Part shown: positions 1-64,000 of the stretch, one piece after another | Position numbering within the stretch: position 1 is the stretch's first letter | Layout: each line of letters starts with the position of its first letter | DNA from: Flavobacterium sp. HJ-32-4 | GTDB lineage: Bacteria > Bacteroidota > Bacteroidia > Flavobacteriales > Flavobacteriaceae | DNA: 64,000 nt | Direction of reading: 5' to 3' | Assembly (NCBI RefSeq): GCF_022532105.1 | Contig: NZ_CP092832.1 | Location: forward strand, 1,703,001 to 1,767,000 | Notes under the pieces: model-generated | Told to the model about the DNA's origin: nothing | Databases searched by the model: none | Seen by the model: the letters and a program-made list of their open reading frames with translations, nothing else | Translations under genes and position numbers: made by a program

Positions 1-157
1 CGTAGTATCCAAATGCCTGGCTTGTGGCATCGTTTCGTCCGTCCGAAAGAAATTGGTAGTAGTCAGCTCCTGTCTTCACACCAAAATGAAAGGAATCCCA
101 ACGTTGGGCAAATGCCCCGGTAGCAACAAACAGTAGGGCTAAAAACCGCAGTCTCAT
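1..157 (-). CDS. Outer-membrane beta-barrel-like secreted protein, N-terminal part only
   Basis: The 3' end lies beyond the window. Reading leftward from an ATG at 157, the frame starts with a clear signal peptide (MRLRFLALLFVATGAFAQ) followed by a segment beginning RWDSFHFGVKTGADYY. A signal peptide ending in AQ followed at once by a 'GVKTGADYY'-like first strand is typical of porin-family outer-membrane beta-barrel proteins of Bacteroidota (family knowledge). Only about 52 residues are visible, so the assignment is tentative. Confidence 0.6.
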   Translation of the reverse strand, partial: MRLRFLALLFVATGAFAQRWDSFHFGVKTGADYYQFLSDGRNDATSQAFGYY

Positions 158-203
158 GGTCAGATATTTGCGCTAAATATAGAAATAATCGGTGGCCATG
201 GGT

Positions 204-572
204 TCATTTCCGAAAATTACTCTTTGTTCGGTTCCGATTCTCCGACAAACGGTAGCGGACGATGGCTTCGATCAATTCAATAGGCAGCGGCCGGTCATGC
301 GGGAACTGCACCGATCCTTTTCCCTGTTTGTAGGAAGACAATGCCTCTTTGAACGCCTCATGGCCCGTGGGGGTAGCATAAAATCCCGTGTGGTGGGCAA
401 AAGCAGCGAAATAAACCAGTGCCCCGGCATCGAAATAAGCGGGCATCCCGTAACTGATCTTTTCCTCTGCATCGGGGGCTGTTTCCCGTATTACGCGTCG
501 CATCTGTTCAAGCCGCTGCCGTACCTCACCCGAAAAACGTTCTATATACGCCTCTACCGAAGTGGCCTTCAT
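204..572 (-). CDS. DUF1801 / YdhG-like domain protein
   Basis: A 122-residue protein matching the whole length of small DUF1801 proteins. Recognisable features are the N-terminal helix 'SVEAYIERFSGEVRQRLEQMR', the 'EEKISYGMPAY' block near residues 36-46 and the 'SVQFPHDRPLP' block near residues 86-97. Members include the Bacillus Fra iron chaperone and many uncharacterised cytosolic proteins; nothing here shows which role applies. It has no signal peptide. It lies 46 bp upstream of the beta-barrel gene on the same strand, and the divergent lipoprotein gene starts about 70 bp away. Confidence 0.85.
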   Translation of the reverse strand: MKATSVEAYIERFSGEVRQRLEQMRRVIRETAPDAEEKISYGMPAYFDAGALVYFAAFAHHTGFYATPTGHEAFKEALSSYKQGKGSVQFPHDRPLPIELIEAIVRYRLSENRNRTKSNFRK

Positions 573-643
573 CGTTGTGTTTTTTCAAATATACACGGTA
601 GCGCCAAAATCTCTATATTTGAGAAGCAAAATCTACCCCTAGG

Positions 644-1171
644 ATGAGAAAGATGGCTTTTTGCCTGGCAGTGGCCCTGGCAGTTGTTTCCTGTAAAAAA
701 GAACTGGAGGTACAGACACCGATGTACAGTTCCAAAGACACGGTCACCGGGCGCGCGCCGAAAACGGTTGCCGCTCCGCAAAATGTACAACAGGTTACGC
801 AGGGACAAACCGTCCAGGTGAATCCACAACAGGTGCAGGCTACACAGAAAGTGGCACCCGGTATGAACCCGCCGCATGGGCAGCCGAACCACCGCTGTGA
901 TATTGCTGTAGGTGCGCCGCTGAATTCACCTCCGGGCAAGACAGCCGCACAGACGGGTAAGACCACCGTGTCAGCGCCTGTCGTACAGGCACAACCTACG
1001 GTGAAAACCGCGCCGGGCATGAATCCGCCGCACGGACAACCCGGTCACCGTTGTGACATTGCAGTGGGAGCGCCCCTGAGTTCGGCTCCTGCAAAAGCGA
1101 AAACGGAAACACCGCCACCTGCCTCTGCAGTTCCGGCTGTGTTGGCCCCAACGGAAGAAAAAAAGGAATAA
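644..1171 (+). CDS. Lipoprotein with two copies of a 23-residue PGMNPPHGQPxHRCDI motif
   Basis: The 175-residue product starts with a lipoprotein signal whose lipobox is VVSC (Cys17). The body is low-complexity and rich in Q, P, A, T and V. It contains a nearly identical 23-residue block twice, at residues 71-93 and 123-145, differing by one residue (N or G before HRCD). Each block carries GMNPPHGQP, then HRCDIAVGAPL. The block recurs in uncharacterised flavobacterial proteins (family knowledge from memory). The one Cys and two His in each could bind a metal or form a disulphide, but that is inference. A small membrane protein gene follows 12 bp downstream. Confidence 0.8.
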   Translation: MRKMAFCLAVALAVVSCKKELEVQTPMYSSKDTVTGRAPKTVAAPQNVQQVTQGQTVQVNPQQVQATQKVAPGMNPPHGQPNHRCDIAVGAPLNSPPGKTAAQTGKTTVSAPVVQAQPTVKTAPGMNPPHGQPGHRCDIAVGAPLSSAPAKAKTETPPPASAVPAVLAPTEEKKE

Positions 1172-1183
1172 AAGACGGGCGAT

Positions 1184-1438
1184 ATGAAACGGTCGACTGC
1201 CGCGTTTCTTCTCGTTTTTGGCGCTTCTTTGGTGCTGTTGCTCGGAATCGACTATGTCATAGCGACGTCGGTATTGTGTCCGAATTGCGGTTACGAGAAA
1301 GACACGCTATATCTCTTGTTCTTCTATGAGAACTCGGATACCGTCCACCAATCGTATCCTACCCTTTTCAATATTGCCCTTGTGGTCGGTCTCGCTTTTT
1401 TCAGCGGGCGGGCGTTTCGGCGTTTTGTGCAGGTTTAA
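1184..1438 (+). CDS. Small two-TM membrane protein with a CPNCG motif
   Basis: An 84-residue protein not recognised as a family. It has one hydrophobic segment at about residues 6-27 and a second at about 61-75. The loop between them holds CPNCGYEKD, a CxxC pair that could bind zinc or be redox-active. The C-terminus is basic (RAFRRFVQV). It starts 12 bp after the stop of the duplicated-motif lipoprotein and is probably co-transcribed with it. Function unknown. Confidence 0.6.
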   Translation: MKRSTAAFLLVFGASLVLLLGIDYVIATSVLCPNCGYEKDTLYLLFFYENSDTVHQSYPTLFNIALVVGLAFFSGRAFRRFVQV

Positions 1439-1451
1439 GTTCCGTGACGCC

Positions 1452-1946
1452 CTAAACCGTGCGTGCTGAGATGAGCTTCCGAATTAGCGCGACTTGCCCC
1501 AGATGGTAGTAACTATGCTCAATGACGCCCTCGATGTTTCGCAGGTAGGTGCCATAGCGCGGATCGACGAACGGTTGGTCAAAAAGAGTATCGGGCATCT
1601 TTTCAACCGCATCTGCAAAGCGTTGTGCGTTGTCGATAAAAGTGGTAACGACCGTTATCCAATCCGCTTCAGTTGTGATCGGCGGCAGGTCGAAACTGTA
1701 GGTATCCCGGATGTCCAGCCTCCCCGTTGAAAAGGCCGAAAGAAGTCCGGCCAGGTAATAATTGATATGAAAGGTCAAAGCCGCGATTGAATTATGCGGC
1801 CCGATCGTTTCAATCGCCACCTGCCAGTCTAAGCCTTCGATCTGGTCACGGAAATTGGTATTGGCAATCCAACGGCCATCAAGAAGCACTTCCCGAAGGC
1901 GTTGGGCGAGGTAGTGGTTACGTGCAACTGCCAGGTCCGACGTCAT
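1452..1946 (-). CDS. DinB-family (DUF1572-like) protein
   Basis: A 164-residue helical protein with the DinB/YfiT four-helix bundle pattern. Candidate metal-binding histidines are in 'LTFHINYYLAG' (near residue 60) and in 'VIEHSYYHLGQVALIRK' close to the C-terminus. That last block, HxxYHxGQ, is the usual end signature of the family, whose members include thiol-dependent, metal-binding transferases. The start codon overlaps the stop of the upstream esterase by 4 bp (ATGA), so the two genes are probably translationally coupled. The substrate cannot be read from the sequence. Confidence 0.85.
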   Translation of the reverse strand: MTSDLAVARNHYLAQRLREVLLDGRWIANTNFRDQIEGLDWQVAIETIGPHNSIAALTFHINYYLAGLLSAFSTGRLDIRDTYSFDLPPITTEADWITVVTTFIDNAQRFADAVEKMPDTLFDQPFVDPRYGTYLRNIEGVIEHSYYHLGQVALIRKLISARTV

Positions 1947-2857
1947 GGCCTCCCCAATAAAAACACCAATGGTACGTCCAGTCGCGCTTTCCAGGCCTTT
2001 TCGCTGTGGTCGTCACCCGGGAAGAAACGGCTCAGCCCTTTTCCTCCGGTATAGCCTTTCCGTGCCAGCAAGGCGTCTACTTTTTTCTGGATAGGCGGAT
2101 ACATGGCGTCGAGAGTCTGGTCGCCACAGTCAAAATACAGCCGGTGGGTTTTCGGGTCGGGAAGGTGCGACGACAAATAGGAAATGAACGCATCCGGCAT
2201 GGGGTTGTTCTCGGCTGCAAACGTACCGGGCCAGTGCGTCGACAGGCAAGCCGCGCCGCCGAACACATCGGGGTATTCGCAGAGGGCATACATCGAAATC
2301 AAACCGCCCATGCTGCTGCCGGCGATAAAGGTGTGCGCCTGGTCTGGGTTGACGCTATAGGTCTGGTCGATATACGGTTTCACCTCGGTTACCAGGAATT
2401 TCAGGTAATTGTCAGATTGCGGTTGGAACGCGGCTTCGGTGCGTCCGGCTTTTCGCAGTTGCGCCGTGACGGTGTCGCGTGCTACCGGTGTCAGCGATTC
2501 AAAGGGTTTTTGAGGGAAATAGTCCGGATGACGGGTGACGCCGCCGTTCCAAACGCCGACCACGATGAAGGGGCGGACGGTTCCTTTCGCCATCAACGCC
2601 GATGCGACATCGTCTACGTCCCAGGCCTGCTTGTTCCATGATTTTGTGGGGTCGAACAGCATCTGGCCATCGTGCATATACAACACGTCGTAGTGCTTGG
2701 CTGTGGAATATCCTTCCGGAAGCCACACGTCAATCGTTCGGGATGTGACGTATTTAGAAGGGAAGTTTTCGATGCGTTCGATACGGCCACTGACGACCTG
2801 CGGCAGGTCTTGTGCCAGACCACAGCAACTGATCAGCAAGGCGATAAGGTATTTCAT
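1943..2857 (-). CDS. Secreted esterase, alpha/beta hydrolase (putative esterase D family)
   Basis: The chosen start at 2857 gives MKYLIALLISCCGLAQ, a signal peptide that may be a lipoprotein signal because of the LISC lipobox. A longer reading from 2872 adds only five residues. The body carries 'DVLYMHDGQMLFD', 'FIVVGVWNGG' and the nucleophile elbow AGSSMGG (Ser at about residue 182), and ends with a His-containing 'DDHSEKAWKARLD'. This is the pattern of the Fes/EstD-like esterase family (PF00756). Likely substrates are ferric siderophore esters or acetylated or feruloylated sugars; the context does not decide. It is coupled to the DinB-like gene by a 4-bp overlap. Confidence 0.87.
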   Translation of the reverse strand: MKYLIALLISCCGLAQDLPQVVSGRIERIENFPSKYVTSRTIDVWLPEGYSTAKHYDVLYMHDGQMLFDPTKSWNKQAWDVDDVASALMAKGTVRPFIVVGVWNGGVTRHPDYFPQKPFESLTPVARDTVTAQLRKAGRTEAAFQPQSDNYLKFLVTEVKPYIDQTYSVNPDQAHTFIAGSSMGGLISMYALCEYPDVFGGAACLSTHWPGTFAAENNPMPDAFISYLSSHLPDPKTHRLYFDCGDQTLDAMYPPIQKKVDALLARKGYTGGKGLSRFFPGDDHSEKAWKARLDVPLVFLLGRP

Positions 2858-2903
2858 GTTCGGGTAGTGCATAGGATAAAGTTAGTAAAAATCCCTTCCG
2901 TGT

Positions 2904-3254
2904 TCAGCTGCGCTTTATCTTTTCTATTGCTTTGCCTTTGGACAGTTCGTCGATGATCTTATCGAGGTAGCGCATTTTACGGATTAATGGATCTTCGATT
3001 TCCTCTATCCGATATCCACAGATGACACCGGTGATTTTGGGGGCATTGGGATGCAATTGAGGCGCTTCGGCGAAAAACGTCTCGAAATCGACCTGGCGTT
3101 CGATCTGCCTTTTGAGGCCTTCGTGGTCATAGCCGGTCAGCCATAGGATGAGGTCGTCGAGTTCGTCTTGTGTGCGGCCCTTCGACGTCACCTTCTTGAC
3201 GTAAAGCGGATAGACGCTGGAGAATAGGATTCGGTAGATGCGTTCGGTTTTCAT
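2904..3254 (-). CDS. DUF2200 family protein
   Basis: The start at 3254 gives MKTERIYRILFSSVYPLYV, the standard N-terminus of DUF2200 proteins. The open frame runs 25 codons further upstream, but that part looks non-coding. The 116-residue product carries 'KGRTQDELDDLILWLTGYD' and 'ITGVICGYRIEEIEDPLIRKMRYLDKIIDEL', both diagnostic of the family, and a basic C-terminus. It is a small cytosolic protein of unknown function. Confidence 0.88.
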   Translation of the reverse strand: MKTERIYRILFSSVYPLYVKKVTSKGRTQDELDDLILWLTGYDHEGLKRQIERQVDFETFFAEAPQLHPNAPKITGVICGYRIEEIEDPLIRKMRYLDKIIDELSKGKAIEKIKRS

Positions 3255-3411
3255 CGTTAAGGGTAAGTGGTGTAAGACAGCGGGCGCGCGTTTCTGGATG
3301 CTCGTACGCTCGTATTCCGAGCATTTCAAGTACGTACTCTAAAGATAGCGATTTTCCCGATTTAGACGGGATGTCGATGCCCCGTTTCCAAAAATGGCGC
3401 GCCTACATTCG

Positions 3412-3885
3412 TTACTTCAACACCAACCGCGGTGACGTCACCCCTCGTTTCAATTGGTGGGCAATCTTCAGCGCCCGTTCAATTCGTTTATCAGGTGATT
3501 TCACGAGGGTCACGAGGTGGATGAGTCCGCGTTTGTTGCCGTCGGTCAGGCCTTCAAACACCTCTTGTGCGGACGAATCGGTGTCGAGCACTTCCCGGAA
3601 TTCCTCCGGCATGTCGAATTGGTAGGGGGTGTTGTCGGGACGGAACTTTATTCCGATGTGATTCCCGGCCGTGAGGCCGAGTTGTTTCCGGACGGCTGCC
3701 GCTACATACACAAAATGGCCCCGGCCTTTCATCGGGAGGAGCGCACAGTGGAAAGAAACGGCGCCGATGGAAGCGATCAGTCGCTTGTGCCCGGCGGCGA
3801 GCAACTCCTCGCTCAGGGACGAATCCAGCACGATGAAATGGGTACCGTTATCGGATTTTTCGAGTAGGTAGGAGTGCTGGCCCAT
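3412..3885 (-). CDS. YdeI/OmdA-type protein with DUF1905 domain
   Basis: 157 residues. The N-terminal half (about 15-95) fits the DUF1905 barrel, including the 'KGRGHFVYVAAAVRKQLGL' block. The C-terminal half (about 105-150) fits the helical YdeI/OmpD-associated domain ('PEEFREVLDTDSSAQEVFEGLTDGNKRGLIHLV...SPDKRIERALKI'). The family is uncharacterised apart from a weak link to bacteriocin tolerance and OmpD. The TIGR03643 gene lies 6 bp upstream, so the two are probably one transcript. Confidence 0.85.
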   Translation of the reverse strand: MGQHSYLLEKSDNGTHFIVLDSSLSEELLAAGHKRLIASIGAVSFHCALLPMKGRGHFVYVAAAVRKQLGLTAGNHIGIKFRPDNTPYQFDMPEEFREVLDTDSSAQEVFEGLTDGNKRGLIHLVTLVKSPDKRIERALKIAHQLKRGVTSPRLVLK

Positions 3886-3891
3886 AGAGTT

Positions 3892-4170
3892 TTACCGCTT
3901 CGAGATCCGGTTGCCGCTGATAGCGCGCTGGCGGGTGCATTTGAACCGCAGCATATCCGGGTCGGCCTTGGCGCGGTGTTTCACGCCCGTACCCGACGAT
4001 ACCCGGGCGCGCCAACGCTTGAAACTGCTCTCCTTCAATTCGCGGCGCATGAGTTTCTCGACCTCCCCTTGTGTCAGGCCGAACTGCAGGCGAATGGCAT
4101 CGAAGGGCGTGCGGTCTTCCCAGGCCATTTCGATGATGCGGTCGATTTCGGGTTCGGAGAATGTTTTCAC
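3892..4170 (-). CDS. TIGR03643-family small protein
   Basis: 92 residues. The signature 'LTQGEVEKLMRRELKESSFKRWRARVSSG' together with 'IIEMAWEDRTPFDAIRLQFGL' matches the TIGR03643 (DUF2805) family of short basic proteins found across Bacteroidota and cyanobacteria. The N-terminal half resembles a helix-turn-helix and the C-terminus is strongly basic, so nucleic-acid binding is possible (inference). It starts a two-gene unit with the YdeI-like gene. Confidence 0.85.
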   Translation of the reverse strand: MKTFSEPEIDRIIEMAWEDRTPFDAIRLQFGLTQGEVEKLMRRELKESSFKRWRARVSSGTGVKHRAKADPDMLRFKCTRQRAISGNRISKR

Positions 4171-4216
4171 GACGTAAAAGTAGGGAAAGGTAGGTTGAGC
4201 GGATGTGAAAAAAAGA

Positions 4217-4286
4217 GTTAGTAGTCAGTAGTTGGTGGTCAGTAGTCGGTAGTTAGTAGTCAGCAGTCAGTAGTCGGTAGTCAATA
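4217..4286. repeat. Degenerate AGTAGTC/GGTAGTC word repeat
   Basis: Variants of the 7-8-mers GTTAGTAG, TCAGTAG and TCGGTAG follow one another about eight times. There is no coding potential. It is one of several simple word repeats in gene gaps of this window. Confidence 0.7.
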
Positions 4287-4338
4287 CTTGGTGGGCAGAT
4301 TCGGACGGGGTTACAGAAGGCGCGTTTGTCACCATTAA

Positions 4339-4393
4339 CGCTTTATATACACTCTATATACGCTTTATACACGCTTTATCTAGGCTTTAAGTG
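4339..4393. repeat. About 11-bp tandem repeat around GCTTTATAYAC
   Basis: Four to five degenerate units of roughly 11 bp (GCTTTATATAC, CTCTATATAC, GCTTTATACAC, GCTTTATCTAG, GCTTTAAG) sit directly left of the insertion sequence. Confidence 0.65.
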
Positions 4394-4464
4394 GGGAGCT
4401 GTCGCGTCCTAAAATAGCTATACAGATTACTAAATAAATCCTGTTTTAGTTATACAAATGTAAT

Positions 4465-5382
4465 TCATAATCCTAGGTCAGCTATACATTGAGATTTACT
4501 TTTGTTTTGTGTGTGATAGTTTTTCCATCGCTTTGTGAGCGGTTTTAAATTAAGGTGAGCCTCTTCCGGGGTTAAGTAGTTACAGCTCGCATGAGGACGT
4601 AGTTCATTGTAGGCCTTGATACTTTTCGCTATTTGATTCCCGGTTTGTTCAAAACCTAAAGAGCTGGTGTGCAGATTGAACTCTGTTTTGATGATGCCGT
4701 TTACCCTTTCTGCAATTGCATTCTCGTAAGGGTCGCCATTTTCTGTCATACTGATCCTGATGTTGTTTTGTTGTAGTAGGCTGACGTATAGAGCTGAGCA
4801 ATATTGAGATCCCCTGTCAGAGTGATGCGTGATGGTAGCGTTGTAGGCACGATTGTCCAGTGCCATTTGCAGCGCTTGAACACAACCTTCAGCCTGCAGG
4901 TCACTACGAAAACTGTATCCCATGATTTTTCTTGAATAAGCATCGGTAATCAGACTCAGGTAGCCCCACTGGTTAGACATACGGATGTAAGTAATATCGC
5001 TTACCCAAACCTGCTCGGGCCTGTTTATCACTATATCTTTTATCAGGTTGCCATATTTACGCATCCAGTGGCGTGAATCGGTGGTGATGGCTTTTCGCCT
5101 GCGTTGGCCCACCAATAAACGATGTCGCTGTAAGAGATCGAAAAGGGCATCGCGGCCAATACGAATTTGGTGTGATACCAACACCGGACCTAACAGATGA
5201 AGGAGTTTTCGGGTGCCCACACGAGGCAATGACTTGCGAAGCCTCTGCACTTCCTGAAGGATGATATCTTCCTCTATAAGCCCCGTTTCCCTGCGCCAGA
5301 GCGTATCATAATACGCGTGTCGGGTTTTGCCAAACAGCCCACATAACATTCCTATTCCGCAACGCGGATAGTCTTGTTTCAT
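4465..5382 (-). CDS. IS3-family transposase OrfB (DDE integrase core)
   Basis: 305 residues. The N-terminal part (about 35-100) is the HTH_21-like region, followed by an rve integrase core. The catalytic triad is visible as D129 (VSDITYI), D189 (HHSDRGSQY) and E225 (NAIAERVNG), with 35 residues between the second D and E as in the DD35E pattern. Its ATG overlaps the OrfA stop as ATGA, placing it in the -1 frame relative to OrfA. An AAAA run at the junction could allow slippage to an OrfAB fusion, but no strong heptamer is present, so coupling by stop-start overlap is equally possible. Confidence 0.95.
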   Translation of the reverse strand: MKQDYPRCGIGMLCGLFGKTRHAYYDTLWRRETGLIEEDIILQEVQRLRKSLPRVGTRKLLHLLGPVLVSHQIRIGRDALFDLLQRHRLLVGQRRRKAITTDSRHWMRKYGNLIKDIVINRPEQVWVSDITYIRMSNQWGYLSLITDAYSRKIMGYSFRSDLQAEGCVQALQMALDNRAYNATITHHSDRGSQYCSALYVSLLQQNNIRISMTENGDPYENAIAERVNGIIKTEFNLHTSSLGFEQTGNQIAKSIKAYNELRPHASCNYLTPEEAHLNLKPLTKRWKNYHTQNKSKSQCIADLGL

Positions 5383-5930
5383 TTTGAGGACTGCCTGGCA
5401 CCAGGCTTTTTTCTGATATCAATTTTAAGCTGTTCTTCGGCAACATCGATAAGGGTGTTCAATGCCTTAATCTTCATCTCAGCTTCCTGCAGCGCCTTGC
5501 GGAGCGATTCGACTTCTGCAGCATCCTTCAGGGCGGGCTTCTTGGACATGACCGATGGGATTACAGTACAAATATCCACTTTTTCTTCCCTGTATTTCAA
5601 AAGCCAGGCACGAATCAACTTCGCGTCTTTTATACCATAAGCGCTACACGCTTCACTGATACTCATCCTACCCTGTTCTACAGCGCTGACAATGGTGCGC
5701 TTTTGCAATTTTGTATAGCTCCGGCGCTTTATCTTCTCGTGATAGTGACTCGAACCATATTTGCGCATCCAAATGCACAAAGTACTTTTTCCAAGGCCAT
5801 AAATCCGGTTGGCCTCCTTGCGAGGCAAACCCGCCTCAACCTCACTTACAATCTTTGCAATTAATCGAGGATCAAAATGACTTTGTTTTCCCTCGTGCTG
5901 GCAATTAGCCAATTTTCCTTCTTGTTCCAT
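5379..5930 (-). CDS. IS3-family transposase OrfA (HTH)
   Basis: 183 residues with two helix-turn-helix regions, at about 20-60 ('SEVEAGLPRKEANRIYGLGKSTLCIWMRKYG') and 70-120 ('SAVEQGRMSISEACSAYGIKDAKLIRAWLLKY'). A C-terminal coiled coil follows ('VESLRKALQEAEMKIKALNTLIDVAEEQL'), as in OrfA leucine zippers of IS3 elements. It binds the element ends and partners with OrfB. The ORF starts about 40 bp inside the right terminal repeat. Confidence 0.92.
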   Translation of the reverse strand: MEQEGKLANCQHEGKQSHFDPRLIAKIVSEVEAGLPRKEANRIYGLGKSTLCIWMRKYGSSHYHEKIKRRSYTKLQKRTIVSAVEQGRMSISEACSAYGIKDAKLIRAWLLKYREEKVDICTVIPSVMSKKPALKDAAEVESLRKALQEAEMKIKALNTLIDVAEEQLKIDIRKKPGARQSSK

Positions 5931-5980
5931 ACACTGAAAATTTGTGTATAGTTATTTCAGGACAAGACAAGCAAGGAGCG

Positions 5981-6036
5981 AGAAGAAAGAAGAAAGAAGA
6001 AAGAGGAGAGGAGAGAGGAGAGAGGAGAGAGGAGGC
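5981..6036. repeat. Purine-only AGAAAG/AGAGG repeat
   Basis: More than 50 consecutive purines on the + strand, first as AGAAAGA units and then as GAGAG units. The tract abuts the right end of the IS. It could form unusual DNA or slip during replication; no gene is present. Confidence 0.7.
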
Positions 6037-6094
6037 AGACGTTACGAAGGTGTCGTTAGGAAGTCCTTAGCGACGGATCAGCATTCCCTAGCTC

Positions 6095-6133
6095 CTTCGC
6101 CCTAAATCCTATCTCCCAACTCCTAACTCCTAG
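6095..6133. repeat. Dispersed motif CTAAATCCTATCTCC (copy 1)
   Basis: The stretch contains CTAAATCCTATCTCC followed by AACTCCTAACTCC. The same string occurs in reverse complement at 18572-18610, downstream of the TonB receptor. Both copies sit immediately beyond a gene end. Confidence 0.7.
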
Positions 6134-6134
6134 T

Positions 6135-6662
6135 CTACCAAAACTTCCACCAGGGTTTTTGTTCGTTCTCTTGGTCCGGAGCGGGGATCATGGTGATGAG
6201 GAAGTGGTAGTCGTCGAGGGACACGGGCACGGGTTGGAACAGTCGTTCGCCCCGGTCGCGTGGTGACGGGTTATCGCCGAACGGAAACAGGTAGGTTTCG
6301 TGCCGATCGTTGACCACCGTGACGTTGTCGACTTCTTTATCGTCGCTGGCTACGTAAACGCGGACGACATCGCCCGTCAGGAAGGGCAGCGAAGGGTCGT
6401 AGGCTACGGCGTAGTAACCGTCGACAGATGGCCGGGGCAGTCCGGGTTTACGGCTGTAGACGATGTAGTTCACACAATACGCGAAATGCGTGAAGTCGCA
6501 GCTGTCGGGCACCACAACCAGATAATCGGTCGCGCCTTTCCGGCGGTGGATGTCGAGATTGGCCAGTCCTTCATAAGGTGCATAGATGTTGGCGAAATCG
6601 GCCAGGCACGACTGTAGTTCACTTTCATTGATGTCGGAGACGAGGATGAGAGAAGGGGTCAT
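6135..6662 (-). CDS. Conserved hypothetical cytosolic protein
   Basis: 175 residues, family not recognised. It has no signal peptide or membrane segment. The N-terminal part looks like an alpha/beta domain ('SLILVSDINESELQSCLADFANIY'), followed by 'VVVPDSCDFTHFAYCVNYIVYS' and a Trp-rich, charged C-terminus (EQKPWWKFW). The reading frame is compact and GC-rich like its neighbours. It is probably a flavobacterial lineage protein. Confidence 0.7.
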   Translation of the reverse strand: MTPSLILVSDINESELQSCLADFANIYAPYEGLANLDIHRRKGATDYLVVVPDSCDFTHFAYCVNYIVYSRKPGLPRPSVDGYYAVAYDPSLPFLTGDVVRVYVASDDKEVDNVTVVNDRHETYLFPFGDNPSPRDRGERLFQPVPVSLDDYHFLITMIPAPDQENEQKPWWKFW

Positions 6663-6663
6663 G

Positions 6664-6716
6664 GGTTGTGGGTTGCTAGTTGAGGGTTGTTGGTTGTTGG
6701 TTGTTGGTTGTTGGGC
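6664..6716. repeat. GTTGTTGG word repeat
   Basis: GGGTTGTGGGTTGC then four GTTGTTG-type units in the gap between two minus-strand genes. It is low-complexity and carries no frame. Confidence 0.65.
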
Positions 6717-6722
6717 GATGCG

Positions 6723-7292
6723 TTATCTGTTATGAGACGTTGGTACTAATCGTAAAAAGGGCGTCTTCAAAGGTATCAAACAGCTGTCTTTCCCTATCCT
6801 GTAGACGTTGGTGAGCATTTGGTCGGTAAGCGGCGGTAGTTGGTCTCGGTGGAGGGTCAAAATAGCACCCGTAATTTCATAATCACCCTTTACGAAGCAC
6901 TGCGATTCTATGGAGCTGTCCCAAATCGTAAACGTGCCGTCACTATACAACGACAAGCCTGCATTCGTGTCGCTCGTATCGAGTCTTCCCACATACACTT
7001 CCTTTTTGAAGAGCGGTCGTACTTCGTTTTCTGTCGCCATCCAGACCAGGGCGCCTGCCGCGACAAAAATCAGGGCGGGCCTGAAGTCAAAACGGGTGCG
7101 GAATCGGATCAGTTTGTAGATGTCCCGCAATGTAATCACGATGAAAAACAGGATAAACAGAATCAAAATCAACGATAAGAATAAGGCATCCGCAATTGAG
7201 GTACAAAAATCTCCATTGTGCACGACCTGGGCCATGGCGAACAAGGGAAGAACAATCAGGACGAGGTATTTGAATTTTTGTCGAGAGGTCAT
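6723..7292 (-). CDS. Membrane protein of unknown function
   Basis: 189 residues with three hydrophobic stretches (about 9-24, 33-56 and 75-89), then a soluble C-terminal domain of about 100 residues. That domain carries 'NAGLSLYSDGTFTIWDSSIESQCFVKGDYEITGAILTLHRD', a pattern of small beta-rich domains that read like a simple stress or starvation lipoprotein fold. No family was recognised. The same-strand gene at 7341 is upstream; the two may be co-transcribed. Confidence 0.65.
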   Translation of the reverse strand: MTSRQKFKYLVLIVLPLFAMAQVVHNGDFCTSIADALFLSLILILFILFFIVITLRDIYKLIRFRTRFDFRPALIFVAAGALVWMATENEVRPLFKKEVYVGRLDTSDTNAGLSLYSDGTFTIWDSSIESQCFVKGDYEITGAILTLHRDQLPPLTDQMLTNVYRIGKDSCLIPLKTPFLRLVPTSHNR

Positions 7293-7340
7293 TGGTAGAA
7301 CATCATTTCGAATATGGGGATCCCGTGTCTGGGGAAGATA

Positions 7341-7940
7341 CTATTTTTTGATAATGTGGTTCACGACTCGTTTCAGGACTTCTGTATTCCAGTCGAGATG
7401 GTAGCTGAAACCGTGGTTGCGCGTCATCGGATCTTTCTCAGAATAGATGGAAAAATAGGTCGCGTAATTCGCCGTTCGGACCTCTTTCCAGGGAAGAAGC
7501 TGTGGGTCGTCCCTTTTTAGGAGCAAACCGTCTGGGTGGAGAACGACGTCACCGATCCTGAAGGTTTCCCCTTTTTCAAATTCTGATAGGAATTCCTGCG
7601 TTATCCGAGCAAAATGGTTTTTCCAGATAGAGTTGACGATTTGGCCATATAATTCGATGTAGGCTTTTTTGTGGCGTCCGAAATACGAATTGAAATGAAT
7701 TTTAAGCTCCTCGCCCTGTCGGGTACGGACGAAGATGCGGTATTCCCGACCGAACGGGATGCCCTTAAACACATACCAATTAATGCCGAACCGGAAGTCG
7801 GTGATGTCGTCAGCGACCAACGTGGTATACGTAGCGGCAACCCGGTTCTTGTTTTCGAAACGTATGGCCTCGGGACTGATGTGCAATTTCCGTTTGGCGT
7901 TATCGGTAAGGCCGCGCCTGACGATATAGGTTTCTTCCAT
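7341..7940 (-). CDS. Hypothetical protein, PH-like beta domain likely
   Basis: The chosen start at 7940 (MEETYIVRRGLTDNAKRK) drops ten unlikely residues of the longest frame. The 199-residue product is soluble. It has two similar halves of alternating beta strands ('ISPEAIRFENKN...LVADDITDFRFGINWYVF' and 'IGDVVLHPDGLLLKRDDPQLLPWKEVRTANYATYFSIYS'), a layout I associate with tandem PH-like domains (inference). No catalytic motif is visible. Confidence 0.65.
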   Translation of the reverse strand: MEETYIVRRGLTDNAKRKLHISPEAIRFENKNRVAATYTTLVADDITDFRFGINWYVFKGIPFGREYRIFVRTRQGEELKIHFNSYFGRHKKAYIELYGQIVNSIWKNHFARITQEFLSEFEKGETFRIGDVVLHPDGLLLKRDDPQLLPWKEVRTANYATYFSIYSEKDPMTRNHGFSYHLDWNTEVLKRVVNHIIKK

Positions 7941-7970
7941 TAGTGTTTTTCGGTAGCGGTGTCGGAACAT

Positions 7971-8278
7971 TGGTTGCCGCTGCCGCTGTTTTCAAACCTA
8001 TAAAAGCTTTTCGAAATGGCCTAATGTTTTTTGATTTGAGTAGATTGAAGGGTGTTGTTTTTCAATGTTATCTTCCTACTATACGAGCGTCAGGAGTCAT
8101 AAAGCACGTTAGTGTTCGCTTTGTAATTCGAAGACATGTTTGGAGTAAACTCGGACTGTATTCTGCAATACAGTTTCCAAAATACTGGTGTGGATTGGAA
8201 AAGCGGTGCTACTGGTTCGGATTCCTATTATCAGTCAGATACGGTCTTACACGTATTTAATATTTACCGAGTTCGAAT
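7971..8278. other. Gene-free AT-richer gap
   Basis: About 300 bp with lower GC than the surroundings. An open frame of 105 codons on the + strand crosses it, but its product is basic, aromatic-rich and has no family-like pattern, so I do not call it. The sequence may be remnant DNA. Confidence 0.5.
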
Positions 8279-8623
8279 CTAATTCCTACAGTCGATCATA
8301 ACAGTCCCGGCTTGACAAATATAAACGTCATTAACTCTTGGATCCCCCTCATAATGCCGAGCTAAATCATCTCTTAGTTGATTGTATTCTTCCTGACTTG
8401 CCGGCGTTAGAATTTTGACGTTGATCAATCTGCCAATTGGCGCGATCTGATATAAACTATCTTCCGTTATTGTCAAGTGTTCTTTGACGCCCATGAAGCC
8501 ATAACTTTCATAGTTTGATTGTAAGGAGTCCACGAACGAGTCGCTTACTTTGTACACACTATTACGCGAGGTGCAGCTAACCACCACCACTAGAAATAAA
8601 AAGAAGGGTAAAATTCGTATCAT
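8279..8623 (-). CDS. Small lipoprotein, unknown function
   Basis: The start at 8623 gives MIRILPFFLFLVVVVSCTSRN, a textbook lipoprotein signal with lipobox VVSC. The 114-residue precursor has a soluble domain containing 'VDSLQSNYESYGFMGVKEHLTITEDSLYQI' and a C-terminal 'VYICQAGTVMIDCRN' with two cysteines. The coding sequence is AT-richer than neighbouring genes, as is the gap beside it, so the pair could be a recent acquisition. Not recognised as a family. Confidence 0.65.
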   Translation of the reverse strand: MIRILPFFLFLVVVVSCTSRNSVYKVSDSFVDSLQSNYESYGFMGVKEHLTITEDSLYQIAPIGRLINVKILTPASQEEYNQLRDDLARHYEGDPRVNDVYICQAGTVMIDCRN

Positions 8624-8858
8624 ATGATTTATTATAAATCGAAAGAATATTAAATAATTCAACTAATCGCCGTTTGCAATTGTTTGATTAGTATTGCTTT
8701 AAGTTGCTACTCTTGAAATACTCTAATATACCCAACCCCTCTCCCAACCCCAAATTCCCCCGCCCATCATCCTACTTTTCCGACTAACGTCGTGAGGGTG
8801 CGTAGATGTACGTAGGAAAAGTTCAGGCGTTGGGAGTTCGGGAGGGTTGGAGTAGACG

Positions 8859-9548
8859 TTAGGGGCCTTGTTCTATAATTTCCAGTACGTTACCCTCGAA
8901 GTCGACCTTGGCTTTGACGTAGTTCCGGACCATTCCGTTGAACGCATTCCGTCCCCGGAAGCTGGTACGCACCACCAAATAGTCTTCCATATCCCAATAC
9001 ACCGTATCGTCATGCTCATAGCTGTCGGGGTCGTTCATGACTTTTTTGATCAAGCGCGTCAATCCTGGGTGCGAACCGTCCAGGGAACTAAATTGTTTTT
9101 CTACAAGTTCTCTGTGTTCCTGCTGCTTTTTCTGGAAGTACTCAAGGGCACTTTCCCGTTCAAAATCGGCAAATTCCACCGTGTCGGTCGACGTTCGTAC
9201 GACCATCGAAATGTTGGCTTTCTTCAGGTAGAACACCCAATAGCGCAGGTTGGTGCTGTCTAACGTCTCGGGCTCACCCCAGTCCTTCCAGTTCGCGGTA
9301 GGCACCGGTTTTGCCACCAACGCCCTGACGCTGTCGATCCCGATTTTAAGCGGATCGTGATAGGTGGGTTTCGCCACTCCGCCGCATTTCCGATCGTCGG
9401 TTGAGATGGCGATAATGACTACCAGCACGATAAACGCGGCGGCTGGAAGGCACCCGAATCGCACGAGTTGTTGTTTTTTGCGCTTTCGAATGGCTTCCGG
9501 ACTGTAGTTTGCTTTCCAGTCGTCGGCAGGGGATTTGGATAGGTTCAT
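8859..9548 (-). CDS. Single-TM membrane protein, unknown function
   Basis: 229 residues. A basic cytosolic N-terminus (RKRKKQQLVRFG) precedes one hydrophobic segment at about 33-49 (PAAAFIVLVVIIAIS), and a soluble domain of about 180 residues follows. The soluble part has 'MVVRTSTDTVEFADFERESALEYFQKKQQEHRELVEKQFSSLDGSHPGL' and ends in 'VKAKVDFEGNVLEIIEQGP'. The pattern 'DGSHPGLTRLIKKVMNDPDSYEHDDTVYWDMEDYLVV..SFRGRNAFNG' occurs in uncharacterised bacterial membrane proteins. No enzyme motif is seen. Confidence 0.7.
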   Translation of the reverse strand: MNLSKSPADDWKANYSPEAIRKRKKQQLVRFGCLPAAAFIVLVVIIAISTDDRKCGGVAKPTYHDPLKIGIDSVRALVAKPVPTANWKDWGEPETLDSTNLRYWVFYLKKANISMVVRTSTDTVEFADFERESALEYFQKKQQEHRELVEKQFSSLDGSHPGLTRLIKKVMNDPDSYEHDDTVYWDMEDYLVVRTSFRGRNAFNGMVRNYVKAKVDFEGNVLEIIEQGP

Positions 9549-9639
9549 ACGCGGTGTTTTGTAAGGAAGCAGTGGGTGACATCATCACGGGTCAACCGGC
9601 TTCAGGCGGCAAGGTAAGGGGTTCTGGAAGGCGGATTGT

Positions 9640-9790
9640 ACGGTTTTCCGTAAGGGGTAGGAAAAGTTCGGGAGATCGGAAGTTGGTAAGTTCGGGAGAT
9701 CACACATCCATCCAACCACCCAATACCAACCACTAAAAAAACACTACCAAAGACCCACACCCAACCTCCAACATACCAAACCCACATTAC
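9640..9790. repeat. GTTCGGGAGATC / CCAACCACC word repeats
   Basis: The gap between divergent genes carries GAAAAGTTCGGGAGATCG, AAGTTGGTAAGTTCGGGAGATC and then CCAACCACCCAATACCAACCAC-like words. It belongs to the same class as the tracts at 10905, 15160 and 16110. Confidence 0.6.
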
Positions 9791-9796
9791 CGTCGT

Positions 9797-9804
9797 TATA
9801 TCTT
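9797..9804 (+). promoter_or_regulatory. Candidate -7 box TATATCTTTA region
   Basis: TATCTTTA, one base from the Bacteroidota -7 consensus TAnnTTTG, lies just over 10 bp before the ATG at 9818. No clear -33 box was found. Confidence 0.35.
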
Positions 9805-9817
9805 TAAAAACCGGCCT

Positions 9818-10909
9818 ATGCGTTCGTTACGTGTGTTGCTTTTTTTTGGTGTGTTCGTGTGCACAATGTGGGGATGTAAACAGCGCGCTGAGCCCGCGTT
9901 TGTACGGGCCACACACCGTCCCGGACCTGTCGATAGCCTGGCCAGTGATAAGGAGGTGGAGGCGTTCGTGCGCAAACAGGACACCCTACTGCGGCGTTTT
10001 AAGCTTCGACCGGTATCCGATTATGAAAAAGTGGACTTATTCTATGACCAAGAGGAGGTGTTTCGGCAAGTGCATCGCGTGAAGCCCCCACTTTTTGTCA
10101 GGGGGGATTTCGACAACAATGGCTATACTGATTTGGTGGTTTCGGGTGATGCGCGCTACGGTTGTGCCGATACGCTGTCGGTTTGCGGTTTTGAATCGAT
10201 TCTTTTCCTGCAATCAGCAACAGACACGGAAAAGCGCTACCTGAGCGGATGGTTTCGCGACCTGCTTGTCGTATATCCCGTGCAGCGCGACGGACACAGC
10301 CTGCTTGATGTGTTTACGATGCAAACGGCACGCACCGCGCAGGGTTCGAGCACGCTTACGCATACGTTATTGACCGTAAAAGAGGGGTATCCGGTTGAGT
10401 ATAATCCAAGTCCGGAGACCCACCAGATTGAAAAACTCGTACTCACCACCGACCCTTGTTTCGGCACCTGTCCTATGTTCACGCTGACGGTGCAGGGCGA
10501 TGGTCGGGCTACTTTCCAGGCGGATGCCTATAATTTCTCTGACGAGCCGCCTAAGGCCACCCGCCCGGTCCGGCCTGATGAACATCCCGAAAACAACTAT
10601 AATCTGTATCGGAGCATCTACAACGAGGGTACCTATAAAGGAACTATCCGAAAGGCAGACCTCGAGGCCGTTTTCTCCCTTCTCAATTATCTAGATTTCC
10701 CGCGATTACGTGACGAATACGCTGTTGGGGCAACCGATCTGCCCGGGGCTACGCTGACCATTACCTACGATGGCGGTAAGGTGAAACGTATTTTCGATTA
10801 CGGAAAGACCGGTACGTACGGACTCCAGGCGCTGTATAAAAAACTGGAAGCGCTTCGATATAACCAGAAGTGGACGCCGCGGCCGCCTGAGAATAGGAAA
10901 CGGAGGTGA
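9818..10909 (+). CDS. Lipoprotein with DUF6438-type domain
   Basis: 363 residues. The signal peptide ends in the lipobox MWGC. The middle has an FG-GAP/VCBS-like Ca-binding stretch ('RGDFDNNGYTDLVVSGD'). The C-terminal half (about 205-350) starts with 'EKLVLTTDPCFGTCPMFTLTVQGDGRATFQA'; the CFGTCP block is the hallmark of the DUF6438 family of Bacteroidota. It is anchored in the inner or outer membrane. No enzymatic role is known. It stands alone, with divergent and convergent neighbours separated by simple repeats. Confidence 0.8.
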   Translation: MRSLRVLLFFGVFVCTMWGCKQRAEPAFVRATHRPGPVDSLASDKEVEAFVRKQDTLLRRFKLRPVSDYEKVDLFYDQEEVFRQVHRVKPPLFVRGDFDNNGYTDLVVSGDARYGCADTLSVCGFESILFLQSATDTEKRYLSGWFRDLLVVYPVQRDGHSLLDVFTMQTARTAQGSSTLTHTLLTVKEGYPVEYNPSPETHQIEKLVLTTDPCFGTCPMFTLTVQGDGRATFQADAYNFSDEPPKATRPVRPDEHPENNYNLYRSIYNEGTYKGTIRKADLEAVFSLLNYLDFPRLRDEYAVGATDLPGATLTITYDGGKVKRIFDYGKTGTYGLQALYKKLEALRYNQKWTPRPPENRKRR

Positions 10910-11035
10910 GGGGAGAAGTTCGGAAGAAGTTCGGAAGAAGTTCGGAAGTTCGGAAGACGGGAAGACCAAAACCGGGAAGTAGTTGGGAAGATGCTACGTC
11001 CGTCCAACAACCAACCCCCAACAACCCCTTACCGT
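10905..11035. repeat. GAAGTTCGGAAGAA tandem word repeat
   Basis: AGAAGTTCGGA occurs four times in a row, then AAGTTCGGAAGACGGG, then CCAACAACCAACCCCCAACAACCCC words. It fills the whole gap between two convergent gene ends. Confidence 0.7.
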
Positions 11036-11038
11036 CTT

Positions 11039-13666
11039 TCAGAACCCCCACGTCATCTTCACCATCACATATCGCCCAATCAGGTTGTGGGCGCTTTCGG
11101 TGACGGCGTAGTCGGAGACGTTCCGCGTCAGGAAGCGGCTGTAGCCGGCGAGGTTTTTAGCAGTTAGGGCGTAGGAGGGGCCGTTTTTAAGAGGCGTCCA
11201 GTTGAGTTCGGTATCGAGGAAGAGGTAGGTGGGGCCGCTGTCAAGGCTGGGGCATATGTAGTTTGCAATTATGCTGCTATTGAAGGTGTTGCGGTGCCTG
11301 AACGTAATTTTGGTGCGTTGGGTCAACGTCGACATGGACAGCCGGGGCGATCCGTCGGCGGTGTAGGAGGAGGTGCGGTAGGAGGTTTTGGTTTCGCTAA
11401 AGATCTTTTTGCCGATAGTGCGTTTCGCACTTAGTTCGAGTAAAACCGACTCGTTTCGGATGCGCCGTATTTCGGAACCGTTTACGACATTATTCAGGAA
11501 ACCCAGCGTTCCCGACCCGTCGAACTGGAAGGTAGTGCGCAGCGCGTGTAGGTAGTTTTCAGCCGACGTCGAAAGCGTATAACTGCGCTGTGGGACATTG
11601 GCAAAAAAAGACCGACTGATGCTGATGTCCTGCCGGATTACGTGGTCATAGTAAAAGTTGGCCGGACGAAACGTGTGGCCAAGCGACACGTTGAACCGGG
11701 TCATCTCAAACAGGTTGTTATAGCTATAGCCCAATTGGTAGGTATGTGCCTTGAGGTAGCGCAGCGACGGCAGGTTGGAAAGGAAACCGCGGTAATCCGT
11801 TTGTATGGTTCCTGTAAACTGGCGGTCTTCAGAAGGGATCTCCTGGTCATAGCGATAGGTAAATGACAGGTTGCTTAGGTTGTTGAGGTCAAAAAGGGCC
11901 GTAAGTTGCGGCATCAGGCAGAAGGTCCCTGCCGCATCGTTGGAACCGGGTGATAGGAGCCGTAGGTCGTTATACGCTAGGGTGAGGCCGGTTCGGAAGG
12001 TGTAGCGTCTCCAGCTAAAGGCGACCTTGGGTGTGAGTGACGTAGACCGCGCGTTGAACGTCATGTCGTTCCGGAATTCTCCCCCTATCACAGCACCGTC
12101 CGTATCGCGCAGTGTTGACGTGAGTCGGTTCCGGATATCATCATGCCGTGCGTGCAACGCCCATTTATAATTGCCGGCATTGCGGAAATAAGAGGCGCGT
12201 AACGCCAGTACCTGCTTCTGAAAACGACTGTCCTGGTCGGAGGCCGCCAGTAGGGAGGAGGTATCAACCAGCGTGCCCGGATCGGTATACAGCGTTTGGG
12301 GATGGTCGGAAAGACTAAGGGAGGCGTCTGACACCAAGGCTTCCGTGTCGCTGATTTTATAGGTGGTTGCCAGCTGCTGCCGCAGATTCCGTTTTTCCGA
12401 TTGTACGGCCCCCGACTGCAAGGTGCCATTGTTGTTGCTTTGGTTGTTGTATGCCACTTCTGAAACGTTGACCTTCCCTTTGTATTCCCAATGGAAGTGG
12501 TCATTTTCTTTATTGACGAGTTGCATACTTAGATCAAGGAGTTGTGGGCGTTTGTAGATGGCATCGGCCTGATCGACGGAAAAGACGTCGTTTGGAAGGG
12601 TGATTCGCGTGTCCTGCGTGGCTGTTCGGAACAGACGATCCCGGTAGAAGCCGGCGCTCCATTTCAGGCTTGAACGGCGTAAGACCTTGTGAAGGGCGTA
12701 CAGGCTGGTGTAGAAATTGCGGTTTTCGCGGTGGAATTGCGGATCGAGCAGTGATCCGAAATCGCCTTCGCTGATAACATCTTTTGCTTCCGTATCGCGA
12801 TTCGCCAGTTGGTCGAGCGAGATGATCTCGGAGTTGAACTCGTAGGGACTGTTGTTGACGCCGATGTTGTTATAGGATGCGATCCCAAATCCTTTGATAC
12901 GACGGTTAACTGCCAGGCCCGACAGTTCACCCTGATAGCGGTCTTCCCATCCGTAGCCGAGTGCAGCATTTCCCGAAACGTCAGTTTTGCCTTTTTTCAG
13001 TACGAGATTTAGGGCAACCTCGTCGGAGTCGCGGATGCCTTTCAGAAGGCTGTTCTCTTCGTAGTGATCGATTCCCTGTACCTTTTCGATCATGTCGGCA
13101 CTGATGTTGCGGCTTCCGGTAGTGTAGTTGGTGTCGAAGAGGTCGTCGCCGTCGAGCAGCATCTTCTTGATACTTTTGCCTTTGTATTTTATTTCGCCAT
13201 TTGCTTCAACCTTGATGCCGGGTAATTTCGCCAGAAGGTCTTCGACGACGCGTTCGCTGCCATCCCGGAAGCGTTCGGGGTTGTATTCTAGCGTGTCCTG
13301 CGCCTGTCTCAATGCAGGAGGGGGACCCACCTGTATCTCCTGTAGTTGCGTCACTCGTTTGGTTAAATGGATATCCAGCTTTACGACCCCGTTTTGAGGC
13401 GGATGGTCGGCGAGGGAAATGACGATGGTTTCGTGCTGTAGATCGGAAACTTCGAGGTAGGCGGATGCGGTGGTGGTAACCTTGATCCGAAAGGCTCCAT
13501 CCGTAGCAGAGGTGGTGAACTGGCGGATGACGTCGCCCTCGCGTATAATTATATTGGCACCGCTAACGGGTCCGTCTTCATCGGAAACCTTCCCGTTTAT
13601 GATGAACTGAGACCGGGCGGTTACCGACGTGAGAAGGGCAAGAATACAAAGCAGAATCGATTTCAT
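11039..13666 (-). CDS. Outer-membrane TonB-type receptor paired with GLPGLI protein
   Basis: 875 residues. A signal peptide (MKSILLCILALLTSVTARSQ) is followed by a carboxypeptidase-regulatory-like domain at about 20-100. A plug-like region at about 125-225 ('ERVVEDLLAKLPGIKVEANGEIKYKGKSIKKMLLDGDDLFDTNY') precedes a long beta-barrel ending in an aromatic terminus (VMVKMTWGF). It has no SusC-type TonB box and no SusD partner. The ATG overlaps the GLPGLI stop by 4 bp, so the two are coupled. GLPGLI genes commonly sit with such receptors in flavobacteria; cargo unknown, metal or peptide uptake possible (inference). Confidence 0.88.
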   Translation of the reverse strand: MKSILLCILALLTSVTARSQFIINGKVSDEDGPVSGANIIIREGDVIRQFTTSATDGAFRIKVTTTASAYLEVSDLQHETIVISLADHPPQNGVVKLDIHLTKRVTQLQEIQVGPPPALRQAQDTLEYNPERFRDGSERVVEDLLAKLPGIKVEANGEIKYKGKSIKKMLLDGDDLFDTNYTTGSRNISADMIEKVQGIDHYEENSLLKGIRDSDEVALNLVLKKGKTDVSGNAALGYGWEDRYQGELSGLAVNRRIKGFGIASYNNIGVNNSPYEFNSEIISLDQLANRDTEAKDVISEGDFGSLLDPQFHRENRNFYTSLYALHKVLRRSSLKWSAGFYRDRLFRTATQDTRITLPNDVFSVDQADAIYKRPQLLDLSMQLVNKENDHFHWEYKGKVNVSEVAYNNQSNNNGTLQSGAVQSEKRNLRQQLATTYKISDTEALVSDASLSLSDHPQTLYTDPGTLVDTSSLLAASDQDSRFQKQVLALRASYFRNAGNYKWALHARHDDIRNRLTSTLRDTDGAVIGGEFRNDMTFNARSTSLTPKVAFSWRRYTFRTGLTLAYNDLRLLSPGSNDAAGTFCLMPQLTALFDLNNLSNLSFTYRYDQEIPSEDRQFTGTIQTDYRGFLSNLPSLRYLKAHTYQLGYSYNNLFEMTRFNVSLGHTFRPANFYYDHVIRQDISISRSFFANVPQRSYTLSTSAENYLHALRTTFQFDGSGTLGFLNNVVNGSEIRRIRNESVLLELSAKRTIGKKIFSETKTSYRTSSYTADGSPRLSMSTLTQRTKITFRHRNTFNSSIIANYICPSLDSGPTYLFLDTELNWTPLKNGPSYALTAKNLAGYSRFLTRNVSDYAVTESAHNLIGRYVMVKMTWGF

Positions 13667-14379
13667 TCAACAAGATACTCGCGGAATCCTTTGGAAAGCG
13701 GCCGGGTTTCGCCGTCGGGTGTAACGATTTTGTAGAGGAATTCTTCGTACTTCTGGCGGTAAATCTCCCGGAACTTTTCGAAACTCATCGCTTTTTTGCC
13801 GCTGTGCGGGTTGTTGTATTTCTTTTTGGTGTTCGCGAATGTGACTTTCTCGGCCCTGATGCGAAAAGCGGCAATGGCATCATCGGACTGGGCTTCCAGT
13901 ATCATGCCAGGCAGGCCAAGTAACTTCCAGGGGCCATCGGAAACGGGGATGTCTTTAGTGAAAAAAACCTCGAACGTACGGCCCCGGTGTACACCGATTG
14001 CTTTCTGGCACTTGTATCCTGCGATTACTTTGGTTTCCTCTCCGATACGCCATTCGATGGTAGGAAGTGTGTCGATTACGTCAAAACTTTTGAATTTGAT
14101 ATGATCGGGGTATGAGCAGGTACGCTTTTTTAGGTCCTTGTAGAATATCCAGTTCTCGTTAATGGATAGTTGCGTGCCTTCCTGCGTGGCTTGCGTACGG
14201 CTGCCCTCGAAGTCTTCCTCATATAGCGACTCCTGGCCATTGCCTTCAAGATAGGTTTTGAGATAGGTGGTGTAGTTGGTTGGCACGTCTACGATCTCCA
14301 TTTGGTAGACGACTTGATAATCCTGGGCGAACAGCATGCCCGACAGAGAGGCAAAAAGTAAAGCTAGTATGTTTTTCAT
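13663..14379 (-). CDS. GLPGLI family secreted protein
   Basis: The start at 14379 gives MKNILALLFASLSGMLFAQ, a signal peptide; the longer frame from 14415 is less likely. The 238-residue product carries the family signature as 'WKLLGLPGMILEAQSDD', preceded by 'GYKCQKAIGVHRGRTFEVFFTKDIPVSDGPW' with the conserved Tyr-Lys-Cys. The GLPGLI family is restricted to Bacteroidota and its function is unknown; linkage to a receptor suggests a periplasmic or surface role in uptake. It is the first gene of a two-gene operon, with a 4-bp overlap to the receptor. Confidence 0.92.
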   Translation of the reverse strand: MKNILALLFASLSGMLFAQDYQVVYQMEIVDVPTNYTTYLKTYLEGNGQESLYEEDFEGSRTQATQEGTQLSINENWIFYKDLKKRTCSYPDHIKFKSFDVIDTLPTIEWRIGEETKVIAGYKCQKAIGVHRGRTFEVFFTKDIPVSDGPWKLLGLPGMILEAQSDDAIAAFRIRAEKVTFANTKKKYNNPHSGKKAMSFEKFREIYRQKYEEFLYKIVTPDGETRPLSKGFREYLVE

Positions 14380-14457
14380 GGGTATGGATATAGAAAAAAC
14401 ACCATGACAGAGCATAGTGTTTTTGTTGGCATTTATGACGATAAATCGATAAGGGAA

Positions 14458-14745
14458 TTAATTCTGAGAAAGGCTCTTTGTAAGCGCTTTTTTCGCGTCT
14501 GGATTCCTATCCAGCAGTATGGTCTTGGCCGCTTGGCAATTGTCATATAAGGGCATGTCGCTACACATGGTGTAGGAGTCGCATTTCTCCCCGAAATAAT
14601 AGAGTGTAGCCGTACAACACGTGTACACCTCTTCGTTCTGGCCTTTTTGGACTTCCTGATTTAGGTCTGCGGACGGTTCCTTACGCTCATTTGCAAAAAC
14701 ACCGGCAGAAGCAATCAACGCTCCGATTAAAAAGATTCTCTTCAT
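14458..14745 (-). CDS. Small secreted Cys-rich protein
   Basis: 95 residues with a signal peptide (MKRIFLIGALIASAGVFA). The mature part has five cysteines, including VYTCCTATLYYFGEKCDSYTMC. This is reminiscent of small secreted flavobacterial peptides that occur near GLPGLI genes. Function unknown; the cysteines suggest disulphides or metal binding. It lies about 80 bp upstream of the GLPGLI gene on the same strand. Confidence 0.65.
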   Translation of the reverse strand: MKRIFLIGALIASAGVFANERKEPSADLNQEVQKGQNEEVYTCCTATLYYFGEKCDSYTMCSDMPLYDNCQAAKTILLDRNPDAKKALTKSLSQN

Positions 14746-14888
14746 TTTGAATGGCTTTAATAATTACTGATGTGATTAGGTGGGTAGCTTCCCTTTCAGG
14801 AATTTGTGCAAATATTCATACAAAAAAGACGCGCGTCAATTATCAAGTTGTTCTAAACTAGAACCTATTGGAATAATTTGTTAACACG

Positions 14889-14918
14889 TTGATTGTTTGA
14901 AAAAAAACAGTAATTTTC
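14889..14918 (+). promoter_or_regulatory. Candidate Bacteroidota promoter for the XRE gene
   Basis: TTG at 14889-14891 and TAATTTTC at 14911-14918 are separated by 19 bp. They match the -33 TTG and -7 TAnnTTTG consensus except for the last base. The predicted start gives a short leader before ATG 14951. Confidence 0.45.
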
Positions 14919-14950
14919 CGCTCCCCAAAACCATCTAATTTACCTAATAA

Positions 14951-15163
14951 ATGACCATGGTTGAGCGGGCATTGGAAGCCATCAGGCTGCAACGTTTAGT
15001 GAAACAGTATTCACAGGAATATGTAGCGATGAGGTTGAATGTATCACAGAGCTACTACGCCAGATTAGAGTCGGGTAAGGCACCGCTCTCCCTCCCACAA
15101 TTTTTTACGCTAACCGATATATTGGAAATCGACCGCGTCGCTTTTTTTGCGGCGTTGGGGTGA
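14951..15163 (+). CDS. XRE-family helix-turn-helix regulator
   Basis: 70 residues, essentially one HTH_3 domain: 'RLVKQYSQEYVAMRLNVSQSYYARLESGKAPLSLPQFFTLTDIL'. The helices at about 22-29 and 33-42 are the expected HTH. The protein ends soon after the domain, so it lacks a sensor and probably acts as a dimeric repressor or partner. It stands alone between simple repeats; the neighbour targets are unknown. A shorter start at the second Met (14957) is equally possible. Confidence 0.85.
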   Translation: MTMVERALEAIRLQRLVKQYSQEYVAMRLNVSQSYYARLESGKAPLSLPQFFTLTDILEIDRVAFFAALG

Positions 15164-15225
15164 GGGAGAAGTCCGAGAGTCGAAAGTCGAAAGTCGAAAG
15201 TCTGAAAGTCGGAGGTCCGAAAGTT
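15160..15225. repeat. GAAAGTCGAAAGTC word repeat
   Basis: CGAAAGT units follow directly after the XRE stop, then TCGGAGGTCCGAAAGTTG. The tract is degenerate and non-coding. Confidence 0.6.
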
Positions 15226-15260
15226 GTCCAATGACTAACTACTAACCACCACCAACCCCA

Positions 15261-15307
15261 AAAAAAAGACCTGCCAGGCCACGCCTCACAGGTCTTCTAT
15301 TTTTTTG
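15261..15307. terminator. Bidirectional intrinsic terminator
   Basis: A-tract, stem AAGACCTG / CAGGTCTT (15266-15273 with 15289-15296), then a run of T at 15300-15306. It serves the XRE gene on the + strand and the beta-barrel gene on the - strand. Confidence 0.75.
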
Positions 15308-15359
15308 AAATTACGTCCGTCGTCCGAACTCCTGATCTTCCGAACTTCTTCCGATCTCC

Positions 15360-15920
15360 TTAAAACCGAAACCCTACTCCGGCTCGCAGGCTGGTCAGGT
15401 TTTGGTTGTAAGAATCTTTCACAGGCACATTGCCCGTGAGTTTTACGTAGTCGTATTGTATTTGCACGAAAAGTCCGGCGATGATGTCATAGGCCAGGCC
15501 CACATTGGCGTTAACACCGTATTGCGGATCGGCATCGGCGATCGCTTCCCCGTCAAGGGTACCCGATGAATTGAAAAGTACGGTCGTGTATCCGATGCCT
15601 ATCGAAGGATGTAGTTTAATAGCAGGTTCGAGGCTGAACTCGGCAAATGCACGTGGCTGCACCGGAATCGCGTAGGTGAGGTAGTCCTGGGTGTCATTAA
15701 GCTGTTTGTCGTACATCAGGCTGGCGTTGACGGAAAGGCCCACACGCACCACTGGTACACTTACAAAGGCCCATTTGAATCCGGCATCTACCAGTCCGGT
15801 GTAATTATCGCCATATACGTTGTTGCCCGTAGGAAGGGTATAATGCGCCTCAATGCTCCATTTCTTCTGCGCCGAAAGTGACGCCGCACACAGTAATAAT
15901 AAAAGAGTAATTTTTTTCAT
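15360..15920 (-). CDS. Outer-membrane beta-barrel protein
   Basis: The start at 15920 gives MKKITLLLLLCAASLSAQ, a signal peptide. The open frame extends 123 codons further upstream, but that part is translated simple repeat (SSEVREKIG... type) and not protein. The 186-residue product alternates beta strands ('WSIEAHYTLPTG', 'YGVNANVGLAYDIIAGLFVQIQYDYV') and ends in 'SLRAGVGFRF', the aromatic C-terminal strand of OmpW/OmpA-type barrels. No ligand can be inferred. Confidence 0.85.
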   Translation of the reverse strand: MKKITLLLLLCAASLSAQKKWSIEAHYTLPTGNNVYGDNYTGLVDAGFKWAFVSVPVVRVGLSVNASLMYDKQLNDTQDYLTYAIPVQPRAFAEFSLEPAIKLHPSIGIGYTTVLFNSSGTLDGEAIADADPQYGVNANVGLAYDIIAGLFVQIQYDYVKLTGNVPVKDSYNQNLTSLRAGVGFRF

Positions 15921-15954
15921 GATGGTTTTGTTTGGCGCAAAGATAGGAATTGAG

Positions 15955-16215
15955 GGTTGAGTGGTGAGTGTTGAGTTTTGAGTTTTGGGTTTTGGGTGGG
16001 AAGAGGGGTGGTGGGTAATAGGTATTGGGTATAGGGTAAGAGGTATAAGGTAAAGGGTATGGGTTAAAGGGTGTTTTGAAAAGGGTAAGCTTGGTTGGTG
16101 GCGCGATGGTTTCCCAACTCCGCACTTCCACACTTCCGAACTTCTTCCGATCTTCCGAACTCCCGAACTCCCGATCTTCTCCCGAACTTCCGAACTTCTT
16201 CCAACTTCTCTCCTT
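15955..16215. repeat. Run of GAGTTTTGG, GGGTATTGGGTA and CTTCCGAACTTC word repeats
   Basis: Three different word families follow one another: GTTTTGGG words (15970-16005), GGTATAAGGTAAAGGG words (16010-16075) and TTCCGAACTCCCGA words (16110-16210). The last is the reverse complement of the family seen at 10905. Confidence 0.7.
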
Positions 16216-16226
16216 ATCTTTACCCC

Positions 16227-16535
16227 ATGAAAGGCCTTCTCCTTCTTTTCGCTTTTTACCTCTTCGCGCTGGCAGTTGTGCCGTGTCACGATGCAGGCGA
16301 GTGTTCAGAGGTGCGGAAGGAAATCGCGGCGCACGACCACGAGGGAGAAGAAGAACAATGCCCTCCGTTCTGTGTTTGCGCCTGCTGCGGTACGGTAATG
16401 GCCACGCCGCAAGCTCCCGTTTGGTACACAGCGGGAACAGTCACGCCTGAGTATCCCGACCACACGTATGGTTACGTTTCACCGGCTCCTGACACCCCGT
16501 CAACCGGCATCTGGCAACCGCCCAGGATGGCGTAA
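16227..16535 (+). CDS. DUF6660-like secreted Cys-rich protein
   Basis: The start at 16227 gives MKGLLLLFAFYLFALAVVPCHD; the longer frame reads through simple repeats. The 102-residue product contains a signal peptide or signal anchor, a His/Glu-rich stretch (AHDHEGEEEQ) and CPPFCVCACCG with five cysteines within 10 residues. It ends in a Pro-rich tail. This layout matches the DUF6660 family, which in flavobacteria precedes TonB receptor genes. The Cys and His clusters suggest metal handling, which would make the next gene a metal or metallophore receptor (inference). Confidence 0.75.
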   Translation: MKGLLLLFAFYLFALAVVPCHDAGECSEVRKEIAAHDHEGEEEQCPPFCVCACCGTVMATPQAPVWYTAGTVTPEYPDHTYGYVSPAPDTPSTGIWQPPRMA

Positions 16536-16597
16536 TGCTTTCGACTCCCGTTTTTAAGAACGGGTATTTTTCGCATTACTCATCCTAATTTCAATTC

Positions 16598-18568
16598 ATG
16601 AAACAACTTTTTTTCGTGGCGCTACTCGGCGCCGCATCGGTGGTATCCGCACAGGAACAACCGAAAGACAGCCTTGGGTCTGACGAGGGACTCGAAGAGG
16701 TGGTCATCAAATCAACCCGCACCTCGCGCACCATCCGCAATACGCCCACCCGCGTTGAGACCATCGATTCGGAAGAACTCGATGAAAAAGCCAATATGCG
16801 CCCCGCCAACGTCTCGATGGTGCTACATGAGAGTACGGGTATACAGGTGCAACAGACCTCTGCTACATCGGGCAATTCCAGCATCCGGGTGCAGGGACTC
16901 GACGGACGCTATACCCAATTGCTCAAAGACGGCTACCCGAACTTCGGCAACTTCGCCAACGGATTGTCAATCCTTGAAATTCCACCCCTTGACCTGAAGC
17001 AGGTGGAAGTCATCAAAGGGCCTGCCTCTACCTTATATGGAGGTGGCGCGATTGCCGGTGTCGTCAACTTCATCTCGAAAGATCCGTCGCGCGAAGGGGA
17101 ACACCTGCTGCTGCTGAACCAGTCGCACGTCGGGCAGTCGAACCTGGGTGGCTTCTTTTCCAAACGGAATGATAAGTGGGGCTATACATTGCTCGGACTC
17201 GCCAATCTGCAAAACGATTATGACGTCGACCGTGACGGTTTTTCGGAACTGCCGCAGTCGTTCAACCTGTCGCTTCATCCGAAGGTGTTTTGGTATAAAG
17301 GGGAGAAGACGTCATTTGAGCTCGGCAACCAATACGCCGTGAGCCGCAACACCGGCGGTGACACCCGGGTGATCGACCACCGCGAGGATGCCTTTCACAC
17401 CTATTTCGAACGCAATATCACGCTCCGCAATACGACGAACGCCGAGTTGCAGACGACATTGGGGGCAGGTACGTTTCGATTGCGCGGCAGTCTGGCGGTG
17501 TTCATCCGTGAGATTGAACTCCCAGATTACAAGTTCACCGGAAACAACCTCACGGGTTTTGGCGAGGCGACCTGGTCGGCGACGTTCCGTGAGCGGCACG
17601 ATCTGGTGGTCGGGGCCAGTTATAACGACGACCGCTTTGACCAACGCACCAATACCTCGGGGCATAACCTCGACAGTCACACCGCTACAGCCGGGGTGTT
17701 CGCCCAGCATACGTGGGATATCACCGACCAGCTGATACTGGAAAGCGGCCTTCGTGCCGAGACCGTGCGTTATGTCATGCAGGCCGGAACCTCACAGCGG
17801 TTTGGTGCGGTGCTGCCACGGGTGTCGTTGTTGTATAAGTTCCATGAGAACTGGTCGGGGCGCGTTACAGGAGGCACGGGGTATAAAGCGCCTACAGTGT
17901 TTACTGAACAGACCGAAACCCTGCAGTACCGCGACGTCCTCCCGCTGGTCGATGCGAAGGTCGAGCGCAGTGCAGGCGGGACGGTCGACGTGAACTACCG
18001 CGTACGCCCCGGCGAATGGGCCATCAGCGCCAACCAGATGTTCTTCTACACCCGGCTGACGCGCCCGTTGGTGCTGCAATACGACGGCGCCGATTATCGC
18101 TTTGTCAATGCGTCGGATCCGGTGCGAAGCCGTGGGTTTGAGACCAACCTCAAGTTCGTGTACCAGGACTATTATAAACTCTTTGCGGGTTATACGTTCA
18201 CCGAGGCGACCGCAGGTTACGTGCCTGGGGCCGGGCAGTTGCCATTGGTGCCGAGGCATAAGGTGAACCTGACGCTGATTTATGAGAAGGAACGCGACCT
18301 TAAGATTGGATTGGAAGGGTATTTTACAGACCAACAGTACCTGACCGACCGTACGGCCACGCCGTCCTATTGGGAATTGGGAGCCTCGGCTGAGAAGTAT
18401 TTCGGGAAACACCTGAGTATCTTCGTCAACTTCGAGAACTTCACCGACGAGCGGCAAGGGCGGTACAAACGGGTCGTAAACGGTCCGGCCACCCAGCCCA
18501 CCTTCGATGAAATCTGGAACCACACGGAAGGATTTGTGTGTAGTGGAGGGGTGAAGTGGAGGTGGTAG
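16598..18568 (+). CDS. TonB-dependent receptor (plug plus barrel)
   Basis: 656 residues. Signal peptide (MKQLFFVALLGAASVVSAQ), a TonB-box-like segment 'LEEVVIKSTRTSRTI' near residues 32-46, a plug domain at about 45-155 ('VSMVLHESTGIQVQQTS', 'SSIRVQGLDGRYTQLLKDG', 'VEVIKGPASTLYGGGAIAGVVNFISK') and a 22-stranded-type barrel ending in GVKWRW. It has no N-terminal carboxypeptidase-like domain and no SusD partner, so it resembles siderophore, heme or metal receptors rather than a glycan SusC. It lies 60 bp after the DUF6660-like gene and is probably in the same operon. Confidence 0.93.
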   Translation: MKQLFFVALLGAASVVSAQEQPKDSLGSDEGLEEVVIKSTRTSRTIRNTPTRVETIDSEELDEKANMRPANVSMVLHESTGIQVQQTSATSGNSSIRVQGLDGRYTQLLKDGYPNFGNFANGLSILEIPPLDLKQVEVIKGPASTLYGGGAIAGVVNFISKDPSREGEHLLLLNQSHVGQSNLGGFFSKRNDKWGYTLLGLANLQNDYDVDRDGFSELPQSFNLSLHPKVFWYKGEKTSFELGNQYAVSRNTGGDTRVIDHREDAFHTYFERNITLRNTTNAELQTTLGAGTFRLRGSLAVFIREIELPDYKFTGNNLTGFGEATWSATFRERHDLVVGASYNDDRFDQRTNTSGHNLDSHTATAGVFAQHTWDITDQLILESGLRAETVRYVMQAGTSQRFGAVLPRVSLLYKFHENWSGRVTGGTGYKAPTVFTEQTETLQYRDVLPLVDAKVERSAGGTVDVNYRVRPGEWAISANQMFFYTRLTRPLVLQYDGADYRFVNASDPVRSRGFETNLKFVYQDYYKLFAGYTFTEATAGYVPGAGQLPLVPRHKVNLTLIYEKERDLKIGLEGYFTDQQYLTDRTATPSYWELGASAEKYFGKHLSIFVNFENFTDERQGRYKRVVNGPATQPTFDEIWNHTEGFVCSGGVKWRW

Positions 18569-18571
18569 AGA

Positions 18572-18610
18572 AGGAGGCAGGAGTTAGGAGATAGGATTTA
18601 GGGGAAGGCG
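18572..18610. repeat. Dispersed motif CTAAATCCTATCTCC (copy 2, inverted)
   Basis: GGAGTTAGGAGATAGGATTT is the reverse complement of the string at 6095-6133. It lies just after the TonB receptor stop. Confidence 0.7.
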
Positions 18611-18668
18611 ATCTTTTCCACCCTCTCGCTTATTACGATGCTTCCGCGTACATTTGAAGAAAAAAACT

Positions 18669-19628
18669 ATGTCACTCCTCGATAGGATCAGCAAGAAAGC
18701 GCAAACGCAGGCGAACACCGGATTCGGCACGAGTCCGGGGAATTACGGCGGGCGTTTCGTCAACAAAGACGGATCGGCGAACATCCACAAACGGGGTATC
18801 CCGTTCCTGGAGCGTATCAGTTGGTACCACACGATGTTGCGCATGCCGAGTTGGAAGTTCCTCGGGGTCCTGATGACGTTTTACGCGGCGATCAATTTCC
18901 TGTTTGCTTCTATCTACTATCTGATTGGGGTGGAATACCTGTCGGGTATCGATCCGAATGGGTCGGAATGGGTGAAGTTTGGAAAGGCTTACTTCTTCAG
19001 TGCGCAGACGTTCACCACGGTGGGATACGGGCATATCAGTCCGAACGGCGTACTGGCCAGTGCCGTAGCAGCCACCGAAGCCTTGGTGGGCCTCCTAAGT
19101 TTTGCCATTGCCACCGGTTTGTTCTTCGGACGTTTCTCAAAACCCACGGCCTTCCTCCGGTTCTCGCACAACGCACTGATTGCACCTTACCGGGGTGGTA
19201 CGGCGCTGATGCTGCGGATGACACCGCACAAGAATACCAACCTGACCGATGCCGAAGTCAAAGTGACGTTGGGGATGACGGTTGAGGAAAACGGCGTGCC
19301 CATGAACCGTTTTTATGCCCTGCCATTGGAATTCGAGCGGATCAATTCGCTTGCCTTAAGCTGGACGCTGGTGCATCCCATCACGGAGGACAGTCCGTTG
19401 TATGGCTTTGTTGCTTCCGACTACGATAGCATCGAGGGAGAGTTGATCGTATATGTAAAAGCCTTTGATGATATGTTCAGTGCGGTTGTGGCGGCGCAAA
19501 CTTCCTACACCTTCCAGGAAATCGTATACGGAGCGAAGTTCCAGATCATGTATACCGAAAGTGACGACAATATGACCACCATCCTGCACCTCGACCGTCT
19601 CGACCAGTTTTCTCAGGTCGAGTTGTAA
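18669..19628 (+). CDS. Inward-rectifier type potassium channel (KirBac)
   Basis: The ATG at 18669 gives MSLLDRISKK; the open frame begins five codons earlier with TTG. The 319-residue product has an N-terminal slide helix ('ISWYHTMLRMPSWKFLGVLMTFYAAINFLFASIYYL', TM1), a pore helix and the selectivity filter TVGYG at about 116-120. TM2 is 'ASAVAATEALVGLLSFAIATGLFFGRFSKP'. A cytoplasmic IgG-like domain of about 170 residues fills the C-terminal half and includes 'FYALPLEFERINSLALSWTLVHPI'. This order is diagnostic of prokaryotic Kir channels. Confidence 0.95.
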   Translation: MSLLDRISKKAQTQANTGFGTSPGNYGGRFVNKDGSANIHKRGIPFLERISWYHTMLRMPSWKFLGVLMTFYAAINFLFASIYYLIGVEYLSGIDPNGSEWVKFGKAYFFSAQTFTTVGYGHISPNGVLASAVAATEALVGLLSFAIATGLFFGRFSKPTAFLRFSHNALIAPYRGGTALMLRMTPHKNTNLTDAEVKVTLGMTVEENGVPMNRFYALPLEFERINSLALSWTLVHPITEDSPLYGFVASDYDSIEGELIVYVKAFDDMFSAVVAAQTSYTFQEIVYGAKFQIMYTESDDNMTTILHLDRLDQFSQVEL

Positions 19629-19650
19629 CCCAGTTGCTATTTGGGTCCAT

Positions 19651-19681
19651 AAAAAAAGCCTCGCTTTACGGCGAGGCTTTT
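19651..19681 (+). terminator. Intrinsic terminator after the KirBac gene
   Basis: AAAAGCCTCGC stem, TTTAC loop, GCGAGGCTTTT. It is symmetric enough to act in both directions between the convergent genes. Confidence 0.85.
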
Positions 19682-19700
19682 CTATTGTATCGGATCCCGA

Positions 19701-21749
19701 TTATTTTTTCACGAAGCGACGGGCGATGCTATGGCCGTTTCCGTCTTCCACGGTTACGATATACGCACCCGTTGCGAGTTGGCGTACGTCGATCGTATTG
19801 TCGGTTACAACAGGGTGTTTTGCGATGGTTTTACCGCCCATGTCTACGATCTGTGCGCTGGTGATGGTAGCACCCGATTTGGTGGTGAAACGCAGTTGGT
19901 CGGTTACCGGGTTTGGATACATCGAGAAGCCGTCTACCAATGGGTTTTGGGTGCTCAGTGTTTCGCCTTCCGTAATAGTCAGCATCGTGTTGACGGAAGG
20001 GTTGCTGATAAGGTCAACCAATCCCGATGGCCAGATGATGACGATCTTGTCGATTGCATCATACGTGCCGATACCGAAATGTACGTTCATAGAACCCATG
20101 AATTCAAATCCTTCACCGCTGCGTACGTCGCGAATCTTTTTGCCGAAAGGTCCTTCGATGATAAGACGCGCCCCGATACCGTTGCGGTTACTTGAAACAC
20201 CGTTGAGCGCTACTTTCAGCCAGTTGTTGCCATTTGGCACGGCATAGCGGATGGTGCTGTTGTTGAGGATGTCAAGGAAGCCGTCGTTGTTGAGGTCACC
20301 TACGGCACCCACCTGAAGACCGGTGTATGGCACCAGTGCAAAGGTCATATCGCCCTGGTTGAACATGATACGGCCGGTAGCACTCAGTACGTCAAGGTAC
20401 CCGTCGTTGTCAAAATCATAGGCTACATAGTCGCGGTTGGTCGTATTGTCGGTGTCCCATCCTGAACCTGCGGAAATGTCGGTGAAAGCTTCGTCGATGA
20501 CGGTAGAGTCGAGGTTGTTCTTCATCAATTTTGATTTGACGTTGCCATTCGATCCAATCAGGATATCCATGTCGCCGTCGTTGTCAAAGTCAGCTACGCA
20601 AGACGACCACGACTGGATCGGCTGCATGTTGGTGCCGGCAAGCGCGGAGATATTGGTGAACACACCACTTCCGTCATTACGGTGCATTTCGCATGGAGGT
20701 CCGGAACATTTCGAGATGAACATATCGAGGTCACCGTCGTTGTCAAGGTCGCTCCAAAGAGAGGCGTAATTACCACCTGTAGCCCAGTTTCCGAGCAGGT
20801 ATGAACCTGGTGTAACGCCTGATTGGTAATACGTCATGCCGCCGTTGCCGTCGTTGAGGTAGTATACGTTAGGGGCGACGTCGTGGCAGGAGAAGATGTC
20901 GAGGTTACCATCGTTGTTGATGTCGGCGAAGTTCGTGCGCTGACAGAAAATATATTGGCCCGGTGTTACAGAGGTGTAAGCTGTTCCGGTGCTATTGGAT
21001 TTCCAGAGGCTAAGACCATCGCCCGCTCCGAGTACGAGGTCGTTGTAGCCATCGTCATTAAAATCACCTGCGGCCATACTCCAGGTTGGCATTTTATGAG
21101 CACCGGAAATGGTAAAGTTACCAATGGTAAAGGTGTGGTCCGCGTTCTGGTAGTGAATCTTGAGTGCATTAGGGCTGATACCAACGATGTCGTCGAGATG
21201 GTCGTTGTTCATATCCGCGATACAGATATTGTAGGAACTGTTGATAGTGGCTACCCCCTGCGTCGTGTACGTGATAGGTGTCGGCGGAGGCACCACGACG
21301 TCGCCCTCAGTGAGCTGCCATGTGAAGCCGGTAGAATTCCAGCGGTTGTCCCACGCGATGATGTACGTCTGTCCGGCCGTTACGTTGAACGAAACGGTTG
21401 ACAGGTAGGTCCCGTAGGTGTTACCGCTATCGTCATCGCCCGCAAGGCAGTTCAGTGCGGCGCAGGTTCCGGTGTAGATATGCACCCGGGTGTCCTTGTT
21501 GGCGTTTACGGCCAGATCGGTGGTGATGGTGACGGTGTGGTCGGCGGCAGGTGTGTAGGCATACCATTCACCGGCTGTGGCACCGCCACCGTTGTCGGCA
21601 CAGATCGGGGACGGCACCTGGGCTCCGTTCACCGCGGTGACGACGTAAAGGCCCGGTCCCGTGACAGGTAGGGCGGTCTGACAGGTATCCTGGCCGAAGG
21701 ACAGTTGTCCGAGCAGCAGGGATCCCAAAATGAGCGTAATGTTTTTCAT
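19701..21749 (-). CDS. T9SS-secreted FG-GAP / ASPIC-UnbV (CRTAC1-like) protein
   Basis: 682 residues. Signal peptide MKNITLILGSLLLGQLSFGQ, then a beta-rich domain at about 25-150 and seven or so FG-GAP/VCBS repeats with Asp-rich loops (for example 'DFNDDGYNDLVLG', 'DFDNDGDMDILIG'). An ASPIC/UnbV domain follows at about 510-590 ('NNWLKVALNGVSSNRNGIGARLII', 'VHFGIGTYDAIDKIVIIWPSG'). The last 80 residues are a type A T9SS sorting domain ('GFSMYPNPVTDQLRF', 'GAYIVTVEDGNGHSIARRFVKK'). It is expected to be exported through T9SS and bind Ca. The diheme cytochrome gene sits directly upstream. Confidence 0.93.
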   Translation of the reverse strand: MKNITLILGSLLLGQLSFGQDTCQTALPVTGPGLYVVTAVNGAQVPSPICADNGGGATAGEWYAYTPAADHTVTITTDLAVNANKDTRVHIYTGTCAALNCLAGDDDSGNTYGTYLSTVSFNVTAGQTYIIAWDNRWNSTGFTWQLTEGDVVVPPPTPITYTTQGVATINSSYNICIADMNNDHLDDIVGISPNALKIHYQNADHTFTIGNFTISGAHKMPTWSMAAGDFNDDGYNDLVLGAGDGLSLWKSNSTGTAYTSVTPGQYIFCQRTNFADINNDGNLDIFSCHDVAPNVYYLNDGNGGMTYYQSGVTPGSYLLGNWATGGNYASLWSDLDNDGDLDMFISKCSGPPCEMHRNDGSGVFTNISALAGTNMQPIQSWSSCVADFDNDGDMDILIGSNGNVKSKLMKNNLDSTVIDEAFTDISAGSGWDTDNTTNRDYVAYDFDNDGYLDVLSATGRIMFNQGDMTFALVPYTGLQVGAVGDLNNDGFLDILNNSTIRYAVPNGNNWLKVALNGVSSNRNGIGARLIIEGPFGKKIRDVRSGEGFEFMGSMNVHFGIGTYDAIDKIVIIWPSGLVDLISNPSVNTMLTITEGETLSTQNPLVDGFSMYPNPVTDQLRFTTKSGATITSAQIVDMGGKTIAKHPVVTDNTIDVRQLATGAYIVTVEDGNGHSIARRFVKK

Positions 21750-21784
21750 ACCTGATGGATTATGGTTGTTTTAAGTGTAGTGGT

Positions 21785-22921
21785 TTAATTACAAGGTTGT
21801 AGGGAATTGATCCAGTCACCGACCAGTTTCACGCCTTCTTCATGGATAATGGTACGTCCGTGTAGCGGCATGCGGAAGGTTTCGTTGGTGGTATTGATGC
21901 GGTAATACAGCATCGAGCGTTCGACGTTCTGTGGTGTGATGATTTTGCGAAGTGCGCCGGGAAAGCCCTGCATGTCCTGGGTGTCGACACAGACCCCCAG
22001 ATTGGTCGGATTGTTTTCAGTTTCGGAAAAGGCAAAACGCATCGGACGATAATCGCAGTGGCCGGTAGCGGAATGGCAGTGGGCGCAATTGATGTCTACA
22101 TACGACCGGACGCGCTTTTCGAGCGTCTGGGTCTGGTCTTTATAGTCTATTGCGGATTTCTCGGCGGTAGGCAGTGGGAAACTGCTTGCATATCCTGCCT
22201 CGATCCATTTGGTCAATTGGTTAGATACTCCGTCGGCGTAAGCATAAGTGGTGTTCAGGTTTTGTGGTTTGATGCCGATGGGGGTGAAGGTGGTGACTTC
22301 CGTGCCGTTCACCACTTCTTTCTTCTTGTGGCAGATGATACACTGCTCTTCCGACGGGATGCGATAGGTGGCCGAACGGGTGACAGACGCACCGTTCATA
22401 TCGGTGTCTTCCCACACCACATCGGTGAAGCTGCCTAACAGGTCAAGTGTGGCTTCGGTCTGTTCGGGATTCCAGACGTAATCCGCGAAAATCCAGCCGG
22501 TTTCTTTACGGATCATGACCCGTGTTTCGATGATACGGGTGGCATTGGGGGTGGGTGCGTTTTGCACGCGATCGTAGTAGAAGGTTTTGATGATGGCCGA
22601 TCCGACGGGTAATTCGAGGACTTTATTGTCGCCGCTGTACGTAGCGGTAGTCCCCTCCGGAAGCCAGACAAATCGCTTCTTGTGGGCATAGTCGGTAAAC
22701 AACGCACTGGCGGGTTCATACGGCAATACGCCCAGGGCCGGTTGCTGCAGTTTCATGTCGCCGTCAAAGAACTTGTATTCAGAGAGTTTGGCGTAAGGCA
22801 CTTTCGTTAAGTCAACCGAGACAGGGGACACGGGTACATACTCGTCGTCCTGGTCAGTGGAACAGCCCGTAAAGGCAATGGTAATAAGGCAGATAAGCGA
22901 AAATAAGTAGTAGTTTTTCAT
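21785..22921 (-). CDS. Diheme c-type cytochrome lipoprotein (SO_2930-like)
   Basis: The start at 22921 gives MKNYYLFSLICLITIAFTGC with a lipobox (Cys20). Two heme-binding motifs are visible, CIICH at about 194-198 and CAHCH at about 279-283. The rest matches the SO_2930 family ('PYAKLSEYKFFDGDMKLQQPALGVLPYEPASALFTDYAHKKRFVWLP', 'MPLHGRTIIHEEGVKLVGDWINSL'). It is an outer-membrane or periplasmic lipoprotein with an unknown redox role. It lies 35 bp from the T9SS ASPIC/UnbV gene on the same strand; co-occurrence suggests a shared surface process. Confidence 0.88.
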   Translation of the reverse strand: MKNYYLFSLICLITIAFTGCSTDQDDEYVPVSPVSVDLTKVPYAKLSEYKFFDGDMKLQQPALGVLPYEPASALFTDYAHKKRFVWLPEGTTATYSGDNKVLELPVGSAIIKTFYYDRVQNAPTPNATRIIETRVMIRKETGWIFADYVWNPEQTEATLDLLGSFTDVVWEDTDMNGASVTRSATYRIPSEEQCIICHKKKEVVNGTEVTTFTPIGIKPQNLNTTYAYADGVSNQLTKWIEAGYASSFPLPTAEKSAIDYKDQTQTLEKRVRSYVDINCAHCHSATGHCDYRPMRFAFSETENNPTNLGVCVDTQDMQGFPGALRKIITPQNVERSMLYYRINTTNETFRMPLHGRTIIHEEGVKLVGDWINSLQPCN

Positions 22922-23038
22922 TCGATTCTTGAAAGGGCTAAAAATAGTGAAATTTTCATCGTGTTTGCCAAAAAAAATCACATTCGGCAACGTTGGAACG
23001 TGGCCGTTTGAAGGATAACAATCCAGTCTTAAAAAACC

Positions 23039-23596
23039 CTACTTTTTCGGAAAAGAAATTTTTACGGCGTGATCCGAAAGCTTCGCGAAGGCGTGATCGG
23101 ACAGGTGGTCGAAAGCGGCTTCTTCGGTGATCGACGCTTGTCGGCGCTCGATTCGTTGTAGGGCATGGTGGTAGCGACGGACTTCTTCAGGACTCGACAA
23201 AAGGAGTCCGGGAACGAGGGCTTTGGCGCCGGTTTCGTCTTTGGCGACCATGGTGAAATAGGAAGAATTACAATGCTTGACGCTGCCCGTGGTGATGTTT
23301 TCAGCCGTCACGCGGATGCCCACTACCATCGAGCTTTTACCGGCATAGTTGACGGAGGCCTTTAGCGTGACGAGTTCGCCAATTTCGATGGGCGCCAGGA
23401 AATCGACGGTATCGACCGATGCGGTCACACAGTAGTAACCCGAGAATTTGGAAGCGGAGGCAAACGCCACCTGGTCGAGTAGCGACAGCAGGTAGCCACC
23501 GTGTATTTTTCCGCTGAAATTGGCGTGTGAGGGCAGCATCAACTGCGATAGGGTGACTTTCGAATCACGGACGGGTTTGAATTGGCGCTCGCTCAT
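23039..23596 (-). CDS. Acyl-CoA thioesterase, hotdog fold
   Basis: 185 residues with the hotdog pattern 'MLPSHANFSGKIHGGYLLSLLDQVAFASASKFSG' (catalytic Asp in LLDQ) and 'DTVDFLAPIEIGELVTLKASVNYAGKSSMVVGIRVTAEN'. This is the YciA/BFIT-like group that hydrolyses acyl-CoA. A C-terminal helical extension carries 'VRRYHHALQRIERRQ'. It overlaps the rmuC stop by 4 bp, so it is read in one transcript with rmuC. Confidence 0.9.
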   Translation of the reverse strand: MSERQFKPVRDSKVTLSQLMLPSHANFSGKIHGGYLLSLLDQVAFASASKFSGYYCVTASVDTVDFLAPIEIGELVTLKASVNYAGKSSMVVGIRVTAENITTGSVKHCNSSYFTMVAKDETGAKALVPGLLLSSPEEVRRYHHALQRIERRQASITEEAAFDHLSDHAFAKLSDHAVKISFPKK

Positions 23597-24972
23597 TCTT
23601 CTAGGAATTGGGTAGGATCGGCTTCATCGGTGGCGCGTTTCAACAGCGATTCCGGAAGCGCTTTCTTGGCTTTGGCACCCATATATTTGAGTCGCTCGAC
23701 GCTGGTCACGAGATTGCCCTTGCCTTCTACCAGTTTGTTCATCGCGTCGGAATAGCCCGATTTGGCGTCGTCGATCTTCTTGCCCACCGCTATAAGGTCG
23801 GTGACAAGCCCGGTGAATTTGTCGTAGAGCGCACCTGCCTGGCGGGCGATCTCGATGGCGTTTTCCTGCTGTTTCTGGTTCGTCCACATGCTGTCGATGG
23901 TGCGCAGTGTGGCCAAAAGCGTTGAAGGCGTGACGATGACGATGTTGCGTCCGAAGGCGCGGTTGTAAAGATCGGCGTCTTCGTTGGAGGCGATGGCAAA
24001 GGCCGCTTCGATGGGTACGAAGAGCAACACGAAGTCGGGACTTTCCATCTGGTACAACTCGTGGTAATTCTTTTCCCCCAGTTGGTCGACGTGGCGGCGC
24101 AGTGATGCTACGTGTTCGCGCAGGTGGGCTGCTTTCAGCGTATCGTCGTCTTCGTTGACATAGCGTTCGTAGGCGGTAAGCGTAACCTTTGAATCGACGA
24201 TCATCTTTTTGCCGTCGGGCAGGTTGATGATTACGTCGGGGTAGACGCGGGCGCCGTCGGCGGTGGTGTGGCTGTTCTGCACGAAATACTCGCGCCCTTT
24301 TTCGAGTCCCGATTTTTCGAGTACGCGTTCTAAAATAAGTTCGCCCCAGTTGCCCTGCATTTTACTGTCGCCTTTCAGGGCTTTCGTCAGGTTGAGCGTT
24401 TCGCGGCTCATCTGCTCGTTCATTTCCCGGAGGCCCAGGATTTGCTGGCGCAGGGCCGCGTGGTAGTCGATGCTTTCTTTGTGCGTATCCTCGACTTTCT
24501 TTTCGAAGAGGTGGATTTTCTCCTGCAGCGGTGACAGGATGTTCTTCAGGTTTTCGCGGTTCTGCTCGGTGAATTTTGTCGATTTTTCCTCAAGGATTTT
24601 ATTGGCGAGGTTTTCGAATTCGCGTGTGAACTTCTGCTGCAATTGTTCGATTTCGGCCTTTTGCTCGGCGTGGCGCTCCCACAGGTGTTGGTAATCGGAT
24701 TCTTTTCGCGACAGGGCCACGGCCAGTTGTTCTTTTTCCTGGCGGATGGCTTCGCGGTCGGCGGTGGTGTCGCGCAGCATTTTTTCGGATGCAAGTCGTT
24801 CGGCCTGTGCCTGTTCGCGTAGGGTGGCCAACTGGATGTCAAGTGACAGGTTGCGTTCTTCGAGCGCGGCGACGTCGTTTTTGCTACGTGCGGCAAATAA
24901 GAGTTTACCGAGGTAGAGTCCGGCGGCGAGCGCGATCACAAACGCGAGTATGAGGTAAAGAGGCGAATCCAT
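23593..24972 (-). CDS. rmuC: DNA recombination protein RmuC
   Basis: 459 residues. An N-terminal membrane anchor (about 3-25) is followed by a long coiled coil (about 30-180). The RmuC nuclease-like core at about 190-420 includes 'GNWGELILERVLEKSGLEKGREYFVQ', 'VYPDVIINLPDGKKMIVDSKVTL' and 'PDFVLLFVPIEAAFAIA'. RmuC limits inversions at short inverted repeats and resembles PD-(D/E)XK nucleases; the D..V(D)SKV motif is present. It is the first gene of a two-gene operon with the thioesterase. Its presence is notable in a genome with many short inverted repeats. Confidence 0.94.
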   Translation of the reverse strand: MDSPLYLILAFVIALAAGLYLGKLLFAARSKNDVAALEERNLSLDIQLATLREQAQAERLASEKMLRDTTADREAIRQEKEQLAVALSRKESDYQHLWERHAEQKAEIEQLQQKFTREFENLANKILEEKSTKFTEQNRENLKNILSPLQEKIHLFEKKVEDTHKESIDYHAALRQQILGLREMNEQMSRETLNLTKALKGDSKMQGNWGELILERVLEKSGLEKGREYFVQNSHTTADGARVYPDVIINLPDGKKMIVDSKVTLTAYERYVNEDDDTLKAAHLREHVASLRRHVDQLGEKNYHELYQMESPDFVLLFVPIEAAFAIASNEDADLYNRAFGRNIVIVTPSTLLATLRTIDSMWTNQKQQENAIEIARQAGALYDKFTGLVTDLIAVGKKIDDAKSGYSDAMNKLVEGKGNLVTSVERLKYMGAKAKKALPESLLKRATDEADPTQFLEE

Positions 24973-25067
24973 GGAAGTTGTCTGGAGCGTAAAAGTAGCA
25001 AAACTTTCGGTACCTCGATTACGGGAAACCCGCCGTATCCATAGCGTGGGGTGGGAAAGGTGTTGAC

Positions 25068-25200
25068 GGCGGCGCGCCAGGGATAGGAGCGACAGCCTTT
25101 TTGCCTGTGGGCCAGTGGGAAGAGAAGGCGCGTGGGGTGAACCAGATGAGGAGGGGATAGAGACAAAAAGCTAAAGCGGATAGCCCGGCCCGCAGGGGGC
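25068..25200. repeat. GC-rich dispersed repeat, copy A
   Basis: The gap upstream of rmuC carries GCGCCAGGGATAGGAGCGAC, then GCCTTTTTGCCTGTGGGCC, then AAAGCGGATAGCCCGGCCC. These words are the reverse complement style of the strings at 45565, 56215 and similar places ('TTTCCACTTCCATCCCT' type). No frame spans it. Confidence 0.5.
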
Positions 25201-25204
25201 GCCC

Positions 25205-25237
25205 TAAAAAAGAAACGACCTGAATAAGTCAGGCCGT
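25205..25237 (-). terminator. Intrinsic terminator for the small membrane protein gene
   Basis: On the minus strand ACGGCCTGA, loop CTTAT, TCAGGTCGT, then TTCTTTTTT. It ends about 30 bp beyond the stop at 25265. Confidence 0.75.
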
Positions 25238-25264
25238 CTCAGGGGGATATGTAAAGAAATCAAA

Positions 25265-25534
25265 TTAAAGGAGGTCGAAACTGCTGTCGAACTGTTTGTT
25301 GCGAACCCGTTCTTTGGAGTAACTGTTGTAGATGAGCGACCGCACTTTGCGTCGGGAGCGCAGCAGGAGCGGCAGGTTGATCATGACGCCGACGATACAG
25401 ATGAGCATCAGGATGGCCAGGAGGCTCATATAGATGAGGTAGTTCATATCGGTGGAGGCGCGGAAATCGGTTATGAAAAAGTAGCCGGAGGTAAAAAACA
25501 CCGCTACGGACAGCACTAACGACAGGATTTTCAT
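25265..25534 (-). CDS. Small two-TM membrane protein
   Basis: 89 residues with two hydrophobic helices (about 4-24 and 33-58) and a basic, soluble C-terminal tail (LRSRRKVRSLIYNSYSKERVRNKQFDSSFD). No family is recognised. It is probably an inner-membrane protein with the tail in the cytosol. It stands alone and has its own terminator. Confidence 0.7.
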   Translation of the reverse strand: MKILSLVLSVAVFFTSGYFFITDFRASTDMNYLIYMSLLAILMLICIVGVMINLPLLLRSRRKVRSLIYNSYSKERVRNKQFDSSFDLL

Positions 25535-25718
25535 GACTTGCGGTTTTTAGTGGTTCTGAAAGCTAAATTACACTACGCCCTTAAGATACTTTTTATAGGA
25601 TTTTAAGAAAGCATTATACAATTCAAAAGACGACGCGGCGCCTACTCTGTTACACTGTAAACGTGCTTTTTACGGAAAAATTCTGTAGTAATGCGAAAAA
25701 AGGTGGGGTAGGAGGGCG

Positions 25719-27137
25719 TTAGACCTTCGTTTCCTTCCATTTGCCGCGGCGGAAGAGCACGAGGCTGGCGAGGCTCATGCAGGTTTCAGCGACCGGCAAC
25801 GCGATGAAAACGCCCAGCGGACCCAACTCCCAGTGTTTGGCGAGCAGGTAGGCCAGCGGAATCTGGAAAATCCAGAAACCGATGAGGTTGACAATGGTAG
25901 GGGTGCGCGTATCACCGGCTCCGTTGAAGGCGTTTAGCATGACCATGCCCATACCGTAGAAGATGTAACCCGCGCAGATAAGGCGGATGGCCGTTTTGGC
26001 GACGTCCTGCACGGCCGGGTCCGGACTGAACACGGCGACGAGCCAATCGGCACCGACGAGCGAGATGATGGTGACGATGCCCATGTAGATGGCATTGTAT
26101 TTGGCGGTTTTCCAGACAGAGTCTTCGGCGCGTTGCGGTTGTTTGGCGCCCAGGTTTTGTCCGACTAGCGTCGCGGCGGCGTTGCTCATGCCCCAGGCGG
26201 GCAGCATGAAGAACATCATCAGGCGGATAGCGGTTTGGTAACCTGCGGAACCGGTGCTGCCGCCCGTCGTGGCAACGAGTTGTGCGAGGAAGATCCAACT
26301 GCACGAGGCGATGACGAATTGGAAGACGGCGGGTGTGGCGATGGATACCAGGGCACGCAGTTGCTCTTTGTCGGGAATGAGATAGGCGAGATGTGCCTTG
26401 ATGATACCTTTTCCGTTCCCCAAATGGTAGAGTTGGTAGGCCACGCCGATACCGCGCCCGGTGGTGGTGGCAATGGCGGCGCCGGTGAGCCCAAAAGCAG
26501 GGATAGGTCCGAGTCCGTTAATGAAAAGGGGGCACAGTATAATATTGCTGATGTTCGCTACCCACAGGCTTCGCATGGCGATGGCGGCGTTTCCGGCGCC
26601 GCGGAAGATCCCGTTGATAAGGAAGAGTAGCATGATGACGAATGATCCGCCCATCATGATTTGGATGAAAGGCGTTCCGTGTGCGGCTGCGGCTGGATCG
26701 GCACCTAATAGTTCCAATAAGTCGCGCCCATAGAAAACGCCGACCAGGGCAATAGGCAGGTTGACGGCGATGGCCAGCAAAATGGCCTGCATACCCGATT
26801 TAGAGGCGGCTTCGGGGTTCTTTTCACCCACGCGGCGGGCGACGAGGGCCGTGGCGGCCATGCTCATCCCGATGGCGAGTGAGTAAAGAATGGTGAGTAC
26901 GGATTCGGTCAACCCCACCGTTTGGATCGCGACGCTGCTTTCGGGTAAATGCCCGACGAAATAGAGGTCGACGAGTGCAAACACCGATTCCATCATCATT
27001 TCGAGCATCATGGGTACGGCCAGCATGACTACCGAAAGGCGGATGCTTCCAGAGGTGAAATCCATGTGTTCGCCGGCAACGGCTCTTCTAATCAGCGTAT
27101 ACAAACGGCGTACGCCAGAGGGTCGGGTTTCGGTCAT
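25719..27137 (-). CDS. MATE-family multidrug efflux transporter
   Basis: 472 residues with about 12 hydrophobic segments in two MatE halves. Typical spots are 'LSVVMLAVPMMLEMMMESVFALVDLYFVG', 'GAGNAAIAMRSLWVANISNIILCPLFINGLGP' and the second-half 'GAGDTRTPTIVNLIGFWIFQIPLAYLL'. MATE proteins exchange drugs for Na+ or H+ across the inner membrane. The start at 27137 gives about 30 cytosolic residues before TM1; a later Met is possible. It stands alone. Confidence 0.93.
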   Translation of the reverse strand: MTETRPSGVRRLYTLIRRAVAGEHMDFTSGSIRLSVVMLAVPMMLEMMMESVFALVDLYFVGHLPESSVAIQTVGLTESVLTILYSLAIGMSMAATALVARRVGEKNPEAASKSGMQAILLAIAVNLPIALVGVFYGRDLLELLGADPAAAAHGTPFIQIMMGGSFVIMLLFLINGIFRGAGNAAIAMRSLWVANISNIILCPLFINGLGPIPAFGLTGAAIATTTGRGIGVAYQLYHLGNGKGIIKAHLAYLIPDKEQLRALVSIATPAVFQFVIASCSWIFLAQLVATTGGSTGSAGYQTAIRLMMFFMLPAWGMSNAAATLVGQNLGAKQPQRAEDSVWKTAKYNAIYMGIVTIISLVGADWLVAVFSPDPAVQDVAKTAIRLICAGYIFYGMGMVMLNAFNGAGDTRTPTIVNLIGFWIFQIPLAYLLAKHWELGPLGVFIALPVAETCMSLASLVLFRRGKWKETKV

Positions 27138-27261
27138 CAGAAAAAGGTATGATTATGACGGTGGGCCGTGTGTGTGAGGGGAGGGCTACACAAACGGATC
27201 CATTCCTAAAAAGCGTCGTAAAAATACATTTTTCTGGCAAAATGCGAAAAAAGAACTCTTT

Positions 27262-27573
27262 TTAAGGTTCTGTTCTGTCGATATGGTTTTCAGGATGTGA
27301 CGGCGGATAGCGGTCGGCGGCGGGGTCACGATTGAAATCTTCGTTTTCTTTTGCCACACCGGCACCGGGTTGGGAAGGGGAAGCGCTGCTTTTCTGCGGA
27401 CGTTCGTTGCGCTCGCGTTGGCGGTGGACGGTGTTGTGTTCACCGTCGCGGGTGGTTTCCGTTTCGGGTTGCAACGGTTTTCCGGATGGATCGAAGTTGG
27501 ATGGCAGTTGTTCGCCGCTGAAGCCTTCGTTTACTTTTTGCTCGTGGTTGAAGTCGGTTGTATCAGGTTGCAT
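27262..27573 (-). CDS. Hydrophilic, probably disordered small protein
   Basis: The start at 27573 (MQPDTTDFNHEQKVNEGFSG) is preceded by an AT-rich leader; a start 30 bp upstream would add ten residues. The 103-residue product is almost entirely polar, rich in E, N, P, Q, R and D, with no hydrophobic core. Such proteins in flavobacteria resemble stress or desiccation-related proteins. No family was recognised and no function is proposed. Confidence 0.65.
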   Translation of the reverse strand: MQPDTTDFNHEQKVNEGFSGEQLPSNFDPSGKPLQPETETTRDGEHNTVHRQRERNERPQKSSASPSQPGAGVAKENEDFNRDPAADRYPPSHPENHIDRTEP

Positions 27574-27679
27574 GTTTTTTATTTTAAGGTACGATTTTGC
27601 CATCGGGCGGCGGTACTGTTTAACAAATAGTTAGGGCGGACGCAACGCAACGCGTTTCTCGTAATCTCTGTAAAAAAGC

Positions 27680-27687
27680 TATATTTG
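27680..27687 (+). promoter_or_regulatory. -7 box TATATTTG
   Basis: An exact match to the Bacteroidota -7 consensus TAnnTTTG, 21 bp before ATG 27709. A weak TTTC at 27654-27657 could be the -33 element. Confidence 0.5.
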
Positions 27688-27708
27688 ATAACCAACAAAA
27701 CACACCTT

Positions 27709-28968
27709 ATGAAAAAGTTTGTCTTTCTATTCCTCGCCTGTTGCAGCCTGGCGTCGCTGGTTTCGTGCAGCGATGACGACTCGGCATCGGGCGAAACGGC
27801 GTTATTCGCCGTACCGGTCTATCGCTCGTTGGCACAGATCCGGCAGTCGGTATCGGTGGAAAACGCACAACCGACCCAATCCGACGGTAAGATCTATGTA
27901 GCGAAAAACCGCCTGTTTTATATCGCCCAGGAATCGGGTGTGCACATCTTTGACAATGCCAACCCCGCGCAGCCGCAGAACATCGCCTTCCTCAATATCG
28001 AAGGGGTGCATGACATTGCGGTAAAAGGAAATTACCTGTATGCCGACAATTTCGTTGATCTGCTGGTATTTGATATTTCTGACGTCAACAACATCCAGTT
28101 GGTGCAGACGCTGGAGAATGTGGTGTATTTTTCACCTGTATATCCGACCGACGCCGAGTTCTACGACTGGACGACCGTTCCCGCAGTTGACGAGATTGCG
28201 GTTTCCTTCCGCACCGAGCGTCGTGCCAAACCCGAGTATACGGTCTATCCGATGGAATTCGAAGGCGATAATGCAGGAGGCGTAACCTCGGCGCCGGCTT
28301 CAGGGCAGGTGGGCGTTGGCGGATCGTATGCCAAGTTCCAGATCAATGGGGATGCGTTGTATACGACGGAAAATTACTCACTGAAAGTCTTTAATATCCA
28401 GGATCCCGAGCAGACGGCGTTCGATAAAGAAGTATATCTCGAGTTTTGGTTGGGCGGCGGACAGTTTGAAACGCTATTCAAGTCGGGCGACTATCTCTTT
28501 GTCGGCGCGACTTCCGGCATGTATATCGTAGATGCGACCGATGCCTTCAATCCTGTGTTCCTTTCCGGATTCGCACACGCCACAGCTTGTGATCCGGTAG
28601 TGGTGGAAGGCCAAACGGCGTACATTACCGTCAGGGGAGGCTCTACCTGTGGGGCGATAGAAGACCAGATGAACGTGATCGATATTTCGAACGTCATGCA
28701 ACCAGCGCTGGTATCGTCGTATTTAATGGACCAACCACGCGGACTCGGTGTGCGCGCTAACACTGTATATGTGTGTGCGGCGGATGGGCTTCGGGTATAC
28801 GATGCATCGTCTTCGGCTTCACTGCATTTGATGAACACCTATACTGATGCGGTGAGCGACGTTATTCCGTTGCAGACACACCTGGTGGCGGTGGGTACCA
28901 ACGTGGTACGTCAGTATGCCTATGGCCCTGATTTTTCCCTTACACCTATCAGCACGATTACTTTCTAA
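27709..28968 (+). CDS. LVIVD-repeat beta-propeller lipoprotein
   Basis: The start at 27709 gives MKKFVFLFLACCSLASLVSC with a lipobox. The mature protein has LVIVD-type repeats: 'GVHIFDNANPAQPQNIAFLNIEGVHDIAVKGNYLYADNFVDLLVFDISDVNNIQLVQTL', repeated at about 200-260, 285-330 and 335-400. The 419-residue precursor would form a surface or periplasmic beta-propeller. A GG-rich linker lies at residues 180-200. Function unknown; members are common in flavobacteria. It is monocistronic with its own promoter and terminator. Confidence 0.88.
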   Translation: MKKFVFLFLACCSLASLVSCSDDDSASGETALFAVPVYRSLAQIRQSVSVENAQPTQSDGKIYVAKNRLFYIAQESGVHIFDNANPAQPQNIAFLNIEGVHDIAVKGNYLYADNFVDLLVFDISDVNNIQLVQTLENVVYFSPVYPTDAEFYDWTTVPAVDEIAVSFRTERRAKPEYTVYPMEFEGDNAGGVTSAPASGQVGVGGSYAKFQINGDALYTTENYSLKVFNIQDPEQTAFDKEVYLEFWLGGGQFETLFKSGDYLFVGATSGMYIVDATDAFNPVFLSGFAHATACDPVVVEGQTAYITVRGGSTCGAIEDQMNVIDISNVMQPALVSSYLMDQPRGLGVRANTVYVCAADGLRVYDASSSASLHLMNTYTDAVSDVIPLQTHLVAVGTNVVRQYAYGPDFSLTPISTITF

Positions 28969-28988
28969 AAAAGCACTGAATCACTCGC

Positions 28989-29019
28989 AAGCCATCCTTA
29001 AAAGAGGGTGGCTTTTTTG
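28989..29019 (+). terminator. Intrinsic terminator
   Basis: AAGCCATCC stem pairs with GGGTGGCTT (one G-T wobble), followed by TTTTTT. It lies right after the LVIVD lipoprotein stop. Confidence 0.75.
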
Positions 29020-29127
29020 TTGTTAATTTCTTTTTGCGAATATTTTTGGCCAAAAGCATGGAAATCAAACTATCTATCCCTACATTTAGGGCAAATCCTG
29101 TCTACCCTAAACGACTAACCGAATTCC

Positions 29128-31197
29128 ATGCAGCTTCTTTACCGGATACTCCTGGTGACGCTACTTTTGTGCGGCTGGCCTTCCTTGTATGGACAGATGG
29201 CGCGCGTGAAGCAACTGGAGCAAGAACTACCCCGCGTTACTACTGATACCGCCCGTTTGCGGGTGCTGATGGCGTTGTCGACGTCGTACAGTTCGGTGGA
29301 TCCTTCCAAAAAGATGTCGTATGCCCGCAAATACGGACGCCTCGCCAGGAAAATGGGACGCGATTCGATTGTAGCGGAGTCATTCATCGACATCGGCATC
29401 AGCCATGGCATCCGCAGCCGAATGGACAGTGCCATGTTTTATTTCAAACGCGGCCTTGAAATTGCAGATCGGATTCACTACGTCAAAGGCCGTGCCCGTG
29501 CACTGGCCTGTATCGGCTACACTTATGACATGGTCGACAATTCGCAGGAAGCCATTCGCCATTATAAGGAAGCCCTGGTCATTTACAAGAAACTGCGGCA
29601 GTTGAAGGGCATCAACCAATGCCTGACCAATATTGGCTCTTTGTATTTTGATATGGAGCAATACACACAGGCGCGGAGCTATTTTTCAAAAGTGCTCGAC
29701 AGCTATACGTCGGCAGGTGATGATAGCGGTATCGCGTATGCGCTGTATACGTTGGGCAATGCCGATCTCGAACTGAAGCGCTTTGACCTGGCCGCCCGTG
29801 AATACGAGAAAAGTCTCGTCATCCGAACGCGTTTAGGCGATGTTACAGGTAGTGCGATGACCCATTGGGGACTAGCCAAGTTAGCGGCCAAACAAAACAA
29901 ACTCGATATCGCGAAGCAGCACCTCGACGAGGCGCTTACAGGCATACGAAAGGTCGGGGATCCGTATCAGGAATCCGCCGTCTTACTCACCTATTCACAG
30001 GTACGTGCCGAACTTGGGGACTATAAAGGTGCCGAGCGCGATGGGCTACTGGCGCTGAAGAAGGCGCGTTATGCGAACAATAAATCGGAAGCCGGATTGA
30101 TTCTCAAGCAGCTCTCTGATATTAATGAAGCGTCTGGAAATACGGCTCGTGCGTTCCGTTTCCTGCAAGAACATGTGGCCGTGCGCGATAGCATCAACGA
30201 AGAGAAAGCGCGGCAGGATGTGGTGCAGGCCGAGTTTGAACGGATCCAATCGGAGAACGACGACCTTGAGAAACACAACCGGCAGATCGTATCACGCAAC
30301 ACGAATTATGTGACGACCATCGTCATCATTTCGGTGTCGCTGGCCCTGATGGCGATACTGTTCTTGTTGTATTACCGTCGCAACAAAGAAAACCAAACCA
30401 TCAGCCGCATATTGGCCGAACAGAAAGAGGAAATCGCGTCTATCAATGCCGAACTCGAGTCACAGGTGCGGCTCAGCGAACAACAAAACCAGGAACTTGA
30501 ACGCCTGAACGATGTCAAGAACAAGTTTTTCTCCATCGTATCACACGACCTGCGCAGTCCGATGTCGACGCTTCAGATGCTCTTTTCCCTGTACCGCGAA
30601 GGCCACCTGAAAGAGATGGACGTGCACGACACCCTTCTCAAACTGGAAGACACGATCTACAGCACCAACGAATTTCTCGACAACCTGCTCGAATGGGCCA
30701 AGAACCAGCTCGAAGGCATCACCGTGCGGCCGGAGACGTTTGCCTTGCGGAAGCTGGCCGATAAGAACATCCGTTTGAACGATCCGAAGATCCGAATCAA
30801 GAAACTCGAGGTTGAGAATGCCATCAGCGAAGATTGCATGGCGTACGCCGATCCGAATATGGTCGACGTCATCATGCGTAACCTGTTGTCGAACAGCGTG
30901 AAGTTTTGCCGTCCGGGCGATGCCATCACATTGGGGTGCGGCACGGATGGCGACACGACGACGTTCTTCGTGACCGATACGGGTCCGGGTATGAACGAAA
31001 CCCAACGCCGTCATATCTTCAGCCTTGAAGAAGTGACGTCGAGCCAGGCATCGGAGAAAAGCCACCATATCGGACTCGTGCTGTGCCGTGATATGGCCGA
31101 GCGCAACGGCGGCTGTGTCCGCATCGAAAGTGAAACCGGAAAAGGCACGACCATCTTCGTGACCTTGCCGAACAAACCACAACCTACCGACGCATAA
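29128..31197 (+). CDS. TPR-containing sensor histidine kinase
   Basis: 689 residues. Signal peptide or signal anchor (about 1-22), then five or six TPR repeats at about 45-350 ('ALACIGYTYDMVDNSQEAIRHYKEALVIYKKL'). A coiled coil precedes TM helix 394-416 (VTTIVIISVSLALMAILFLLYY). A cytosolic coiled coil then leads to the H-box with H473 (FFSIVSHDLRSPM). The ATPase domain has the N-box NLLSNSVKF, G1 'VTDTGPGM' and G2 'HHIGLVLCRDMAERNGG'. No receiver domain is present and no response regulator is adjacent. The TPR sensor faces the periplasm (inference from TM order). Confidence 0.94.
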   Translation: MQLLYRILLVTLLLCGWPSLYGQMARVKQLEQELPRVTTDTARLRVLMALSTSYSSVDPSKKMSYARKYGRLARKMGRDSIVAESFIDIGISHGIRSRMDSAMFYFKRGLEIADRIHYVKGRARALACIGYTYDMVDNSQEAIRHYKEALVIYKKLRQLKGINQCLTNIGSLYFDMEQYTQARSYFSKVLDSYTSAGDDSGIAYALYTLGNADLELKRFDLAAREYEKSLVIRTRLGDVTGSAMTHWGLAKLAAKQNKLDIAKQHLDEALTGIRKVGDPYQESAVLLTYSQVRAELGDYKGAERDGLLALKKARYANNKSEAGLILKQLSDINEASGNTARAFRFLQEHVAVRDSINEEKARQDVVQAEFERIQSENDDLEKHNRQIVSRNTNYVTTIVIISVSLALMAILFLLYYRRNKENQTISRILAEQKEEIASINAELESQVRLSEQQNQELERLNDVKNKFFSIVSHDLRSPMSTLQMLFSLYREGHLKEMDVHDTLLKLEDTIYSTNEFLDNLLEWAKNQLEGITVRPETFALRKLADKNIRLNDPKIRIKKLEVENAISEDCMAYADPNMVDVIMRNLLSNSVKFCRPGDAITLGCGTDGDTTTFFVTDTGPGMNETQRRHIFSLEEVTSSQASEKSHHIGLVLCRDMAERNGGCVRIESETGKGTTIFVTLPNKPQPTDA

Positions 31198-31231
31198 AAA
31201 AAGGACGGCCTGTTGTGCAGGCAATCCTTTT
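31196..31231 (+). terminator. Intrinsic terminator after the histidine kinase
   Basis: AAAAGGA..GCCTG stem, TTGTG loop, CAGGC..TCCTTTT, with two internal mismatches. It overlaps the stop codon. Confidence 0.6.
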
Positions 31232-31286
31232 GTATAATGTTGATGAGTCCTTTTCGAAGGAGACCACCAAACGTAACAGCCGTTTC

Positions 31287-31706
31287 TTATGACAGCAACA
31301 CCGCTTCCGACGTAATCGGGATGCTGAGTGATTTTGAAATCAGGCAGTTCTTCTCCGCTTCTTTCGTGACGTTTACGAAGTCTTCGGCGCTAATGCCGTC
31401 CACCTTGCCCTGCATCTTCAAATGCACGCCGGTGATCTGCAGTTTCACCATATCCAGTTCGACCACCGCCTCCGTTTCCAGGTGAATGGCGCTTAGCCCT
31501 TTTTGGGTCAGTGCAGCCGATACCGCCATCGTGAAGCAGCCTGCATGTGCGGCCGCCAGCAGTTCTTCAGGGTTGGTGCCCACGCCGGTGTCGAACCGTG
31601 TTTTAAACGAATAGGCTGTATCGTTCAATACCGTACTGTCGGTCGTCAGGAAACCGTTACCGGTTTTCAGGTCGCCGTCCCACTTTGCTTTTGCTTTTCT
31701 GTTCAT
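31287..31706 (-). CDS. OsmC-family peroxiredoxin
   Basis: 139 residues. The OsmC-subgroup pattern is complete: '[23 protein letters not shown]' with the peroxidatic Cys57 and '[14 protein letters not shown]' with the resolving Cys121. Both cysteines are needed for the organic hydroperoxide reductase activity of the family (family knowledge). The product is cytosolic. The gene sits between the histidine kinase and tRNA-Pro with no operon partner. Confidence 0.93.
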
Positions 31707-31847
31707 AAGAGTACTGATTTAGATTAAGAATGAAAACGGAAAGGGTGATACCGCTTTATAGGTGGTCGTTTGGCCCAACGTTCCGAAACCTAAAGATAGT
31801 GAATGTAGCGCGGATCCCATGTCATCTTTACGTTATGAAGACGGCAA

Positions 31848-31880
31848 AAACAAAAAAGGCAGCCCTACGGCTACCTTTCT
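31848..31880 (-). terminator. Intrinsic terminator for tRNA-Pro
   Basis: On the minus strand AAAGGTAGCC, GTAG loop, GGCTGCCTTTTTT. It starts just past the tRNA 3' end. Confidence 0.75.
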
Positions 31881-31886
31881 CTGTCG

Positions 31887-31960
31887 TCGGGATGACTGGA
31901 TTCGAACCAGCGACCCCCAGCACCCCATGCTGGTACGCTACCAGGCTGCGCTACATCCCG
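31887..31960 (-). tRNA. tRNA-Pro (anticodon GGG)
   Basis: 74 nt. Acceptor stem CGGGATG pairs with CATCCCG, discriminator A. D-arm starts GCGCAGCC. Anticodon stem CCAGC/GCTGG holds the loop ATGGGGT, anticodon GGG. T-arm is GCTGG-TTCGAAT-CCAGT. CCA is not encoded. A terminator follows immediately. Confidence 0.95.
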
Positions 31961-31989
31961 AGCGGTGCAAATATAATAAGTTCGGTTGA

Positions 31990-32150
31990 TTTTTTTGGCA
32001 GACACTTCCCGCTCTTCGCTGCAAGTCCTCGCCCCCGCGGCGGCGTTGCATCTCGCGCCGGGGCTTCCGTTGGTCGCCCCTTTGCTTCGGCAACCGCCAG
32101 CCGCGTGTGCTCCGGGCTTTTCGCTGCGATCGGGGCTGCGGTTTACGTTA
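31990..32150. repeat. GC-rich dispersed repeat, copy B
   Basis: Words in order: CTTCGCTGCAAGTCCTCGCC, GGGGCTTCCGTTGGTCGCC, GCTTCGGCAACC, GGGCTTTTCGCTGCGATCGG. The CGCTGCAAGTCCTC and GCTTCCGTTGGTCGC words recur in the same order at 45590-45650, so these are copies of one element. Confidence 0.75.
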
Positions 32151-32153
32151 CGC

Positions 32154-32888
32154 TCAGCGCTTCTTTCGGTGGGTGACGCCGATGATCACGCCGAAATCGC
32201 CGTCTTCCTGTACCCAATTCCCGTCAGGATAGTACGTGCGCGACACGAAACCATCCAGGTAGAGCGCATTTCGGCAACCCAGCCGTTGGAAAAAGGACGC
32301 GAAGTCGTAGAAGTTGATCGGTTCTTTCGACATGGCAAACAGCACCCGCCCATCGGGAAGAATTCCCACACCATTCCGGATATTGAGGTTTGTAGATCCT
32401 TTCACGAAAGCAGGGTGCAACGCTCCGTTGACCACAAGCATCGGACCCGACTGTGTGGCGAACCTTACGTTTACCCGTTTGAAATCCTGGGTCGCCACCA
32501 CACCCGCACCGTTCGGGGTGAGATAGAAAATGCCATTGGGCTTTAGGTAAAAGTTCCCGTTGCCGCCTTTTGCCGTGTCAAGGGGGAACCGTTCTTTTCC
32601 TTCCTCGATATAGAGTCCCTGCGGGGCGTGAGCGGCCGTATACATCCCGCCGTTCATCGCAAATTCGAGTTTCTGGTTCCTTTTAGCCAGATCGGTGCGT
32701 AACCGTTTGGCATTGCCGAAGCGTTTGCCTCCCGAGTCTTTCCAGAACAACCGGATGCTTTCACGTGCCGGATCCGCGATGTAGGTCACGAAGCGCGGAT
32801 CTTCCGTTGATGCCTGCCCAAACGACTGCAGCGTAAGGGTCAGCCACAACAACCATAAATAGCGATGTCGGTTCTGCATCTTACTCAT
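32154..32888 (-). CDS. Phosphodiester glycosidase family (NAGPA-like) protein
   Basis: 244 residues. Signal peptide up to about residue 26 (…LWLTLTLQSFGQA). The core matches PF09992: 'LEFAMNGGMYTAAHAPQGLYIEEGKE', 'PNGIFYL', 'FATQSGPMLVVNG', 'RNGVGILPDGRVLFAMSKEPINFYDFASFFQRLGCRNALYLDGFVS'. The family removes GlcNAc caps from phosphodiesters or acts on cell-wall polymers; the exact substrate is open. The start overlaps the stop of the 2'-5' ligase-like gene by 8 bp, and another gene of the same run follows upstream, so these genes form one transcript. Confidence 0.92.
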   Translation of the reverse strand: MSKMQNRHRYLWLLWLTLTLQSFGQASTEDPRFVTYIADPARESIRLFWKDSGGKRFGNAKRLRTDLAKRNQKLEFAMNGGMYTAAHAPQGLYIEEGKERFPLDTAKGGNGNFYLKPNGIFYLTPNGAGVVATQDFKRVNVRFATQSGPMLVVNGALHPAFVKGSTNLNIRNGVGILPDGRVLFAMSKEPINFYDFASFFQRLGCRNALYLDGFVSRTYYPDGNWVQEDGDFGVIIGVTHRKKR

Positions 32889-33408
32889 ATAAACGGATCG
32901 TTACCATTCGTTCTACGGCGGAGCCATCAAGTCTCACGATCGCAATCTCGTCGATCCTTCCGGCTATTTCCATCTCATCGATATTCCACTCCTGCGCCAG
33001 CTCCCGGCAACGCCTAACGTCGGGGAGCGTCGCCACCGTCAGGTGCGGAATATAGTCGATATCCGTTCGTAGCGCCGGCAGCAGCCGCTCACCGTAAAGG
33101 AGATCGTGCAGTTTCACGAACCGGCTGTTTCCTTCATCCGGAACCAGAAACACGTGGTAGTCGCTCGCAAAGGCATCCTTATGGACCATCGCACAGCGCA
33201 ACGCAAACCAAAAGGCCGCCACATCCGAAGCCCGTTGCCGGATTTCGGTCACGAGATCCGCGTAAGAAAGCAGGTCAGTAGGGAAAACCAGTGTAAAATG
33301 GGGTTCGATAAGTGCGTGGTTCACCACGTCGTATTGCGCCCGGAAAAGGCCGATATTCCGGATATCCCGGGCGTCGAGTTTCGGAAAGGCGACTACCGCG
33401 TACGTCAT
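32881..33408 (-). CDS. 2'-5' RNA ligase / cyclic phosphodiesterase-like protein
   Basis: 175 residues with the two HxTx motifs of the 2H phosphoesterase superfamily, H37-F-T-L and H122-L-T-V, at the expected spacing. The family includes LigT/ThpR, which acts on 2',3'-cyclic or 2'-5' linked RNA ends. Overlaps the glycosidase by 8 bp and lies 1 bp after the flavoprotein gene, so it is part of a three-gene unit. Possible RNA-end partner for the RtcB system at 58695, but the distance makes this only a suggestion. Confidence 0.88.
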   Translation of the reverse strand: MTYAVVAFPKLDARDIRNIGLFRAQYDVVNHALIEPHFTLVFPTDLLSYADLVTEIRQRASDVAAFWFALRCAMVHKDAFASDYHVFLVPDEGNSRFVKLHDLLYGERLLPALRTDIDYIPHLTVATLPDVRRCRELAQEWNIDEMEIAGRIDEIAIVRLDGSAVERMVTIRLYE

Positions 33409-33409
33409 A

Positions 33410-34318
33410 TCAAAAATCTTCTTCTACCAACTCCCGGTTCAACAACATGCCCGCCACCGCTCCGGCCGCCACCGCTCCGGCTACCGACCGTCCGGTGGTG
33501 GCATTGTCGCCGGCGGCATACACGCCTTTCACACAGGTTTGCTGGAACACGTCGGTGGTAATCGAGCCGTGTTCGTTGATCTCGCAGCCTAATGACAACG
33601 GCAGGTCGCACTGCTGGGTCGTTTCCGGATGGGCATATAAAGCTTCCACTTCGGCGGTGCTACCATCCGTAAAGCGAATCGAACGGATAAGGCCTCCTTC
33701 GTGCACCAGCGCCTCGACTTTCTTCTCGACAATGGCGATGCCATAGTGCGCCAGTTTCGCTGCCTGTTCGCCCGTAAGTCCGGCCGGACCGTTACTATAT
33801 AAGGTTAGGTCATCCGTCCAATTGTAAATCAGCTCAATGAAGCCGTAGGCCGTTGCGCCTTCGGCGAGTACGCCTGTTTTCTTTCCACGCACTTCATATC
33901 CGTGGCAATACGGACAATGCACGACGGTAATCCCCCAACAGGCAGCAAAACCCGGAATGTCGGGGAGTAGGTCTTTCAAACCGGTGGCGAAAATCAGTTT
34001 CCGCGCGGTGTGGATGGCGCCGCTGTCGGTCTCGATGGTAAAGTATGGACCCGCTTTCGCCGCTGCGGTGGCGGTCGCTTCGAGAAGCGTAATGGTTGAA
34101 TACCGGCTGACCTGTTCGCGGCTAATCCGAAGCAATTCGAACGGCGCGATACCATCCCGCGAAAGAAAATTGTGTGAAGCAGGCGTGGGGGCATTACAGG
34201 GTTGCCCGCTGTCGATCACGAGTACGTTCCGCAGCGCCCGACCCAGGGTCATGGCCGCGGATAAACCGGCGTGGCTTCCTCCGATGATAATCACATCGCA
34301 TACGGAAGCCGCTGCCAT
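33410..34318 (-). CDS. TrxB-like NAD(P)/FAD oxidoreductase
   Basis: 302 residues. FAD Rossmann motif IIGGSHAG at about 11-18. The redox pair C135-P-Y-C138 sits in 'TVVHCPYCHGYEV', different from the CAVC/CATC of classical thioredoxin reductase, which suggests a different partner. The C-terminal FAD motif is 'KGVYAAGDNATTGRSVAGAVAAGAVAG'. Many such proteins are ferredoxin- or bacillithiol-linked reductases or lack a known partner. The start codon overlaps the mutB stop region by one base, tying it to the mutase operon. Confidence 0.88.
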   Translation of the reverse strand: MAAASVCDVIIIGGSHAGLSAAMTLGRALRNVLVIDSGQPCNAPTPASHNFLSRDGIAPFELLRISREQVSRYSTITLLEATATAAAKAGPYFTIETDSGAIHTARKLIFATGLKDLLPDIPGFAACWGITVVHCPYCHGYEVRGKKTGVLAEGATAYGFIELIYNWTDDLTLYSNGPAGLTGEQAAKLAHYGIAIVEKKVEALVHEGGLIRSIRFTDGSTAEVEALYAHPETTQQCDLPLSLGCEINEHGSITTDVFQQTCVKGVYAAGDNATTGRSVAGAVAAGAVAGMLLNRELVEEDF

Positions 34319-36435
34319 CAGTCGAGCAGGATTTCCAGTATGCGGATGGCCGCTTCACTGATTTTGGTTCCGGGTCCAAACACTGCTACCGCGCCCGCGT
34401 CGAAAAGGAATTGGTAATCCTGGGCCGGTATTACCCCGCCGACGATGACCATAATGTCTTCCCTTCCATACTTCTTCAATTCGGCAATCACTTGTGGCAC
34501 CAGCGTCTTGTGTCCGGCTGCCAAAGACGAAACGCCCAAAATGTGCACGTCGTTCTCTACCGCCTGCTTGGCGGCTTCCGCCGGCGTTTGGAACAACGGG
34601 CCGATGTCCACATCGAATCCTACGTCGGCATAGCCTGTCGCGACGACTTTGGCCCCGCGGTCGTGGCCATCCTGTCCCATCTTCGCAATCATGATGCGCG
34701 GTCGGCGGCCTTCCTGTTTGGCGAAGGCGTCGGCCAGTTGCTTCGCTTTCTCGAAGCTTTCGTCGTTCTTGATTTCCCTGCTATACACGCCGCTGAAAGA
34801 TTTGATTTGTGCTTTGTATCGTCCGTATACGGTTTCGAGGGCATCGCTGATCTCACCCAGTGTCGCCCGATGACGCGCGGCTTCTACGGCGAGTTCCAGG
34901 AGGTTGCCGGTGCCCGACCGTGCGGCTTCCGTCAGTTGGGAAAGGCAGTCGGCCACTTTCGCTGCATCGCGTTGGGCTTTGATTTGCGAGAGGCGCTCTA
35001 CCTGTTGGTTACGCACTAGTTCGTTGTCGACGTCAAGAATGTGCAACGGGTCTTCTTTTTTCAGGCGGTATTTGTTGACGCCTACAATGATGTCCTGTGC
35101 GCTGTCAATACGCGCCTGTTTTCGCGCGGCCGCTTCCTCGATGCGCAGTTTCGGGATACCCGCTTCGATCGCTTTCGTCATTCCGCCCAGCGCCTCGACC
35201 TCTTCGATCAGTGCCCAGGCTTTTTCGGCGATTTCCTTTGTCAGGCTCTCCACGTAATAGCTGCCGCCCCAAGGGTCGACCGTTTTCGTGATTTTGGTTT
35301 CCTCCTGGAGGAAAATCTGGGTATTGCGCGCGATCCGGGCCGAAAAGTCGGTCGGTAAGGCGATGGCCTCGTCAAGCGCATTCGTGTGCAGCGACTGTGT
35401 ACCGCCAAAAGCGGCAGCAGCGGCTTCAATGCAGGTACGGGCGACGTTGTTGAAAGGGTCCTGTTCCGTCAGGCTCCATCCTGATGTCTGGCAGTGTGTG
35501 CGAAGTGCGAGTGACTTTTCGTCCTTTGGATGGAATTGTTTGAGCAATTTTGCCCATAGCATTCTTCCGGCGCGCATCTTGGCGATTTCCATAAAATGGT
35601 TCATTCCGATGGCCCAGAAGAAGGAGAGGCGGGGCGCGAAATCATCAATCTGCATCCCGGCAGCAAGTCCGGTGCGGATGTATTCGAGTCCGTCCGCCAA
35701 TGTATACGCCAACTCAATATCCGCTGTCGCACCCGCTTCCTGCATATGGTAACCGGAAATCGAAATTGAGTTGAATTTCGGCATGTGGCGGCTGGTATAC
35801 GCGAAAATATCCGCGATGATCCGCATCGAAGGGGTAGGCGGGTAGATGTAGGTATTCCGCACCATGAACTCCTTCAGGATGTCGTTTTGAATCGTACCCG
35901 ATAATTGCGCCGGTGTCACGCCCTGTTCTTCCGCAGCGACGATGTAGAATGCCATGATGGGCAGTACCGCCCCGTTCATGGTCATTGACACCGACATTTC
36001 GCCCAGGGGAATCTGGTCGAACAGGATTTTCATGTCTTCCACCGAATCAATCGCCACACCTGCTTTTCCGACATCACCTACGACACGCTCGTGATCAGAG
36101 TCGTAGCCGCGGTGGGTAGCCAGGTCGAAGGCAACCGAAAGTCCTTTTTGTCCGGCGGCGAGGTTGCGACGGTAGAACGCATTACTTTCTTCCGCCGTTG
36201 AAAAACCGGCATACTGGCGGATCGTCCAGGGTCGACGCACATACATGGTGGCGTAGGGGCCACGCAGGTTAGGTGCAAACCCAGCACCGAAACCCAGGTG
36301 GGTGGCATCGGCGAGGTCGTCTTTGCTGTAATGCGATTTCACCGCGATACCTTCCGCTGTGGTAAAAGAGGTAGTAGCCTCGGCTGAAGCGACGCTCGTT
36401 TTGGGTAGTGATAAAGTCGTTACGTTTTTCCTCAT
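34318..36435 (-). CDS. mutB: Methylmalonyl-CoA mutase large subunit
   Basis: The start at 36435 ([14 protein letters not shown]) makes an ATGA overlap with the stop of the gene at 36432; a start 21 bp upstream is also open. The roughly 705-residue product holds the TIM-barrel substrate domain ('[48 protein letters not shown]', the YxG/RxxxG part) and a C-terminal B12 domain with D-G-H-D-R-G as the DxHxxG cobalt-binding motif and '[18 protein letters not shown]'. Catalyses (R)-methylmalonyl-CoA to succinyl-CoA using adenosylcobalamin. The small subunit gene is upstream. Confidence 0.96.
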
Positions 36436-36884
36436 TCCGTGAGTTGATACGTCCATTTACGTTTGGTATAGTTCGGATTCACTGTCTCCAGAATACCCGA
36501 TCCGATGCTGAGCCCGCTGCCTGTAGCGAACAACAGAAATGCCGCTTCGCCACCGCTTGCCGCTACAATCGCCGCGGCTCCCATAGTCGCCACGCCCACA
36601 ATGAGCACAACGGTCTTCAGCGTGCCGAATGACTTCGACTGTTTCTTGATGCTCGTGATGGTTTCGAGTGGTATTTCTGCGCCGTCGACCAACAGTTTCC
36701 CGTCGGCGGTGAAGTGGAGTTCCCCGATGTGTTTTTTCATATCCGACGTGCGGATTTTCACACGGGTATTTTCTTCTAACACGACTTTTTTGCCGGTATT
36801 GGCAATATTCGTCATTTCGAGTTTTTTCTGGGCCGTGGCGCCTATCGTCAGAAAGAGCGCCAAAAGGGAGAGTAGGTGTTTCAT
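36432..36884 (-). CDS. Secreted membrane-associated hypothetical protein inside the mutase operon
   Basis: 150 residues. Signal peptide [19 protein letters not shown], a small beta domain ('[52 protein letters not shown]') and a Gly/Ala-rich hydrophobic hairpin at about 88-125. It is not recognised and has no link in chemistry to the mutase. It lies between mutA (11 bp) and mutB (4-bp overlap). The stop overlaps the mutB start, so translation is coupled. Confidence 0.75.
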
Positions 36885-36895
36885 GGGTTTGGTTT

Positions 36896-38266
36896 TCAGG
36901 ATTCGGCAGCCAGTCGTTCCTGTTCGGATTTCTCGGCCAGCCGTTTTTCGATGATAGGCGTTATAAGTGTTTTGCGGGGTTGTGTCTTAACGAACGGGAA
37001 CAACTGAAGGTCGTCTTTCATCCGGTCGGTTTTGTTCGGATATTTGTTGGTGCCGACGAGTACTTCCGCGCCGCTGTCGAAAGCCGCCTGTTCCTTTTCG
37101 GCGCTTTCGCGTATTTTCCGCTGTATAGTACCCTCTTTCAGTTGGGCAAGGAAACCGCCCCCGGCTTCGATTTCTTTAAACAACGCCAATGCCTTTTCCG
37201 CTAGTTGGGCGGTGAGGGTTTCGATGTAATAGCTGCCGTCTGCCGGGTTGGCCGTCACGTCGAAGTGGCTTTCGTTTTTCAGGATGAGCAGTTGGTTGCG
37301 GGCGATCCGTTCGCCGAACTCGTTGCTTTTGTGGTATAGGGCGTCGTAGGGGAGGTTGGTTACGGTATCGGCACCTCCGACGATGGCCGCCATGCATTCA
37401 GTAGTGGTGCGCAGCATGTTGACGTTGTAGTCATACAGCGTCTTGTTACGGCGGGTCGGTGTGGCGGCGATGCGGCATCCGATCGGTCGTCCGTGAAGTT
37501 CCGCCAGCGAAGCATATAGCATCCGCAGCGCCCGTATCTTGGCAATCTCAAAGAAATAGTTGGGACCTATCGCCAGGTGAAAGGTCGGTTCGTTCGCACT
37601 TTCGACCGTACGTTCAAGGTACTCGTTCATATGCGAAAGGGCATACGCTAATTGCTGCACACTTGTTGCGCCGGCGTTTTGGTAGCCGGTAGCGTCGACG
37701 GACAATAACGAGAGGTTGGGGTATCGGGTAATTCGGGCGGAGAGCCATTCGAAGTTATCGCCGATGCCCGCGAACCAGTTACCGTCCTGGGTCAGGTGGC
37801 GAATCGGGTCGATCTCGCAGGCCATGACCACCTGGTGTTGCGCGGCAATCTGTTGTAATTTCTGAAGGATGGTGTCGGAGGCCACTGCCAGCCGGAAAGA
37901 AGCCGGTGCGGTTGCAAAAGGGAAATCCCGCAACAACGTCTCCACATCACAACTGTCATCCGCGAGCAAAAACCGGATGGCGTCGGCTCCGCGCTGCACC
38001 GATTCCACCGCACGGAGGGCGGATTTTGGCACATCGAAGACGAAGATTTCCTGGCAAATTGAAAACCCGCTGGTCGTTGCCGGAACCGCATTTTCAATGG
38101 TGTCTTCGTCACCGTGGTAAAAAGGCTTTACGCGGATCCCGTCCGGACTGTCCCATACCAGTGTTTCATTGTAATCGGCGCCCTTGAGTTCATATTGAAT
38201 CTGTTGTTTCCAGGCTTTGGACGCAACGGGCTGGAAGTCATCGAAAAGAGAGGCTTTTCCTGGCAC
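36896..38266 (-). CDS. mutA: Methylmalonyl-CoA mutase small subunit
   Basis: 456 residues, the length typical of the Bacteroidota small subunit that lacks the B12 domain. Recognisable blocks are 'SKAWKQQIQYELKGADYNETLVWDSPDGIRVKPFYHGDED', 'GPNYFFEIAKIRALRMLYASLAELHG' and 'ATPTRRNKTLYDYNVNMLRTTTECMAAIVGGADTVTNLPYD'. It forms the heterodimer with the large subunit and is noncatalytic. First gene of the operon; the hypothetical secreted protein follows 11 bp downstream. Confidence 0.95.
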   Translation of the reverse strand: MPGKASLFDDFQPVASKAWKQQIQYELKGADYNETLVWDSPDGIRVKPFYHGDEDTIENAVPATTSGFSICQEIFVFDVPKSALRAVESVQRGADAIRFLLADDSCDVETLLRDFPFATAPASFRLAVASDTILQKLQQIAAQHQVVMACEIDPIRHLTQDGNWFAGIGDNFEWLSARITRYPNLSLLSVDATGYQNAGATSVQQLAYALSHMNEYLERTVESANEPTFHLAIGPNYFFEIAKIRALRMLYASLAELHGRPIGCRIAATPTRRNKTLYDYNVNMLRTTTECMAAIVGGADTVTNLPYDALYHKSNEFGERIARNQLLILKNESHFDVTANPADGSYYIETLTAQLAEKALALFKEIEAGGGFLAQLKEGTIQRKIRESAEKEQAAFDSGAEVLVGTNKYPNKTDRMKDDLQLFPFVKTQPRKTLITPIIEKRLAEKSEQERLAAES

Positions 38267-38311
38267 TTTGGTGGTGTTTGCTTACTTGCAAATATAACCA
38301 AAAACGACACC

Positions 38312-39157
38312 CTAAACTGTCGATTTCGCATTTTTACGGAAGGCAGACGGGGTCATTTCCTTCTTTTGCCGGAAGATGCGGTTGAAGTAGGTCAGGCTGT
38401 CGTAGCCGGTGTCGGTCGCTACCTGCCGGATGGTTTTATCGGTCCGCACCAGTTGCAGGCAGGCCTCGGCCACCCGGATGTCGTTTACGTAATCCGAAAA
38501 GCCCCGTCCAGTGTGTCGTTTGAAGAATTTACAGAAGGCGCTGGGCGAGAGGTGTATCAGGGCGGCCACTTCCGAAAGTGTTACCCCGGTGGCCGCTTTT
38601 TCCTGTATAAAGTGGCATACGGTATTGATTCGTTGTGCATCGGCCGGACGAAGGGCGACGAACCGTCCGGAGGCCAATACCCGTGCGGTTTCATGGGTCA
38701 GTTGGTTGAGCGCCGACAATAGTTCGACGACCCGAAGTGCCGGTGGTAGGTCGGGTAATTGCCGGAGACGAAGTGCGAGCGCATCGGATACCGGGTCAAA
38801 ATGGAGTCCGCGTTGCGCGTCTTCCAACAGCCTACGAACGCCTTCGAATTCCGACAGGGCGAGGAAGGGCGCGAGAAACGCCTCCGAGAACTGGATGACA
38901 ATCGCGGAGGAGCCGTCCTCATCCGGTGCACTCGACCACGTATGGGGCAGGCGTGGACCCAACAACACGAGATCACCCGGCACAAACGTTTCATGGTTGT
39001 CGCCGACAATCCGCGTTCCGGAGCCCTGCGTGATCAGCGTGAGTTCACACTCGGGATGGTAGTGCCACCGAAACTCGAAATGCGGCAGGGAAAGCGCGTA
39101 GGCCACGAAAGAGGCGTCTTTCCGTATGGCATCGACTTCTTCTCGAACGGGTTTCAT
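38312..39157 (-). CDS. AraC-family transcriptional regulator
   Basis: The start at 39157 (MKPVREEVDAIRKDASFV) is chosen because the frame upstream lacks structure. The 281-residue product has an N-terminal cupin sensor ('LPHFEFRWHYHPECELTLITQGSGTRIVGDNHETFVPGDLVLLGPRLPHTW') and a C-terminal pair of HTH motifs ('GVTLSEVAALIHLSPSAFCKFFKRHTGRGFSDYVNDIRV', 'TIRQVATDTGYDSLTYFNRIFRQKKEMTPSAFR'). It is divergent from the PhyH–GH operon with 122 bp between start codons, so it is the likely sugar-responsive regulator of that operon. Confidence 0.93.
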   Translation of the reverse strand: MKPVREEVDAIRKDASFVAYALSLPHFEFRWHYHPECELTLITQGSGTRIVGDNHETFVPGDLVLLGPRLPHTWSSAPDEDGSSAIVIQFSEAFLAPFLALSEFEGVRRLLEDAQRGLHFDPVSDALALRLRQLPDLPPALRVVELLSALNQLTHETARVLASGRFVALRPADAQRINTVCHFIQEKAATGVTLSEVAALIHLSPSAFCKFFKRHTGRGFSDYVNDIRVAEACLQLVRTDKTIRQVATDTGYDSLTYFNRIFRQKKEMTPSAFRKNAKSTV

Positions 39158-39256
39158 GGGTGTATGTAGGCTATTTGAGAGACGAATGTACATACAAAAA
39201 GGAAATATAGTGCCATCTTTTGGTGTAGTGTGCCGTTTTTTGTCCCATCGCCCCAC

Positions 39257-39264
39257 TACTTTTG
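39257..39264 (+). promoter_or_regulatory. -7 box TACTTTTG in the AraC/operon gap
   Basis: An exact TAnnTTTG match 15 bp before ATG 39280. A TTTG lies at 39239-39242 but the 14-bp spacing is shorter than usual, which fits an activator-dependent promoter. Confidence 0.45.
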
Positions 39265-39279
39265 ACCAAAACGAATGAT

Positions 39280-40080
39280 ATGGACCTCCTGCACGAACCG
39301 TATGTATTGTCAGACGAACAAATCGCCTTTTACCGCGAGAACCGGTATATCAAATTAAAACAGGTGTTCGACCCCGAAACGCTGGCGCATTTCAACCGCG
39401 TCATCTCGGAGCAGGTCGACCGCATGCACACCGATGAGGTACCGCTTGACGAACGCGACACCTATGGTAAAGCCTTCCTGCAATTGTTCAACCTCTGGCG
39501 CGAAAACGACGAGGTGCGTGCACTGGTCTTCAGCAAGCGACTTGCGGGCCTTGCGGCAGCGCTTATGGAAACAGAAGGGGCGCGGTTGTATCACGACCAG
39601 GCGCTTTTTAAAGAAGGTGGAGGTGGCATCACGCCCTGGCATGCCGACCAATATTATTGGCCGTTGACCACCGACAAAACTGTTACGGCCTGGATCCCGT
39701 TGCAGGCCACGCCGCTTGAAATGGGACCACTGGAATTCAGCGCAGGCAGCCACGTCATCGTCGACGGACGCGAACTGGCCATAGGCGATGAAAGTGAGCA
39801 GGCGATCCAGCAACGGCTTCGGGTGACCGATTTCCGGCATGTCATCGAGCCGTTTGATGCGGGGGAAGTCAGTTTCCATTCCGGTTGGGTGTTTCACCGC
39901 GCCGGTGCCAACCAAACCGACGAGATGCGAAAAGTAATGACCGTTATTTACATGGACCGCGATATGATCCTGAAACAGCCCGAGAACCGCAACCAGGAGA
40001 ACGACTGGCACAAATGGTGTCCGGGTGCCCGCGTGGGTGAGGTCATCGATACACCTTTAAATCCTATCTTGTATCCATGA
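39280..40080 (+). CDS. Phytanoyl-CoA dioxygenase (PhyH) family Fe/2-oxoglutarate protein
   Basis: The ATG at 39280 is preferred over the TTG six codons upstream. The 266-residue product has the jelly-roll Fe ligands HxD as H121-A-D123 in 'GGGITPWHADQYYW' and the distal histidine H206 in 'FHSGWVFHRAGAN'; a following Arg-containing strand would hold 2-oxoglutarate. PhyH-family proteins hydroxylate small or conjugated substrates. Its presence in a glycosidase operon suggests oxidation of a sugar or glycan-borne group. The stop overlaps the next ATG. Confidence 0.9.
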   Translation: MDLLHEPYVLSDEQIAFYRENRYIKLKQVFDPETLAHFNRVISEQVDRMHTDEVPLDERDTYGKAFLQLFNLWRENDEVRALVFSKRLAGLAAALMETEGARLYHDQALFKEGGGGITPWHADQYYWPLTTDKTVTAWIPLQATPLEMGPLEFSAGSHVIVDGRELAIGDESEQAIQQRLRVTDFRHVIEPFDAGEVSFHSGWVFHRAGANQTDEMRKVMTVIYMDRDMILKQPENRNQENDWHKWCPGARVGEVIDTPLNPILYP

Positions 40081-40901
40081 AAATACAATACTGTGCTACC
40101 TATTGGGGCTGCGAAGGAATGGCAGGCGACCATTTCCTGGATGTGGCCCGTGAGGCGGGTTATGAAGGGGTGGAAATCAACCTTCCCTCCGGCGACTTTG
40201 ACCGCCCCGACTTTAGAGACAAATTGGAAACATGGCGCGAGCATGACGGTTTTGCGTTCGTCGCCCAACAGGTGCTGGCCGGTCGTCGTGAGTTGCCGTC
40301 GGAATACATCACCCGGATGAAAGAGCGACTGGAACGGCTCGCGGCCTTCCGTCCGGACTTCACGAACTCACACACCGGCAAGGATTTCTTTTCTTTCGAC
40401 GATAACTGCCGCGCCATCGAAGCGGCCGAGACGGTGGCGGTGAAAACAGGCATTCCGGTCTACCATGAAATCCATCGCGGGCGGTTCACCTTTCATTTGC
40501 TGGGCTTGCTTCCGTATCTCGAGAAATTCCCGGAGATGAAACTCACGGCTGACTTTTCCCACTGGTGTTGCGTGTCAGAAAGTTTGTTGGACGACCAGCA
40601 GGAGGCGCTTTCCCGTATTTTCCCGCACGTACGCCATTTGCATGCACGGGTGGGCTTCCCGGAAGGGCCACAGGTGGGCGACCCCTTCGCGTCGGCTTTT
40701 GAAGATGCGCTGTCGGCACACGTAAGTTGGTGGGAGGACATCATCCGCCAGAGGAAAGCGGCCGGGGATGCGACTTTTACCATCACAACCGAGGCAGGCC
40801 CGGAGCCGTATATGCCGCTTGACGGAAACCGTCCGGTAGCGGATAACTGGGAAGTGAACAAACGGATGATGTCCTTCCTGAAACAAACCCTTTCCTTATG
40901 A
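40077..40901 (+). CDS. Sugar phosphate isomerase/epimerase family (xylose isomerase-like TIM barrel)
   Basis: 274 residues. N-terminal strand 'MKIQYCATYWGCEGMAGDHFLDVAREAGYEGVEINLPSG' and the metal-site blocks 'GIPVYHEIHRGRFTFH', 'KLTADFSHWCCVSESLL', 'HVRHLHARVGFPEGPQVGDPF' and 'TITTEAGPEPY' (Glu, Asp, His and Glu ligands). This matches the AP-endonuclease-2-like isomerase/epimerase superfamily. It shares 4-bp ATGA overlaps on both sides, so it is translated with the PhyH and GH127-type genes and probably acts on their sugar product. Confidence 0.9.
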   Translation: MKIQYCATYWGCEGMAGDHFLDVAREAGYEGVEINLPSGDFDRPDFRDKLETWREHDGFAFVAQQVLAGRRELPSEYITRMKERLERLAAFRPDFTNSHTGKDFFSFDDNCRAIEAAETVAVKTGIPVYHEIHRGRFTFHLLGLLPYLEKFPEMKLTADFSHWCCVSESLLDDQQEALSRIFPHVRHLHARVGFPEGPQVGDPFASAFEDALSAHVSWWEDIIRQRKAAGDATFTITTEAGPEPYMPLDGNRPVADNWEVNKRMMSFLKQTLSL

Positions 40902-42820
40902 AAACACACGCATTATTGGTTTTGTTCGGACTTTCCGCCTACGCGCAGGATCCCTTCGCCGTCCAAAAACCGTTTGCCGAAACCTATACCGTCTTACCGG
41001 TCGGTGCCGTGCGCCCCGAGGGGTGGTTGCGCCAGCAGATCGCGCAGAATCTCGACGGTTTTACCGGACATCTCGACAGCCTCGCACCCGATTTGGTGGT
41101 AGCCGACGACATCTTCGTGCGCGACCGGCTTTCCCGGAAGGTCAAATCGAAAGACGTGGGCGCACTGGGGAACGAAGGCGACTGGCAGATTCAATTGCTG
41201 TGGTGGAACAGCGAAACGCAAGGGAATTGGTGGGATGGATTCATCCGTAGCGCCATCCTGTTGGGCGACGAGACCCAGCTAAAGCGGGCGCAGGCGCATG
41301 TCGACCGTATCCTCGCCAGTCAGGACGCCGATGGCTACCTGGGCATATACGACGCCGATCTCCGCTATAACTTTGATAATGAGAATGGCGAGTTATGGGC
41401 GAAGACGACCCTTTTGCGCGGCCTTCTCGCCTGGTACGATTATACACGTGATTCCCGTGTGCTGGATGCGGTGCGCCGGGCTGTCGACAATACCATGACC
41501 GGTTTCCCCGCGACCTCCCATCCGTTTTATTCGAAGAATGAGAATGTGGGCGGTACGTCGCACGGACTCACATTCACGGATGTCCTTGAGACGTTGTATT
41601 CCTATACCAAAGACCGGAAGTATCGCGATTATGCCCTCTTCCTTTATAAAGATTTCTCCCAGCAGAAACTGAACGAAGACGGTCAATATGCCAAGTTGAT
41701 GGATCCGGCGCTGCCGTTGAAAGGACACGGTGTGCATACCTATGAGCAGCTTCGTTCGCTGGCAGCAGCGGCCTACGCGTCGGGCAACCCAAAGCTGCTG
41801 TCGGCCTTACACCAGTTTGAAGAAAAGATCGATAAAGCGACCACTGTCACCGGTGCACCCATCGGCGACGAGTGGATTTTGGATGGAAAAGCCGACCCGG
41901 AACGTGGTTACGAGTATTGTTCCTTACAAGAGTTGATGCACAGCTACGAAAGCCTGTTCGCCAAAACCGGCAAGACGTCTTACGGTGATGCCATCGAGCG
42001 TTTGTTCTTTAACGCGGCCCAGGGAGCCCGGCATCCGGAGGGCTGTGGTATCGCCTACCTCAAAACCGACAATTCCTTTGAGATGACCGGAGGACGGAAT
42101 GGCGATACATCGGATCCCAAACAAACAAGATATCGCTATTCACCCGTCCATAAAGAAGCAGCCGTCTGTTGTGTGCCGAATGCCGGCCGGATAGCGCCGT
42201 ATTACGTGCAGTATATGTGGATGAAAAAAGGGGAGGATACGCTCATAGCGTCCTTATTAGGCCCATCGACACTCACGACGGAACTCGGTAGAAAAAAAGT
42301 CCGGATTACCGAAACGACGGAGTATCCCTATGGTAATCGCCTCCTATTTACCATCGAAAGTGCTACCGATTTTGTGCTGCTCGTCCGAAAGCCGGGATGG
42401 GCAACCGTCAAGGATTCCCGGGACCCGCGCATCCTGCCACCCGAATCGCCCTTCTGGCGGTACGAGGTAAAGAAAGGAAAACAGGAAATCGCGATTGAAC
42501 TGCATCCGAAATTCAAACTGGCAGAAGAGGCCGACGGAAAAGGATGTTATTTTACCTACGGCCCTCTGGTATTGGCTTATCCGATCGAGGCCGAGGAAGT
42601 CGTGACCAAGCGTTATCCCTTCGGCGATTTTAAAGAGTTGCACTACCGCCCGAAAGACCGTCGGATGTACTTCCTAAGTCCGAATGAGCCGCCGCGATAT
42701 GAGCAGAAAGACGGGCATTTTTTTGTAGAACTCTACGACGAGCACCAGCGTCTGCGTCGACTCGAACTGCAACCTGTCGGCAAAACCATCTTACGTCAAA
42801 CCGTATTTCCACGACTATGA
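40898..42820 (+). CDS. Secreted Zn-Cys beta-L-arabinofuranosidase-type hydrolase (GH127/GH146-like)
   Basis: 640 residues. Signal peptide MKTHALLVLFGLSAYAQ. The alpha/alpha barrel carries the four residues that hold Zn and act in catalysis in GH127: E339 and C341 in 'GYEYCSLQE', and C424-C425 in 'AAVCCVPNAGRIAPYYVQYM'. The nucleophile in this superfamily is the second-site Cys. The C-terminal part (about 500-640) is beta-rich. This fits a retaining hydrolase that cleaves arabinofuranose or related sugars from glycan or protein; GH127, GH142 or GH146 cannot be separated by eye. Overlaps both neighbouring genes by 4 bp. Confidence 0.88.
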   Translation: MKTHALLVLFGLSAYAQDPFAVQKPFAETYTVLPVGAVRPEGWLRQQIAQNLDGFTGHLDSLAPDLVVADDIFVRDRLSRKVKSKDVGALGNEGDWQIQLLWWNSETQGNWWDGFIRSAILLGDETQLKRAQAHVDRILASQDADGYLGIYDADLRYNFDNENGELWAKTTLLRGLLAWYDYTRDSRVLDAVRRAVDNTMTGFPATSHPFYSKNENVGGTSHGLTFTDVLETLYSYTKDRKYRDYALFLYKDFSQQKLNEDGQYAKLMDPALPLKGHGVHTYEQLRSLAAAAYASGNPKLLSALHQFEEKIDKATTVTGAPIGDEWILDGKADPERGYEYCSLQELMHSYESLFAKTGKTSYGDAIERLFFNAAQGARHPEGCGIAYLKTDNSFEMTGGRNGDTSDPKQTRYRYSPVHKEAAVCCVPNAGRIAPYYVQYMWMKKGEDTLIASLLGPSTLTTELGRKKVRITETTEYPYGNRLLFTIESATDFVLLVRKPGWATVKDSRDPRILPPESPFWRYEVKKGKQEIAIELHPKFKLAEEADGKGCYFTYGPLVLAYPIEAEEVVTKRYPFGDFKELHYRPKDRRMYFLSPNEPPRYEQKDGHFFVELYDEHQRLRRLELQPVGKTILRQTVFPRL

Positions 42821-44337
42821 AAAAAATAATCCTACTTGCCTTCCTTTGCTTCGCCTCGGTTGCGCAGTCCCAAAACGATGTCTTTTACCATGTCTTCCAA
42901 CGCAGTTTTTTCGACAGCGACGGCGACAAACAGGGTGATTTGAAGGGCATCCGTCAAAAACTCGACTATCTGCAGGCGTTGGGGGTAACGACGCTGCTCC
43001 TTACGCCTCTATACGCGTCTGATTTTTACCACAACTATTTCGCGTACGACTTCGCTGCGATCGATCCGGAGTATGGCACGATGGACGATTACCTGCTGTT
43101 GGTGAAGGAAGTCCATAAACGCAACATGAAAATCTACCAGGACGTCGAAATGCAATATGTGGCAGGCGGTCACCCTTGGTATAAAGAAGGTTACGGCCAA
43201 CCCGGATCGCGTTATGGTGATTACCTCGTCTACCTTGATGAAGCGAAAACCAAACCCTTTCTCTTCTGGAACATTGACGATTTCACCATGTGGGACGGTC
43301 ACAAACAGAAGATCCTCGTGGTCAATATGGCGAATCCGGAGGTGAAAGACTACACCTATCGCACCCTTCTGCACTGGGTAGACCCCAATGGCGACGGACG
43401 TTTTGACGATGGAGTCGACGGCTTCCGACTCGACCACATGATGGACGACCTCGACAACGCCGGTAAGCTCACCCATCTTTTCCGTGACTTCTGGACACCG
43501 CTACTCGGTAAGCTGCGCGCGACGAACCCGAAACTGAAGATCGTGGCGGAGCAGGCTGATTGGGCGTCGTATGGGCATGAATACATGACGGGCGGTTCGG
43601 TCGATTATACGTTTGCGTTTCGACTGAAGTTCGCGCTGACGAAGTTCGATAAGCGCGAGATACTGAAGACAGCCGACAGTACCTTCCATTTCAATCCGGC
43701 CGGCAAGAACCAATTGGTTTTTCTTGAAAACCATGACACGGGTCGTTATGCGTCAGAACCTGGTATGACCGTCGCAAAGTCAAAGGCAGCCGTAGCCCTA
43801 CAATTGCTGATAGGTGGCATTCCGTCGATTTACTACGGACAGGAAATCGGCATGAAAGGCAAGCAACAGTCGTATGGCACTACGGATGGCAACGACATCG
43901 GCGTTCGCGAGGCCTTCGATTGGTATACGAACGGACAAGGAAAAGGCATGGCGCGTTGGTACGAGAACACGGGCCCGTGGTGGGATACCCGAAACGAAAA
44001 GTCTACCGACGGTATTTCGCTTGAGGAACAACAAAACGACCCGAATTCGCTTTTCAGCTGGTACCGCACGCTATTGGCGTTGCGGGCGAAAACGCCAGCC
44101 TTGCAGCAGGGTGTTTTTTCAGAGGTACGGAACGACAACGATGCAGTCGTCAGTTTCTACCGTGCGTATAAAGGAATGAAGGTGTTGGTCGTCGTAAACC
44201 TGTCGGATAAAGCACAGGTAGTAACACTGGAAGGCGCCTCGTTGGTAGGGAAAAACCTGCTGCACAAAGGCTATTTCTTCAAACGCAGCGCTCGTGTTGA
44301 TCTGGCTCCCTACGAAGTGATGGTGGCGAAGCCCTGA
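42817..44337 (+). CDS. Secreted GH13-family alpha-glycoside hydrolase
   Basis: 506 residues. Signal peptide MKKIILLAFLCFASVAQSQ. The GH13 regions are complete: II 'DGVDGFRLDHMMDD' (nucleophile Asp near 205), III 'KIVAEQADW' (acid/base Glu near 244) and IV 'FLENHDTGRY' (Asp near 307). A small C-terminal beta domain follows at about 425-506. It acts on alpha-glucans or a related alpha-glucoside in the periplasm. It is the last gene of a four-gene operon and lies tail-to-tail with the FtsB-like gene. Confidence 0.93.
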   Translation: MKKIILLAFLCFASVAQSQNDVFYHVFQRSFFDSDGDKQGDLKGIRQKLDYLQALGVTTLLLTPLYASDFYHNYFAYDFAAIDPEYGTMDDYLLLVKEVHKRNMKIYQDVEMQYVAGGHPWYKEGYGQPGSRYGDYLVYLDEAKTKPFLFWNIDDFTMWDGHKQKILVVNMANPEVKDYTYRTLLHWVDPNGDGRFDDGVDGFRLDHMMDDLDNAGKLTHLFRDFWTPLLGKLRATNPKLKIVAEQADWASYGHEYMTGGSVDYTFAFRLKFALTKFDKREILKTADSTFHFNPAGKNQLVFLENHDTGRYASEPGMTVAKSKAAVALQLLIGGIPSIYYGQEIGMKGKQQSYGTTDGNDIGVREAFDWYTNGQGKGMARWYENTGPWWDTRNEKSTDGISLEEQQNDPNSLFSWYRTLLALRAKTPALQQGVFSEVRNDNDAVVSFYRAYKGMKVLVVVNLSDKAQVVTLEGASLVGKNLLHKGYFFKRSARVDLAPYEVMVAKP

Positions 44338-44339
44338 CC

Positions 44340-44690
44340 TTAGTCGGGTCGGCGGGTTACGGTGTCTTTGCGCTCGCCTTCGTACTCGATGATGTAGATA
44401 TCCTCGCTGTCGCGTTTCATGTAGTATTGCTCCCGGGCGTATTTCTCTACCTGGTTGGGGTCTTTCAGCGCTTCGATACTCATCGAATCGCGGCGGATTT
44501 CGTTTTCGTAATACCGTTTGTTCGCCTCCAGTTCCTCGATTTCCTTGTCAAGCGGTCGTTGGTTGAGCCACGAATAGTTGTCGAAGAACAGCATCCACAC
44601 TACAAAAAACAGCGAAATCAACACGTAGCGGTTGCTGAGCACACGCAGTACGGGTCGTTTTTCGAGTGATTTTTTTAAGGGGTTTCGCAT
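44340..44690 (-). CDS. FtsB/DivIC-like septum formation initiator
   Basis: 116 residues. A cytosolic N-terminus, one TM helix at about 27-44 ('VLISLFFVVWMLFFDNYSW'), then a coiled coil ('KEIEELEANKRYYENEIRRDSMSIEALKDPNQVEKYAREQYYMKRDSEDIYIIEY'). The 'EKYAREQYYMKRDSEDIYI' end is the signature of the DivIC family. It takes part in the FtsQLB-type divisome complex. It is followed downstream only by 2 bp before the convergent GH13 gene. The uridine kinase gene lies about 140 bp upstream on the same strand. Confidence 0.92.
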   Translation of the reverse strand: MRNPLKKSLEKRPVLRVLSNRYVLISLFFVVWMLFFDNYSWLNQRPLDKEIEELEANKRYYENEIRRDSMSIEALKDPNQVEKYAREQYYMKRDSEDIYIIEYEGERKDTVTRRPD

Positions 44691-44831
44691 GCGGACGGTT
44701 GGGAGTCTTACGTTTTGGGCGGTATGCTATTTTGTCAAAGATTTGGTCTAAATTACGGGGTTACCTCGCGTCCCACAAGTTTTTTTTACCCTAACCGTGA
44801 ACCACGACGCCCCACACTCAAAACTCAACAC

Positions 44832-45440
44832 TCAAAGGATTCGCTGGTTGATCACCGCCCGCACCACATCGATCGCCACCGTATTGTATTTATCGTTCGG
44901 TATGATGATATCCGCGAAGGCCTTCGTCGGTTCGATGAACTGCTCGTGCATCGGTTTGAGTGTGCTTTGGTAGCGGTTGAGCACTTCGTCCATGTCGCGG
45001 CCGCGTTCGGCGATGTCGCGTTTCAGGCGTCGGATCAGGCGTTCATCCGGATCGGCGTGCACGAAGATCTTGATGTCAAACAGGTCGCGCAGTTCCGGAT
45101 TCGCCAAAATCAGGATTCCTTCCACAATCATCACCTTTCTCGGGTGCGTTACCACCACATCGTCGGTGCGGTTGTGGGTCACAAACGAATAGACCGGTTG
45201 TTCGATGGGTTGGTTGGCGCGCAGTTGCCGCAAGTGTGTCACCAGCAACTCGAAGTCGATGGCCCGCGGATGGTCAAAGTTGATCAGCGCCCGCTCTTCG
45301 TAGGAGAGATGGTCGTTCCGGCGGTAGTAATGGTCTTGTGAAATCACCCCCACTTCCGCGTCGGGCAATTCGTTCATGATTTGGTTTACGACGGTCGTCT
45401 TCCCGCATCCGGTGCCGCCCGCGATTCCGATGATCAGCAT
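44832..45440 (-). CDS. udk: Uridine kinase
   Basis: The start at 45440 gives MLIIGIAGGTGCGKTTVV; the longer frame adds nine unlikely residues. The P-loop GGTGCGKTT is at about 8-16. The 202-residue length and the blocks 'SQDHYYRRNDHLSYEERALINFDHPRAIDFELL', 'VMIVEGILILANPELRDLFDIKIFVHADPDERLIRRLKRDIAERGRD' match uridine/cytidine kinase of the bacterial Udk type. It phosphorylates uridine and cytidine with ATP or GTP in pyrimidine salvage. Confidence 0.96.
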   Translation of the reverse strand: MLIIGIAGGTGCGKTTVVNQIMNELPDAEVGVISQDHYYRRNDHLSYEERALINFDHPRAIDFELLVTHLRQLRANQPIEQPVYSFVTHNRTDDVVVTHPRKVMIVEGILILANPELRDLFDIKIFVHADPDERLIRRLKRDIAERGRDMDEVLNRYQSTLKPMHEQFIEPTKAFADIIIPNDKYNTVAIDVVRAVINQRIL

Positions 45441-45564
45441 GTTGTGTTGTTTCTTCGTGTGCTGCAAAAATACACGGTCATTCCGATAATTCGGACTTTT
45501 GCATTTTAAATTTTAAACCCCGCGGAGGGCAATTAGTAGCTGGCGTAGTCAATCAGTTTGTTTG

Positions 45565-45745
45565 TTTCGGGGCCGCTTTTCCGGCTGTGCGCTGCAAGTC
45601 CTCAGGCCTCAGGCGGTTTCGCAACGCGCTTCGGGTGCTTCCGTTGGTCGCACCTCCGCCGCGGCGAAACCAGCCTTCGCCCTTCCGGGCTTTCCGCTGC
45701 CATCCGGGCGGCATCTTTTCGCACCGGCGCTTGTCCGTTTTAATA
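45565..45745. repeat. GC-rich dispersed repeat, copy C
   Basis: Contains GCGCTGCAAGTCCTCAGGCC, GTGCTTCCGTTGGTCGCACC and GGGCTTTCCGCTGCCATCCG in the order seen at 31990-32150. It joins directly to the first MITE-like palindrome at 45785. Confidence 0.75.
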
Positions 45746-45784
45746 GGAGGTAGGTCAAAGCTGGGGCATTTGGCCGCTTACCAC

Positions 45785-45920
45785 ATTTAACAAAAACGGC
45801 GGTTTTCCCGTAAAATGCTGTCGTCGGGAAACCGTATCTTGTCATAGGGAAGGGGCGGATGCGTCCCTTAGTCATTGGCGCGGACAGGGCAGTATGGGAA
45901 AACCGCATCTTTTGTTAAAT
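45785..45920. mobile_element. MITE-like 136-bp palindromic element, copy 1
   Basis: Ends are 28-bp inverted repeats matching at 24 positions: left begins ATTTAACAAAAACGGCGG, right ends CTTTTGTTAAAT. It has no frame. An internal hairpin AAGGGGCG/CGTCCCTT is present. The same element recurs 308 bp to the right, nearly identical. Confidence 0.8.
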
Positions 45921-45934
45921 GTTGGGAACTCGGT

Positions 45935-46060
45935 ACGCAAATGTCGCTTCCGCGGTTACGCCTTCGCTGCCACGAAACCAGGCTTCATCCTTCCCGTTTT
46001 TCCGCTTCCATTCGGGCGGCGTCTTTTCGCACCTGGGCTAGTCAATTTTAATAGGAGGTA
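45935..46060. repeat. GC-rich dispersed repeat, copy D
   Basis: GCCTTCGCTGCCACGAAACC, TTTTTCCGCTTCCATTCGGG and TTTTAATAGGAGGTATGTCA align with copy C 308 bp to the left, showing that repeat and palindrome were duplicated together. Confidence 0.75.
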
Positions 46061-46092
46061 TGTCAAAGCTGTGGCATTTCCCCGCTTGCAAC

Positions 46093-46228
46093 ATTTAACA
46101 AAAACGGCGGATTTCCCGTAAAATGCTGTCGTCGGGAAACCGTATCTTGTCATAGGGAAGGGGCGGATGCGTCCCTTAGTCATTGGCGCGGACATGGCAG
46201 TACGGGAAAACCGCATCTTTTGTTAAAA
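46093..46228. mobile_element. MITE-like 136-bp palindromic element, copy 2
   Basis: Differs from copy 1 at only a handful of positions (for example GGATTTCCC for GGTTTTCCC and GGACATGGCAG for GGACAGGGCAG) and keeps both terminal inverted repeats. Confidence 0.8.
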
Positions 46229-46302
46229 AGTAATGATTGGAATGAAGGCGCGGGGGCTTTGTCCCTCACGCATATGGATCAACTGCGGATAAAGTGGGGT
46301 AC

Positions 46303-46935
46303 TTACAATAAGTACAGAAAAACCGCCAGGAAATGGCACAGGCTGCCACCCATCACAAACACGTGCCAAATGGCATGGCTATAGCGCATTTTTTCACGGG
46401 CATAAAAGATAGTTCCCAGTGTGTAGCAAGCGCCACCGGCCATAATGAGTCCCAGCATTTCGCCGCTTAAAGAAGCCCACATCGGCTGTATGGCGGCCAC
46501 AATCAGCCAACCCATCAACAGGTAAAGCGATAGCGACAATTTCTTCGAATACCGCAGTCGTGAGAATTTGAAAAAGAAACCGGCCACTACGAGTGTCCAG
46601 ATCAGGCCGAAAATCCACCAGCCCCATGCACCTTTGAGTCCCAGTAGGGCAACCGGTGTGTACGTGCCGGCAATAAGGATGTAGATACACAGGTGGTCGA
46701 TCCGTTTGAAGAACCGCTTCCACTTCAGCGTCGACATGGCGTGGTAGCAGGTCGAGGCCGTATACAACGCCACCAGGCTTACACCAAATACGGTCGACAC
46801 GGCGATGGTCAGCGTTGATCCAGTAGGCACGGCATACACCAGCATAAGGGCCAGCGCCACAACCGAAAGCAAGGCACCGATCCCGTGTGTCAGCACGTTA
46901 TAGAATTCTTCTTTTCTGCGATTTTTCGGCGGCAT
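46303..46935 (-). CDS. Hemolysin III / PAQR-family membrane protein
   Basis: The start at 46935 gives MPPKNRRKEEFYNVLTHGIG. The 210-residue product has seven hydrophobic helices. The diagnostic residues are 'THGIGALLSVVA' near the N-terminus, 'STCYHAMSTLKWKRFFKRIDHLCIYILIAGTYTP' and the C-terminal HxxxH 'YSHAIWHVFVMGGSLCHFLAVFLYLL'. These His, Asp and Ser residues are the Zn ligands of the PAQR/CREST hydrolase-like fold. Named for hemolysin III of Bacillus, but lytic activity should not be assumed. Confidence 0.93.
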   Translation of the reverse strand: MPPKNRRKEEFYNVLTHGIGALLSVVALALMLVYAVPTGSTLTIAVSTVFGVSLVALYTASTCYHAMSTLKWKRFFKRIDHLCIYILIAGTYTPVALLGLKGAWGWWIFGLIWTLVVAGFFFKFSRLRYSKKLSLSLYLLMGWLIVAAIQPMWASLSGEMLGLIMAGGACYTLGTIFYAREKMRYSHAIWHVFVMGGSLCHFLAVFLYLL

Positions 46936-47062
46936 GCCACAAAGGTACAAACATCTGCGATACGCGCGATTGCCAATGGCTGTATAAACAAATCCAATGT
47001 GCGGGTTATGGTATAAACCGTAAAATCGCTGTACTTTAGCGCCACCAAAATACACCTCCATT

Positions 47063-48007
47063 ATGGCAGATATAGAAAAAGTAAAATGCCTTATCATAGG
47101 TTCGGGCCCGGCCGGATATACCGCCGCCATTTACGCCGCCCGTGCCAATATGCATCCTGTGTTGTACGAAGGGATCCAACCCGGCGGACAGCTCACGACC
47201 ACGAATGATGTCGAGAATTTCCCGGGTTATCCGGACGGCATCTCGGGGCCTGAAATGATGATCCAACTCATGCACCAGGCCAAGCGGTTTGGCACCGATG
47301 TGCGCAGTGGCTGGGTAACCAAAGTCGACTTTTCCGGCAGCGTCCATAAAGTATGGGTGAACGACGAAAAAGAGATCCACTGTGATACGGTGATCATCTC
47401 TACCGGTGCTTCGGCCAAATACCTCGGCCTTCCATCCGAGCAGCACTATTTGTCACTGGGCGGTGGCGTATCGGCCTGTGCTGTATGCGACGGTTTCTTC
47501 TACCGCGGACAGGAAGTGGTGATCGTTGGCGCGGGCGATTCGGCTTGCGAAGAGGCGCACTACCTTTCTAAGCTGTGTAAAAAAGTGACGATGCTCGTCC
47601 GCAGCGATCAATTCCGTGCTTCCAAAATCATGGCGGAACGCGTGCAGAAAACCGAAAACATTGACATCCTGTTCAATACCGAAACCCTTGAAGTATTGGG
47701 TGATGGTCATGTCGTAAACGGCGTGAAGATCATCGATAAGTCAAAAGGGGAGGAGAAGGTGATCCCGGCCACAGGCTTCTTCGTCGCGATCGGCCACAAA
47801 CCGAATACCGATATTTTCAAAGACTTCATCACGCTCGACGAAACGGGTTACATCGTGAACCAACCCGGTACGTCCCGCACCAATGTAGCCGGCGTTTTCG
47901 TAGCGGGTGATGCCGCTGACCACGTCTACCGCCAGGCGATTACCGCAGCGGGCACCGGCTGTATGGCGGCGCTTGATGCCGAACGCTATTTGGCAGCGTT
48001 GTCGTAA
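47063..48007 (+). CDS. trxB: Thioredoxin-disulfide reductase
   Basis: 314 residues. FAD motif GSGPAG at 13-18, NADPH motif 'VVIVGAGDSACEEAHYLSKLC' at about 151-171 and redox pair C139-A-V-C142 in 'ACAVCDGFFYRG'. A C-terminal FAD block 'GVFVAGDAADHVYRQAITAAGTGCMAALDAERYL' completes the family signature. It reduces thioredoxin with NADPH in the cytosol. No trxA is adjacent. A terminator follows directly. Confidence 0.96.
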   Translation: MADIEKVKCLIIGSGPAGYTAAIYAARANMHPVLYEGIQPGGQLTTTNDVENFPGYPDGISGPEMMIQLMHQAKRFGTDVRSGWVTKVDFSGSVHKVWVNDEKEIHCDTVIISTGASAKYLGLPSEQHYLSLGGGVSACAVCDGFFYRGQEVVIVGAGDSACEEAHYLSKLCKKVTMLVRSDQFRASKIMAERVQKTENIDILFNTETLEVLGDGHVVNGVKIIDKSKGEEKVIPATGFFVAIGHKPNTDIFKDFITLDETGYIVNQPGTSRTNVAGVFVAGDAADHVYRQAITAAGTGCMAALDAERYLAALS

Positions 48008-48027
48008 TAGACCGTATCATAAAACGA

Positions 48028-48057
48028 AAGGGCCGGATGTATCCGGTCTTTTTTTTC
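48028..48057 (+). terminator. Intrinsic terminator of trxB
   Basis: GGCCGGAT, GT loop, ATCCGGTC, then eight T residues. It lies about 25 bp after the stop. Confidence 0.8.
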
Positions 48058-48128
48058 GCGGGTGCGTTTGCTTTTTTGATAACTTTAACAACGGCAAGCA
48101 GTTATATTATCTATCCCAACATCCGCGT

Positions 48129-49361
48129 ATGAAGCAATCCTTACTCCTTCTTCTTTTGCTGTCACTCCCCTTTTCTGCCTCATATGGGCAATGGTGGACA
48201 CCGCAGTCTTCCGGTACTTCCCAACCCCTGAACGACGTTTTCTGCCTCACACCTGAAGAGGTAGTCGTGGTAGGCGAATCGGGTACCATCCTCAAAACGA
48301 CCAACGGCGGAACTTCGTGGTCAACCCGGGCATCCGGTAGCGCGAGTTCGCTGTACCGCGTGCAATTTCTCGACGCGCTACAGGGCGTAGCGGTGGGTTC
48401 AGGAGGTACGATTCTGAAAACCTCCGATGCCGGCGAGACCTGGACGCCTGTCGACAGCGGTGTTACCGACCCCCTTTACGGACTCTCTATCCTCAATGAG
48501 AGTGTGTGGTTTGTATCGGGCGAAAACGGCACCCTCCGTAAGACAGTCGACAGCGGTGCTACGTTCACGACCCTATCCTTTCCGGTCACGACGCCCATCG
48601 TCCGCCTGCAATTCCTCAATGCCAATGTAGGCTATGCCATGTCGGAAGGTCTCTATAAAACGACCGATGGGGGCGCCACGTGGGAACTCAAATATGCCCT
48701 TCCGTATCAATCCATATACTTCGCAACGCCTTTCTACTTCATCACGCCCAACATCGGGTTCATAGCCAACCAGGAGGGAACGGTCTTCCGCACCACCGAT
48801 GGGGGCGACATTTTCTCGGCTTTCAGTTCGGCCGGTTTCGGTCCGCTTGATGTATTCGCCTCAAACGATGCGTCGATATGGGCGGTCAACAATGCGGCGA
48901 CACTTTGTGGTTGTGACTCGTTCTGTATATCGAAGTTTGACCTGTCGCCCGATGCGCCCTTCGAAAGTGCCGAAAACTGCGAGTTGGGAGGCGAGAACAC
49001 CGGTCGTTTCCAGGCCATCCGTTTTGCGAATGCCACTACCGGATATGTGGTCGGACAAAGTGGGAAGATATACAAGAACACGACCGGCATGATGGGGCCC
49101 CTGGCCACGAATACCTTCGATTGGCAGGCAATCCGGTTGTATCCTAACCCGTCGTCAGGAAGGGTGACGGTGTACCTGGGACAAAATGCCCCGACCTCCA
49201 TGACGCTTGAAATAGCCGACAGTATGGGCAAAGTGGTGTATAACGCCGCTACCCTGGATCGGGAAGCTATAGTGGATGTGTCGCGATGGGCAAAGGGACT
49301 TTACTTTCTGTCCGTCACCGCTCAGGGCCAACGGCATACCGAGAAACTGATAGTGAACTAA
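48129..49361 (+). CDS. T9SS-secreted YCF48/BNR-like repeat protein
   Basis: The start at 48129 gives MKQSLLLLLLLSLPFSASYGQ; the frame upstream overlaps trxB and is not protein. The 410-residue product has repeated 'GTILKTTNGGTSW' / 'GTILKTSDAGETW' / 'GTLRKTVDSGATF' / 'EGLYKTTDGGATWEL' motifs, the YCF48-like (BNR/Asp-box) beta-propeller of the photosystem assembly factor type. The last 75 residues are a type A T9SS sorting domain ('LYPNPSSGRVTVYLGQ', 'GLYFLSVTAQGQRHTEKLIVN'). It is expected on the cell surface or secreted. Confidence 0.92.
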   Translation: MKQSLLLLLLLSLPFSASYGQWWTPQSSGTSQPLNDVFCLTPEEVVVVGESGTILKTTNGGTSWSTRASGSASSLYRVQFLDALQGVAVGSGGTILKTSDAGETWTPVDSGVTDPLYGLSILNESVWFVSGENGTLRKTVDSGATFTTLSFPVTTPIVRLQFLNANVGYAMSEGLYKTTDGGATWELKYALPYQSIYFATPFYFITPNIGFIANQEGTVFRTTDGGDIFSAFSSAGFGPLDVFASNDASIWAVNNAATLCGCDSFCISKFDLSPDAPFESAENCELGGENTGRFQAIRFANATTGYVVGQSGKIYKNTTGMMGPLATNTFDWQAIRLYPNPSSGRVTVYLGQNAPTSMTLEIADSMGKVVYNAATLDREAIVDVSRWAKGLYFLSVTAQGQRHTEKLIVN

Positions 49362-49362
49362 T

Positions 49363-49391
49363 AAAAAAACCGGTGATGAGCCGGTTTTTTT
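49363..49391. terminator. Bidirectional terminator between convergent genes
   Basis: AAAAAACCGG, TGATGAG, CCGGTTTTTTT. It separates the T9SS repeat gene and the GIN-domain gene. Confidence 0.8.
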
Positions 49392-49412
49392 GTGTAGAAA
49401 AGGAAAGGCTGC

Positions 49413-50246
49413 CTATTTCATCTGCTTCTTAAGCAATTTGGCGTTGTCGGCGAATTTCCGGATTTCCATTTTCGGTTCGCCGTAAATCCGCACTTCCGCA
49501 TCGCCCGAGGCTTCGACCGCCAGCGTGGTATCGGCCCAGATATCGCAGTTTACATAGCCTTCCGCCACCAAAACGATGTTCTTGGCTGTGAGCTTCTTTC
49601 CAATGAAACCGGCGTTATTGTCGAGGCGCAGCGTCATATCGATGACATCCCCCTCGATGGTGGCCTCGCCTTTTTGGTAGAGGTCGCACTTGAATTGGGT
49701 GGCGGCGATCAGCGCTTTCACGGTCGCATTCTTGCTGACCAGGATGGTAGCGCTTTCTGATTTGCCGTTCAGGGCCACCTGCGCACGATCATCGGCGGAT
49801 ATCGTAAAACTCTTCGGTGACAGGTTGAGGTTGAGTTTTGCATTGTCATACGCGTCAAACCGGATGTCCTCCAATTTGATTTCTTCGAGTGCGTTCACGA
49901 CCGATTTGTGTTTCGCCATTACGCTTGTGAAGGCATCGGTGTAGGTTACCCGGATACTGAATTTCTTCGCCCCGCTGATGTTTTTTGCCATCGAAAGAAT
50001 GAGGGTACTGCCATTATAGGAAAGGCCCAGCGCCTCGTGCAGGTTGTCGTCGGCTTCGATCTCGACGCCGTTTTTGTCGCCTTTGATGAGTGATACTTCC
50101 AGTTCGTCCCGAACTTCAAGTGCCGTAAAGGGCTCCACGGCTTTCTGTTCGATCGTGACGATCTTCGAACCTTTGAGGGTTTCTTTTTTCTGGGCGTGCA
50201 CCAGGGTCACGACGAGTAACGACAATACGAATAAGAGACGCTTCAT
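49413..50246 (-). CDS. GIN-domain (DUF2807) secreted protein
   Basis: 277 residues. Signal peptide MKRLLFVLSLLVVTLVHAQ. The body matches the GIN (putative auto-transporter adhesin head) domain: 'PFTALEVRDELEVSLIKGDKNGVEIEADDNLHEALGLSYNGSTLILSM' then a right-handed-beta-helix-like run of short strands ('ASGDAEVRIYGEPKMEI'). Common and uncharacterised in Bacteroidota; probably periplasmic or surface. It is monocistronic and is followed downstream by a bidirectional terminator. Confidence 0.9.
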   Translation of the reverse strand: MKRLLFVLSLLVVTLVHAQKKETLKGSKIVTIEQKAVEPFTALEVRDELEVSLIKGDKNGVEIEADDNLHEALGLSYNGSTLILSMAKNISGAKKFSIRVTYTDAFTSVMAKHKSVVNALEEIKLEDIRFDAYDNAKLNLNLSPKSFTISADDRAQVALNGKSESATILVSKNATVKALIAATQFKCDLYQKGEATIEGDVIDMTLRLDNNAGFIGKKLTAKNIVLVAEGYVNCDIWADTTLAVEASGDAEVRIYGEPKMEIRKFADNAKLLKKQMK

Positions 50247-50475
50247 GTTTGGTTAGGTTTACGCAAATATAATAGGAAGTTGGTCGATTTGTGATGCACG
50301 AAATTTCGAGCTGAGAAAATAAAATAGCAGGGATCGCCGAGACGTAATACTGGTCAATTGCCTGACCGGTCGGGCAGGGCTCACGACACCGCCGTTCCCT
50401 TTCTTCGAAACGAAAAATTCGCAACCATCCTCTATTTTCAAACGATTTTTATGCGGAATCTGCAACGAAAACCCC

Positions 50476-50645
50476 AAACGTTTACGTCCGAAACGTAACG
50501 TTTTACGTCACAGGGGGTAAAATTTTACGTTGTCAGGGGTAAAACTTTACGTTTGGAACCTAAAATTTTACGTCCGCCTACGTAAAACTTTAGGTTTCGA
50601 GGGTAACGCTTTGGGTTCGGGACGTAACGTTTTAGGTTTTGGGAG
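50476..50645. repeat. 21-22-bp palindromic tandem array around GTAAAAYTTTACGT
   Basis: Seven to eight imperfect units in a row, each with a core such as GTAAAATTTTACGT, GTAAAACTTTACGT or CTAAAATTTTACGT followed by TTNNNRGGG. Unit length is 20-23 bp. Cores are near-palindromic. The array fills the gap left of the GT2 gene and does not encode a protein. Confidence 0.75.
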
Positions 50646-50649
50646 GAGG

Positions 50650-50830
50650 GTGGGTAGTTGATAGTTCATGGTTCATAGTTCATGGTTCATGGTTCATAGT
50701 TGATAGTTCAGAGTTCATCGTTCATCGTTCATCGTTGATAACCCAAACCCCAAACCCCAACCCAGAACTCTCAACCCAGAACCCTCAACCCTCAACTATC
50801 AACTGTCAACTATCAACTGTCAACTCCTAA
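50650..50830. repeat. Inverted word-repeat array GTTGATAGTTCAT / CAACTATCAAC
   Basis: Left part repeats GTTCATGGTTCATAG words and GTTGATAG; right part repeats CAACTGTCAACTATCAAC. The right half is largely complementary to the left, so a long hairpin with loop CCAAACCCCAAACCCC is possible. Confidence 0.65.
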
Positions 50831-50835
50831 CATCC

Positions 50836-50843
50836 TATCTTTG
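50836..50843 (+). promoter_or_regulatory. -7 box TATCTTTG before the GT2 gene
   Basis: Exact TAnnTTTG, only 5 bp before the GTG start at 50849. If used, the transcript would be nearly leaderless or a later start would apply. Confidence 0.4.
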
Positions 50844-50848
50844 TCTTC

Positions 50849-52003
50849 GTGAAAATTTCCGTTGTCATCCTCAACTACAACGTGCGCTGGTTCCTGCAGC
50901 AGTGTGTGGACAGCGTGGTGAAGGCGTTGCACGGACTCGACGGCGAGATCATCGTGGTCGACAATGCCTCGCCCGACGACAGTGTGTCGATGGTCAAGAC
51001 GGTTTTTCCGCAGGTGCGACTCATCGAAAATGCAGATAATGCGGGATTTCCCAAAGGCAATAATAAAGGAGTGGAAGCAGCGTCCGGCGAATGGCTCTGC
51101 ATCCTGAACCCGGATACGGTCGTTCCTGAGAATCTCTTCCGAAACCTATTGGAATTTGTATCCGCCAAAACGGCTATCGGGGCGGTCGGCACCCGACTGG
51201 TCGACGGCACCGGGCATTTCCTTCCCGAAAGCAAACGGATGCTGCCCACGCCGATGGTGTCGTTGGGCCGTATGACCGGACTCTACAAATGGTTCCCCGA
51301 GACATTCGGACATTATTATGCCCCCCATGTTTCACCTACCTCGATCGGAAGGGTGGACGTACTCGTGGGGGCATTTCTCTTTCTCCGAACGGAAGACTAC
51401 CGGGCGCTCGGCGGTTTCGACGAACGGTTTTTTATGTATGGGGAAGACATCGACCTATCCTACCGCCTGCAACTCACCGGAAAAGCGAACTATTTTTTCG
51501 GGCACGCCACGGTGTTGCACTACAAAGGAGAAAGCACCCTGAAAGACATCCGCTATGCCCGTCGCTTTGCCGATGCGATGACGTTGTTCCACCAAAAGCA
51601 TTTTCGTGTGCCCGCGCCGGTTGCGGCACTTTATAGCCTCGGAATCCGACTGTTCGCCCGATACAAATTCCGCAAAGCCGCTCACCATCCGGTGCAGATT
51701 CCGCAAGGGTACCTCATTGTGACCGATAAAAAAGAAGTTTCGGAACGAATACGCCTAAAAACCCAAAAAAATGCAACGCAAGTCGCATTTGAAGACGTAA
51801 AATCCGTAATTTCGCAAACGTTTTCGCTGGCAACGCCATTGGAAGTTTGGCTTGATGTCGACTACATCGGATACGAACGGTCCATCGGCTTTCTGGAAGC
51901 ATGGAAAGATAAAGGGCTGACCTTTAAATTTCTGCATCCGACGGAAGGTTATGCCATCGGAAGCGATAGCAGTGAAGGGCGCGGAACCGTCCTCCATTTT
52001 TAA
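50849..52003 (+). CDS. Family 2 glycosyltransferase
   Basis: The GTG at 50849 starts MKISVVILNYNVRWFLQQCVDSV, the classic GT2 N-terminus. The 384-residue product has 'GEIIVVDNASPDDSVSMVKTVFPQVRLIENADNAGFPKGNNKG', the NPDTV motif for the divalent metal and 'LGGFDERFFMYGEDIDLSYRLQLTG' as the catalytic base region. This resembles rhamnosyltransferases. About 90 residues at the C-terminus lie beyond the GT domain and are not recognised. No polysaccharide gene cluster surrounds it, so a cell-envelope role is only a guess. Confidence 0.92.
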   Translation: MKISVVILNYNVRWFLQQCVDSVVKALHGLDGEIIVVDNASPDDSVSMVKTVFPQVRLIENADNAGFPKGNNKGVEAASGEWLCILNPDTVVPENLFRNLLEFVSAKTAIGAVGTRLVDGTGHFLPESKRMLPTPMVSLGRMTGLYKWFPETFGHYYAPHVSPTSIGRVDVLVGAFLFLRTEDYRALGGFDERFFMYGEDIDLSYRLQLTGKANYFFGHATVLHYKGESTLKDIRYARRFADAMTLFHQKHFRVPAPVAALYSLGIRLFARYKFRKAAHHPVQIPQGYLIVTDKKEVSERIRLKTQKNATQVAFEDVKSVISQTFSLATPLEVWLDVDYIGYERSIGFLEAWKDKGLTFKFLHPTEGYAIGSDSSEGRGTVLHF

Positions 52004-52011
52004 ATAATACG

Positions 52012-52019
52012 TACTTTTG
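52012..52019 (+). promoter_or_regulatory. -7 box TACTTTTG before the E2 gene
   Basis: Exact TAnnTTTG, 24 bp upstream of ATG 52043. Confidence 0.45.
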
Positions 52020-52042
52020 CAAACGACTGCAACCACGGTTTT

Positions 52043-53356
52043 ATGGCAAAGTTTGAACTGAAATTGCCCAAAATGGGCGAAAGCGTCGCTGAGGCGACCA
52101 TTACTAACTGGCTTAAGAAAGTAGGCGACCCTATTGAGGCCGACGAGGCTGTACTTGAGATCGCTACCGATAAGGTCGATTCAGAAGTACCGTCGGAGGT
52201 GTCGGGTGTTTTGTCTGAAATCCTGTTCAACGAGAACGATGTGGTGAAAGTAGGCCAGACCCTGGCGTATATCGAAACCGCAGGCGGCGTGGCAGTAGAA
52301 GCCCCTTCACACGATATCCCGGCTGCGGCAGCCGCCGTCGAAAAAACGGTGGAAGCAGCCAAAGCGGTCGTTTCAACGCCCGATTTCGCAGGCTCCGATA
52401 AGTTCTATTCGCCATTGGTAAAGAACATCGCCAAAGAAGAAGGCATTTCGGTAGCCGAACTCGATGGCATCGCCGGAACCGGCAAAGACGGTCGTGTGAC
52501 CAAAACCGATATCCTCGACTATATCGCCAACCGCAAGTCGGGCGCTGTCGTACATCCAAAACCGGCAGATGCTGAGCTCAAACTGGCCGCCCCGGCTCCG
52601 GTAGAAGCGCCAAAAGCGGCCCAGGTCATTCCGGTATCAGTAAACGGCGGCGACGAGATCGTCGAAATGGACCGTATGCGGAAACTCATTTCGACCTACA
52701 TGGTGCAGTCGGTGCAAACCTCGGCCCACGTGCAGTCGTTCATCGAAGTGGATGTGACCAACATCGTCAAGTGGCGCGATAAAGTGAAGAATGCGTTCGA
52801 GAAACGCGAAGGCGAGAAACTGACCTTTACGCCCATTTTTATGGAAGCGGTTGCCAAAGCGCTCAAAGACTTCCCGATGATGAATATCTCGGTCGATGGT
52901 GAATACATCATTAAAAAGAAAAACATCAACCTCGGTATGGCCGCGGCCCTTCCGAACGGTAACCTGATCGTGCCGGTCATTAAAAATGCCGACCAACTCA
53001 ACCTGGTGGGTATGGCGAAGGCGGTCAACGACTTGGGTAACCGCGCGAAGGCAGGCAAACTGAAACCAGATGATACACAAGGCGGTACGTATACCGTCAC
53101 CAACGTCGGAACCTTCGGCAGCGTGTTCGGTACGCCGATCATCAACCAGCCTCAGGTAGGCATCCTCGCATTGGGCGCCATCCGCAAGGTGCCGGCCGTC
53201 ATCGAAACTCCTGAAGGCGACTTCATCGGCATCCGCCAGAAGATGTTCCTGTCGCACAGCTACGACCACCGCGTGGTCGACGGTGCCTTGGGTGGCAGCT
53301 TCGTGAAGCGCGTGGCCGACTATTTGGAGGCGTTCGATGTGAATAGGGATATCTAA
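52043..53356 (+). CDS. Dihydrolipoamide acyltransferase, 2-oxo acid dehydrogenase E2
   Basis: 437 residues with an intact domain order. A lipoyl domain at about 2-76 has the lipoylated Lys44 in 'ATDKVDS'. A peripheral-subunit binding domain lies near 125-165 ('YSPLVKNIAKEEGISVAELDGIAGTGKDGRVTKTDILDYI'). The catalytic domain from about 205 has the active-site block 'SHSYDHRVVDGALGG'. No E1 or E3 gene is adjacent, so the substrate (pyruvate, branched-chain or 2-oxoglutarate) cannot be told. The 65-bp 3' end is repeated at 54977-55041. Confidence 0.94.
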   Translation: MAKFELKLPKMGESVAEATITNWLKKVGDPIEADEAVLEIATDKVDSEVPSEVSGVLSEILFNENDVVKVGQTLAYIETAGGVAVEAPSHDIPAAAAAVEKTVEAAKAVVSTPDFAGSDKFYSPLVKNIAKEEGISVAELDGIAGTGKDGRVTKTDILDYIANRKSGAVVHPKPADAELKLAAPAPVEAPKAAQVIPVSVNGGDEIVEMDRMRKLISTYMVQSVQTSAHVQSFIEVDVTNIVKWRDKVKNAFEKREGEKLTFTPIFMEAVAKALKDFPMMNISVDGEYIIKKKNINLGMAAALPNGNLIVPVIKNADQLNLVGMAKAVNDLGNRAKAGKLKPDDTQGGTYTVTNVGTFGSVFGTPIINQPQVGILALGAIRKVPAVIETPEGDFIGIRQKMFLSHSYDHRVVDGALGGSFVKRVADYLEAFDVNRDI

Positions 53357-53377
53357 CATCAAAGTAATTACTTGAAG

Positions 53378-53411
53378 AAAAGACAGCCGGTTACGCTGTC
53401 TTTTTTTATTT
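53378..53411 (+). terminator. Intrinsic terminator after E2
   Basis: AAGACAGC, CGGTTAC, GCTGTCTT then TTTTTT. It separates E2 from the T9SS gene. Confidence 0.8.
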
Positions 53412-53428
53412 TTGGATAAACTTTTGGC

Positions 53429-54946
53429 ATGAGAAACCTCCTGATTGTCACACTGATGGCTATAACGTGTTGCCATGCACAGATACCCACTTTGGACGCT
53501 GACTTCGGCTCGTCTGGAGTTACACTTGCAGATCTTACAAACGGACTCGACGCCGTGGGAACCATCGGTCGTCAATCCGATGGCAAGTTGGTTGCGACGG
53601 TCTTCGGTACCTATAGTATTGACGGTAGTATCCGCCTTGCACGTTTCACTGAAAACGGACTCCTCGATACTACATTTGGGGTAAATGGCATGGTGGAAAC
53701 ACCTTTTTTCTGTCTGGGAACGGATAGTAAACAGCGTATTGCCGTACAATCGGATAATAAGATACTGGTGGTCGGAGGAATAAAAACGAGCGTAGGTCTT
53801 ATTCATAAAAACGCGTTGACGCGTTATGAGGCGGATGGCTCCCTCGATATGAGTTTTGGAGATATGGGCCTTTCGGGCGGTCCGGGTACTTCTGAGGCAG
53901 AATGTGTGACGGTGTTGGAGGATGGCAGTATCATGGTGCTGGGCGGAAGTTCGTCGGGAGTGGTGTTATCAAAGTATCTCACGAGTGGTTATTGGGATAT
54001 GGGGTACGCGGATGGCGGCAGGATTTCGTTTTCATTTACCGACTCGACGGATGACATAGAATGGGCCAAAAAGATCATTGTCCAGCCCGACGGTACGGTC
54101 TTGGTACTTGTGGAAGTCGAACAGTTAATAAATGATTCGCGGTGGCGTGCCCCTGCGGTAGCAAAACTTACAGCGTCCGGCGAGTTCGTTACCGATTTTG
54201 GATCGGAGGGTAAATGGATGGGCGAAATGACGAAAGAGTCAAATGCCTATGATTTTTCTGTTCTCCCCGATGGTACGATTGTCATAGTGGGCGACCAGAA
54301 ATCGCTAGCCACGAGTTTTCGGGAGGGCACGATTATGAAACTTGATTCAGCCGGTAATCCAATCAGCTCATTTGGATCTGGAGGTGTAGTTTTCGATACG
54401 CTGTCGGGCGGTACCGGAGATACGACTTTTCATTCTAACCTGATACTGGATGGAAAGATACTGTGTCTGGCCTACCTTCAAACCTCTTTAACAACCGGCG
54501 ACATAGGTTTGGCCCGCTACCTTCCGGACGGCACGCTGGATACCACATTCGGTAACCAGGGAAAATATATCCTGGATGCGACAGGCGGCGTGGAAGTGGC
54601 TGTTTCTATGTACTTGCAGCCGGACGGTAAATGTGTAGTAGGAGGCCTTACGTTTACTTCGGCGCTGCTTGCAAGGTTGGATGTGGGTAACCTCGGTACA
54701 AGCGAAGATAGGATAAACCTTATTACTGCCTGGCCCAATCCATTTTCTGACAAAGTTGTGTTGTCGGGCCTAACGTCCGAAACCCAGGTGGCGTTGTGCG
54801 ACCTGTCGGGGAAGGTACTCCACGAGAGCTATCTGCAGCCCGATCAACCTGTTTGGCCGCTTCCGCAGTCGCTGGCCAAGGGCGTCTACTTATTAAAGTT
54901 GGTTTCCGGAAATGCATATCGCACCCTCAAACTGGTCAAATCCTGA
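53429..54946 (+). CDS. T9SS-secreted delta-60 repeat protein
   Basis: 505 residues. Signal peptide MRNLLIVTLMAITCCHAQ. The body has several delta-60 repeats: 'LARFTENGLLDTTFGVNG', 'LTRYEADGSLDMSFGDMG', 'LDSAGNPISSFGSGG', 'LARYLPDGTLDTTFGNQG'. A type A T9SS sorting domain follows ('LITAWPNPFSDKVVLSG', 'LAKGVYLLKLVSGNAYRTLKLVKS'). It is expected to be surface-exposed. It lies between the E2 gene and a second copy of E2's 3' end, which suggests insertion. Confidence 0.92.
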   Translation: MRNLLIVTLMAITCCHAQIPTLDADFGSSGVTLADLTNGLDAVGTIGRQSDGKLVATVFGTYSIDGSIRLARFTENGLLDTTFGVNGMVETPFFCLGTDSKQRIAVQSDNKILVVGGIKTSVGLIHKNALTRYEADGSLDMSFGDMGLSGGPGTSEAECVTVLEDGSIMVLGGSSSGVVLSKYLTSGYWDMGYADGGRISFSFTDSTDDIEWAKKIIVQPDGTVLVLVEVEQLINDSRWRAPAVAKLTASGEFVTDFGSEGKWMGEMTKESNAYDFSVLPDGTIVIVGDQKSLATSFREGTIMKLDSAGNPISSFGSGGVVFDTLSGGTGDTTFHSNLILDGKILCLAYLQTSLTTGDIGLARYLPDGTLDTTFGNQGKYILDATGGVEVAVSMYLQPDGKCVVGGLTFTSALLARLDVGNLGTSEDRINLITAWPNPFSDKVVLSGLTSETQVALCDLSGKVLHESYLQPDQPVWPLPQSLAKGVYLLKLVSGNAYRTLKLVKS

Positions 54947-54976
54947 TGACCACTACCACAACGCCATCGACCCGCA

Positions 54977-55041
54977 GTGGCAGCTTCGTCAAGCGCGTGG
55001 CCGACTACTTAGAGGCGTTCGATGTGAACCGCGATAGTTAA
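54977..55041 (+). pseudogene. Duplicate 3' end of the E2 gene
   Basis: 65 bp that match the last 65 bp of the E2 gene (53292-53356), reading FVKRVADYLEAFDVNRD then stop. The differences are mostly silent (GTG/GTC, TAT/TAC, TTG/TTA, AAT/AAC, AGG/CGC), with one replacement (Ile to Ser). The bases before 54977 do not match E2. It has no start of its own and is a remnant. Confidence 0.85.
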
Positions 55042-55044
55042 AAG

Positions 55045-56088
55045 TTATGACCCGGACGCTGTTCCGGGTTTTTTTGTGGTTTTGTCATAGTGACCTGCCG
55101 CGTCCCGCAGCCTTTTCGCAATGCGCGACGCCAATAACCGCGGCGCCAACACCTTGACGTATTCCCCAAACGACAGGATTTCCTTCTCCAGTTCGAAATT
55201 CAAAACAACATCGATACGCACCAAAATACCGCCTTCCTGTTCGGCCAGCACCGTCTGTGAGTGGTGAAGGGGTTTCGTCAGTACGTAGGGTGCGTGGCGG
55301 GGGTGAAATTTCAGCAGCACTTTCTGCGCGCGGTCTTTCGGGCTCTTCGTCACACCAATCAGGTCGTCGTAATACCGTTCAAAATCCACGCCGTCGTATT
55401 CCACAAAAGGCTCTTTTGTCAACTCGTGGAACTCGATGATCCGATCCAGCGCCAGCGTCAGCATCGCGCCACCGCGCGGCGTGCAGATCAGGAACCAGCG
55501 ATTGCGGAACTCTTTCAGTAAATACGGATAATAGACCTTGCGTTGTGAGTCGAGCGCGCGAAACGATTTGTATTCGATCATTAACGGCGTCTTCGACAAA
55601 ATAGCCTGGTAGAGCCGGTTGATGTGTTCGAGGCCCTTCAGTTGCGCGTTGCTTTCAAACTGTATGTAGTTCCGGGACTGCCCGGTCGACTTGTTCACGT
55701 TATTCTCGAGTCGCGCTATCATATCGCTCATCTCCTCGAAATACTGAAAACCGTTCAGGTGCTTGAGCAGGCTGACGACCTCTTTCATCTTTTCGGTATC
55801 GGCGTGGCTTACGGGCGAATTGGTGATGCTGTACTGCTCGTCTTCGTAAAGGTAGAACTTCCGGTCGATCACGACAATCGGGGCATTGTACCCCAGCTTA
55901 TCGCTCCGCATCATCTGTATGTCGCCCTGTATCGTCCGGCGGCTCACACCACTCGAAATGCCTTCGTATTCGTACAGCGCGTCGGACACTTTCGCGATCA
56001 AATCCTCCAGCGTCCATTTTCGGAAACGGTTGCGCAGGCAGGCGTCGATGGTTTTATATCGTAACAGAGCGAGTTTGTTGGTAGCCAT
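55045..56088 (-). CDS. WYL-domain transcriptional regulator
   Basis: The start at 56088 gives MATNKLALLRYKTIDACLRN; the longer frame adds 20 unlikely residues. The 347-residue product has an N-terminal DeoR-type winged helix (about 10-80), a linker and a WYL domain ('HINRLYQAILSKTPLMIEYKSFRALDSQRKVYYPYLLKEFRNRWFLICTP' then 'RIIEFHELTKEPFVEYDGVDFERYYDDLIGV') with a C-terminal WCX extension. WYL proteins bind small nucleic-acid ligands and often control DNA- or RNA-related defence and repair genes (family knowledge). It is divergent from the TROVE gene. Its last codons overlap a terminator hairpin. Confidence 0.92.
   Translation of the reverse strand: MATNKLALLRYKTIDACLRNRFRKWTLEDLIAKVSDALYEYEGISSGVSRRTIQGDIQMMRSDKLGYNAPIVVIDRKFYLYEDEQYSITNSPVSHADTEKMKEVVSLLKHLNGFQYFEEMSDMIARLENNVNKSTGQSRNYIQFESNAQLKGLEHINRLYQAILSKTPLMIEYKSFRALDSQRKVYYPYLLKEFRNRWFLICTPRGGAMLTLALDRIIEFHELTKEPFVEYDGVDFERYYDDLIGVTKSPKDRAQKVLLKFHPRHAPYVLTKPLHHSQTVLAEQEGGILVRIDVVLNFELEKEILSFGEYVKVLAPRLLASRIAKRLRDAAGHYDKTTKKPGTASGS
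55048..55077 (+). terminator. Terminator hairpin inside the WYL 3' end
   Basis: ACCCGGA, CGCTGT, TCCGGGT then TTTTTT on the + strand. It would stop reads from the E2-tail side. It overlaps codons for the last residues of the WYL protein (KPGTASGS). Confidence 0.7.
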
Positions 56089-56214
56089 AGTGTTTGTTTT
56101 GTCATTCTTGTCCTTCTGCCGCCTGTTGCTTTTTCCTGCGCCTGGCAAATGTTTGGGGCGCGCCCCTTCGACAGGATATTGTTGTTAGCCGGTCGGTCCT
56201 GTCCAGTCGAAGGG

Positions 56215-56350
56215 TCGGGCTGTTCGTTGCAACTCCTCGCGGCAAAAGCCGTTTTTCAGCCCTTGGCTCCGGCTTCCTCCGGTCGCCGTGCCAATGGGCG
56301 AAAAACCCGGCCTTTGCCGCTGCGGGGTTTCCACTTCCATCCCTCGCGCA
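56215..56350. repeat. GC-rich dispersed repeat, copy E
   Basis: Words GTTGCAACTCCTCGCGGCAA, GCTTCCTCCGGTCGCCGTGC and GGGGTTTCCACTTCCATCCC line up with the order seen in copies B and C (TGCAAGTCCTC, CTTCCGTTGGTCGC, GGGCTTTCCGCTGCCATCC). Confidence 0.65.
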
Positions 56351-56412
56351 GGCAGCTTCAGAGGAAAATACCCGTTTTTGGCCTTCCCAAATGTAGCCAA
56401 TCACGTTGTAAA

Positions 56413-56431
56413 TACGCAGTCTATTTGCGTA
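56413..56431. promoter_or_regulatory. Inverted repeat TACGCA-N7-TGCGTA, candidate operator 1
   Basis: Perfect 6-bp inverted repeat with a 7-bp spacer in the WYL/TROVE divergent gap. A near copy lies at 56524-56542. No other protein-binding site is known here, so this is a candidate for the WYL regulator. Confidence 0.5.
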
Positions 56432-56523
56432 CTACGTTTTTAATGAAAGTTTTTTGATATAAATTAATGTTTTAAATATATGAAATACAGTGAATTGTAA
56501 AATAAATTTAAAATAATTAAAAC

Positions 56524-56542
56524 TGCGCAAATGCAATGCGTA
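56524..56542. promoter_or_regulatory. Inverted repeat TGCGCA-N7-TGCGTA, candidate operator 2
   Basis: Differs from operator 1 in one position of the left half and has the same 7-bp spacer. It lies about 10 bp before CATCTTTG (56549-56556), a possible -7 box for the TROVE transcript. Confidence 0.5.
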
Positions 56543-56604
56543 ATAAGCCGGACATCTTTGCCTTGTCAGTAACGAACACTGGCGCCGAAAAAAAAAACGA
56601 AGCC

Positions 56605-58125
56605 ATGAAATTCAATTTACGTATCCGTAAGACAACGCAGGTCGTCAACCATGAAAAAGCAAAAGCCTATGTGATGACGCCTGAAACCGAACTGTATGCC
56701 GCTGTCGCTACTGCCGGACTCAGCGATATGTTCTATGAATCGACCGATAAACGGCTCGAGCGCATCGTCGCCCTGATCGCCCAATGTAGCCCCGAATTCG
56801 TTGCGAAGCTTGCCGTGTATGTACGTACCGAAATGCACCTGCGATCCGTACCTGCCGTACTCGCCGTAACGCTGGCGAAACAGCAATCGGGTAATGCCAT
56901 TGTGGGTGCCGCTGTGGCCGGAGTCGTTCGGCGTGCCGATGAAATCACCGAGTTGCTCGCCGTATACCAGCTACTGAATGGCCGTACGGGTGCCAAAAAG
57001 TTGGGCGCACTTTCAAAACAGGTACAGAAAGGTCTGTCGGTCGCATTCAACCGCTTCGACGAATATCAGTTCGCCAAGTATAACCGCGACACCGAAATAA
57101 AACTCCGCGACGCGCTCTTCCTCGTGCATCCAAAAGCGAAGAACGAAAACCAGCAGGTCGTTTTTGATAAAATAGCCAGCAAGTCACTCAGCGTACCCTA
57201 TACATGGGAAACAGAATTGTCGAAACTCGGGCAGGTGGATTTTGCCAGCAACGGCGAAAAAAATAAGGCGTTCACACAGAAGTGGGAAGAACTCATCGAT
57301 GCCAGCGCTTTAGGCTATATGGCGTTGCTCCGCAACCTGCGTAACATCGCCGAAGCCAACGTTTCCCGAAAACACATCGCGAAAGTCTGTGACGTGCTGT
57401 CGGACCAGGATCAGGTAGCGAAATCCAAGCAGTTACCGTTTCGCTTCCTGGCCGCGTACCGCGAGGTTAAAGTGTTGAAATCGCCCTATGTCGCATCATT
57501 GTTGACGGCTATAGAAGAGGCTGTCATGCACAGCGCGCAGAATATAAAAGGTTTCGGTTTCGACACCTCGCTTGTTATCGCCTGCGATGTTTCGGGTTCG
57601 ATGCAGCAACCGGTTTCCAAGAGAAGCAAAGTGATGCTTTACGACATCGGGTTGATGCTCGCCATGCTCCTGCAATCACGCTGCAAGGTCGTAACGGCCG
57701 GAATGTTCGGCGACCGCTGGAAAGAAATCAACGTCTCACGACGCAACGTCCTGTCGAATGTCGAAGCATTCTATCGACGCGAAGGCGAGGTGGGCTACGC
57801 GACCAACGGTCATCTGGTCATCGAATCGCTGATTGCCCGCCGACGTATCGTCGATAAGGTGATGCTGTTCACCGACGTACAATTGTATGACAGCTCCGGC
57901 CATGGCAATTCGTTCGCCTCGTCCTGGGCACGATATAAGAAAATCGCCCCGGAGGCAAAAGTCTATGTATTCGACCTGGCAGGCTACGGCCAGATGCCGC
58001 TGGATGTCCGCCAGAACGATGTACACCTGATCGCAGGCTGGTCAGACAAGATCTTCGACGTACTCGATGCCATCGAAAACGGTGGATCGGCCGTCGAGAA
58101 GGTGATGGCTGTGCCATTGACCTAA
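56605..58125 (+). CDS. rsr: TROVE-domain RNA-binding protein (Ro60/Rsr-like)
   Basis: The start at 56605 gives MKFNLRIRKTTQVVNHEKA; an upstream in-frame ATG at 56536 falls in the putative operator. The 506-residue product has a TROVE HEAT-like ring at about 1-315 ('LYAAVATAGLSDMFYESTDKRLERIVALIAQCSPEFVAKLAVYVRTEMHLRSVPAVLAVTLA') and a C-terminal vWA domain with the MIDAS DVSGSM near residue 328. TROVE proteins bind Y RNAs and misfolded or 3'-ended RNA through a central hole. The downstream structured RNAs and rtcB fit a Ro-Y RNA-RtcB unit. Confidence 0.93.
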   Translation: MKFNLRIRKTTQVVNHEKAKAYVMTPETELYAAVATAGLSDMFYESTDKRLERIVALIAQCSPEFVAKLAVYVRTEMHLRSVPAVLAVTLAKQQSGNAIVGAAVAGVVRRADEITELLAVYQLLNGRTGAKKLGALSKQVQKGLSVAFNRFDEYQFAKYNRDTEIKLRDALFLVHPKAKNENQQVVFDKIASKSLSVPYTWETELSKLGQVDFASNGEKNKAFTQKWEELIDASALGYMALLRNLRNIAEANVSRKHIAKVCDVLSDQDQVAKSKQLPFRFLAAYREVKVLKSPYVASLLTAIEEAVMHSAQNIKGFGFDTSLVIACDVSGSMQQPVSKRSKVMLYDIGLMLAMLLQSRCKVVTAGMFGDRWKEINVSRRNVLSNVEAFYRREGEVGYATNGHLVIESLIARRRIVDKVMLFTDVQLYDSSGHGNSFASSWARYKKIAPEAKVYVFDLAGYGQMPLDVRQNDVHLIAGWSDKIFDVLDAIENGGSAVEKVMAVPLT

Positions 58126-58131
58126 TTCATG

Positions 58132-58160
58132 TCCCCCGTGGTCAAAGGAATTGCGGGGGA
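58132..58160 (+). other. Hairpin before the RNA array
   Basis: TCCCCCG pairs with CGGGGGA across a 15-nt loop right after the TROVE stop. It may stop or stabilise the TROVE mRNA 3' end before the RNA modules. An A-tract follows. Confidence 0.5.
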
Positions 58161-58171
58161 TTCACGAAAAA

Positions 58172-58266
58172 AAGGTGCCGTAGCGCCGGGTTACTTCGTG
58201 GCCAACGCAGGTTCGAATCCTGCCATCGACGCGAGTCGATGAATGCCCGGTGCGCTTGTCGCCCTT
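58172..58266 (+). ncRNA. Y-RNA-like module 1 with permuted tRNA mimic
   Basis: Lower stem AAGG/CCTT (58172-58175, 58263-58266). Internal loop TGCCGTA opposite GCTTGTCGC. Upper stem GCGCCGGG/CCCGGTGC (58183-58190, 58246-58253, one G-U). TTACTTCG follows the 5' strand. Inside lie a T-arm, GCAGG-TTCGAAT-CCTGC (58207-58223), and a 7-bp stem CATCGAC/GTCGATG capped by GCGA (58224-58241). T-arm followed by a capped 7-bp acceptor-like stem is the arrangement of a permuted tRNA mimic. Ends are my estimate from the pairing. Confidence 0.85.
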
Positions 58267-58275
58267 ACCAATAAA

Positions 58276-58405
58276 TGCGTGTGCCGTAACGAAGGGTTAC
58301 TTCATTCCTTACTCTTGGGTCGCAGGTTCGAGTCCTGCCGCCGTGAGGCGTAGCTCAGCCGGTAGAGCAAAGAAAAAACAGTCCCTTTGTGTCTGTCGCC
58401 CCGCA
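58276..58405 (+). ncRNA. Y-RNA-like module 2 with permuted tRNA mimic
   Basis: Lower stem TGCGTG/CCCGCA (one mismatch). Internal loop TGCCGTA opposite GTCTGTCGC. Upper stem ACGAAGGG/CCCTTTGT (58289-58296, 58383-58390). TTACTTCA follows the 5' strand. T-arm GCAGG-TTCGAGT-CCTGC (58322-58338), acceptor-like CGCC/GGCG capped by GTGA (58339-58350), then TA and a canonical D-arm GCTC-AGCCGGTA-GAGC (58353-58368). The order T-arm, acceptor, D-arm is that of a tRNA cut in the anticodon loop, so the Y stem replaces the anticodon arm (inference). Confidence 0.88.
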
Positions 58406-58411
58406 CCACAT

Positions 58412-58542
58412 ACGGAATGCCGCAGAAAAGAGATACTTCGTCGTCAATTGAGGGAGGAATAGCGCAGTCGCCTTATGCGGCAAGGCTATCCGGTTCGACT
58501 CCGGCTTGACATGCCCCGCCTCTTTTCGATTGTCGCTTCCGT
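58412..58542 (+). ncRNA. Y-RNA-like module 3 with a tRNA-like insert in conventional order
   Basis: Lower stem ACGGAA/TTCCGT (6 bp). Internal loop TGCCGCA opposite GATTGTCGC. Upper stem GAAAAGAG/CTCTTTTC (58425-58432, 58520-58527, perfect). ATACTTCG follows the 5' strand. Within lie GTCAA/TTGAC (58443-58447, 58506-58510), a 5-bp stem with 7-nt loop GCCTT-ATGCGGC-AAGGC (58470-58486) and a T-arm CCGG-TTCGACT-CCGG (58490-58504). The T-arm is last, unlike modules 1 and 2. A TTTTT tract (58542-58546) could end the RNA. Confidence 0.82.
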
Positions 58543-58547
58543 TTTTC

Positions 58548-58612
58548 AAGAGTGCCGTAGGAAAGGATTACTTCGATCCACTCCAAATGTGCCTTTTCGT
58601 TTGTTGCCTCTT
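58548..58612 (+). ncRNA. Minimal Y-RNA-like module 4, no tRNA-like part
   Basis: Lower stem AAGAG/CTCTT. Internal loop TGCCGTA opposite GTTTGTTGC. Upper stem GGAAAGG/CCTTTTC (58560-58566, 58592-58598, one G-U). ATTACTTCG follows the 5' strand. The loop beyond is short, CATCCACTCC-like, with no T-arm. A T-rich tail follows. It is about 65 nt. Confidence 0.75.
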
Positions 58613-58634
58613 TTATTTAGATAAAACAGTAGCC

Positions 58635-58663
58635 GCCCTGCCGGAAGTCGTATCCGGCAGGGC
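58635..58663 (+). other. Perfect 11-bp hairpin between module 4 and rtcB
   Basis: GCCCTGCCGGA, loop AGTCGTA, TCCGGCAGGGC. It lacks a T-tract, so it is not a simple terminator. It may be a processing or stability element of the rtcB leader. Confidence 0.6.
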
Positions 58664-58694
58664 ATCGCGAGAGGAATTACTAACTTTACAAAAC

Positions 58695-60113
58695 ATGAAA
58701 ACACCTATTACAAAAGACCTTTTGGTCGAAGCGGGCTTCCCGAAAAAACTGGCGGGTCCCGCACTTTACCTGGTTTACCAACATATGACAGGCATGCCAT
58801 ATGAGGAAATAATGGGTCTGCTCAAAAAGCTGAACGAAAATCCGGCTGCCTTCGTTGACGAACCGATTATCGGTTCTCTCGCGACGCAAATCATGGCGTA
58901 CCAAGAAGAAATGAAAGACGTCGTTGCGCTGCGCGAAACAGTACCCGACTATGCTGTGTATGGAACTGAACATATTGAAGAAGGCGCCCACCGCCAAATG
59001 GAAGTGGCAATGCGTCTTCCGATCACGGCGGCCGGGGCGCTGATGCCCGATGCCCACCAAGGCTATGGTTTGCCCATCGGTGGCGTGCTGGCGACACGAA
59101 ACGCGATCATCCCCTATGGTGTGGGGGTGGATATCGGTTGCCGTATGGCGCTTTCCATCTATGATATACCGGAGAGCGATTTTGCGCTGCACAAGGCGAA
59201 GTACCAACGCGAACTAATCGCTCACACGCGATTCGGCGCCGGACACGGCTTCCACGGTTCGGAAAAAGCCAACCACGATGTGATGGATCACCAAGCGTTC
59301 AATCTTACACCGATGCTCCGTCACCTGAAGGATAGGGCGTGGTCACAACTCGGCACCTCGGGCGGGGGCAACCACTTCGTCGAATTCGGCGTCATCGAGT
59401 TCGCTGAAGCCGATGCAGTGCTCGGCGTGCCGAAGGGTCGGTATGTGGCACTTTTGACACATTCCGGGTCACGTGGGTTCGGGGCTACCATAGCCGGGCA
59501 CTATACTAAGGTGGCAAAAGCAAAAATGATACTACCGGCCGAGGCGGCTAACCTGGCCTGGCTCGACCTGCAGTCGCAGGAAGGGCAGGAGTACTGGATC
59601 GCCATGAACCTGGCCGGGGACTATGCCTCTGCCTGCCATGAGGTAATCCACCGTAAAATGGCGCACGCTATTGGGGCGACCGTGCTGGCGAAAGTAGAGA
59701 ACCACCACAACTTCGCCTGGAAAGAAATCTGGAATGGCGAAGAGGTGATCGTACACCGTAAAGGTGCTACACCCGCCGGAAAAGGCGTGATGGGTATCAT
59801 TCCAGGTTCCATGACCGCGCCGGGATTCCTCGTGAGGGGAAAAGGGGTAGACGCCTCGCTTCAGTCGGCTTCACACGGCGCGGGTCGCCAGATGAGCCGG
59901 ACCTTCGCCATCAAGAATATCAGCAAACAGCAGATGCGCGATGTGTTGAAGGAACACGGGGTGACGCTCATCGGTGCAGGCAAAGACGAAGCGCCGATGG
60001 CCTATAAAGATATCCATGCGGTAATGGAGGCGCAACGCGACCTGATAGAGGTGGTCGCTACGTTCCATCCGAAGATCGTCAGGATGGCCGACGACGGAAG
60101 TCGTGAAGATTAA
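58695..60113 (+). CDS. rtcB: RNA 3'-phosphate/5'-OH ligase RtcB
   Basis: The ATG at 58695 (MKTPITKDLLVEAGFP) is chosen because the open frame upstream crosses the fourth RNA module. The 472-residue product has 'MPDAHQGYGLPIGG' (D119, H121), the Mn-binding 'GVDIGCR' (D146, C149), 'GTSGGGNHFVEFG', 'ENHHNFAW' and the guanylylated His in 'SASHGAGRQMSR'. RtcB joins 2',3'-cyclic phosphate or 3'-phosphate to 5'-OH ends with GTP and Mn. No archease or RtcA is adjacent. It is the last gene of the Ro/RNA/RtcB unit. Confidence 0.96.
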   Translation: MKTPITKDLLVEAGFPKKLAGPALYLVYQHMTGMPYEEIMGLLKKLNENPAAFVDEPIIGSLATQIMAYQEEMKDVVALRETVPDYAVYGTEHIEEGAHRQMEVAMRLPITAAGALMPDAHQGYGLPIGGVLATRNAIIPYGVGVDIGCRMALSIYDIPESDFALHKAKYQRELIAHTRFGAGHGFHGSEKANHDVMDHQAFNLTPMLRHLKDRAWSQLGTSGGGNHFVEFGVIEFAEADAVLGVPKGRYVALLTHSGSRGFGATIAGHYTKVAKAKMILPAEAANLAWLDLQSQEGQEYWIAMNLAGDYASACHEVIHRKMAHAIGATVLAKVENHHNFAWKEIWNGEEVIVHRKGATPAGKGVMGIIPGSMTAPGFLVRGKGVDASLQSASHGAGRQMSRTFAIKNISKQQMRDVLKEHGVTLIGAGKDEAPMAYKDIHAVMEAQRDLIEVVATFHPKIVRMADDGSRED

Positions 60114-60118
60114 AGAAG

Positions 60119-60149
60119 GAAGTCCGGTAGTGCGCTATCGGACTTTTTT
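60119..60149. terminator. Terminator shared by rtcB and the convergent membrane gene
   Basis: AAGTCCGGTAG, TGCG, CTATCGGACTT then TTTTT, with one G-U. Its 3' half overlaps the stop of the convergent small membrane gene. Confidence 0.75.
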
Positions 60150-60374
60150 ATAAGTACTAAGCGCCAGAATTCCCGCAATCAACACCGGAGCCATCAGTGC
60201 GAAGTAAAGTCCGAATACTTTCAGCAAACCTATCGATACCACCCCACACACCACAAAGGCCAGCATTTGCCGCCACGCCCGTTGCGGCTGCCGGAGTGCT
60301 TTGCCGTCTTCGACGTACCCCAAAAAGGGCAGGAGGAAGGCCACGACACCGAGGAGGATGAAAATAAGCTGCAT
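60135..60374 (-). CDS. Small three-TM membrane protein
   Basis: 79 residues with hydrophobic helices at about 1-19, 36-55 and 57-74 and a basic C-terminus (STYKKVR). Not recognised. The stop codon lies inside the rtcB terminator hairpin, so this is a tight convergent pair. Confidence 0.65.
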   Translation of the reverse strand: MQLIFILLGVVAFLLPFLGYVEDGKALRQPQRAWRQMLAFVVCGVVSIGLLKVFGLYFALMAPVLIAGILALSTYKKVR

Positions 60375-60424
60375 AAACCAAATATACGTCTTTTAAGCAA
60401 CAACCGTCACGCAGAAGGGGTCGC

Positions 60425-60520
60425 GTGAGGGATTGAGGCAGTTGTCTGAGCCCGGCACGCAGCCTGCGGAGTGCCCGGCGAGTGCCGAAAGCCCGACGGC
60501 GCCGACTGCCAACTGCGAAC
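60425..60520. repeat. GC-rich dispersed repeat, copy F
   Basis: GTGAGGGATTGAGGCAGTTG, GCCCGGCACGCAGCC, GAAAGCCCGACGGCGCCG. The order and wording correspond to the reverse complement of copy E ('CTTCCATCCCTCGCGC' to GAGGGATTGAGG). Confidence 0.5.
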
Positions 60521-60535
60521 CCTACCTGAATCATG

Positions 60536-60572
60536 ATGGTGACTGCGACTGTGACTGCGACTGCGACTGAGA
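60536..60572. repeat. GACTGC 6-mer tandem repeat
   Basis: GTGACTGCGACTGTGACTGC and following GACTGC units, five or six in all, in the leader of the exonuclease gene. Confidence 0.65.
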
Positions 60573-60655
60573 AGGCGCCGGCACGCCCAAAAATCCCTCC
60601 CGCTCACTATGAAACGCAATTTCCTCTTTATCTTTGCCCTTCCAAAACTGTTACA

Positions 60656-61432
60656 ATGGAACTTCACCTCCACAGGCCCCTGTGTTTTTTCGATCTCGAG
60701 ACTACGGGCGTCGACATCTGCAAAGACCGTATCGTCGAAATTTCGATTTTTAAGGTCTACCCAAACGGAAATAAGGAAAGCCGGACGTGGCTGGTGAACC
60801 CGACCATTCCGATTCCGCCGCAATGCACGGCCGTGCACGGCATTACCAATGAAAAGGTGGCCAATGAGCCGACGTTCAAGGAGATTGGACCGCTGGTCTA
60901 TAATATGATCAAGGATTCGGACCTGGCCGGTTTCAACTCCGACCGTTTTGATATTCCGTTGCTGGCGGAGGAATTGCTGCGCGCCGGACTCGACTTCGAT
61001 ATGAAATCGCGGGTATCGGTCGATATCCAGACGATTTTCCACAAAAAAGAAGAGCGTACGTTGTCGGCGGCCTACAAGTTCTATTGCGGCAAGACCCTTG
61101 AAAATGCGCACTCGGCGGAGGCGGATACGATGGCGACCTATGAAATCCTGAAGGCGCAACTCGAGCGCTATCCCGACCTGGAAAATGAAGTACGGGCGCT
61201 TTCCGAATATTCCACCCGCAAGAAAATCGCCGATTTCGCCGGTATGATTGCCTTTGATGCCGATGGCGACGAAATCTTCACCTTCGGCAAGCACAAAGGG
61301 GTGAAGGTCGACAAGATCTTCGACCTCGAGCCGGGCTATTTCAGTTGGATCCAGAACGCCGATTTCCCGCTGTATACGAAAAAGGTGTTGACGGGAATTA
61401 AGTTGCGGCGGTTGAATAATAAGTTGAGTTGA
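60656..61432 (+). CDS. DEDDh 3'-5' exonuclease
   Basis: The start at 60656 gives MELHLHRPLCFFDLETTGVD; the frame upstream is the 6-mer repeat. TATCTTTG, a -7 box, lies at 60629-60636. The 258-residue product carries DLET (D13 and E15) for Exo I, 'AGFNSDRFDIPLLAEE' for Exo II and 'ENAHSAEADTMAT' (H and D) for Exo III, which is the DnaQ-like DEDDh fold. About 80 residues at the C-terminus ('IFTFGKHKGVKVDKIFDLEPGYFSWI') match the exonuclease-associated DUF3820-like tail. Roles may be DNA proofreading or RNA trimming. Confidence 0.92.
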   Translation: MELHLHRPLCFFDLETTGVDICKDRIVEISIFKVYPNGNKESRTWLVNPTIPIPPQCTAVHGITNEKVANEPTFKEIGPLVYNMIKDSDLAGFNSDRFDIPLLAEELLRAGLDFDMKSRVSVDIQTIFHKKEERTLSAAYKFYCGKTLENAHSAEADTMATYEILKAQLERYPDLENEVRALSEYSTRKKIADFAGMIAFDADGDEIFTFGKHKGVKVDKIFDLEPGYFSWIQNADFPLYTKKVLTGIKLRRLNNKLS

Positions 61433-61433
61433 G

Positions 61434-61497
61434 AATTAGCGAATTAGCGAATTAGCCAATGAGCTAATACGCACTACCATTCGCTAATTCGCTAATT
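61434..61497. repeat. 19-bp perfect inverted repeat of GAATTAGC words
   Basis: AATTAGCGAATTAGCGAAT (61434-61452) pairs exactly with ATTCGCTAATTCGCTAATT (61479-61497) around a 26-nt loop. The hairpin would lie in the leader of the FAH-family gene. It has no poly-T on either side. Confidence 0.75.
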
Positions 61498-61516
61498 TTC
61501 ACATTCGCTAATTACC

Positions 61517-62128
61517 ATGAAAATCATCTGCATCGGCCGTAATTACGCCAACCACATCGCCGAACTCCAGAACGAGCGTCCGTCAGAGCCGGTTATTTTC
61601 CTCAAACCCGACACAGCTGTGGTGCAAAAGCAGTTTCCGTTCGTGATTCCGGAGTTCAGTACGGATGTGCACCACGAAGTGGAAGTGTTGGTGAAAATCA
61701 ACAAAGTCGGCAAACACATCGCCCAGAAATTTGCGCATAAATACTACGATGAAATCGGGCTGGGTATCGATTTTACCGCACGTGACCTGCAACAACGCCT
61801 GAAAGACAAGGGGTTGCCATGGGAGAAGGCTAAGGCGTTCGACGGTTCGGCCGTGATTGGTGATTTTTTGCCAAAGTCGCAATTTGAATCATTAGAAAAT
61901 CTTACTTTTGAGTTGACCGTAAACGGAAGCAGGGCGCAGATAGGGAACACCTCGCACATGCTGTGGAAGATAGACGAACTCATCGCCTATGTCTCGCAGT
62001 TCTTTACGCTCCGAACCGGAGATGTCCTGTTTACGGGAACACCGGAAGGCGTGGCGGCAGTGCAACCGGGCGATGTGCTGGAAGGCTTCCTGGAAGGTCA
62101 GCAATTATTCAGGACCCAAATTAAGTAA
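61517..62128 (+). CDS. Fumarylacetoacetate hydrolase (FAH) family protein
   Basis: 203 residues, the short form without an N-terminal domain. Metal ligands are in 'VHHEVEVLVKI' (two Glu), 'LGIDFTARDLQ' (Asp); the substrate loop is 'WEKAKAFDGSAVIGDFLP'. The C-terminus 'GDVLFTGTPEGVAAVQPGDVLEGFLEG' is typical. Members act as acylpyruvate hydrolases or oxaloacetate decarboxylases; the exact substrate is open. The stop overlaps the Hpt start by one base (TAATG), so the next genes are read with it. Confidence 0.92.
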   Translation: MKIICIGRNYANHIAELQNERPSEPVIFLKPDTAVVQKQFPFVIPEFSTDVHHEVEVLVKINKVGKHIAQKFAHKYYDEIGLGIDFTARDLQQRLKDKGLPWEKAKAFDGSAVIGDFLPKSQFESLENLTFELTVNGSRAQIGNTSHMLWKIDELIAYVSQFFTLRTGDVLFTGTPEGVAAVQPGDVLEGFLEGQQLFRTQIK

Positions 62129-62472
62129 TGGCCATACATTATAACCTGGCGAAAGTGCACGCCATCTCCGACAACGACGACGCCTTCGTGCGCCAAATCC
62201 TGACCCTTTTCATTACCGAAGTGCCGGAAGACCTGGCGGAGGTAAGGGAAGGTATCAAAGAGAAAGACTACCAACGCGCCTACGCGTTCGCACACAAAAT
62301 TAAACCGACCTTTGACCTTCTCGGCATGACCGTCGCCTTCGACGAAATCCGCGCCGTGGAAGAGTGGACCAAACGACAGGGCAAAAAGAAGGAAATCAAA
62401 GACACCTTCGATAGTATCGCGGAAAAGGTCGACAAGGCCTCGCGTGAAATCCGGAAGGACTTCGGTATCTGA
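62128..62472 (+). CDS. Histidine phosphotransfer (Hpt) domain protein
   Basis: 114 residues, one Hpt helical bundle. The phospho-accepting His is in 'AYAFAHKIKPTFDLLGM', which matches the family pattern HxxKxxxxxxG. A helical N-terminus 'DAFVRQILTLFITEVPEDLAEVREGIKEKD' and a basic C-terminus complete the fold. It would relay phosphate between receiver domains. No kinase or regulator is nearby in this cluster. It overlaps the FAH gene by one base and lies 2 bp before the next gene. Confidence 0.92.
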   Translation: MAIHYNLAKVHAISDNDDAFVRQILTLFITEVPEDLAEVREGIKEKDYQRAYAFAHKIKPTFDLLGMTVAFDEIRAVEEWTKRQGKKKEIKDTFDSIAEKVDKASREIRKDFGI

Positions 62473-62474
62473 TC

Positions 62475-63131
62475 ATGAAAAGAGCGCTTTTTTTGCTGTT
62501 GTTGACCACGTCGGCATGGGCGCAGAAGGACTTTGCATTCGATTATATTGCCGAGTACGATTTCCGGATGACCGATTCGGCAAAGGTGGAAAAGCGTTGG
62601 TTTTGGTTCAACTCACACGATAATTCGTATCGCCTGGAAATCATTGACACGGGCAGGGGTACTGTCCGTTGTTACTTCTACGAAATCAACGGCAAGACGT
62701 CGACGTTCATCATGGACAAGGAGCAGTTTTTCGCCGGGGCGGCCTGCGCGACGAATTGCAAACTGGTCACCGATATGTTCCGCGACCGGTATTACCACGA
62801 AGAAGACTACGCGCTCACGTCGGTCGATACGCTGGTAAACGGTACACCCCGGAAGCTGTTCACGGCAGCCAGTAAAGATCCCAAACGCGAGCAGCGAAAG
62901 AAACTTGGAAAGGCTTGTTATATCTACGGCAACCAGCCCGAATTCGATAAACCGATGCTTATCCCGGCCATCGATTATTACCTGTGGAAACAGGATCCGA
63001 AATTCCCGGCCGGACTCCCCCTTGACCGCTACCAACTTACTTTCGAAGGCAAGCGCACGGTTTGGTACCACTTGGTGGAGTACGCCCCGTTGAAAGTCTA
63101 TTTTATCATCCCTAAAGAATGCGCCGACTGA
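62475..63131 (+). CDS. Secreted hypothetical protein
   Basis: 218 residues. Signal peptide [17 protein letters not shown]. The mature part is soluble and beta-rich ('[54 protein letters not shown]'), with a pair of cysteines in '[11 protein letters not shown]'. Not recognised; it resembles in layout the GLPGLI-like secreted proteins but lacks their signature. It lies 2 bp after the Hpt gene and 1 bp before cinA. Confidence 0.7.
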
Positions 63132-63132
63132 T

Positions 63133-64000
63133 ATGAAAGCAGCCATTATTACCATTGGAGACGAAATTTTGATCGGCCAGATTGTCGACAGCAACTCGGC
63201 CTATATGGCCAAAGCCCTCGACGCCATTGGCGTGGCGGTGTATGAAATGGCGTCGATTTCCGATTCGGGCGACCATATCCGGGAGACGTTTGCCTACTAC
63301 CAGGATGTAGTGGACATCGTATTGGTGACCGGCGGACTCGGGCCGACCAAAGACGATATCACCAAAAAAATCATCTGCGAGTATTTTGACGATACGCTGG
63401 TAACGGATGAAGCCGTATTGGCCCACGTTACCCGCCTCATCGAGCAGTATTTCAAACGTCCGATCACCCAACTCAACCGCGACCAGGCGTTGGTGCCCTC
63501 AAAAGCGGTAGTGCTGCACAACGAATACGGCACCGCGCCGGGCATCTGGATGCGGAAAGACAAGACGGTATTCGTCTTCATGCCGGGCGTGCCGTTTGAA
63601 ATGAAAGGACTGATGGAGAAATCGGTCATCCCACGCATACAGGCCGAGTTCGAGCGGCCGTTCATCCTCCACAAAACCCTCCTGACCTATGGCATGGGTG
63701 AAAGCCTGCTGGCCGAAACCATTGCCACGTGGGAAGAAAACCTGCCCGAAACAATCAAGTTGGCCTACCTTCCGGCGCCCGGTCGTGTGCGGCTGCGGTT
63801 GTCGGCCCGCGGGCGCGACAAGGCCGCACTCGAACGCATTATCGACGAGCAGGTAGCCCTCTTGCAGCCGCTCATCGGGCACATCATCACCGGGTTTGAG
63901 GATGGGGAGACCATTGAAGTGACAGCCGGAAAACTCCTGGCGCAAAAAGGCCTCACCCTTGCGCTGGGCGAAAGCTGCACCGGTGGTCGCATCGCGCAGA
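63133..64000 (+). CDS. cinA: CinA-family protein (MoCF-like plus CinA-C), 3' end beyond the window
   Basis: The ATG at 63133 starts [21 protein letters not shown], the CinA N-terminus. The MoaB/MogA-like domain carries '[17 protein letters not shown]'. A middle region '[30 protein letters not shown]' and '[20 protein letters not shown]' follow. The last visible residues, '[17 protein letters not shown]', open the C-terminal nicotinamide-nucleotide amidase domain, which is cut off here. The full protein is about 415 residues in relatives. Functions: NMN deamidation and ADP-ribose pyrophosphatase. It is the last member of a tightly spaced run beginning at 61517. Confidence 0.94.

Follow-up and report, generated by a model that had tools for sequence, protein, structure and literature searches.

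The window analysed here, a 64,000-nucleotide stretch of the Flavobacterium sp. HJ-32-4 genome (contig NZ_CP092832.1, positions 1,703,001 to 1,767,000), holds a locus in which a Ro60/Rsr gene is followed by an array of four predicted Y RNA modules (M1 to M4) and by the gene for the RNA ligase RtcB, with a WYL/WCX transcription regulator encoded divergently from Ro (Table 1). The structure model of the Ro protein has a mean pLDDT of 75.5, and a Foldseek search made with it lists Ro60/Rsr/TROVE chains in each of its top 13 rows, including the D. radiodurans Rsr (2nvo). That is, the modules are encoded beside a Ro60/Rsr orthologue, as bacterial Y RNAs in the broad sense are. A PNPase gene is present in the genome. 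Of the RtcR-controlled rtcBA RNA-repair operon, the locus has rtcB; neither rtcA nor rtcR was found, as a search of the whole genome gave nothing for PF01137 or PF06956 (the E. coli control was positive). The hairpin between the array and rtcB was considered as a terminator of the array and rejected: in 15 relatives with rtcB nearby (4 further loci were skipped for a long gap), the longest perfect stem before rtcB measures 5-8 bp.

Table 1. Genes, predicted regulatory elements and RNA modules of the Ro locus, in window coordinates.
Feature	Position	Strand	Evidence
WYL/WCX transcription regulator gene, divergent from Ro	55045..56088	-	Pfam WCX 5.1e-13, WYL 7.8e-09
Predicted operator palindrome 1, RCGCA-N7-TGCGY	56414..56430		Pattern search
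Predicted operator palindrome 2, RCGCA-N7-TGCGY	56525..56541		Pattern search; 111 bp from palindrome 1
Ro60/Rsr gene (TROVE plus vWA with DVSGSM)	56605..58125	+	TROVE Pfam 2.7e-28, fold search
Predicted Y RNA module 1 (M1): Ro-type stems enclosing T arm and hairpin	58168..58270	+	Stem pairing; 45.6 bits with core model R1
Predicted Y RNA module 2 (M2): circularly permuted tRNA-like domain	58274..58407	+	Rfam YrlA E 3.4e-08; class A alignment
Predicted Y RNA module 3 (M3), class B: hairpin then T arm, native order	58410..58544	+	Class B model R2, 135.2 bits
Predicted Y RNA module 4 (M4): Ro-type stems, short loop, without insert domain	58545..58615	+	57.8 bits with core model R1
12-bp hairpin between array and rtcB	58634..58664		GC-rich; terminator-like listing on minus strand only
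rtcB RNA ligase gene	58695..60113	+	RtcB Pfam 2.3e-83

The sequence-only reading that preceded this analysis had placed four modules of one common plan between the Ro60 gene and rtcB, and all of its motifs and stems were recovered where it had located them: TGCCGTA lies at 58176, 58282 and 58553 and its variant TGCCGCA at 58418, (T)TACTTC lies at 58191, 58297, 58434 and 58568, and the 3' motif of M1 to M4 lies at 58254, 58391, 58530 and 58599, the spacers between successive modules being 3, 2 and 0 nt. The stem pairs that it listed are likewise all present, with the amendment that the M2 lower stem TGCGTG/CCCGCA carries one T-C mismatch. Pairing was found at 4, 5, 6 and 5 of the 6 tested positions of the lower stem in M1 to M4, respectively, and at 7 of 7 positions of the upper stem in each module. 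Its claim that pairing is kept despite the sequence differences also holds, since true partners within the array pair at 11-13 of 13 positions vs. 5-10 of 13 when partners are swapped among the four modules. Core model R1 and the head pattern (TGCCG[TC]-N7-11-TACTTC) show no second array in the 3.53-Mb genome: the model is empty elsewhere, and the 4 of the 8 head matches that lie outside the array lack a matching tail (scores 14.5-22 vs. 34-43). As finders, both tools were discarded, half of the 8 head matches in the genome being due to chance and R1 picking up only M1 and M4 within the window, i.e., missing the longer-insert modules M2 and M3.

For the comparison with relatives, a profile search confirmed 405 Ro loci, the best 80 of which (named or MAG) were combined with 2 loci from a family search and the window into a set of 83 loci, in which close relatives are over-represented because the best 80 of the 405 were taken. 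At least one head is present at 80 of these 83 loci (best 80 of 405 plus 3), for a total of 192 heads, and for 142 of the 192 (118 distinct) a 3' partner could be chosen by its own motif alone, leaving 50 heads without a motif-chosen tail. With partners chosen in this way, 5.10 of 6 lower-stem positions are paired vs. 3.52 (sd 0.09) in shuffled controls, and 5.46 of 7 upper-stem positions vs. 4.00 (sd 0.08). In the core alignment (A2; the 63 divergent cores left of 121 after thinning at 80% identity), 78.9% of cells are paired vs. 54.6% after shuffling, two-sided changes occur in 278 cells vs. 104, and the covariation score is 0.664 vs. 0.238 for shuffled and at most 0.217 for slid alignments. 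Counting how many pairs have at least one two-sided change does not separate real from shuffled alignments (16 of 16 vs. 15.4). RNAalifold added two invariant pairs inside the internal loop, G10-C49 and C11-G48. Hence, the modules share the conserved, covarying end stem and internal loop of bacterial Y RNAs in the broad sense, and the covariation, whose absence beyond the four modules would have spoken against the earlier reading, extends across Bacteroidota. Its identification of the locus as a Ro / Y RNA / RtcB system agrees with the TROVE and RtcB profile matches, the Ro60/Rsr fold, the YrlA match of M2, and the YrlA-like 3' strand and UAC of the modules.

The modules also follow Ro across genomes. 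Sensitive scoring based on TACTTC, which was tried and set aside, gave values of at least 34 at 210 of 414 sites in the 3.6 kb after Ro vs. 7 of 666 elsewhere. The class B model (R2, the class of M3) has matches in 19 of 395 genomes of the phylum, and the Ro protein was found in 32 of 395 genomes (a draw matching the first in size and genome handles), the own genome being included in both counts; Ro is present in 18 of the 19 R2-match genomes (Fisher p 1.5e-21, again including the own genome), the one match without Ro being weak (G505, E 4.1e-4), and R2 finds nothing in 14 of the 32 genomes with Ro. At more than 100 bits, class B is found in 6 of the 395 genomes (own included). Within the family, Ro is patchy (3 of 397 genomes drawn, own included).

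Several observations were made alongside. Three sampled loci (10 proteins) have RNA-repair genes near the Ro/Y RNA array, namely RlaP-type at L020 and L027, Hen1-type at L027, and an RLIG1-type RNA ligase at L044. On viral contigs, 10 of 57 Ro loci (e.g., L172, L173, L180 and L182) have at least one Y RNA module by score, with the modules preceding Ro at L172, L173 and L182, and Ro relatives are present in 95 named phage records. Further, matches to the Flavo-1 RNA (RF01705) adjoin two Ro loci (L042 7597-7679 and L006 5172-5271, minus strand).

What differs among the modules is the tip carried by the stems and, judging by sequence, at least two of the four tips in the window are imitations of tRNA parts. 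The sequence-only reading had noted the differing inserts but had not recognised this likeness to tRNA. After 17 of the 192 heads were dropped for scores below 28, 175 confident modules were sorted by pattern: 50 have a T arm but no D arm (class "T"), 44 are of the permuted tRNA type (class A), 18 belong to class B and 10 to class C, 5 are permuted with a D arm that we take to be tRNA-Ser-like (class G), 31 are short, and 17 fall under "other", the classes "T" and "other" being mixed bags. Class G was seen in Chryseobacterium (e.g., TGTGGTCGAGTGG; L034, L044, L055, L057 and L077). The M1 insert consists of a T arm (58207-58223), 20 of 20 bases of which are identical to the genome's own tRNA-Pro(TGG), followed directly by a 7-bp GCGA-capped hairpin (58224-58241); with 5 + 7 bp, like a tRNA acceptor/T arm, it resembles a permuted acceptor/T minihelix. 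Among 43 distinct T-only inserts, an adjoining hairpin (at most 2 nt from the T arm) reaches at least 6 bp in 24 and at least 5 bp in 29, with less or none in 14; this count leaves out 5 of 48 rows with a wrong T loop (stem 0-1 bp; L008, L017, L020, L024 at 369, and L081 at 516), and many of the hairpin-positive inserts come from close Chryseobacterium relatives.

M2 carries a fuller domain in circularly permuted order, i.e., T arm (58322-58338), acceptor stem with a GTGA loop (58339-58342/58347-58350) and D arm (58353-58368), together with the remnant of an anticodon stem (58313-58316/58370-58373). In the class A alignment that includes it (A5; 20 of 22 rows chosen from 39, with L040 and L068 left out by hand), 89.9% of the cells of 35 pairs are paired vs. 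at most 50.4% when slid, and every one of the 7 acceptor pairs shows two-sided changes, as do the 3 anticodon-stem pairs tested, although the third of these fails to pair in 9 of 17 rows; the D stem is invariant. When the tips were compared with tRNAs found in 30 of 44 tRNA loci, the closest identities were to tRNA-Pro (20 of 20 bases, and 23 of 25) and to tRNA-Phe (19 of 20).

M3 is built differently, with a hairpin (58459-58463/58485-58489) followed by a T arm (58490-58504) in native order, and its class recurs with compensatory changes: in the class B alignment (A3; 15 of 16 cluster members, L037 being left out as a near-twin of L032), 98.7% of the cells of 36 pairs are paired vs. at most 49.3% when slid, and 20 of the 36 pairs show two-sided changes. 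A candidate pseudoknot joins GUC (58440-58442) with GAC (58508-58510) and GGG (58452-58454) with CCC (58514-58516); such pairing of at least 3 bp is found in 25 of 25 cases, yet 60% of cross-class swaps also achieve it, and the pseudoknot suggested for classes B and C is tentative. Class C (10 rows) has a T-loop-like GGTGCAAATCC and two-sided changes in 18 of 30 predicted pairs. Rfam has no match to M3 up to E 5 nor, at a limit of E 0.5, to the class B modules at L014 and L006, and none to the one class C module searched (L028). An origin of M3 from a tRNA was considered and dropped, the best raw alignment score being 16 points.

Within loci, the classes are combined in a largely non-redundant manner. 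Among the loci with any confident module (73, from the best 80 of 405 plus 3), 52 have at least two, which means that an array is not special to this genome, and in 40 of these 52 multi-module loci all modules are of different class, the remaining 12 repeating a class (best 80 of 405 plus 3). Class repeats number 14 vs. 29.2 after shuffling, with a minimum of 16 in 5000 shuffles. The deficit persists when loci are thinned by Ro identity: at 90%, 24 of 33 loci are all-different and repeats are 11 vs. 21.3 (p 0.0006); at 80%, 18 of 22 and 5 vs. 13.7 (p 0.0004); and at 70%, 10 of 13 and 4 vs. 9.5 (p 0.004). A kit of different adaptors would be expected to show such non-redundancy; arrays made by recent tandem copying, or serving simple dosage, would not.

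The two palindromes in the promoter region of Ro are conserved. A divergent WYL relative is found at 40 of the 83 Ro loci (best 80 of 405 plus 3), and 38 of these 40 have at least one palindrome within 500 bp upstream of Ro (0.044 expected). Two palindromes are present at 17 of the 40, and in 15 of the 17 they are spaced 101-119 bp apart, a kept spacing that suggests looping by the WYL regulator. As a regulon finder, the operator motif was rejected; it has 30 sites genome-wide vs. 38 for a control pattern, and is therefore not enriched in the genome. At locus L081, a palindrome of the same kind (CTGCGCA-N7-TGCGCAG) lies between the last module and rtcB, suggesting a shared regulon.

Taken together, we consider it probable, with roughly two chances in three, that the modules are Y RNAs whose shared covarying plan is predicted to dock them on the Ro60 ring encoded next to them, each tip likely working as a separate adaptor or tRNA mimic. 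Counting against this reading are the YrlA match below the gathering score and confined to the tRNA-like part, the differing 5' strand on the Ro side, the Ro genomes in which R2 finds nothing, the 12 loci that repeat a class, and the presence of rtcB downstream in the same direction at only 27 of the 83 loci (best 80 of 405 plus 3). The most likely explanation of the locus as a whole is that the modules serve a single Ro ring as interchangeable Y RNA adaptors, within a WYL-controlled RNA-repair operon without RtcA and RtcR. With a common grip and four different tips, one ring could likely take different tools for damaged RNA. Under this model, a single Ro-array-rtcB transcript would be cut into the four RNAs, as we infer because the modules abut (0-3 nt apart), and the lower stem and the TGCCGUA/UUGUYGC internal loop would bind Ro and gate its ring, leaving the tips to bring in different partners. 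The permuted tRNA of M2 might attract proteins that handle tRNA, or PNPase, in the manner of known bacterial Ro particles; the M1 acceptor/T minihelix and the native-order T-arm domain of M3 could engage other T-loop or acceptor-end readers; and the bare M4 may serve for gating only. The divergent WYL protein likely controls transcription through the paired palindromes, thereby taking the role of RtcR. The furthest-reaching form of the proposal is that Bacteroidota Ro loci hold a tool-changing Y RNA kit for one Ro ring, with a common grip, with non-redundant half-tRNA, permuted tRNA, permuted tRNA-Ser look-alike and native-order pseudoknotted T-arm tips, the last of these outside any Rfam family, and with a WYL sensor that switches it on upon RNA damage; this we put forward tentatively, at somewhat less than even chances.

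Alternatively, the tRNA-like tips might be a portfolio of decoys that titrate away anticodon nucleases or other toxins directed at tRNA, with no partner being recruited and Ro only stabilising the RNAs. The close copying of tRNA parts described above would fit such a role, as would the tRNA-Ser-like D arm of the Chryseobacterium class (n=5) and the RNA-repair genes close by in three sampled loci, and the excerpts of PMC7790460 raise decoys as a possibility for YrlA. However, the permuted design lacks the anticodon loop, the usual target of such nucleases, a tip is absent from M4 and the rest of the short modules (31 of 175 altogether), and YrlA is, in the same excerpts, not a substrate of the nuclease studied; we regard the decoy hypothesis as unlikely. 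It is less likely still that M2 alone is a working Y RNA (a PNPase tether), with M1, M3 and M4 as degenerate copies of it. While no other well-defined class is as common as the M2 type (44 of 175) and M2 is the sole window module with an Rfam match, class B recurs with compensatory changes (beyond 100 bits in the six genomes noted above) and M4 has kept both stems (57.8 bits). That the modules are cis-acting leader or processing structures of the rtcB mRNA instead of free RNAs, as the position of the array directly upstream of rtcB in the window might indicate, appears very improbable given that rtcB has any match in the fetched DNA of only 29 of the 83 Ro loci and lies downstream in the same direction at 27, yet heads occur at 80 (best 80 of 405 plus 3), and that the modules precede Ro at the three viral contig loci mentioned above. 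Finally, decaying tRNA genes caught in a repeat would account for the tRNA-like arms, but we give this almost no credence, since neither ARAGORN nor the Rfam tRNA model calls a tRNA here and the permuted order with covarying acceptor stems in 20 divergent rows contradicts it.

Bacterial Y RNAs, their tRNA mimicry and the Ro-RtcB link are already known; Chen et al. 2014 are said to have found Y RNAs in over 250 species, with at least one per species being tRNA-like. No account of non-redundant Y RNA sets or of classes B and C was found in the literature searched, a search that fell short of the main papers, including Chen et al. 2014. To our knowledge, it is an open question in both animals and bacteria why a single Ro protein should have more than one Y RNA. 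The compact natural arrays represent sets of tips on one grip, in many natural combinations across genomes, and such combinations make the adaptor idea testable by tip swaps or deletions. Further, the several modes of tRNA imitation (permuted whole, half, and native-order T arm) amount to a natural experiment in the features of tRNA that Ro particles require, and the class B (M3 type) and related class C Y RNAs would be new RNA families for annotation.

Among known Y RNAs, YrlA (RF02553) is the closest reference point. Its Rfam model matches the M2 insert at model positions 23-87 with 42.8 bits, below the gathering score of 69, and there is no YrlA match to M1, M3 or M4 up to E 5. Full-length YrlA matches at two other Bacteroidota loci (L084 and L085) give a consensus in which the 5' strand reads GCGAAUGC, the 3' strand reads UUGUCGC, and the upper stem is followed by UAC. 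Only these two strong loci were used because weak matches can be adjoining ordinary tRNAs and controls also match: in a scan of 296 genomes, 84 have YrlA matches (above the cut-off in 1), as do 6 of 14 control genomes, and one weak match in the own genome (C1:1849393-1849513) overlaps two tRNAs. Compared by eye to this consensus, the window modules share the 3' strand (UGUCGC in M1-M3, UGUUGC in M4) and the UAC (in all four), although in relatives mostly only UUGC is kept of the former. In contrast, their 5' strand on the Ro side reads TGCCGYA and not GCGAAUGC, which is why the stems fall outside the YrlA match and the score stays below gathering. The stem grip thus looks like a sister form of the YrlA grip. 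The YrlA order of T arm, acceptor and D arm is found in M2 only, M1 having a T arm and acceptor-like hairpin, M3 the native order, and M4 none of these.

At the level of whole systems, the locus resembles the Salmonella rsr-yrlBA-rtcBA operon in its Ro neighbour, its outer and upper stems, and its permuted tRNA-like domain (class A/M2), and the Salmonella YrlA operon likewise comes with rtcB, according to the excerpts of PMC7790460. It differs in that three of its four modules lack the full YrlA domain, and in having a WYL regulator in place of RtcR and no RtcA. As described in excerpts of PMC7790460, PMC8394870 and PMC4726728, Y RNA attaches to bacterial Ro through its lower stem and can link Ro to PNPase, YrlA mimics tRNA and is modified by DusA and TruB, and tRNA fragments trigger the response of the Salmonella operon. 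The D. radiodurans system, with its Ro-Y RNA-PNPase particle RYPER (excerpts of PMC8394870 and PMC4726728), is similar in having a Ro ring with a Y RNA gene beside it, and a PNPase gene is present in the genome here as well; the Flavobacterium system differs by its predicted set of four RNAs with different tips. Vertebrates also have several Y RNAs for one Ro60 (hY1, hY3, hY4 and hY5 in human), with Ro binding through the lower stem and divergent loops (excerpts of PMC6340977 and PMC4726728). While the bacterial Y RNAs are called not homologous to these in the excerpts of PMC4726728, the present locus has the further distinction that all of its modules are encoded in one array.
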